Below, piece after piece: positions 1 to 32,031 of a stretch of 32,031 nucleotides of DNA. A program made the translations under genes and the position numbers. The stretch spans positions 1 to 32,031 of the forward strand of contig JALWRR010000010.1 of the NCBI GenBank assembly GCA_026993975.1. Reading direction: 5' to 3'. The stretch's first letter is position 1; every line of letters begins with the position of its first letter. This stretch comes from Promethearchaeati archaeon. Its GTDB lineage: Archaea > Asgardarchaeota > Njordarchaeia > Njordarchaeales > Njordarchaeaceae. The notes under the pieces are model-generated. The model was not told the DNA's origin and did not search any database. It was given only the letters and a program-made list of their open reading frames with translations.

Positions 1-318
1 GAAGGTTTATATGGTGGTTAGAAGCCATAAAGAATTGCTTAAATGCTATAAGACTAATTCTCAAAAGTATTAATAACTATTACTTCACCCATAAGAAAAG
101 TTTTATAATGCATTAATGACTTAAAACATATTTTGAAGAAACATAATTTTGTGCTTGGTGATAAAAATCGTTAACTTATTGTGAAAAGTATCTAGATAAA
201 AAATCAGAGAAAATTTCTCTTTCTGCCCTAAAATCCACGTTAAGTTGCTTTAAAGCGAGAGTTCAAAGTTCTACTATTCCTAAGGCATGGTTCCTTGAAT
301 TAATAGAGGTGTTAGCGC

Positions 319-1101
319 ATGCATAGTGATTGGACTAAAGGATTCTTTATTGATAAGGCGCACTTATTCCTAAGGATAATGAATTTGCATTGGGAGGTAG
401 CAGAAGCTGAGGCTAAAGGCATAGCCAAGATTCTATCAAAACACGGGGTCTCTAAAGGAAAGATCCTAGATTTAATGTGCGGTAATGGTAGAATAGCAGT
501 AAATCTAGCGAAACTTGGATACGAGGTTGTAGGGATCGATTTCTCATCCTTATATATAGAGGATGCTAAGAGAAAAGCGCGGGATCACAATGTGGAGAAA
601 AATACTAGATTTGTGCTTGGAGATATTCGCGAACTAGATTCCGTTGTAAATGAATCGGGATTCGATGCAGTGATTAATGTTTGGACATCTATAGGTTATT
701 ATGACGAGAAGACAGATGAAGAAATGTTTAGTAAAGCTGCTGAATTATCCAAAGATAATGCGATTCTAGTTATAGTGAATACAGCTTCAAGAGACTCTAT
801 CTTAAGAACCTTTATGCCTAGATCAATAAGTTGTTGGGAAGATCTAGTTGTTATAGAGGATCATGAATTCAACAAATTTACCTCGAGAATGAAAAGCATA
901 TGGATATTCTATGAGAGGAGAGGCGAAGATCTAATTTACATTGATAAGCTCGAGTTAAATCTAAGACTCTACAGTATTCATGAACTTTATAATTTACTCA
1001 AGAAAGCTAGCTGGGAGATAATTGAAACATATAAAAGCTTAAGAACACTAGAGCAGGGAGGACCAACAGACCCAATAAATATTGTTGCTAAGAAAATTTG
1101 A
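319..1101 (+). CDS. class I SAM-dependent methyltransferase
   Basis: 260 aa; motif I ILDLMCGNGRIAVNLAKLGYEVVGIDFS and a following acidic motif. Confidence 0.85.
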   Translation: MHSDWTKGFFIDKAHLFLRIMNLHWEVAEAEAKGIAKILSKHGVSKGKILDLMCGNGRIAVNLAKLGYEVVGIDFSSLYIEDAKRKARDHNVEKNTRFVLGDIRELDSVVNESGFDAVINVWTSIGYYDEKTDEEMFSKAAELSKDNAILVIVNTASRDSILRTFMPRSISCWEDLVVIEDHEFNKFTSRMKSIWIFYERRGEDLIYIDKLELNLRLYSIHELYNLLKKASWEIIETYKSLRTLEQGGPTDPINIVAKKI

Positions 1102-1149
1102 TTATGAACCTTCCCAAGCATGAAATAAAAAAGGATAGAAAATAAAGAT

Positions 1150-1536
1150 TTATTCAACTTTTAATTCTTTTTCACTCTTCCAGAGACCATGTATATTGCA
1201 GTACGAGTGAGCTATTAGTTTCCCAGATTTCTCTGTCTTGAAAGCAAAAACAGCGATAGGCTCTGTATATATCGTGCTCTTATTAGGACCCTGCACGGAT
1301 TCCCCATGAGCATTAAAGTAAGCTTTCCCTATTTCATAGGGGAACTTCTCTCCATCAGGCCAGAAAATCAGCTGGATCCATTTAATATGGTGCTCGGTAG
1401 TATTAGGATGCGGTATCTCCTTACCAACTTGAACAGTAACCTTAACTACTTCACCCTTCTTAACAACATCTGGAGCATCAATAACAGGCACATGCTTTTC
1501 AGCTTTCCAATCAGCAGTCTGCCATAAATCACTCAT
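1150..1536 (-). CDS. superoxide reductase (neelaredoxin/desulfoferrodoxin family)
   Basis: 128 aa; KHVPVIDAP, PHPNTTEHHIKWIQL and C-terminal CNIHGLW metal-centre motifs typical of the SOR Fe(His)4Cys site. Confidence 0.92.
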   Translation of the reverse strand: MSDLWQTADWKAEKHVPVIDAPDVVKKGEVVKVTVQVGKEIPHPNTTEHHIKWIQLIFWPDGEKFPYEIGKAYFNAHGESVQGPNKSTIYTEPIAVFAFKTEKSGKLIAHSYCNIHGLWKSEKELKVE

Positions 1537-1680
1537 TACGAATCACCTAAATTTACTTTCTGTATTATTTCTCTTAAATATAATTTCGTTATTATTAAAT
1601 TTTTCTACATGAAAAAAGATGATAATTTTTTATAATTAATCTGCCATTTTTAAATATGAAAATTCTAAAAGGTGTATTTA

Positions 1681-2172
1681 GTGGGTAAAAAAGCGCGTGA
1701 ACTTGTTAAAGATTTCGCAGATGAATTAATAAAATTGCTAAATAAGGCTTATGCCGATGAATTAATAGCTGTTTTCTATTACAAGCATGCGGCTAAGATG
1801 GCTAAAGGATTAAACGCACCTAATGTTGCTTCAGCTCTAGAAAAAGCTGCTAAGGATGAGGAAGAGCATGCTGATGAGTTAGCTGAGAGAATTATTCAAC
1901 TTGGTGGGGAACCAATAAGGGATTTCAGTAAGATAGTTCCTGAAGCTAATTGCCCTAAAGTTGATTTACCAGATGATTGGAGCAATCTAAAAGCAATTCT
2001 CAGAGCAGTTATAGATGCAGAAAGATGCGCTATTGATGTTTACCAAAAAATAATTGATTGGTTAAAGAATGTTGGAAGAGACCCAGTTACTTGGCATGTG
2101 GTTAGGCACATAATGCAGGAAGAAATGGAGCATGAAGAGATGTTTGAAACGATTCTAGGTGAGGATTACTAG
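1681..2172 (+). CDS. DPS-like (DPSL/thioferritin-type) ferritin-like protein
   Basis: Four-helix diiron pattern (E..H: DEEEHADE; EEMEHEE) plus paired Cys (EANCPK, AERCAID) as in archaeal DPSL proteins. GTG at 1681 preferred over the GTG at 1672 because GGTG at 1671-1674 looks like a Shine-Dalgarno site. Confidence 0.8.
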   Translation: MGKKARELVKDFADELIKLLNKAYADELIAVFYYKHAAKMAKGLNAPNVASALEKAAKDEEEHADELAERIIQLGGEPIRDFSKIVPEANCPKVDLPDDWSNLKAILRAVIDAERCAIDVYQKIIDWLKNVGRDPVTWHVVRHIMQEEMEHEEMFETILGEDY

Positions 2173-2182
2173 GGGATCAGAG

Positions 2183-2659
2183 ATGGATAAGGAAGAGTTA
2201 AAAAATTTCTTAAGAAACCAGATAGATATTGAGAATAGGATAGTTCGTAGGGTAGAGGAGAATACAAAAGAAACGAAAAACCTATTAATCAGGGAATTAT
2301 TAAGAGGAATAGCTTACGATTCAATGAAACATGCTAATATGCTTAGCGGTCTAATAGCTATACTAGAGTCCAAGACTCCACTAATTTCAGAAGAGGAATC
2401 AAAAGAATTCCTAGAGGGAATCCGAGAACACATAAAGCTTGAACAAAAAGCAATCGAAACATACTCAATTCTGATACATCAAGTAACTGATGAGAGAGTA
2501 AAAATGATTATTAGTTATATCCTAGAGGACGAGAAGAGACATCACGCATTACTTAAAAGAATAGAGGAAGCAATAATACAGAAGCAAACACTAACCGAGG
2601 AAGATTTATTTAACCTAGTTTGGCAATTCTCCGTCTCTCATGGAACTCCAGGTGGTTAA
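2183..2659 (+). CDS. rubrerythrin-like / ferritin-like diiron protein lacking its own rubredoxin domain
   Basis: DIENRI...DSMKHANM...EQKAIE...[10 protein letters not shown] duplicated diiron helices; ATG at 2183 preceded by AGGGGATCAGAG. Confidence 0.72.
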
Positions 2660-2660
2660 T

Positions 2661-2798
2661 TTGGCTAAATGGGAGTGCTCTGTCTGTGGCTATATATATG
2701 ATGAGTCCGCAGAGGGAAGAAAATTCGAGGATCTACCCGATGATTGGGTATGCCCTGTATGTGGTGCTCCTAAAAGCGCTTTTAATAAACTAGATTAA
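2661..2798 (+). CDS. rubredoxin, short (45 aa) form
   Basis: Not in the supplied ORF track. TTG start at 2661, 1 nt after the upstream stop; translation [45 protein letters not shown] with two CxxCG knuckles and [14 protein letters not shown]. Confidence 0.95.
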
Positions 2799-2862
2799 TT
2801 TAAAAACTCTCTTATGTTTTTATTTGTTTAATTACGTTGATATTGACTTTTTCTCAGCGATT

Positions 2863-2881
2863 AGGTAAATACAAGTTACCT
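2863..2881. promoter_or_regulatory. inverted repeat AGGTAA-N7-TTACCT abutting a TATA-like TTTATATT upstream of the kor operon
   Basis: Perfect 6-bp arms at 2863-2868 and 2876-2881; TTTATATT follows immediately. Confidence 0.4.
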
Positions 2882-2943
2882 TTATATTGTTATTTCATAT
2901 CTACTATCAGTTAATATCCAGATACTAATGTATATACTTATTA

Positions 2944-3261
2944 ATGGTTAACACTTATTCCATAAATATTTGGGGAAGACAAATGATTAATAATCAAAAA
3001 CAAAAAACCCAAACTATTCAAGTTAAGAGAAGAGGCATAGTTTATCTGGTTAAAGATAGATGCAAGGGATGCGGATTCTGTATTGAATTCTGTCCGATGG
3101 GAGTACTGAAACCATCAAAAGATTTTAACGCACAGGGATACCACTATCCAATACTTGTTGAAGAACCACCTAATAAAGTGTGTATAGCTTGCGGATTCTG
3201 CACAGTTATCTGTCCTGAATTCGCTATTTACGCTGAACCAATGGAGGAGGAGAAAAAATGA
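2944..3261 (+). CDS. korD: 2-oxoacid:ferredoxin oxidoreductase delta subunit, 2x[4Fe-4S] ferredoxin
   Basis: CKGCGFCIEFCP and CIACGFCTVICP motifs, overlapping start of the alpha subunit. True start may be ATG at 2984. Confidence 0.85.
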   Translation: MVNTYSINIWGRQMINNQKQKTQTIQVKRRGIVYLVKDRCKGCGFCIEFCPMGVLKPSKDFNAQGYHYPILVEEPPNKVCIACGFCTVICPEFAIYAEPMEEEKK

Positions 3262-4397
3262 GTCTAGAACCGGGAACATACTTCTTTAGTGGAAATGAAG
3301 CAGTCGCTGAAGCAGCTCTATTGGCTGGATGCAGATTCTTTGCGGGATACCCAATTACACCTACATCAGAGCTAGCAGAGAGAATGGCTAGAAGATTACC
3401 CCAAGTTGGTGGAGTCTTTATTCAGATGGAGGATGAAATTGGTTCAATAATGGCTATAATTGGTGCTTCTTGGGGTGGTTTAAAAGCCATGACAGCGACT
3501 TCAGGTCCTGGTTTTAGTTTAATGCAAGAAAGCATTGGTTTTGCAGCGATGACGGAGACACCTATAGTTGTCTGTAATGTTCAGAGAGCTGGTCCTTCTA
3601 CTGGTATGCCAACCTATGTTGGTCAGGGCGATGTTATGCAAGCTAAGTGGGGTTCTCACGGGCCTTATGAAATAATCGCTTTATCTCCTAGTTCTGTTCA
3701 AGAGTGTTTTGACATGACTATACGGGCTTTTAATCTCTCTGAGAAATACCGGGTTCCAGTTATTCTCTTGATGGATGAGCGGTTGAGCCATCTCTATGAA
3801 AAAGTTCGTGTTCCAAGTAAGAATGAGCTGATAATTATTAATAGGAAGAAACCAAGAGAGAAAAAAGGTTTTCTGCCTTATAAAGCTGATGATGATTTAG
3901 TACCACCTATGCCACCAGTTGGAGAAGGATATCATTTTCATGTTACTGGATTAACTCATGATGAGCGGGGTTATCCTCATATGGATCCAGAAGTTCAAGA
4001 GAGTTTAATTAGAAGGTTGAATGATAAGATTAGGAAGCATGTTGATGACATAGTAGAAATAGATACCTTCATGATGGATGACGCGGATATCGCTATTGTT
4101 GCTTTTGGAAGTGTCGTTAGACCATCGATCAGAGCTATTAAGTTATCTAGAGAAAGAAATATTAGGGCTGGTTTAATTGCTTTAAAAACTATTTGGCCTT
4201 TCCCAGATAAGTTCTTTGAAGATATATCAAGCAGAATCAATACTTTTATTGTCGCGGAGATTAATTATGGCCAAGTTGTTAGAGAGGTTAAGAGGGCTAT
4301 TGGTGATAAAGCTAAAGTATTATTATTACCTAAGATGGGAGGAGCTCTTCATACTCCCGAAGAATTATTAGACATCTTAATGAGGGAGGCGAAATAG
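3258..4397 (+). CDS. korA: 2-oxoacid (2-oxoglutarate-type) ferredoxin oxidoreductase alpha subunit
   Basis: GNEAVAEAALLAGCRFFAGYPITPTSELAE, MEDEIGSIMAIIGASWGG, TSGPGFSLMQE. Confidence 0.92.
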   Translation: MSLEPGTYFFSGNEAVAEAALLAGCRFFAGYPITPTSELAERMARRLPQVGGVFIQMEDEIGSIMAIIGASWGGLKAMTATSGPGFSLMQESIGFAAMTETPIVVCNVQRAGPSTGMPTYVGQGDVMQAKWGSHGPYEIIALSPSSVQECFDMTIRAFNLSEKYRVPVILLMDERLSHLYEKVRVPSKNELIIINRKKPREKKGFLPYKADDDLVPPMPPVGEGYHFHVTGLTHDERGYPHMDPEVQESLIRRLNDKIRKHVDDIVEIDTFMMDDADIAIVAFGSVVRPSIRAIKLSRERNIRAGLIALKTIWPFPDKFFEDISSRINTFIVAEINYGQVVREVKRAIGDKAKVLLLPKMGGALHTPEELLDILMREAK

Positions 4398-4398
4398 C

Positions 4399-5250
4399 TT
4401 GCCCATGCAGTTCGTTAAATATCATGTTAGAGATAAATACTTGAAGACAGATAGGTTACCACACATATGGTGTCCTGGTTGCGGTATTGGATCCATATTG
4501 AACGCATTCTTACTTGGATTAGAAAAGGCAAACATTGATCCAGATAAATTACTGGTTGTTTCAGGGATAGGTTGCACTGGTAGGGTCGCGGGATACTTAA
4601 ATATGGATACTTTTCATACAACTCATGGGCGAGCAATACCATTTGCTATTGGTTTAAAGATAGCTAGACCCGATATGCACGTAGTAGTTTTTAGTGGAGA
4701 TGGGGATTTAGTGACAATAGGAGGTAATCACTTTATTCACGCTGCTAGACGAAACAATGATCTATTAGTAATACTAGTAAATAACCTTAATTATGGTATG
4801 ACTGGAGGTCAGGTTGGAGCAACAACACCTCACAACGCTATAACAACAACCACGCCATATGGGAATATTGAGGATGATTTCAATATCCCGTTCTTAGCAG
4901 CAGCCGCTGGCGCTGTTTATGTTGCTAGATGGACGTCTCTGCACGTAAGGAGATTAGCCTGGAGTATTGCGGAAGCGTTTCACAGAAAGGGTTTCAGGTT
5001 GATTGAGGTTATTTCTCAGTGCCCAACTACTTTTGGTCGTAGAAACAAGATGCCTAATGGTTTAGATATGTTGAAGTGGTTTAGGGATAATACCATTGTT
5101 AAGCATAATGCGGATTTGCGTGAAACCAGAATCGAGCTTAATAGGAAGATCGTTATAGGTAAGTTTATTGATATTAAAGATAAACCAACTTTTGAGGAAC
5201 AAGCTTATGGATTAGTGGAGAAGGTTAGAGGTGTGAAGCGTGGAGAATAG
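4399..5250 (+). CDS. korB: 2-oxoacid:ferredoxin oxidoreductase beta subunit (TPP-binding)
   Basis: WCPGCGIGSI, SGIGCTGR, HGRAIPFAIGLK, GDGDLVTIGGNHFIHAARRN, NNLNYGMTGGQ. Confidence 0.93.
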   Translation: MPMQFVKYHVRDKYLKTDRLPHIWCPGCGIGSILNAFLLGLEKANIDPDKLLVVSGIGCTGRVAGYLNMDTFHTTHGRAIPFAIGLKIARPDMHVVVFSGDGDLVTIGGNHFIHAARRNNDLLVILVNNLNYGMTGGQVGATTPHNAITTTTPYGNIEDDFNIPFLAAAAGAVYVARWTSLHVRRLAWSIAEAFHRKGFRLIEVISQCPTTFGRRNKMPNGLDMLKWFRDNTIVKHNADLRETRIELNRKIVIGKFIDIKDKPTFEEQAYGLVEKVRGVKRGE

Positions 5251-5821
5251 AGTTGAGATAATTATCTGTGGTTTTGGTGGTCAAGGTATAGTTAGAGCTG
5301 GTTACATAATTGGTTATGCTGCTGCTATATCTGAGGATTTAGAGAGCTCTTTCGTTCCTAGTTATGGGCCTGAGGCTCGTGGCGGCGAATGCGCTTCTAG
5401 AATCGTTATTGCTCGAGAAAAGATTGATTATCCATTCATCACTACTATAGATATATTAATCACAATGTCTGAGCCAGCTTACAAGAAGTATGTTAATTAC
5501 TTGAAGAAAGGTGGAATCATTCTGTATGATGAGGATCTAGTTGAGCTTGATGATAGAGCAAGAATAGCTTCAAAAACGTATGGAATACCTGCTACAAGGA
5601 TTGCTGAAGAGCTAGGAAACAGGATAGTTGCTAACATAGTTATGCTTGGTTTCTTCACATCGGTAACGGGTATTATAACTTACGAGGGCATGAAGAGAGC
5701 TGTCGAAGTAGGTGTGCCAGCGAGATTCAGGGAAATTAATTTAAAAGCGTTTGATATTGGTTATTCTTACGGAGAAAAATTAAAGAAAGAACGTGAATCA
5801 GAGGAACCATTAAGAAATTAG
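5240..5821 (+). CDS. korC: 2-oxoacid:ferredoxin oxidoreductase gamma subunit
   Basis: IICGFGGQGIVRAGYIIG, SYGPEARGGECASRIVI; overlaps korB by 11 nt. Confidence 0.92.
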   Translation: MENRVEIIICGFGGQGIVRAGYIIGYAAAISEDLESSFVPSYGPEARGGECASRIVIAREKIDYPFITTIDILITMSEPAYKKYVNYLKKGGIILYDEDLVELDDRARIASKTYGIPATRIAEELGNRIVANIVMLGFFTSVTGIITYEGMKRAVEVGVPARFREINLKAFDIGYSYGEKLKKERESEEPLRN

Positions 5822-5828
5822 CTTTGTT

Positions 5829-6686
5829 CTAGAATGTATGCAGGGTTCCCTTCTTCTTAGCTAGCTTTATACTATATTTATATGTTTTTAATCCAATTAC
5901 AAGCATTATTATTGTGAGTAAGTGAACTATCACAAGCTCTAGATCAAAGGGAGAAAGCTTGAAGCCCAAGAGATAAATCCCTCTCTCTATTAGTTCTGGA
6001 TTTATCCCGATTATAGACGCTCTAAAAATATCTATGTAGTAAGAGAATAGTATGACCTTAGATATCACTAGTGTCTGGCTTGGCAGTGCACTAAATGGAT
6101 AGAAAACAGCTCCAAAAACCATTAACAAGAACTGAACTATATTTGTAACCATAGCTGATCTCTTCATGTGTATGATTGCTGCTGCGTAAACATAACCAAA
6201 ACCAATGAAACCAATAATACTTATTATCAAAATGTAGATTGATAAGAGAATGTTCCTAGCTATGAATTCCCCTGTGAAAAACCAGAATGCTACTGGAATA
6301 AACAGTATCAATGGTATATCCCTCACGTATATTCTAAATAACCTAGCTAGAGGATAAATGTACTCGCTTACTGGGGAGAGAAAGTTCTGCTCAAGAATCC
6401 CCGTTACTTGATCGTACCTTAAACCACCACCTATTGACCAGAGCACATCACTAATAAACACGTATATTACGAAACCCCATAAAGCGAATAATGCTGGTGA
6501 TGCTCCACTAAACGTTGTTTCAGGGGAACTAAATAAAAGCATGGCTGTTGTGAAGATAGCTACCCAGAGAGATAATTCTATGAAATCAGCGATAAAGTTC
6601 AATGGATATCTAAGGGATATTTTTAGGAGGTATTTAGACATTTTCAATAGCGTTACTGTATCTTCAATTATCTCTTTAATACCCAC
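5829..6686 (-). CDS. ABC-2 type transporter permease
   Basis: Multi-TM; follows a second permease and an ATPase in an overlapping minus-strand operon. Confidence 0.85.
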   Translation of the reverse strand: MGIKEIIEDTVTLLKMSKYLLKISLRYPLNFIADFIELSLWVAIFTTAMLLFSSPETTFSGASPALFALWGFVIYVFISDVLWSIGGGLRYDQVTGILEQNFLSPVSEYIYPLARLFRIYVRDIPLILFIPVAFWFFTGEFIARNILLSIYILIISIIGFIGFGYVYAAAIIHMKRSAMVTNIVQFLLMVFGAVFYPFSALPSQTLVISKVILFSYYIDIFRASIIGINPELIERGIYLLGFKLSPFDLELVIVHLLTIIMLVIGLKTYKYSIKLAKKKGTLHTF

Positions 6687-7506
6687 TTAAACCACCCTCC
6701 TTCTTAGCTTTCTTCTCCACGTAATTAAACGTGGTCATACCGATTAACGGCCATAAAGCGCAATAAATTAGAAGGATGAATAAGTCTAGTTGCGGGTTAA
6801 AGATATATGAGATATTTAGGAGTACAGCTCTCATATCTTGAAGAGATACTGTTAGAGGTATTAGGAGAGCTATATATCTTATTAATTCAGGCATAATTGT
6901 TACCGGGTAAAATATACCAACGAGAAAAGCTATTCCAGGCTGCAATAATCTTATAACTGCCTCGGCTTCACGCATCTTAATAATTAAACTACCAATAAGT
7001 AGAGCAAATCCCGTTAATGGCAGGACTCCTAAAATGAGATAAATTATTGTTAGTATCATAGCTGGGCTGATCAGGACCCCAATGAAATTAAATAGTACTC
7101 CAGCTACAAATAGAGCTATAACGAATTGTATTGAAGAGTTAAAGAGCGCCCATACAGTGGAGCTAGCTAAGAGCTCAATCGGGTTAACAGGAGTTAATAA
7201 TAATTGCTCTAAAGTACCCATCTCTTGCTCCTCTCTAATCCACATCCCAAAATCCCACATAATACTTATGCTTACTAGCCATATTAAGGATCCTAGAATC
7301 ATAAATAACGTGTAGTTAGGTGTCCCAACATTCATTTTGAAATTGATAGCTGCTTGCTGCGGGGAACCAGCTACCGCCCAACCAAGAATTATTGGAATAA
7401 CAGAGAACACTATTGGGAGTATAATAAACATAATGAACCATCCAGGGTACCTAACAGTATATTTCCATCGCACCTTAAACACAGCTTTAATTACCCTAAG
7501 CATCAT
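6676..7506 (-). CDS. ABC-2 type transporter permease
   Basis: Multi-TM; REEQEMGTLEQLLLTPVNPIELL motif typical of ABC-2 permeases; overlaps neighbouring genes. Confidence 0.88.
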   Translation of the reverse strand: MMLRVIKAVFKVRWKYTVRYPGWFIMFIILPIVFSVIPIILGWAVAGSPQQAAINFKMNVGTPNYTLFMILGSLIWLVSISIMWDFGMWIREEQEMGTLEQLLLTPVNPIELLASSTVWALFNSSIQFVIALFVAGVLFNFIGVLISPAMILTIIYLILGVLPLTGFALLIGSLIIKMREAEAVIRLLQPGIAFLVGIFYPVTIMPELIRYIALLIPLTVSLQDMRAVLLNISYIFNPQLDLFILLIYCALWPLIGMTTFNYVEKKAKKEGGLSGY

Positions 7507-8531
7507 AACCCCTCCCTTGTATCCTCAGACAATAATCTACCCGTATAATGCAAGAACACATCCTCTAGAGTGGGTTCCTTGGGATTAATATAGAGGAGAT
7601 CGTACTTCTCATTAACTATCTGATTTATTATCTCTGGAAGTATCTCTCTAGGTGAGTCACAAAGCACTCTTATTCTAATAGCATCTCTATGATCCACTCT
7701 AACGTAATTAGCAGCAACGCTAGTGACACCGTCAATAGATTTAATGAAACTTATTAATTCATCCACCCTATTACCAAGAATATCAATCTCAATAGAACTC
7801 ATACCTTTAAGCGTGCTCTTTAATTCATCAGGCGTTCCAATTGCGAGAATTCTACCCTTATCGATTATAGCTACTCTATCACATAATTGTTCAGCTTCAT
7901 GCATCAGATGAGTTGTCAACAATATTGTTTTACCCTGATCCTTCTTCAACTCCTTAACCTTTCTCCTAATCATAGCAGCGTTCCTAGGATCCATCGTGAC
8001 AGTAGGCTCATCCAAAAATAGGAGGGGGGCATCGTTAATTAGGGCTTTAGCGAAAGCTAAAAGCATCTTCTGGCCACTACTATAAGTCTCAACTAATCTA
8101 TCTATAAAATCATTTAAACCAATAAAATCAGCAATCTCATTAATCCTCTCCTTGAGCTCTCTTGGCGGTATGCGATAAAGCGCCCCAAAATACTCTAAAT
8201 TCTCTCTCCCAGTAAGCTTCCAGTACAAACTTCTCTCACCCATCAACATTACTCCAATCTTTTTCCTAACCTCAACAGATTCTTTTACAACGTCATGCCC
8301 AAGAACTATTGCTTTCCCCTTATCTGGAAGAAGAAGCGTTGTTAATATCTTTATTAAGGTGGTTTTACCAGCACCGTTAGGACCCAGTAAGCCAAAGATT
8401 TCCCCTTCATATATCTCCAGATCTATTCCTCTCAGTGCGTGAACTATCTTTTTCTCTTTCTTGAAAATGCCTTTCTGTATTTCCGATACATAATCCTTAT
8501 AGATCCCAATCGTTCGAACAACTTCGTTCAT
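7503..8531 (-). CDS. ABC transporter ATP-binding protein (DrrA-like, ABC-2 exporter)
   Basis: Walker A GLLGPNGAGKTT, YSSGQKM signature variant, Walker B LLFLDEPT. Confidence 0.95.
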   Translation of the reverse strand: MNEVVRTIGIYKDYVSEIQKGIFKKEKKIVHALRGIDLEIYEGEIFGLLGPNGAGKTTLIKILTTLLLPDKGKAIVLGHDVVKESVEVRKKIGVMLMGERSLYWKLTGRENLEYFGALYRIPPRELKERINEIADFIGLNDFIDRLVETYSSGQKMLLAFAKALINDAPLLFLDEPTVTMDPRNAAMIRRKVKELKKDQGKTILLTTHLMHEAEQLCDRVAIIDKGRILAIGTPDELKSTLKGMSSIEIDILGNRVDELISFIKSIDGVTSVAANYVRVDHRDAIRIRVLCDSPREILPEIINQIVNEKYDLLYINPKEPTLEDVFLHYTGRLLSEDTREGL

Positions 8532-8693
8532 AATAACAGCCTCATGAAGTTTATTTACATTTATCTGAACTATAATAAATTGTAGTTTTACTTTAATATA
8601 TAAAATTTACGTTAACAAGACATAATTATGCGAGATTTAAAAAGTTCGTAAAATAAATAATCTCAAGGACTAGGTTGATTCTGGTAATCATTA

Positions 8694-9394
8694 TGCGTGA
8701 AGAGATTCTATCGCCTTTTTATATCATTTTAATTGGAACTATACTCACTGTAATAGTTGCACTAGAAAGTATTTACTACGTGCCTTGGTCTCCCTACTTC
8801 CTGATTTATGCCGCTCTAGCAATAATAATACCAATTTATGCTAAGTCATATCGATTTGGCTCTCTTAGATATGCATTCTCTAAAAAGAATTTAGTAAGCT
8901 TTATAATATTTCTCACATTGATCTCGATGGTTCTATTTGTAATTGAATACACCTATAACTATATTCTATCCTTATACGGATTCGGCAACAATCCTTATTA
9001 CAGCTTAAGTGAAGCCTTACATGATCTAGCTGAAAAAGCTGGCTTAAAATTCGGGATTAACGTAGAAACTGCTATTGGAATATATGCTATATACGTTATT
9101 GTTTGGGCTCCAATTGGGGAAGAATTATTTTATAGAGGATACATGTTTGGTGGGCTTCGAAACAGATATAATTTTGCTACTTCAGCTATATTATCATCAT
9201 TATTCTTCTGTATCAGACATATGACTCACTTCATCTTTCTCTTACCATTCTACCCACTATATGCAGCTATTTTCTGGGCATTTCACACATTCATTTTCGG
9301 AATACTAATATCATATGCTTACGAGAAAACTGATACCCTGTACATCCCGGTACTTATCCACTTCCTATATAACTTGATTGATGCACTTATCTAA
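8694..9394 (+). CDS. CPBP family intramembrane metalloprotease (CAAX protease-like)
   Basis: EELFYRGYMFGGLR, FCIRHMTHF, FHTFIFGILISY, LIHFLYNLID motifs. ATG at 8694 seems more likely than the ORF-track start at 8675. Confidence 0.85.
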
Positions 9395-9535
9395 TTGGAA
9401 TTAAATTATTGCTAATTAAATAGTAAGAAAACTTTTTTATTAATGAAAAAACAATTATATCACTGATACTATCTCTTAAATTCTTTTAACTTATAATAAT
9501 TGATTAGTAACTAGGGGATAAAAATACTTAAGAAA

Positions 9536-10903
9536 TTGTTAATAAGGCATATATTATCACCCTTAATCACAAGACAGTACACTAAGTGGTACTACTTAAC
9601 TAGAAGTTGGAGAAAAAAAGATTGGAGAAACTGGGTGGCAGAAGAATTTGAGCGCGCTAAGAAATCAAGATGGACTCTGAAAAATTTCCCAGATTTAAAG
9701 GATGTGTCTTTTGAGGATCTACCAAGCTACCCAATTACTGAGAGGTATATTGAGGCTCCTTCAAACTACCCTACTTACTTAAGTTACTATAGCTCTGGAA
9801 CAATAGAAAGAAAGATAATTAGATTATCTAAGGATGATTTGAAGCGGATTTTTCTAGGGATTGGGAGAATAATTTGGACTGGTAAGAATGAAGCTAAGTT
9901 CAAGAACGGTCTATACATGGGTTTCTTTGGCCTTGGATCTGGAGCGATAGTTCATTACGCAACATACCTACTTTCTAACAAGGGAATCTATGTTAATGCT
10001 GGAGACTGGAGAAAGCATAAAAGGGAGATAATTAAGAATGCTCCATACGACTTATTGATACTGCCTTTGCCTTATTACGCTGACTTTATTCTGAATTTTG
10101 AGCATGATATTTATGATGGATTATCTTACTGGATTGTGAGTGGGGATTTATTTACGGAGTATCTTCGCTCGCTTCTAATTAATAAGAGCCAGAGAATGAA
10201 TAAAATTTTCTATGCTGTGGATTTCTATGGCGCGTCAGAAGTTTTTCTTCTAGGAACTGAGATACCTCCTTTCATAACTAAGGCTATTCAGTATGCTCCA
10301 GAAACAACAATAATCTTGCTGAAGAAGGAAGATGGTGAAATTGTTAACTTGTTTGATGCAGATCCTGGGGATCGAGGGGAAGTATTAGTTACTCCATTAT
10401 TTAATTACACTGTTCCGAATTATCCCCTCCACGATATAATCGAGGTAGAAGAGACTGAAAGCAAATTCGGGCTACCTACATTCAGGATCTTAGGACGTAA
10501 AGGTATCCGAGTCGATATAGAGCTTGAATCGCTCGGGCACATTAAGGGGTGGTACTCGATTTATGCACGTATAATGGGTATAATTATTGATGGAAGCGCT
10601 CTTAACGATTTAATTGGAAGAATATTTAATAGTGATCACATAACTTTTGTAGAACAAAGAAACGCAAAAATACATGTTAGAATCTATGTTAATAAGCGAA
10701 TAAATTACGATGATTTTATTAACGCTTTAAAAAACAATAATAGAACCAAGTATTTATATAATGATATAATAAATCACTTAGTATATATTGAAGTAATATA
10801 TAATCCCCAATTAATTAATGAAATCGAAACCAAATATTATGAAAAATTCGGCCCGCAAGCCACGATTCCAAGACTCATAATAGTGGAAAGTGAATCCTCA
10901 TGA
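9536..10903 (+). CDS. divergent PaaK-like adenylate-forming enzyme (AMP-binding superfamily)
   Basis: 455 aa; YYSSGTIERK (degenerate P-loop-like A3), DFYGASEVFLLGTE (A5-like), GEVLVTPLFNYTVPNYPLHDIIEV (A7-like), ILGRKG (A8-like). Confidence 0.68.
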   Translation: MLIRHILSPLITRQYTKWYYLTRSWRKKDWRNWVAEEFERAKKSRWTLKNFPDLKDVSFEDLPSYPITERYIEAPSNYPTYLSYYSSGTIERKIIRLSKDDLKRIFLGIGRIIWTGKNEAKFKNGLYMGFFGLGSGAIVHYATYLLSNKGIYVNAGDWRKHKREIIKNAPYDLLILPLPYYADFILNFEHDIYDGLSYWIVSGDLFTEYLRSLLINKSQRMNKIFYAVDFYGASEVFLLGTEIPPFITKAIQYAPETTIILLKKEDGEIVNLFDADPGDRGEVLVTPLFNYTVPNYPLHDIIEVEETESKFGLPTFRILGRKGIRVDIELESLGHIKGWYSIYARIMGIIIDGSALNDLIGRIFNSDHITFVEQRNAKIHVRIYVNKRINYDDFINALKNNNRTKYLYNDIINHLVYIEVIYNPQLINEIETKYYEKFGPQATIPRLIIVESESS

Positions 10904-11984
10904 TACAATTAATTCTAGTGATAGCTGCAATCTTAATGATAATTCCACTAATACTTGGTTTCAGGTTAGTAAAAGATTCTTATGAAAGATTTAATTTATG
11001 GCCATTCCTATTGAATGAATTTATTGTTATTCTAGGTATACTATATATTGTTTTAACTATTGCGGGAAACCTAGCTTGGAACGCTTATATGGCTTTCATA
11101 TTTTTTAATGCATCATTAATAATAGCTAATGCCATAATAATACTCACCTATATTTATTTCCGCGCTCTAAGAACAGAAACCATTAATGCTTTAATCTCCC
11201 TCCTTTGCATACTCCTTTTTTCATTCAAGATAATTGCTCTCTATATCGATCCAATAAAAGTGTTTACCGGAAATGAACATATATATATCTCCGAAGCGCT
11301 CACCTAACAATCCTAGCTTTAATCTCACCTATCATATTAATAGGATTAATTCTTTATGAAGCAACTATGCTCTATCTTAATGCTAGATACGACTCTAGAA
11401 GAAGACCCTACGCTAGTAAATTAATGTTAACGTATATCTTAGTGATAGTTATAGTTCCCTTCTTTTATTTTGGATTCGAATCCTTGTATGTATCAGTCCT
11501 TATTCCCTATTTACAGGGATTTATCCTGAGTATCATAGCTTTATCAATTTCCATTTTATTTCACCGTGACCCAAGTAAACTCGTTTTAATTCCAATACAT
11601 ATTAACGGCTTCCTACTACACACGTATGGGGGCTTAGCAATACTAAGGAAAGCTTTCAGCGCTGATTTCGAGAGTGCTGTGGCGCTCTCCTCCGCACTAG
11701 TTGCATCTATAATTGGTTTAGAATCAGCTATCGTGGGGCGTGAGAAAAAGAATTTTTACATGGTTCATAAACTCATGAAGATTGTTATTATAATGTATTT
11801 TGGTAATTTCGTGGTAGGGACTATCGTGGCTAATAAGGATAATATTGTTCTTAGAGATATTCTTAGGAATATTGTTAGGGAATATGAGGATAGCGTAGGT
11901 TCTGTTGATGAGGGAATGATAACCAACAGGGAGATTGATAAGGCTATGGAGATTCTAGATAACTGGAAGGATTTCTTGTATTAA
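10900..11984 (+). pseudogene. 7-TM-like membrane protein with C-terminal roadblock/longin-like domain, split by a frameshift into ORFs 10900-11307 and 11367-11984
   Basis: Frame 1 ORF ends at 11307. The frame of the second ORF is open from 11277 and encodes ...HLTILALISPIILIGLILYEATMLYL directly upstream of its ATG. Loss of one AT unit from (AT)5 at 11279-11288 restores a 360-aa ORF, matching the 356-aa paralog at 19835-20905. Confidence 0.75.
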
Positions 11985-13246
11985 GCTGTTAGCATTGGAA
12001 CTGTTTCATAACTATAAGGCATGACTATAACTTTAACATCTTTATTCTCACTCAAGTAATCATCTATAGTTTTCTGAATATTCTTTATAGGATTCATCCG
12101 CAACAACTCTTTTACATCTCTAGCATTTAAACTAGTGTATAAGTATACTTCATAACTAGCTATTGTTTTTAGAACGTAGTAAGCCTTATGACCCCCAAGA
12201 ACAAATCGCTTCTTCAACTCATTCATGACCTCGATATGGTTACTGAATCTTCCTAGCCAATCTGCAAAAACACTGTGTCCGAAACCATCTGGGCATTCAG
12301 CTATAAATACTATTTTGCCTCCTTCCTTAACTATCTTCTCTGTGTTATATAATCCTTTATGAGCTTGATAGAAATTTATGTCAAAGGGATATCCTCCTGG
12401 AGAAGATATAGCTAGATCAGCTTTACTTTCGATAGGGACCATTATGAATGATTTAATATACTCTACTCCATCAAGAAATGTTCTGTCTGGATCACCAGCA
12501 AAAACTCTTAATATCTCTTTTCGAGAATTCAATACTACGGCTAGCGAGAAATCTATACCTACTAAGCCAGCTCCCTCTCTCAAATCAAGGAAAACTGGGT
12601 TATCACTTATATTGCATATATCTGCCTTCTCATCAAACATCATTGAGTGATTAAAATTGATTGTTTCTCGACCAGCGATTCCTGGAACAATGCTCTTGTA
12701 TACTCCTCCGAAACCCGCGTAGTAATGGGGTGTTATATCGGAGATAACTATCCTGAAATCCGCGTTAACGTAATACTTATTCACATAGACGTGATTCCCA
12801 AATGATGTATCTCCAAGATAAACGAGATCTTTTGAATCGCAATCATGATTAATCCACTTATACTTAGCTGCTAAATCACCCATTAAATAGAATGCTTCCT
12901 CATTACTTACACCCCTATGAGTCCCCGTAGCGATAATTATCACTATATTTTCCCTCCGTACACCGCCTAGCTCGAGTTCTTTGATGACATAGGGGAGAAT
13001 TAATTTTGATGGGAGAGGTCTAGTTACATCATCTATAACTATAGCAACCTTCATATCGCTATCGACAAGATTTCTTAATGGATCAGTGCCAGTAGGTTCT
13101 CTTAATTTCTCAGCAATCTCTTTACTAGGATCCAGTAAGGGTTCTGGAAACTTGGGTTTTAATACTGCTAAAATATTCTTATCTGGGACTTTGATTTCGA
13201 CATGAGATTTACCGTAGGGCATTAGGAATCTAGTCAATTTATACAC
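11981..13246 (-). CDS. nickel-dependent lactate racemase family protein (LarA-like)
   Basis: IVIDDVTRPLP, IIATGTHRGVSNEE, HYYAGFGGVYKSIVPGIAGRETINFNH, SPGGYPFDINFYQAHKGL. Confidence 0.85.
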   Translation of the reverse strand: MYKLTRFLMPYGKSHVEIKVPDKNILAVLKPKFPEPLLDPSKEIAEKLREPTGTDPLRNLVDSDMKVAIVIDDVTRPLPSKLILPYVIKELELGGVRRENIVIIIATGTHRGVSNEEAFYLMGDLAAKYKWINHDCDSKDLVYLGDTSFGNHVYVNKYYVNADFRIVISDITPHYYAGFGGVYKSIVPGIAGRETINFNHSMMFDEKADICNISDNPVFLDLREGAGLVGIDFSLAVVLNSRKEILRVFAGDPDRTFLDGVEYIKSFIMVPIESKADLAISSPGGYPFDINFYQAHKGLYNTEKIVKEGGKIVFIAECPDGFGHSVFADWLGRFSNHIEVMNELKKRFVLGGHKAYYVLKTIASYEVYLYTSLNARDVKELLRMNPIKNIQKTIDDYLSENKDVKVIVMPYSYETVPMLTA

Positions 13247-13324
13247 CTAGAAGCTTAATACACTTACTTAATAAACTTCAACTCTACTTTATTAAATTAT
13301 TAATCCATATAAGCTAGAGAATTG

Positions 13325-14287
13325 ATGATACAGTTGATCGAGATAAGGGAAGCTACCCTAAGTGATGTTGAAGGAATCACAGGAGTCCATAAGAGCGATG
13401 TGAATAAGTGGTATAAAGTTATTGATTCGGATCTTGTCGAAGCTAGTTATGAGGAGTTATCTATCGAAGAGAGATGGCTTCATGGCGGTCCATGGATGAG
13501 TAAAGAGACTTGTTACATGCACCTAAAATCCTTCATGAATATGGGTGGCAAGGTTTTAGTAGCAGTGAATAAAGGTCAGATTATCGGTGAAATCGAATTC
13601 ATTAGCGATTCAGAACCATTCCCATATCTAGATAATATCGAGATCTATGTTTTAATGATTCACAACAAGTTTCGTGGAAGAGGCGTCGGTAGAAAACTCA
13701 TGGAATCCGTTGAGAATTATTGCAGTGAATTAAAAGCTAGCAGTATTCTTGTTTCTTCTGAGGAGAGAAGCATTAATTTCTATAAGAAGATAAATTACAG
13801 TTTATTCGAGGAGTACGAGACACTATCAATTAAGTTAGATAAGTTGCCTAGAATTAGTGAAGTGCATTTTGAGCCAATTAACAAGATAAGTACTAGGGAT
13901 ACAGAGAATAAATTATTGCTTATGGGGAGATTCCATAACACGAAAGCAACCATGTATAACTTATCTTTCTCTTATCCCTTCAGAAGAATGATAAATAAGT
14001 ACTTTTACTACAAGCTTTATGTTAATGATTCAGAGCACTTTTTGGTAATACGGAAGAGCAATATGATTAATAACTCACTTTACTGCTGGGTAGATACGAG
14101 CACCACTGAACTAAACACTATATCCAGAATATTAATTAACTCACTGCAAATAGCTAGGAGCTTAGGAATAGAAGAAATCTTAGTTGCATTGCGAAAGGAC
14201 TTGATAAAATTCATTAAGAAATTAAACCTTAAGTATAGTAACGTCGAGAAGATACCTTGGTTTAAGAAAGAGTGTAAAGGCGCTTGA
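13325..14287 (+). CDS. GNAT family N-acetyltransferase with C-terminal GNAT-like extension
   Basis: NKFRGRGVGRKLMESVENYCSELKASSILVSSEERSINFYKKINY; second half may be a degenerate GNAT repeat. Confidence 0.8.
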   Translation: MIQLIEIREATLSDVEGITGVHKSDVNKWYKVIDSDLVEASYEELSIEERWLHGGPWMSKETCYMHLKSFMNMGGKVLVAVNKGQIIGEIEFISDSEPFPYLDNIEIYVLMIHNKFRGRGVGRKLMESVENYCSELKASSILVSSEERSINFYKKINYSLFEEYETLSIKLDKLPRISEVHFEPINKISTRDTENKLLLMGRFHNTKATMYNLSFSYPFRRMINKYFYYKLYVNDSEHFLVIRKSNMINNSLYCWVDTSTTELNTISRILINSLQIARSLGIEEILVALRKDLIKFIKKLNLKYSNVEKIPWFKKECKGA

Positions 14288-15012
14288 AAATGAAGTTAAA
14301 GATAATTGAGTTAACTTATAGAGATGTCGAGAAATTAATCTCTGATGGATATAGAAACCTCATTATTCCTGTAGGCACAATAGAAGCTCACGGCCCTCAC
14401 CTACCTCTAGGCACTGATGCTTTAATACCAGAGATAATCGCTGAGTCAATAGCTAGCGATATAAAAGCGCTAATAGCTCCCACCTTATATTATGGCTTAA
14501 CATCAAGCTTGCTTCGTTACACTGGAACATCAACATTATCTCAGGAAACACTAGTTAATCAATTAAAAGAAGTAATCTTATCTTACAAGCAGCATGGTTT
14601 CGAGAAATTCATCATTATGAATGGGCATGGAGGCAATATAGATGCTATTAGAAAAGCTTTGAACGATTTATGGCTTGAGCATAGGATTAAATCAATAGCT
14701 ATTCACTGGTGGATCTTCGCTAGGGAGGTAACGTTAAGGGTTTTTGGTGAACCTGGAGCTCACGCTGGTGTGGATGAGACAGCGTTCATACTTCATCGCT
14801 ATCCAGAATTAGTTAGGGAGGAATATTATACTGATAATGAATCCTTCCTAAAGGAGAATGGATTGGATATATGGCCTAGCCCTGGTTCAATAATTATATA
14901 TGAGAGAAATCGAGGTTTACCGAGGTTCGATAAAGATCTTGCTGATAAGTATGTTGGAGAGGTAATAAATCTAATAAGGAATAGATTGATTGAATTATTG
15001 AGCAAGATATGA
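14284..15012 (+). CDS. creatininase family amidohydrolase
   Basis: PVGTIEAHGPHLPLGTDALIPE, MNGHGGNIDAI, EPGAHAGVDETAFIL; overlaps GNAT stop. ATG at 14290 is an alternative start. Confidence 0.9.
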   Translation: MKMKLKIIELTYRDVEKLISDGYRNLIIPVGTIEAHGPHLPLGTDALIPEIIAESIASDIKALIAPTLYYGLTSSLLRYTGTSTLSQETLVNQLKEVILSYKQHGFEKFIIMNGHGGNIDAIRKALNDLWLEHRIKSIAIHWWIFAREVTLRVFGEPGAHAGVDETAFILHRYPELVREEYYTDNESFLKENGLDIWPSPGSIIIYERNRGLPRFDKDLADKYVGEVINLIRNRLIELLSKI

Positions 15013-15017
15013 TTTAG

Positions 15018-15740
15018 TTGGGCGAGCAAGTATTGCGGTTTTACGTTGGTACAAGTGGCTGGAGATACTTCTGGAATAAAGGTAATAGCTTGGATTGGTA
15101 TGTCCAAAACACTAACTTCAACGCAGTCGAGTTAAATGCCTCATTCTATAGATTCCCATTCCCAAATCAAGTTAAGAGTTGGATGAAGAAAGGCAAGAGC
15201 CTAGTATGGAGCATTAAAGTGAACAGAGTCATTTCACATATGTATAAGTTAAGCGAAAAAGCTATAGGAGTCTTCGAGAAATTCAGGAAAATATTCAAAC
15301 CAATGGAGGATAAGGGATTAATTCGATTCTACTTGATACAACTACCAAGCATAGTGAGGTGCAGTGAGAGAACTCTAGCTAGAATCAGCAACTTTCTCGA
15401 CAATATTTCTATAAGAAATAAAATAGCGATCGAGTTCAGGCACGAAACTTGCTTTAATGATAAGGTTGAGAAAATTTTATCTAGGTTAGGGGTAACAATG
15501 GTATCCATTGATTCACCAGACACTGGTTTCAAGTTATTCAATACTAGTAACTCTATATATCTAAGACTGCATGGTCGGGAGATCTGGTATCACCATATCT
15601 ATAGTGATGAGGAGATAGATGGGATATTATCACAGATCCTAAAGACAGATGCTGATGAAGTATTTATCTATCTTAATAATAATCATGGAATGCTTCCAAC
15701 TGGTGAACTAATAATTAGTAAGCTAAAAGCTCTAAGATGA
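15018..15740 (+). CDS. DUF72 family protein
   Basis: FYVGTSGWRYFWNKGNSLDWYVQNTNFNAVELNASFYRFP...IAIEFRHETCF...YLRLHGREIWY; hallmark DUF72 motifs. Confidence 0.9.
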   Translation: MGEQVLRFYVGTSGWRYFWNKGNSLDWYVQNTNFNAVELNASFYRFPFPNQVKSWMKKGKSLVWSIKVNRVISHMYKLSEKAIGVFEKFRKIFKPMEDKGLIRFYLIQLPSIVRCSERTLARISNFLDNISIRNKIAIEFRHETCFNDKVEKILSRLGVTMVSIDSPDTGFKLFNTSNSIYLRLHGREIWYHHIYSDEEIDGILSQILKTDADEVFIYLNNNHGMLPTGELIISKLKALR

Positions 15741-15858
15741 AATTATTTCAAACATTTTTAACACTGATCTTAATATGGAACTCACTTATTTGAAAAATAT
15801 TTTTAACTAATTTTTTAGTAATATCATTAAAATGCAGTAATTTCTAAATCTAAAATAA

Positions 15859-16758
15859 ATGGTGATGAGTATGGGTTACGCCATTTTAGATTGGGGGACA
15901 TATAATGCTTTAGGATCTATAAAAAATGCTATCTTGTTAGGAATGAGACTAACAGAGATACCTCCAAGGATCTTCTCGAGAAGGAAAGTTGATGAGAAGT
16001 ATTTTAGGGAGTACAAGAAAGCGTGCAAAGGCATATTCACAACAATTACTGCGCATGCACCATACTACTCCTTAACCTCTAGGGATCCATCAACGTTAAA
16101 GGATACTGAGAGAGCGATGAAATCGGCAATTAAGCTTGCGAACATAGCTGGAGCAGAGATATTTAATATGCATATTGGTTCAGCGCTTGATGATAGGGAT
16201 AAAGCAATTGAACAGGCGTCAGATATAATTAAGAAACTACTCAAAGAGAGCAAGGATATAATGATATCGCTTGAAACAACTTATTCCCCAAAATTCCTGG
16301 GCTCGCTTGACGACATAAAAGCTATTATAGAATCAGTTAATAGTGATCGAGTCATTATTTCCCTTCAGCTCGATAATGACTTTATAAGGGAGCTAGAGAT
16401 CTATAAGAATGCAAATTTTAATTTAGCGAACTCAAAAGCCACTGTTGATTTCTGGATGAATTTGTTTAAGAGAGCTATAAAACTAACTAGAAACTATTTC
16501 TCAATAAGGTTTTCTCAAGTAATAGGGATGTATCTCAGAAAGAGATTCTTCGTTAAAAAGAGAGTTCCTCTTGGTCGTGGTTATCCAGATATTAATCCAT
16601 TAGCTAAGGCTATCGCTCAATTTATTTACAGAGAGATCTATGAAAAAGAACTACCAATGGAAGTACACATAATTTATACTGGGCCAACAGAGACAAAGTT
16701 TAGGGATACAGTGATGTTAACGAGCTCTATAGTGAGTGAAGTCGCTCAATTACTCTAA
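15859..16758 (+). CDS. Endonuclease IV / sugar-phosphate isomerase-like TIM barrel protein
   Basis: TAHAPYYSLTSRDPSTLKDTERAMKSAIKLANIAGAEIFNMHIG and SLETTY resemble Nfo HAPY, FHPG and EN positions. Later metal-ligand motifs are weak. Confidence 0.6.
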   Translation: MVMSMGYAILDWGTYNALGSIKNAILLGMRLTEIPPRIFSRRKVDEKYFREYKKACKGIFTTITAHAPYYSLTSRDPSTLKDTERAMKSAIKLANIAGAEIFNMHIGSALDDRDKAIEQASDIIKKLLKESKDIMISLETTYSPKFLGSLDDIKAIIESVNSDRVIISLQLDNDFIRELEIYKNANFNLANSKATVDFWMNLFKRAIKLTRNYFSIRFSQVIGMYLRKRFFVKKRVPLGRGYPDINPLAKAIAQFIYREIYEKELPMEVHIIYTGPTETKFRDTVMLTSSIVSEVAQLL

Positions 16759-16853
16759 TTTTTTATTTAATAAAACACCTATTTATTGCTTTCAGGGATT
16801 ATCAAAGAAAGTGTGTTAATTTCTCTATAAGACATGCTTAATGGTTATTAAGA

Positions 16854-18599
16854 ATGAGTAATTACTCTGAATTGAAACTGAGACCTAGGAAGTATCAGAT
16901 AAAAGCTAGTGAAATAGCTCTAAGTAACAAAAAGACAGTAATAGTTATGCCTACAGGAACAGGCAAAACTCTTATAGGATTGATGTGGGCTAAATCTCTT
17001 CTAGATAAAAAGAAAGCTAGAAAAATCCTTGTGCTTGAACCCACAAGAATTCTAGTTGAGCAGGTATCAGCTTTTTATAAGAAAGTTTCTGGCCTAGACA
17101 CGGGAGCTATCCATAGTATGATGCCTGAGGAATCAAAACGAAGAGGCTGGTTATCAAGAATAGTTGTTACTACTCCTGAAGAGATCCTATTCAATATGGA
17201 TAAGCTCGATTCTTTCGATGCCATCGTCATCGATGAATGCCATCACTCTGTGGGAGAAGATGCTTATAAGAAAGTTTTAGAAGCAAGCACTGCTGAGTGG
17301 CGATTAGGTTTATCAGCTCATATCCCTAAGAGGCATAGAAAAAGCATTGAGAAACTGATTGGGAGGATCTATGAGTGGAGTACTAGTGATCCAGATATAT
17401 CGAGATATATTCCCGATTGGATTGGCGAAGTTTATGAATGCCCTCTAGATAATGCTTCTTTCAAAGTATATAAGCTCCTAGAGAAGGAGTGGCTTAATTC
17501 TGATCGAAGAGAGAAAATACTGTATGGTTTAGCTCTAAGATTCTTGTCACGGGACGGTGCTTTAGCTCTAAAAGAGAGCCTAAGCAAGAAAACTAAACTA
17601 GCGTCCCTCTTAAGTAAGTATAAGCAAGATATATTGAGACTACCAGATCTACATAAGCTCGATAAATTAAATAAAGCAATAGATCAACATGATTTCGAGA
17701 AAGCAATAATATTTGTGGATAGAGTGATCGTAGCAAGGAAACTAAAAGAGTTATTTCAGGGATACGATACAGTAGTTATAACTGGTAAGAGGAGAAACGG
17801 GGATAGAGTTATTAAGCAGGCATTAGAGCTTGCTAGGAGGAAAGAAACTAGGATAGTTATATCAACTTCAGCCGGTGAGGAAGGGGTTGATTTACCTAGT
17901 GCAGATCTGCTAGTTCTCTGGAGTAATGTTGTTAGTCCATTAAGATTTATACAGCGGCATGGGAGAATATTAAGGAAAACCAAGCCAGTTAAATTCGTTG
18001 TTTACCTAGTTACACCTAACACGATTGATATGAACGCATTCCTGGATTCAGTTTATCTAGCTAAAAAAGTGGGAGTAGATATAAATATCTCTAATGAATC
18101 ACTGAGAGACTACTTAATGCGATCCCCTAGAGCAATCTTGTTAAGCGCTCTGGAAAACCCACTCCCAAGAGAGTTCATCCAGGAAGTGACTGGACTTGGA
18201 GCAAGTGAAGTTCAGAGAGCATTAAGACTTTTCTTTGAGCAGGGAGAATTATTCTACGTATATACACCGCTTGGAAGAACAATCGCTAAACCAGAGCACA
18301 TCCCGATTCTCTATGAGAAATACCCAGAATACTTTAATCCCGAGAACATTCAGGGGAAAGTAGTGATCATTCTAGATTCAAGAAAAAAAGTTTTTCAAGG
18401 CGATTACAAATCAATAATAAACACGCTTACTAAGTTTCTAGGTAGATTCAATGGATTAAGAATCACTTTAAGAGAGAACATTGATTCAATTGAGTATGTT
18501 TATTCTCTCTCATATAACTTCAGGATAAAGGAGAGAGAAGTGTTAGAAATAGTTCTAAAAAATGCATTCACTAAAACCGTATTCACAGAGTATGGCTAA
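16854..18599 (+). CDS. SF2 helicase, Hef/RIG-I-like, no nuclease domain
   Basis: MPTGTGKTL (I), VVTTPEE, VIDECHH (II, DECH), GLSAH (III), ISTSAGEEGVDLPSADLLVLWSNVVSPLRFIQRHGRILRK (V-VI). Confidence 0.88.
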   Translation: MSNYSELKLRPRKYQIKASEIALSNKKTVIVMPTGTGKTLIGLMWAKSLLDKKKARKILVLEPTRILVEQVSAFYKKVSGLDTGAIHSMMPEESKRRGWLSRIVVTTPEEILFNMDKLDSFDAIVIDECHHSVGEDAYKKVLEASTAEWRLGLSAHIPKRHRKSIEKLIGRIYEWSTSDPDISRYIPDWIGEVYECPLDNASFKVYKLLEKEWLNSDRREKILYGLALRFLSRDGALALKESLSKKTKLASLLSKYKQDILRLPDLHKLDKLNKAIDQHDFEKAIIFVDRVIVARKLKELFQGYDTVVITGKRRNGDRVIKQALELARRKETRIVISTSAGEEGVDLPSADLLVLWSNVVSPLRFIQRHGRILRKTKPVKFVVYLVTPNTIDMNAFLDSVYLAKKVGVDINISNESLRDYLMRSPRAILLSALENPLPREFIQEVTGLGASEVQRALRLFFEQGELFYVYTPLGRTIAKPEHIPILYEKYPEYFNPENIQGKVVIILDSRKKVFQGDYKSIINTLTKFLGRFNGLRITLRENIDSIEYVYSLSYNFRIKEREVLEIVLKNAFTKTVFTEYG

Positions 18600-19642
18600 G
18601 AAACTGCCCGTAAACCCCTCCTTCTTACCGCTCTATACACAATTGTAATAAGATTATAGGCAATAATAATGAACCCAAGAATAATCGTTATAAAGAACAT
18701 GCCAGCGATAAATACATATGCTATATTACTTATTAGAGAGAAAACTATCACTAGAATGAAAACCAGTATGTAAAATCTCAGTAAATCACTAAACTTGAAT
18801 AATTCCCCTAATTCTCTTTCCTCCCCTTTAAATGAATCCTTATCGAGATAAATCCCCATAAACAGAATCAAGTAAATTAGAATCGTTAGCATAATAGTGA
18901 TCGGCCCCGGAATCTCACCTGGTCTAACCACGAAAAAGAATAATATGTAGAGAAACGCTAGATAAGCAATCATGATAACTAGACCAATTTTACCCACAAT
19001 TAAATTATCTAAAGAGATTGTCTCTCTATCCATTCTCTTAATAATGAGATAGATCAAGGTGATGAGAGCTAGAGATCCAAAAAATCCAGAAGCACTAATA
19101 AAGAGGTTCCCTCCCGAATTAAGAGCTAGAGCTGAACCAGCGAAAAGAATTAGGAAAACATAGAAAAATAAGGAGACCTTGTTCTTAATGATCAATAAAT
19201 CAATATTACATGAATCCTCGTTACCTAAGTGCATTGAAAGTATCTTTATGGTGATTAACGGAGCGATAAAAGACATGAATGGATGCCAAATAAAACTAAC
19301 TATACTCATCTCTGCTACAGCAAAGCCCAGAGGTGTACCAAGTATCGGTTTCCCAGAATCACTAAACCCAGCCCAATCAACCTTCGTCATCCATGTCTCA
19401 TAGAGACCGAAAATAACACCGAATAAGTAGAGGGATCTCGGGGAGGTCCTGTTGACTCTCACTGCAATATTAAATAATACGAGCAAATGAAACATGTATA
19501 AGGGGAGTAGAAAGATGTATCCGAATATATCAGAGAACCATAGAATCGATGAACCAGATAAAACTTCTGCGTAGAATACAGAAAGTAATCCAGCCAGTAG
19601 TAATAACAGAAGTTTCGGGATCAAACGCATAAGTTTCACCAA
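18596..19642 (-). CDS. multi-spanning membrane protein of unknown function
   Basis: 348 aa, about 9-10 hydrophobic segments by eye; FGLYETWMTKVDW and WHPFMSFIAPL segments. Confidence 0.75.
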   Translation of the reverse strand: MVKLMRLIPKLLLLLLAGLLSVFYAEVLSGSSILWFSDIFGYIFLLPLYMFHLLVLFNIAVRVNRTSPRSLYLFGVIFGLYETWMTKVDWAGFSDSGKPILGTPLGFAVAEMSIVSFIWHPFMSFIAPLITIKILSMHLGNEDSCNIDLLIIKNKVSLFFYVFLILFAGSALALNSGGNLFISASGFFGSLALITLIYLIIKRMDRETISLDNLIVGKIGLVIMIAYLAFLYILFFFVVRPGEIPGPITIMLTILIYLILFMGIYLDKDSFKGEERELGELFKFSDLLRFYILVFILVIVFSLISNIAYVFIAGMFFITIILGFIIIAYNLITIVYRAVRRRGLRAVS

Positions 19643-19834
19643 CTAATCTTAAAAAAAGTAAGTTTTTCTGCGAATATTTCTATATCGTATTAATTAGAAG
19701 TATATATTCTTACTCTTATTTCTTTATTTAAAAAAGTTGAATATACCATATATACGACTTAATATATTTCAAGAAAATTTTAAATTAGTGAGCAGCTATT
19801 AATTAATCTACTTATGAAAACGTGATGAGTAATA

Positions 19835-20905
19835 ATGATTATTCAATACATCCTACTATTAATCATGCCTGAGTTATTATTTAGCTTCATCATAAGCCTT
19901 AAAAGCTTTATGAAGCATGGTTACTTATCTCTACTATACGATTCCTTAACATCTCTGTTTCTGGAACTAGCGTTGATTTCAGAAGTATTAAGTTACTATG
20001 TTAACATGAGAATTTTCATTCTTAGTAGATACGTCGTTCTAAACGCTTTCCTAAGAACAACATTCATCGTTCTTGGATTCATATCCTGGATCTTCTCAAT
20101 AAACTACTTAACAAGCAACAAGATATCGAGACTAATACATATTGTAACATTTATAGGTGGCGGCGCGGTAATAGCTTCATTATTCGAGACTGATCTATTC
20201 TCCTCACTAGTCCTTGCTGTCGTGGAGATAGCTGGATTAGCGTTAATAGGAATTGTTATTGCGAGACACTTAATATTCAGCATGAGACAGTTAAGGGCGA
20301 GAAGAAACATGAAGTATCACTGGATATATTTCCTAGGAACACTCACGTTCCTATCAGGATTATCAATCTTGATTATAAATGGTTTATTAGTGTACGTCTC
20401 AATACCTTTAGTGGATTTCCTAGAGGTAATCGCGATAGCATTATTGTTCACCGGTTACTTAGGAGTCATGATGATCTCTGGATTATACCCACACATGCTA
20501 TTAACAACATATATAAGACCATACAGCTTGTTCCTAGTAACAACTGGAGGAGAAACATTCTTCAAGTACTCTTTTAGAGCTGGAAGAGAAAGAGTTGATC
20601 CAGAGTTGGTTGGTTCAGCAATGACTGGAATTTCAATGATGACAAGTGAGATCATTGGAAAAAACATACCGATGAGACTAATTGAGCATGAAGCATTCTA
20701 CATAATAATGGCCCATGGAGAAAAAATATTGGGTTTCCTCTTCACGGACAAGATGAGCAAAATACTTAGCGAGAGCTTAGATAGATTAATAAAAGTAATA
20801 GAATCAAAATATATGGATTATATAGGAGACATCGTGTTAATGGATGAGAAGATCCAGAAAGAAATGGAAAAAGACACAGAGGAAGCATTCTATTACTTAA
20901 TCTAA
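19835..20905 (+). CDS. 7-TM-like membrane protein with C-terminal roadblock/longin-like cytosolic domain
   Basis: 356 aa; about 7 hydrophobic segments, then FLVTTGGETFFKYSFRAG...ELVGSAMTGISMMTSEIIG...IEHEAFYIIMAHGEKILGFLFTDK...LDRLIKVIESKY. Confidence 0.75.
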   Translation: MIIQYILLLIMPELLFSFIISLKSFMKHGYLSLLYDSLTSLFLELALISEVLSYYVNMRIFILSRYVVLNAFLRTTFIVLGFISWIFSINYLTSNKISRLIHIVTFIGGGAVIASLFETDLFSSLVLAVVEIAGLALIGIVIARHLIFSMRQLRARRNMKYHWIYFLGTLTFLSGLSILIINGLLVYVSIPLVDFLEVIAIALLFTGYLGVMMISGLYPHMLLTTYIRPYSLFLVTTGGETFFKYSFRAGRERVDPELVGSAMTGISMMTSEIIGKNIPMRLIEHEAFYIIMAHGEKILGFLFTDKMSKILSESLDRLIKVIESKYMDYIGDIVLMDEKIQKEMEKDTEEAFYYLI

Positions 20906-21075
20906 AGCAATCAAGAAGAATATTTAAGCCCACTTCTTCATTAAATAATTATGCAAAATCGATGATTTCTCAAATATCACGCTTTTACCTATATATTGTC
21001 TTAAATTATTATATCATTTTTTAATTCTCGGTTTCTTACAAACTACATTCACCATGATGATTGGTGGGCTAGTAG

Positions 21076-22353
21076 ATGGATAAGAGGAATCTATTTGGGT
21101 TAGGGTTCTTTCAATTCATTAGGAATCTTAGGAGAGGGGTTTTTTACGCTTACTTAATATTATTTATGCTTGAAGTCCTTAAGAGATCTTTCACTGAATC
21201 AATCCTTGTTATGGCTTTACCAATGCTGGCTAATTCTCTGACTCAATCCCTTTTATGGGGACCGTTAAGCGATAAGATGGGGAAAAGGAGAATTTTTATA
21301 GCTCTAGGGGAAAGTATAGCTGGAGTAGCTTACGTTTTTATTTCTCCTCCTATATGGTCGCTGATAACTGGTTTAAACATATATGTAGCTAAGGCTCTGT
21401 ATGCTTATACCTTGATAGCGAGCTTAACGCTACTTGAATCTATATGGTCGATGAGCAATGTGAATTGGTCTGCATTAATCGCTGATTTGACTCTACCAGA
21501 GGAGCGAGGGAATGTGATGGGTCAGATTAGCTCTATTGGAGCTTTAGGGAATATTGCTGGTGTATTTATTGGGGGTATCGTCTATGATTATCCAACGAAA
21601 GCTGCTGGTTTCCAATACATTTTCTTTATAGCGTCTATATGCTTATTCCTTAGCGCCGTCATCATACTAACTTTTGTTTCTGAGGAAAAATCTATCTCTC
21701 CTAGGATTATAGCTAAGATGCCTAGTAGTGATAGCAGATTAATGAAACCTTATTTATTCTACTCTTTTCTAGTATCGCTCGCATTCGTGATAGTTGGTAG
21801 AGCATCTATAAGAAGAATCATGAATTATTATCTTAGATTAGCTATCTTGGCTTCAAGCTTTGAGATGAGTATAATAAATAATGCTGGTACAATATCTAGA
21901 TTGATTTTTAGTCCTTTGCTCGGATACTTATCTGATAAGAAGGGAAGGGAGATATTTATTGAGCTTGGATTCATACTTGCAGTGTTCGTACCTCTACTAT
22001 ACGTATCATTTAATACAATTACTCTCTTAGTTATTGTAAGTATTATTAATGGCTTTGTCATGTCGATTATTAATACTGTGGCTTACGCGTATGTCGCAGC
22101 TATGATTCCTGAGAAAGCTAGAGGGAAGTATTTTGGTCAATATAACTTAGTGAGATCAATTAGCTCTGGAGTTATACCCATTTTATCAGCTGGATTCTTA
22201 TTGGATTTCTTGGTATCGATGTATTTAAGTAGAGGCATTAGTTTCACTAGTGCTCAATTAAACGCCATGATAGATATATTCTACTTAGCCTCTATTCTCG
22301 CTCTAATAGGAACAGCTCTATTTACTCTCCTTAACGTTTTTAGGAGGAAATGA
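21076..22353 (+). CDS. MFS transporter
   Basis: 425 aa, about 12 TM; WGPLSDKMGKRR and LLGYLSDKKGR loop motifs. Confidence 0.9.
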   Translation: MDKRNLFGLGFFQFIRNLRRGVFYAYLILFMLEVLKRSFTESILVMALPMLANSLTQSLLWGPLSDKMGKRRIFIALGESIAGVAYVFISPPIWSLITGLNIYVAKALYAYTLIASLTLLESIWSMSNVNWSALIADLTLPEERGNVMGQISSIGALGNIAGVFIGGIVYDYPTKAAGFQYIFFIASICLFLSAVIILTFVSEEKSISPRIIAKMPSSDSRLMKPYLFYSFLVSLAFVIVGRASIRRIMNYYLRLAILASSFEMSIINNAGTISRLIFSPLLGYLSDKKGREIFIELGFILAVFVPLLYVSFNTITLLVIVSIINGFVMSIINTVAYAYVAAMIPEKARGKYFGQYNLVRSISSGVIPILSAGFLLDFLVSMYLSRGISFTSAQLNAMIDIFYLASILALIGTALFTLLNVFRRK

Positions 22354-23134
22354 TTCTGAGCGCTTGATCAACATCAGCGGTCTTTAGCAACGCTATTATC
22401 CACTTCTCATATTTCTTATCCAGATTCAATTCCTTTATTCTAGAGATTACTTCATCTATAGGATACTTAACTCTCTGTATCTCGAAACTTCTTTTCTCAG
22501 TATTGAGAATTGCGAATGAAGCTCTAGTATCAACATCCCTAGGCTGACCAACTGATCCCGGATTAACAATCATTGAATTATTAATTCTTCTAATCATTGG
22601 GATATGTGTGTGGCCTAGGATAATGAAATCAGATTTAATCTTCTTAGCAACACCGTAACTACTTTTCTCTATAAGTAGATTGGAGAGCTCATTGTCTGGG
22701 AGATCTGGGTAAACATAACCATAGAGCGGGACTCTTGGAGATCCATGAACAATATATAGCTTCAAGCCATCTATCTCAATAACTTTCCTCAAAGGCATTT
22801 CTCTTAGATAATTTATCTGATCCTCGTGAAGAAGCTTTAGAGATATGTTCTCTCTAGTATAAACACTTAACTCATGCGTCTTCTCACCACACCTACAATC
22901 CACTCCCCATGCAACAGCATTATCATGATTACCCATAACGATAATATCAGCGTTTTCTCTCAACCAATCAACCACTTCTCCTGGATTAGGACCATAATCA
23001 ACACTATCACCAACAAATATCACCCGATCATAATTCTCCGCGCTATTAATTACCGCGTCTAGAGCATGCATATTACCATGTATATCCGAGATAACTAATA
23101 ATCGCAAGGCTACTCCCCTCTTTAATTGATACAT
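22340..23134 (-). CDS. metallophosphoesterase (YfcE/MJ0936-like phosphodiesterase)
   Basis: ISDIHGNMHALDAV, FVGDSVDYGPNP, VMGNHDN, VHGSP, ILGHTHIP, NPGSVGQPRD. Confidence 0.95.
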   Translation of the reverse strand: MYQLKRGVALRLLVISDIHGNMHALDAVINSAENYDRVIFVGDSVDYGPNPGEVVDWLRENADIIVMGNHDNAVAWGVDCRCGEKTHELSVYTRENISLKLLHEDQINYLREMPLRKVIEIDGLKLYIVHGSPRVPLYGYVYPDLPDNELSNLLIEKSSYGVAKKIKSDFIILGHTHIPMIRRINNSMIVNPGSVGQPRDVDTRASFAILNTEKRSFEIQRVKYPIDEVISRIKELNLDKKYEKWIIALLKTADVDQALRIISS

Positions 23135-23162
23135 TGCTTTCTAAGAAATCTTGAAACAGTAA

Positions 23163-23228
23163 TAAGGTTTAGCTAAATTCCCAATATATGCATCACTATA
23201 TTTTTATTTACAAATATATTAAACCTTA
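23163..23228. promoter_or_regulatory. 9-bp perfect inverted repeat TAAGGTTTA-N48-TAAACCTTA upstream of aconitase
   Basis: Arms at 23163-23171 and 23220-23228, read directly; located in the 113-bp intergenic region before acnA. Confidence 0.45.
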
Positions 23229-23256
23229 ACAGTGGCCTCTAAAAAAGGTGCAAGTG

Positions 23257-25980
23257 ATGACGGAGGATACTGATTTTATTAAAGATATTAAGGTTGAGAT
23301 CAAGACATATATGGGGAAAGCAATCGCTTATGATCTATCAAAGCTAAGAGATATGGGCATCATAGATATAGAGAAGTTACCATACTCCCTGAGAATCATG
23401 CTCGAGAACATAATACGGAATGCGCATAAGATAGAGAACTTTTCCGAAATGTTAAAGAAATTTACTGAGTGGCCTAGTAGTGGCGGTAAGGGAGAGATAT
23501 CTTTTTTCCCATCAAGAATAATCCTACAGGATTTCACGGGAGTCCCACTTGTAGTTGATTTAGCGGCTATGAGAGATGCTGCGAAAGATCTTGGAGCTGA
23601 TCCCAGGATAGTTAATCCGGTGATTCCATCTCACTTAATTATTGATCATTCTGTTCAAGTAGATTATTATGGTGTCTCAGATGCATTAATCAGAAACATG
23701 CAATTAGAATTCAGGAGAAATCGGGAACGCTATAGGTTTCTTAAATGGGCTCAAAACGAATTCAGTAATTTTAGGGTTTTTCCTCCAGGATCAGGAATAA
23801 TCCATCAAATAAATCTAGAATACCTAGCGAGAGTCATTGAATTAAGGAACGAGAACGGAGTTCTACACGCTTATCCCGACACAGTACTTGGAACAGATTC
23901 ACATACAACAACCATAAATGGAATAGGTGTGGTTGGATGGGGCGTGGGTGGAATAGAAGCTGAGGGTGTTATGTTAGGTCTCCCATACGAGTTACCGTTC
24001 CCAGAAGTAATAGGTGTTAAACTGGTTGGAGAGTTACCGCCAGGAACAACAGCCACTGACCTAGTCCTATACATAACGGAGAGATTAAGGAAGAAAGGTG
24101 TAGTCGGTAAATTCGTGGAGTATTTCGGTCCAAGCATTAAAAATCTACCTGTACCTAATAGAGCCACGATCTCTAATATGTCACCTGAATATGGATCAAC
24201 AATTGGTTACTTTCCAATAGATAAAGCTACTATAGATTACCTCACTTTAACCGGAAGGGATCCAGGGCACGTGCAGTTTGTTAGGGATTACGTGGAGAGA
24301 TTTAAACTTATTTATAATGAGGAGATACAGCCAGTTTACTCAGATATAGTTGAGATAGATCTAAGTGATGTTGAACCAGCTGTCTCTGGCCCAGCTCATC
24401 CAGAGGATAGGATTCCATTAAAAGAGCTAAAAAAGAAGATTCTCCAGCTCATTGAAGAGCATTTAAAGAGAACTGGGAAAAAAGATTACTCTGGTTACAT
24501 ACTAGCGGGAAAAGATGAGAGGGATGGAGTAATACTGGATATAAATGGAGAGAAAACGATTTTCAATCATGGATCAGTAATAATAGCGGCGATAGCTAGC
24601 TGTACAAACACACCAAACCCTCTAGTAGTTATAGCTGCTGGACTACTAGCTAAGAAAGCTGTTGAGAGAGGCCTACGCACGAAACCACATGTTAAAACAA
24701 GCTTAACCCCTGGATCAAGAGTTGTTGTTAAGTATCTAAATAAGCTAGGCCTGCTCCCGTACCTAGAGGCCTTGAGATTCCATGTAGCTGGGTTTGGATG
24801 CGCTTCATGCATAGGTAATAGCGGACCTCTCAACAAGACTATTGAGAAAGCGATTAGAGATCTCGATATTTACTCTGTCTCGGTCATAAGTGCTAATAGG
24901 AACTTTAGCGGTAGGATTCATCCACTCTCAAGAGGAAACTTCCTAGCTTCACCACCACTCGTTGTTGCTTTTGCGCTAGCTGGTAGATTAGATATTGATC
25001 CTATAAATGAGCCATTAACAATGGATCCTAATGGTGAACCAGTCTATCTAAGGGATATATGGCCATCAATGGAGGAGATATATAAAGCGTTTAATGAGGC
25101 TCTAGATCCAGAACTATATAGAGAGACATATAGGAATATTGAGGAGGGATCAGAGGATTGGAAGAAGCTGGAAGCTCCAAGCGGAATAGTTTACCACTGG
25201 GAGAAAGAATCAACATACATAAGGAAGCCACCATACTTCGAAGGATTCAAGTTAACTCCAGAGAAGCCAAAAGACATAAAGAAAGCTAGAGTTCTAGTAT
25301 TGCTGGGTGATAGAGTATCAACAGATCACATCTCTCCTGCTGGAGCGATACCTCCGGACAGCCCTGCGGGAAAATACTTGCTTGAACACGGTGTATCAAT
25401 AGAAGACTTTAACACGTATGGATCTAGAAGAGGTAATCATGAAGTAATGATGAGGGGAACATTCGCTAACATAAAACTAAAGAATTATCTTGTTCCAGAT
25501 AGAGAGGGAGGATGGACAAAATATATTCCAACGGGAGAAATAATGAGTATCTATGAAGCAGCAATGAGATACAAGAAAGAGAACATCCCAGTTATAGTTA
25601 TAGCTGGAAAGCAGTATGGCGTAGGTAGCTCAAGAGACTGGGCGGCCAAAGGACCAGCACTACTTGGCGTTAGAGCAGTTATAGCTGAGAGCTTTGAGAG
25701 AATCCATAGAAGTAATCTAATCGGTATGGGAGTACTGCCGCTTGAATTTAAGGAGGGTGAAAACTGGAGATCACTAGGTTTAACTGGCGAGGAGGAATTC
25801 GATATAATTGGTATAAGTGAGGGATTGCATCCTAGAAAAGAGCTGAAAGTCATAGCTAGGAAAGGAGATAAAACAATAGAGTTCAATGTCATAGCTAGCT
25901 TAAATACATGGGTTGAAGTGGAGTTCTATGAGCATGGTGGGATACTACCATACACATTAAGAAAATTAATTAAAGAATAA
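23257..25980 (+). CDS. acnA: aconitate hydratase, AcnA/IRP1 type
   Basis: LGTDSHTTTINGIGVVGWGVGGIEAE, ASCTNTPNPLV, GFGCASCIGNSGPL, DRVSTDHISPAGAI, KQYGVGSSRDWAAKGP. ATG at 23257 (AGGTG upstream) or GTG at 23248. Confidence 0.96.
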   Translation: MTEDTDFIKDIKVEIKTYMGKAIAYDLSKLRDMGIIDIEKLPYSLRIMLENIIRNAHKIENFSEMLKKFTEWPSSGGKGEISFFPSRIILQDFTGVPLVVDLAAMRDAAKDLGADPRIVNPVIPSHLIIDHSVQVDYYGVSDALIRNMQLEFRRNRERYRFLKWAQNEFSNFRVFPPGSGIIHQINLEYLARVIELRNENGVLHAYPDTVLGTDSHTTTINGIGVVGWGVGGIEAEGVMLGLPYELPFPEVIGVKLVGELPPGTTATDLVLYITERLRKKGVVGKFVEYFGPSIKNLPVPNRATISNMSPEYGSTIGYFPIDKATIDYLTLTGRDPGHVQFVRDYVERFKLIYNEEIQPVYSDIVEIDLSDVEPAVSGPAHPEDRIPLKELKKKILQLIEEHLKRTGKKDYSGYILAGKDERDGVILDINGEKTIFNHGSVIIAAIASCTNTPNPLVVIAAGLLAKKAVERGLRTKPHVKTSLTPGSRVVVKYLNKLGLLPYLEALRFHVAGFGCASCIGNSGPLNKTIEKAIRDLDIYSVSVISANRNFSGRIHPLSRGNFLASPPLVVAFALAGRLDIDPINEPLTMDPNGEPVYLRDIWPSMEEIYKAFNEALDPELYRETYRNIEEGSEDWKKLEAPSGIVYHWEKESTYIRKPPYFEGFKLTPEKPKDIKKARVLVLLGDRVSTDHISPAGAIPPDSPAGKYLLEHGVSIEDFNTYGSRRGNHEVMMRGTFANIKLKNYLVPDREGGWTKYIPTGEIMSIYEAAMRYKKENIPVIVIAGKQYGVGSSRDWAAKGPALLGVRAVIAESFERIHRSNLIGMGVLPLEFKEGENWRSLGLTGEEEFDIIGISEGLHPRKELKVIARKGDKTIEFNVIASLNTWVEVEFYEHGGILPYTLRKLIKE

Positions 25981-26100
25981 TTAATAGATTAGAATAACTG
26001 TTTAGAAAGCTTAAAGCTAACTTTTTATTTATTAATTATTGTCAAGTCTTGTCTTTTATTCTGATTTAATGTTTTAGTAGATTAGGTTTAAAGCTTATTA

Positions 26101-26178
26101 TGAACATGAGAAAATAGGATTATTAAGCAAGCGATCCTTTTTGGTGCAAGTCTCTCATGTTTAAACTTTTTAAAGTTT
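26101..26178 (+). promoter_or_regulatory. possible structured leader upstream of MgtE-like transporter
   Basis: Long stem TGAACATGAGA (26101-26111) / TCTCATGTTTA (26153-26163), one G-U; nested AGGAT/ATCCT; followed by AAACTTT-TT-AAAGTTT (26163-26178). Confidence 0.35.
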
Positions 26179-26325
26179 CTTGGTTTTATTGTATTGAGAT
26201 TTCATTATGCTTAAATTGGTAAAATGTTTTCAGAAATATGGGTTTGAAAAAGGCTTATTTAATGGTTTGATAGGAGATGCGGTGGGTAAGGAGAGAGAAG
26301 CAGTGGTTATCTAGGGTGAATTCGA

Positions 26326-27513
26326 GTGCTTATCTTGGATCGGGAGTGGTTAAAGGAGGTTGCGAGTATTACTATGATCTATATGTTCAATACTATGGAG
26401 ATCCTGACTGGGTATCTAGCGGTTCAATTGATTCCTTTCACTGAGTTATTACCTTGGATTCTGATTCTTTTTCCAATATTTCTCACTATTAGGGGGGCGA
26501 CTAGTGGGGCTTTCATTGGGAATTTAACCACTTTACTTCATATAGGTACTATTTTACCTAGGTTTAGGGATAATTCTGATGAATACTATTTGTTGGCTCA
26601 ATCAATATTCTTGTTCTCTGTAACGAATGCTTTATTAGTGTCATTATTTATTAGTGTTTATATCTTTGATTTCTTTGCGGCTATATCCGCATTCATATTG
26701 ATTTTATTTGTGTTTGCTCTAGCGATAACGTTTTCATTAACTCTTACGAGTGTGATAGGTTTCACTTCGTTTAAAAAAGGTCTAGATCCAGATGTGGTTG
26801 TTTACCCAGTTATGTCTACTATGAATGATGTTGCCATACTAATTATTTTTCTTGTCTCATTAATCTGTCTAGAGCCCTGGAATCCCAGAAAGACACTATT
26901 TATTGGTGTGATACCTTCGATAATAATATTGCTCCTATATATCTTTATTTTCAAGCGAATAAGGAGAACGGAGATTTTTAGAGAGATTTTTAAAGAATCA
27001 TATATAACCATAATTTATTCTCTCGTATTATCTACTATATCTGGCATGGTTCTGACTAGTATAACTAGTATTCTTTCTAGGATCCCAACGATACTAACGG
27101 TTCTTCCAGCTTTAATGACAACTATGGGGGATGTAGGTTCAATAACAGCGTCAACATTTACTACTAAATTGAGAATAAGTGGTTTAAGTGAATCCCCGAT
27201 TTATTCTACTTTAAGACACTTCATTGCGCTTCTCCCGAAGCTAAGTGCACCATTCTTATTATTCTCCGTGATAGTATCTTTTCTTTCATCTCTATTAAAC
27301 CTAAATTTAGTTGAATTATTTTTAACTCTGACAATTATTCTGCTAGCCGGATTCATCACTATTGCGATTATAGGGATTTTATCAACGCTAATATCTATTA
27401 TCGCGTTTATTTATGGTATAAATCCAGATAACGTGGCGATACCGATAATAACAGCGACAGCTGATTTCATCACGATTATCATAGTCACGATCATTGTTAA
27501 ATCCATGTTATAA
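26326..27513 (+). CDS. MgtE/SLC41-type divalent cation transporter with two MgtE membrane repeats
   Basis: FLTIRGATSGAFIGNLTTLLHIG and PALMTTMGDVGSITASTFTTKLRISG repeats; PVMSTMNDVAIL and PIITATADFITIII TM motifs; no N-terminal or CBS cytosolic domain. Confidence 0.82.
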   Translation: MLILDREWLKEVASITMIYMFNTMEILTGYLAVQLIPFTELLPWILILFPIFLTIRGATSGAFIGNLTTLLHIGTILPRFRDNSDEYYLLAQSIFLFSVTNALLVSLFISVYIFDFFAAISAFILILFVFALAITFSLTLTSVIGFTSFKKGLDPDVVVYPVMSTMNDVAILIIFLVSLICLEPWNPRKTLFIGVIPSIIILLLYIFIFKRIRRTEIFREIFKESYITIIYSLVLSTISGMVLTSITSILSRIPTILTVLPALMTTMGDVGSITASTFTTKLRISGLSESPIYSTLRHFIALLPKLSAPFLLFSVIVSFLSSLLNLNLVELFLTLTIILLAGFITIAIIGILSTLISIIAFIYGINPDNVAIPIITATADFITIIIVTIIVKSML

Positions 27514-27561
27514 CAATACATTCATTGCAATATGCTATCTTCTTAGACCTTTCTACACATC

Positions 27562-28329
27562 TTATAGGTTAAATAGTTTCTTAACATTAATTTTCTTGAA
27601 TTCTAAACCATATCTCTTCGCTATTATTTTTCCGCGATCCGTGATTGATGGAGCCACTAAGATACCTCTGATTTCCCTCCTCGTATTCGACTTCATGTGC
27701 TGGATATATCTCATTAATTGATATACAGCATCGACTTGAGCTGTAACTCTCTTGAATTCTACTACGACCAATCTACCATCCTTATCCTCACCTACTAGAT
27801 CTATATATCCGAATGGCGTTTGTACTTCAGTTCTTATTGGTCTAAAACCTTCTTCAATAAGCTCTGGTTTCAATAAAACCTTCTCAACTAATTTCTTCTC
27901 ACTAACATCACTTTCTATACCAGTAGCATCTAGTTTGACAAAAGCAATGAAATATAGATCTTTCACTCGAATTAAGAGTGTTTCTCTAGGTCTATCTCTA
28001 ATAGACTTGATTAATAATTGGTTATCTCTAATAATAAAGCTCACTCTACTTCCAGGAGGCTGCCAGTTAACCGGCTCTCTCTTTTTACCTTCATGAATAA
28101 GAATTGTGCCATCAGGCTTAATGATTATTATTCTGTTTCCCATAGGGAGATAAGCCCTGGATCTCCCCTTATAATCAGCTTCAAAACTAGCATAGATTAT
28201 TATGGTGAATGCTGACTTTCTCTTATTGAGCTCCCTTACAGCTTCACTAGGATCAATTTTTGACAAAAAGATGAAATTGTGATGAGATGGAAACCGTTCA
28301 AATTGATCAGTATTCGGCAAAATAATCAC
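27562..28329 (-). CDS. nucS: endonuclease NucS (EndoMS)
   Basis: GNRIIIIKPDGTILIHEGKKREPVNWQPPGS, EKKLVEKVLLKPELIEEGFRPIRTEVQTPFGYIDLVGEDKDGRLVVVEFKR, AVYQLMRYI. Confidence 0.95.
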   Translation of the reverse strand: MIILPNTDQFERFPSHHNFIFLSKIDPSEAVRELNKRKSAFTIIIYASFEADYKGRSRAYLPMGNRIIIIKPDGTILIHEGKKREPVNWQPPGSRVSFIIRDNQLLIKSIRDRPRETLLIRVKDLYFIAFVKLDATGIESDVSEKKLVEKVLLKPELIEEGFRPIRTEVQTPFGYIDLVGEDKDGRLVVVEFKRVTAQVDAVYQLMRYIQHMKSNTRREIRGILVAPSITDRGKIIAKRYGLEFKKINVKKLFNL

Positions 28330-28357
28330 GAGGCTTTAATCGTTCTCACTGAATAAA

Positions 28358-29551
28358 TTAATTATTATCTGATTTAAAAACATAGAAGTAAAAAGGCATT
28401 GAGGCTAGGATGATGATACTTGAGATTAAAAAGTTAGCTAATGGATCTATGCTACTTGCTATTAACGCTGATAAAACTGGGGAAATTATGTAAATAAAGT
28501 ATCTGCCTGAAAAAATAAATCCAAATACTGTTCCCTTATACTCTTGAGGCACCCTCTTATATAGGATGGTTCTGTGATAAATGAACCATACTGTATGAGC
28601 TGTATATGACGAAAAAGTAAATAAGCAACTTAAGAGAAATACCTGAAAATTATTATTAATGAACTTAGAGAAGTAAGGCAAGCTATATGATATAGCTGAG
28701 AAAATAATAGCTATGGATAAATATCTCAAGTTAGCGTTTCTACCAGTTGTTAAATACGAACCTAGAATTCCAGCTATATTAGCGAGCGCTAGTGTTATAG
28801 ATATTAGAAATAGATTGAGTTGAGCTACATTATAAACAAAATTTAAGTAAATGAATTCTGGTGATATGGAGTAACCAAGATAGATAATTAATTCAGCGAA
28901 TATAACTGGGATCAAACTCTTTGTAATTGATAGAGAAAAAGGGAAGTTTACACGAGCTTTCTTAGTTCTGGGAATCATCAATAGGATGTAAATGCACGAT
29001 ATACTCATTATTAAAGCACATGAAATGAAGAGCAATCTAAACCCATTTACACCACCATAAACATAAGTCAACGCGAATCCCGTTAAAAGCATTGCAAATA
29101 ATTGGGAAGCATTTGGTAAGCTCATATGATAAGAGAAAGAAGTCTCGTATTGTTCCTCGGGATAAAAAGCCTTCTCAACTGTTTGATACGCGACACTTAA
29201 TGGATCCAAGAATGAGTATAGGCTCAGACCTAAGTATATGTAATCAACTCTCGGAGCAAATGCATATATTAAGTAGAGTATGGTTGCTGAAGCATCAATA
29301 AAGAACATGGCCCATTTTGGTTGAAAGCCAAGATCGAGAATCCTTCCAAAAACCACGCTACCTATAATGCTAACTATGAAACTATAACTTATTAAAATGC
29401 CAATCTCTACAAGTTTCCATCCCAGTATGAATAAATAGATAGGTAGAAAAATATCCGCTATTATTGGTATGGAGGATAAAGTATAGTAAATTATTAGTAT
29501 CCTGGCGTTTCTTGGGAGATCATGCCAACTCTTAAACATAGTTGTGGGCAC
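28358..29551 (-). CDS. MFS-type transporter
   Basis: 397 aa, about 12 TM; overall hydrophobic pattern and GSVVFGRILDLGFQPKW loop. Confidence 0.8.
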   Translation of the reverse strand: MPTTMFKSWHDLPRNARILIIYYTLSSIPIIADIFLPIYLFILGWKLVEIGILISYSFIVSIIGSVVFGRILDLGFQPKWAMFFIDASATILYLIYAFAPRVDYIYLGLSLYSFLDPLSVAYQTVEKAFYPEEQYETSFSYHMSLPNASQLFAMLLTGFALTYVYGGVNGFRLLFISCALIMSISCIYILLMIPRTKKARVNFPFSLSITKSLIPVIFAELIIYLGYSISPEFIYLNFVYNVAQLNLFLISITLALANIAGILGSYLTTGRNANLRYLSIAIIFSAISYSLPYFSKFINNNFQVFLLSCLFTFSSYTAHTVWFIYHRTILYKRVPQEYKGTVFGFIFSGRYFIYIISPVLSALIASSIDPLANFLISSIIILASMPFYFYVFKSDNN

Positions 29552-29684
29552 CTATCGAGCCATACAAATTAAGACTTATAAAGATGAGTTCAATTTTATA
29601 TTAATTAAAAATGCTTAATATTATCTCTAGAAAGAATAACACTATAAGCGAGAAATAACTTAGTAATGATTCAGAGGCAGTGAT

Positions 29685-30056
29685 ATGTCGTATATTGAGT
29701 GGATTGAGAGGGCTAGATTCTTCCTGAAAGAAGCTGAGAGATATCTGAAAGAGAATATTTATTGGGCTTCATGCTTTAACTCTCATCAAGCAGCTGAATT
29801 CTATCTCAAGGGAATTTTATTTAAGATCACGAATTCTTATCCATTCACCCACGATTTAATAATTCTTCTAGACGCGTTAGAGAAACTAGGTATAGATATT
29901 TCTGATAATATACGTTTAAGTGCAGATTATTTAACTCCTCATTATACTTGAGCGAGATATCCTGGAACTAAAGCAATAATATATGATAAAAGAAGAGCTG
30001 AGAAATGTTTAAACCACGCAAAAATTATAGCAAAATTTGTTGAGGAATTACTATGA
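29685..30056 (+). pseudogene. HEPN domain protein interrupted by in-frame TGA at 29949-29951
   Basis: IEWIERARFFLKEAERYLKENIYWASCFNSHQAAEFYLKGILF...TNSYPFTHDLIILLDALEKLG...LTPHYT*ARYPGTKAIIYDKRRAEKCLNHAKIIAKFVEELL*; same frame continues 34 codons to a TGA overlapping the MNT ATG. Confidence 0.8.
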
Positions 30057-30391
30057 AACCAGAACTAATTCGCGAAGCAGAAAAGTTTCTCAGGGAACTA
30101 GTAGATACAATCATAGATATTTACTCGGGTAACGTGACGATTATCTTGTTTGGTGGTAGGGCTCGAGGAACTAGTTCTGATTCAGGAGATTTCGATATAT
30201 TAGTCATCTTAAGGAAGGTTCATGACCCAATAGATGAAGCTATAAAAATTAGAACAAGATTGCACAAAAAAAGGTTTCCTCTAGATATCGTGGTTATCGA
30301 AACTAAAGACTTAGAGAAACCTATCATTAAGAAAATGTTAGAGCATCACGTAGTACTATTTGATGGCTTGAAAATACAGAAATTAATTTAG
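30053..30391 (+). CDS. MNT-type minimal nucleotidyltransferase (antitoxin-like partner of HEPN)
   Basis: ILFGGRARGTSSDSGDFDILVIL (GGRARG...DFD), adjacent to HEPN. Confidence 0.88.
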   Translation: MKPELIREAEKFLRELVDTIIDIYSGNVTIILFGGRARGTSSDSGDFDILVILRKVHDPIDEAIKIRTRLHKKRFPLDIVVIETKDLEKPIIKKMLEHHVVLFDGLKIQKLI

Positions 30392-30433
30392 TTTCAATAA
30401 ATAACAAAATAAATTATGATGAAAATAGCTTGC

Positions 30434-30829
30434 CTAGATCTTGAATACTACTAGCGAAGAATCTCTCATTCCCATAGACCAATCAGGCATCATTCTCTCT
30501 ATCCTTATCCATCCAGCATCCTCTAAGAGATCCAGTAATTCCTCTGCCTCGCTCCTTCTTAAATCAAAAGCTCTCATAAGCAATTTAACAGCTCCACCAT
30601 ATCTAGCTGCATTATGAACAATGAACTTCCTTTTCTTTGGAAATAAGGGCACTAATCCCGGTTCCTCAACTTTCACTTCATAGTCACTAATATTTAAATT
30701 ATTCTTAAGAAAGAGCGCTAGATCCTTAAGTGATCTTATTGACCCATTACTTCTCTCTATTATTATCATGATTAAATCAACCACATTATGCACCGAACTA
30801 AGCGGTAAACATATAATATTTTTCACCAA
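30434..30829 (-). CDS. conserved-looking hypothetical protein, possible winged-helix-like segment
   Basis: 131 aa complete ORF between MNT and AlaX; no family recognised. Confidence 0.6.
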   Translation of the reverse strand: MVKNIICLPLSSVHNVVDLIMIIIERSNGSIRSLKDLALFLKNNLNISDYEVKVEEPGLVPLFPKKRKFIVHNAARYGGAVKLLMRAFDLRRSEAEELLDLLEDAGWIRIERMMPDWSMGMRDSSLVVFKI

Positions 30830-30875
30830 CTAATTAAATCTTATTAAGTTTTTATAGCTTTTTGAGGGCGACTGT

Positions 30876-31580
30876 ATGACAGAGCTACTTTATATGGATA
30901 ACTCCTATTTAAAGGAATTTACAGCCAAAATCGTTTCCGTTTCTGATGATGGAGTTGTGCTGGATAAGACAGCTTTCTATCCTGTTGGTGGAGGATTGCC
31001 TAGTGATACTGGATACATCATTGCTGGTGATGAGAAAATAAGAGTCAAGCACGTGTTCAAGAAGGGCGGTGAAGTATATCACGTTATAGAGGGAACAGTG
31101 AGTGAGGGTATAGAGGTTAAGGGCGTGATTGATTGGGATAGGAGATATAGAATCATGAGACTTCACACAGCAGCTCACTTATTGAGCGGATTACTGTACA
31201 GCAAGCTTAAAGTGCTTATAACGGGGAATGCCATCAGGGAAGATCGCGCTCACATAGATTTTAGTCTTGAAAAAACGGATAGGGAATTATTCCAACAAGT
31301 TATTAACGAGGCAAACGATTTAATTAAGCAGGGAAGACCAGTTAAGATTTATTATATGGAGAGAGAGAAAGTTCTGCAAACACCTGGATTAATTAAACTT
31401 GCTGGAAAGCTGCCTCCAAATGTACCAGTCTTACGGATTGTTGAGATAGAGGGAATAGATATTCAGCCGGATGGAGGAGTTCACGTAGCGGATATAAGGG
31501 AAATAGGAGAAATAAAAATGCTAAAGATACAGAATAAGGGCAAAAATAGAAAAAGATTGCATTACACTGTTGAACCATAA
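30876..31580 (+). CDS. alaX: alanyl-tRNA editing protein AlaX
   Basis: DKTAFYPVGGGLPSDTGYI, MRLHTAAHLLSGLLY (HxxxH), IQPDGGVHVADIREIGEI. Confidence 0.9.
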   Translation: MTELLYMDNSYLKEFTAKIVSVSDDGVVLDKTAFYPVGGGLPSDTGYIIAGDEKIRVKHVFKKGGEVYHVIEGTVSEGIEVKGVIDWDRRYRIMRLHTAAHLLSGLLYSKLKVLITGNAIREDRAHIDFSLEKTDRELFQQVINEANDLIKQGRPVKIYYMEREKVLQTPGLIKLAGKLPPNVPVLRIVEIEGIDIQPDGGVHVADIREIGEIKMLKIQNKGKNRKRLHYTVEP

Positions 31581-31666
31581 AGTATAGGTTCAAAACTATG
31601 GGATTCCGTATTTAGAGGTGCATGTAGAGAAACTAGGTGAAACTAAAAATATGGATAATAAAACTT

Positions 31667-32031
31667 CTATATATTTATTGTTATGATCTCTTTCTCTATT
31701 CCCATTTTGTTTAGATACGCTATTACGTCAGCTAATTCCACGGCGAAATTGTATGGGAGAATAGCTGTGTGAAATATTTCTGTGAATAGTTTTTTGTACG
31801 GCTCAAATTCCTTATCTATGTATACCGCGCTAAGCAAGATTCCTCTTCTCTCTATTATTCGTCTCACCTTCCTCAAGACTCTATCCATTACTATAATCCT
31901 AGCTTTCCACTTAGGAACCCTCTGTATCCTTGATATGAAACGAGTCAGGCTCTTGAACTTCAATGATACACAAATAGATATGAAACCGAATTTTCTCCTT
32001 GATAAATAATTCAGAACTCTCTTCTTCTTAT
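31667..32031 (-). CDS. hypothetical protein, 5' end outside window
   Basis: The 98-aa ORF (TTG start 31963) stays open in frame to the window edge: KKKRVLNYLSRRKFGFISICVSLKFKSL..., so it is probably truncated by the window; ends ELADVIAYLNKMGIEKEIITINI. Confidence 0.5.
   Translation of the reverse strand, partial: KKKRVLNYLSRRKFGFISICVSLKFKSLTRFISRIQRVPKWKARIIVMDRVLRKVRRIIERRGILLSAVYIDKEFEPYKKLFTEIFHTAILPYNFAVELADVIAYLNKMGIEKEIITINI

Follow-up and report, generated by a model that had tools for sequence, protein, structure and literature searches.

What kind of protein joins a set of membrane-spanning helices to a small soluble tail in an Asgard archaeon, and what might such a fusion do? The question is raised by P0001, a 356-residue 7TM-longin protein whose gene occupies positions 19835..20905 (stop codon included) on the forward strand of the window, the whole 32,031-nucleotide stretch of DNA analysed here (contig C10 in an assembly of 216 contigs and 2.3 Mb). 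The gene is defined by its open reading frame, read from an ATG start codon, by its translation, and by full-length relatives elsewhere. A first-pass annotation had described about seven hydrophobic segments followed by a soluble tail, and both hydropathy and AlphaFold2 agree with that description. It is very likely that P0001 consists of seven transmembrane helices and a longin domain.

The seven-transmembrane half spans residues 2-217 (19838..20485, +) with its N-terminus outside, as delineated by AlphaFold2 helices, hydropathy, the positive-inside pattern and conserved polar and aromatic positions. Simple hydropathy segmentation of P0001 yields seven helices. The full-length AlphaFold2 model, built on a five-sequence alignment (mean pLDDT 72), places the same seven at residues 2-28, 31-55, 69-93, 99-116, 121-155, 159-188 and 193-217, with a soluble domain behind them, and adds a short beta hairpin in the loop from TM2 to TM3. 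Exactly seven hydrophobic segments precede the tail in 40 of 49 aligned family members, and in 39 of these 40 the loops after TM1, TM3, TM5 and TM7 are the richer in lysine and arginine (totals of 408 versus 142). This excess of positive charge indicates that the tail is cytoplasmic. Conserved polar and aromatic positions lie inside the bundle, for example Glu131 (codon 20225..20227, +), an acidic residue within TM5 whose alignment column in the close subfamily holds Glu in 13 and Gln in 2 of 17 sequences. All 21 strong matches of that subfamily have a longin tail joined to the 7TM half. Pfam and NCBIfam searches with P0001 came back empty even at an E-value of 1, and PDB sequence searches with full-length, tail and TM profiles returned nothing convincing. 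None of these resources assigns the protein to a characterised receptor family or to a transporter family.

The soluble tail is about 125 residues long, and its longin domain covers residues 229-351 (20519..20887, +). The assignment comes from a tail-only model compared with the PDB by Foldseek, from the full-length model and from a tail profile. In both models, DSSP gives the order b-b-a-b-b-b-a-a around a five-stranded sheet, which is the longin order; the tail-only model was again built from five sequences (pLDDT 75, pTM 0.71). Longins make up nearly all of its neighbours in the PDB. Foldseek yields 16 matches below an E-value of 1e-3, all to longin-type subunits, including AP-2 sigma (E 4.9e-5), other adaptor subunits, COPI and TRAPP subunits and Fuzzy, and Ykt6 comes next at 1.1e-3. 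The best superposition of this predicted model is with Sec22b (TM-score 0.73/0.77 over 133 columns, 2.9 Å). Strand/helix order and fold of the model are those of the eukaryotic longins, among them Sec22b, Ykt6 and VAMP7, the AP sigma and mu subunits, Bet5, Trs23 and sedlin of TRAPP, and the first longins of Fuzzy and Mon1.

The sequence itself is a poorer guide. P0001 gives no significant Pfam longin match and stays below the curated cut-off. The tails of its relatives come close to the Pfam FUZ/MON1/HPS1 first longin (at best 25.6 bits, where the cut-off is 26.1) and weakly match Sybindin and the INTU/CCZ1 first longin as well, so that a resemblance to the FUZ/MON1 and Sybindin families is seen at the level of weak profile matches. 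Positions conserved across 57 sequences are G239, F247, D255, L258, E272, I283, G295, L302, F322, E323 and Y326. Since a curated Pfam cut-off is an aid to recognition and lies outside the definition of the fold, the longin label is given by fold only: the tail is, as modelled, a longin domain with weak sequence support. A longin-type SNARE was considered and rejected. SNARE longins lie N-terminal to a SNARE motif and other eukaryotic longins are subunits of soluble complexes, whereas the longin of P0001 is C-terminal to seven helices, and the protein ends five residues past the last longin helix with no SNARE motif behind it.

The first-pass annotation had placed the tail in the roadblock/longin class. 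The superfold was right, and it can be narrowed to longin; the roadblock label is disfavoured by strand/helix order and by fold scores. Roadblocks differ from longins in having one more helix ahead of the common core and one less after it (PMC10933270). That the tail is a roadblock and not a longin is hardly tenable: although its profile aligns with Asgard roadblocks over the common bb-a-bbb core (hhalign probability 50, E 1.6e-4) and 5 of 57 tails weakly match Robl_LC7 (best 0.013), the models lack the N-terminal helix of a roadblock domain, end in two C-terminal helices as longins do, and superpose more poorly on MglB and the MK-D1 roadblock (TM 0.39-0.44 by query length) than on the best longins (0.6-0.73).

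A second 7TM-longin gene lies in the same window at 10900..11984 (+), broken into two open reading frames (10900-11307 and 11367-11984) by one frame change; profile matches, shuffles and intact relatives support it. The reading frame changes at an (AT)n run at about 11279..11288 (+), as seen in the sequence and its three-frame translation. Its repaired length had been put at 360 residues, which fits an intact 361-residue paralog on contig C204 of the same genome (42% identical to it) and intact copies of the same type in a further genome, G001. Its longin tail (11580..11894, +) had been reported as co-linear with that of P0001. This is borne out by a Smith-Waterman score of 70 between the two tails, where 1000 shuffles gave a mean of 29.9, an SD of 5.6 and a maximum of 55. 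A longin-tail profile built without the second protein and without the C204 paralog scores them at 31 and 43 bits respectively; among 1000 shuffled sequences the highest score is 7.3. In whole-genome searches the second protein is found by the tail profile at E 9e-8 and by the full-length profile at 5.8e-8. P0001 is only 16% identical to the C204 paralog, and in a pairwise comparison of their tails 21 of 1000 shuffles reach the observed score, so that this pair is not clearly distinguishable from chance. As judged from sequence, the second protein is a true though distant paralog of P0001. The findings that would have spoken against the original description, namely a tail that is a coiled coil or a membrane segment, membership in a known transporter family, or the lack of a profile match between the two tails, were all looked for and none was found.

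The idea of a paralog family was correct: two copies had been noticed in the window, and profile searches with contig reads count seven 7TM-longin genes in the genome, two on C10 and one each on C5, C127, C204, C152 and C117. The C152 gene is included because its product resembles the second window protein; the tail profile does not find its tail. Directly upstream of it (L159:218-1845) is a gene for a 146-residue soluble protein that is longin-like by eye and is missed by the tail profile, and it is possible that the two products form a longin heterodimer.

Beyond this genome, a search from a five-row alignment returned four named relatives, one of them a Thorarchaeota record. A relative of P0001 in Candidatus Njordarchaeota isolate M288 (JAHQWF010000124.1, G004 C129), which is congeneric with the genome of the window, is 62% identical over 340 residues. 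The full-length profile has matches at E 1e-5 in 140 of 148 Asgard genomes, many of which represent the tail on other architectures. Of the 393 genomes searched, 136 have a match at 1e-12, and every one of these carries a label of the phylum of the window or closer; kinship labels were read mainly for matched genomes, and the family is likely absent outside the Asgard phylum. The close subfamily, in which the 7TM half is similar too, comprises 21 strong matches in 19 genomes of families f1-f3 (Njord-type), f6 and f15. It is found in Njord- and Thor-type genomes, with looser relatives across Asgardarchaeota. The 7TM-longin proteins are a multi-copy family of Asgard archaea.

The tail profile also matches many unrelated membrane and soluble architectures, whose other domains were described by eye. 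The tail is C-terminal on helical-repeat proteins and N-terminal on soluble proteins with extra domains. The same genome encodes a soluble longin (L188) and proteins combining a longin with helical repeats (L189, L190 and L196). At one set of loci (L012, L019, L020, L023, L024, L027, L028), inspection by eye finds the tail at the end of Asgard proteins with about 12 helices (roughly 740-770 residues), and also at the end of proteins with a large extracellular-looking region and one helix (roughly 760-810 residues). In two further proteins of the same genome, L193 (C172) and L194 (C101), the order seen in P0001 is inverted: the longin comes first and a membrane bundle follows. Eukaryotic SNARE longins are arranged in this way too, but neither protein has an obvious SNARE motif.

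Gene neighbourhoods differ between subfamilies. Downstream of P0001 lies an MFS gene (21076), and the M288 relative of P0001 adjoins an aconitase gene; synteny is thus loose. Directly upstream of P0001 and divergent from it, 18596-19642 (-) encodes a 348-residue multi-helix membrane protein with no Pfam match. At Thor-type loci (L149-L154) a D-2-hydroxyacid dehydrogenase gene often lies 3′ of the 7TM-longin gene (4 of 7 fetched loci), and one or two secreted parallel beta-helix proteins of roughly 1200 residues are often encoded downstream as well. Reading of neighbours showed no GTPase or roadblock gene adjoining P0001 or its closest relatives. Elsewhere in the genome, on C127, a Rab/Roc-type GTPase gene lies next to a roadblock gene (L156:1736-2754), about 6 kb from the 7TM-longin gene there.

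The second protein of the window belongs to a different arrangement. Its start is overlapped by the 3′ end of a gene at 9536..10903 (+) for a 455-residue divergent adenylate-forming-like protein, recognised as a neighbour, by homology searches and by motifs in the alignment. These are the SSGT motif with a downstream K, and the GE and T motifs, of adenylate-forming enzymes. One member of this family of about 455 residues matches PF00501 at 0.028 and another matches BagE_FevW at 9e-4; PDB searches gave no match. The enzyme class, adenylate-forming-like, is accordingly named as a tentative one. Among 10 homologous Njordarchaeales loci with readable neighbours, the gene adjoins one for a longin-bearing protein at 8 (9536-11984, L157:345-2797, L156:7198-9829, L210, L212, L213, L214 and L215), where the two are side by side, overlapping at several loci, or divergent. 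The pair is a conserved functional one in Njordarchaeales. The partner goes with the subfamily of the second window protein, an arrangement apart from that of P0001.

What the fusion may do is suggested by the company that longins keep. Longin and roadblock dimers are described in parts of PMC10933270 as platforms for small GTPases, as in TRAPP, Mon1-Ccz1 and MglB, and the same passages report that Asgard GTPases are often fused to longin or roadblock domains and generally lie outside operons with their partners. The genome of the window encodes 12 Roc-type small GTPases and 7 roadblock proteins, as a check for co-occurrence proposed at the outset has confirmed. In the most likely reading, the 7TM bundle would sense or bind something in or outside the membrane. 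The longin domain would form a homodimer, or pair with a different longin or a roadblock protein, and would provide a membrane-fixed platform that recruits Ras-like small GTPases. Such a platform may activate or inactivate them, as a GEF or a GAP would. A membrane-fixed longin together with a seven-helix bundle bearing a conserved TM5 acid is what points to a sensor or a receptor-like anchor for a GTPase. The whole proposal, an Asgard 7TM sensor with a longin platform for Ras-like GTPases, is given a probability of about 0.45. Taken separately, the longin as a GTPase platform is a tentative assignment made by analogy, and true ligand sensing by the 7TM half is somewhat more doubtful again. Counting against the platform are the lack of a GTPase or roadblock neighbour, the lack of a significant Pfam longin match in P0001 and the five-sequence basis of the models. 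It also counts against the platform that longins have roles in SNAREs and coats that involve no action on GTPases.

The main rival takes the 7TM half mainly as an anchor. The longin would then be a SNARE- or adaptor-like organiser of membrane sites (budding, protrusions, protein sorting) that binds trafficking-type proteins without receiving a signal. SNARE longins and adaptor subunits are indeed among the best structural neighbours of the tail, the tail is shared by many membrane and soluble proteins of otherwise unrelated architecture, and longins are also found on Asgard ESCRT-type proteins (PMC10936438). One helix would suffice for an anchor, however, and here all seven helices are conserved together. 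Their conserved intramembrane polar residues, such as Glu131, would be needless for anchoring. A SNARE motif is missing, and P0001 stops right after its last longin helix. This explanation is considered unlikely, if by less than those that follow.

A transporter or channel, gated by the longin or linked by it to the trafficking machinery, is improbable. Seven-helix bundles are known among transporters too, the TM5 acid could carry protons or ions, and an MFS gene follows the 7TM-longin gene at C204 as it does in the window. Yet the close subfamily matches no transporter family, and the MFS neighbours are not kept in Thor-type loci. Descent from a photoreceptor, with the 7TM half as a degenerate microbial rhodopsin, is very improbable: the full model finds cryorhodopsins by Foldseek (E 0.007, TM up to 0.50) and shares with rhodopsins and GPCRs the seven helices, the N-out/C-in topology, the hairpin after TM2 and a loose fold resemblance, but TM7 has no retinal lysine, the superposition has an rmsd of about 7 Å at 13% identity, and profile comparison with Asgard rhodopsins gives a probability of 0.1. 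Bac_rhodopsin has no match in the genome, and the likeness, seen in a predicted model, is one of topology only. Neither GPCRs nor rhodopsins show profile similarity to P0001, and no evidence points to coupling with a heterotrimeric G protein. HisKA_7TM kinases and other 7TM input modules likewise set seven helices before a cytoplasmic output domain, although in HisKA_7TM the output is a kinase and in P0001 a longin. HisKA_7TM was rejected as an identity for the 7TM half, there being no match in the genome and no sequence or profile similarity (hhalign probability 0.1).

For the sensor with a longin platform, the nearest known systems are the longin, roadblock and GTPase-fusion proteins of Asgard archaea and the MglB-type roadblocks, which share the phylum, the superfold and a proposed role as GTPase platforms (parts of PMC10933270). 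The Asgard proteins covered in those parts are soluble or fused to GTPases, with no 7TM fusion mentioned there, and the MglB type has roadblock helix order where P0001 has longin order. Asgard longins are known and numerous, as portions of PMC10933270, PMC9834061 and PMC10936438 report, and the longin domain of this family may already be counted in asCOG. A 7TM-longin fusion was not found described in the open-access literature, a scope outside which most subscription papers and all preprints fall.

The 7TM-longin family bears on a wider problem. Small GTPases, roadblocks and longins are numerous in Asgard archaea, and this family is a concrete candidate for an input to that GTPase network. 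With it, the localisation and switching of Asgard GTPases can be approached directly, by assays of binding and nucleotide exchange. The family would also be evidence that longins have been joined to membrane proteins in several arrangements in the archaeal phylum closest to eukaryotes. A bolder extension, which must be called decidedly unlikely at present, is that Asgard-wide 7TM receptors signal directly to Ras-like GTPases through a built-in longin, with some Njordarchaeales members paired with an enzyme that possibly makes or modifies the signal. If true, this would be a pre-eukaryotic counterpart of receptor-to-G-protein signalling, assembled from trafficking parts.
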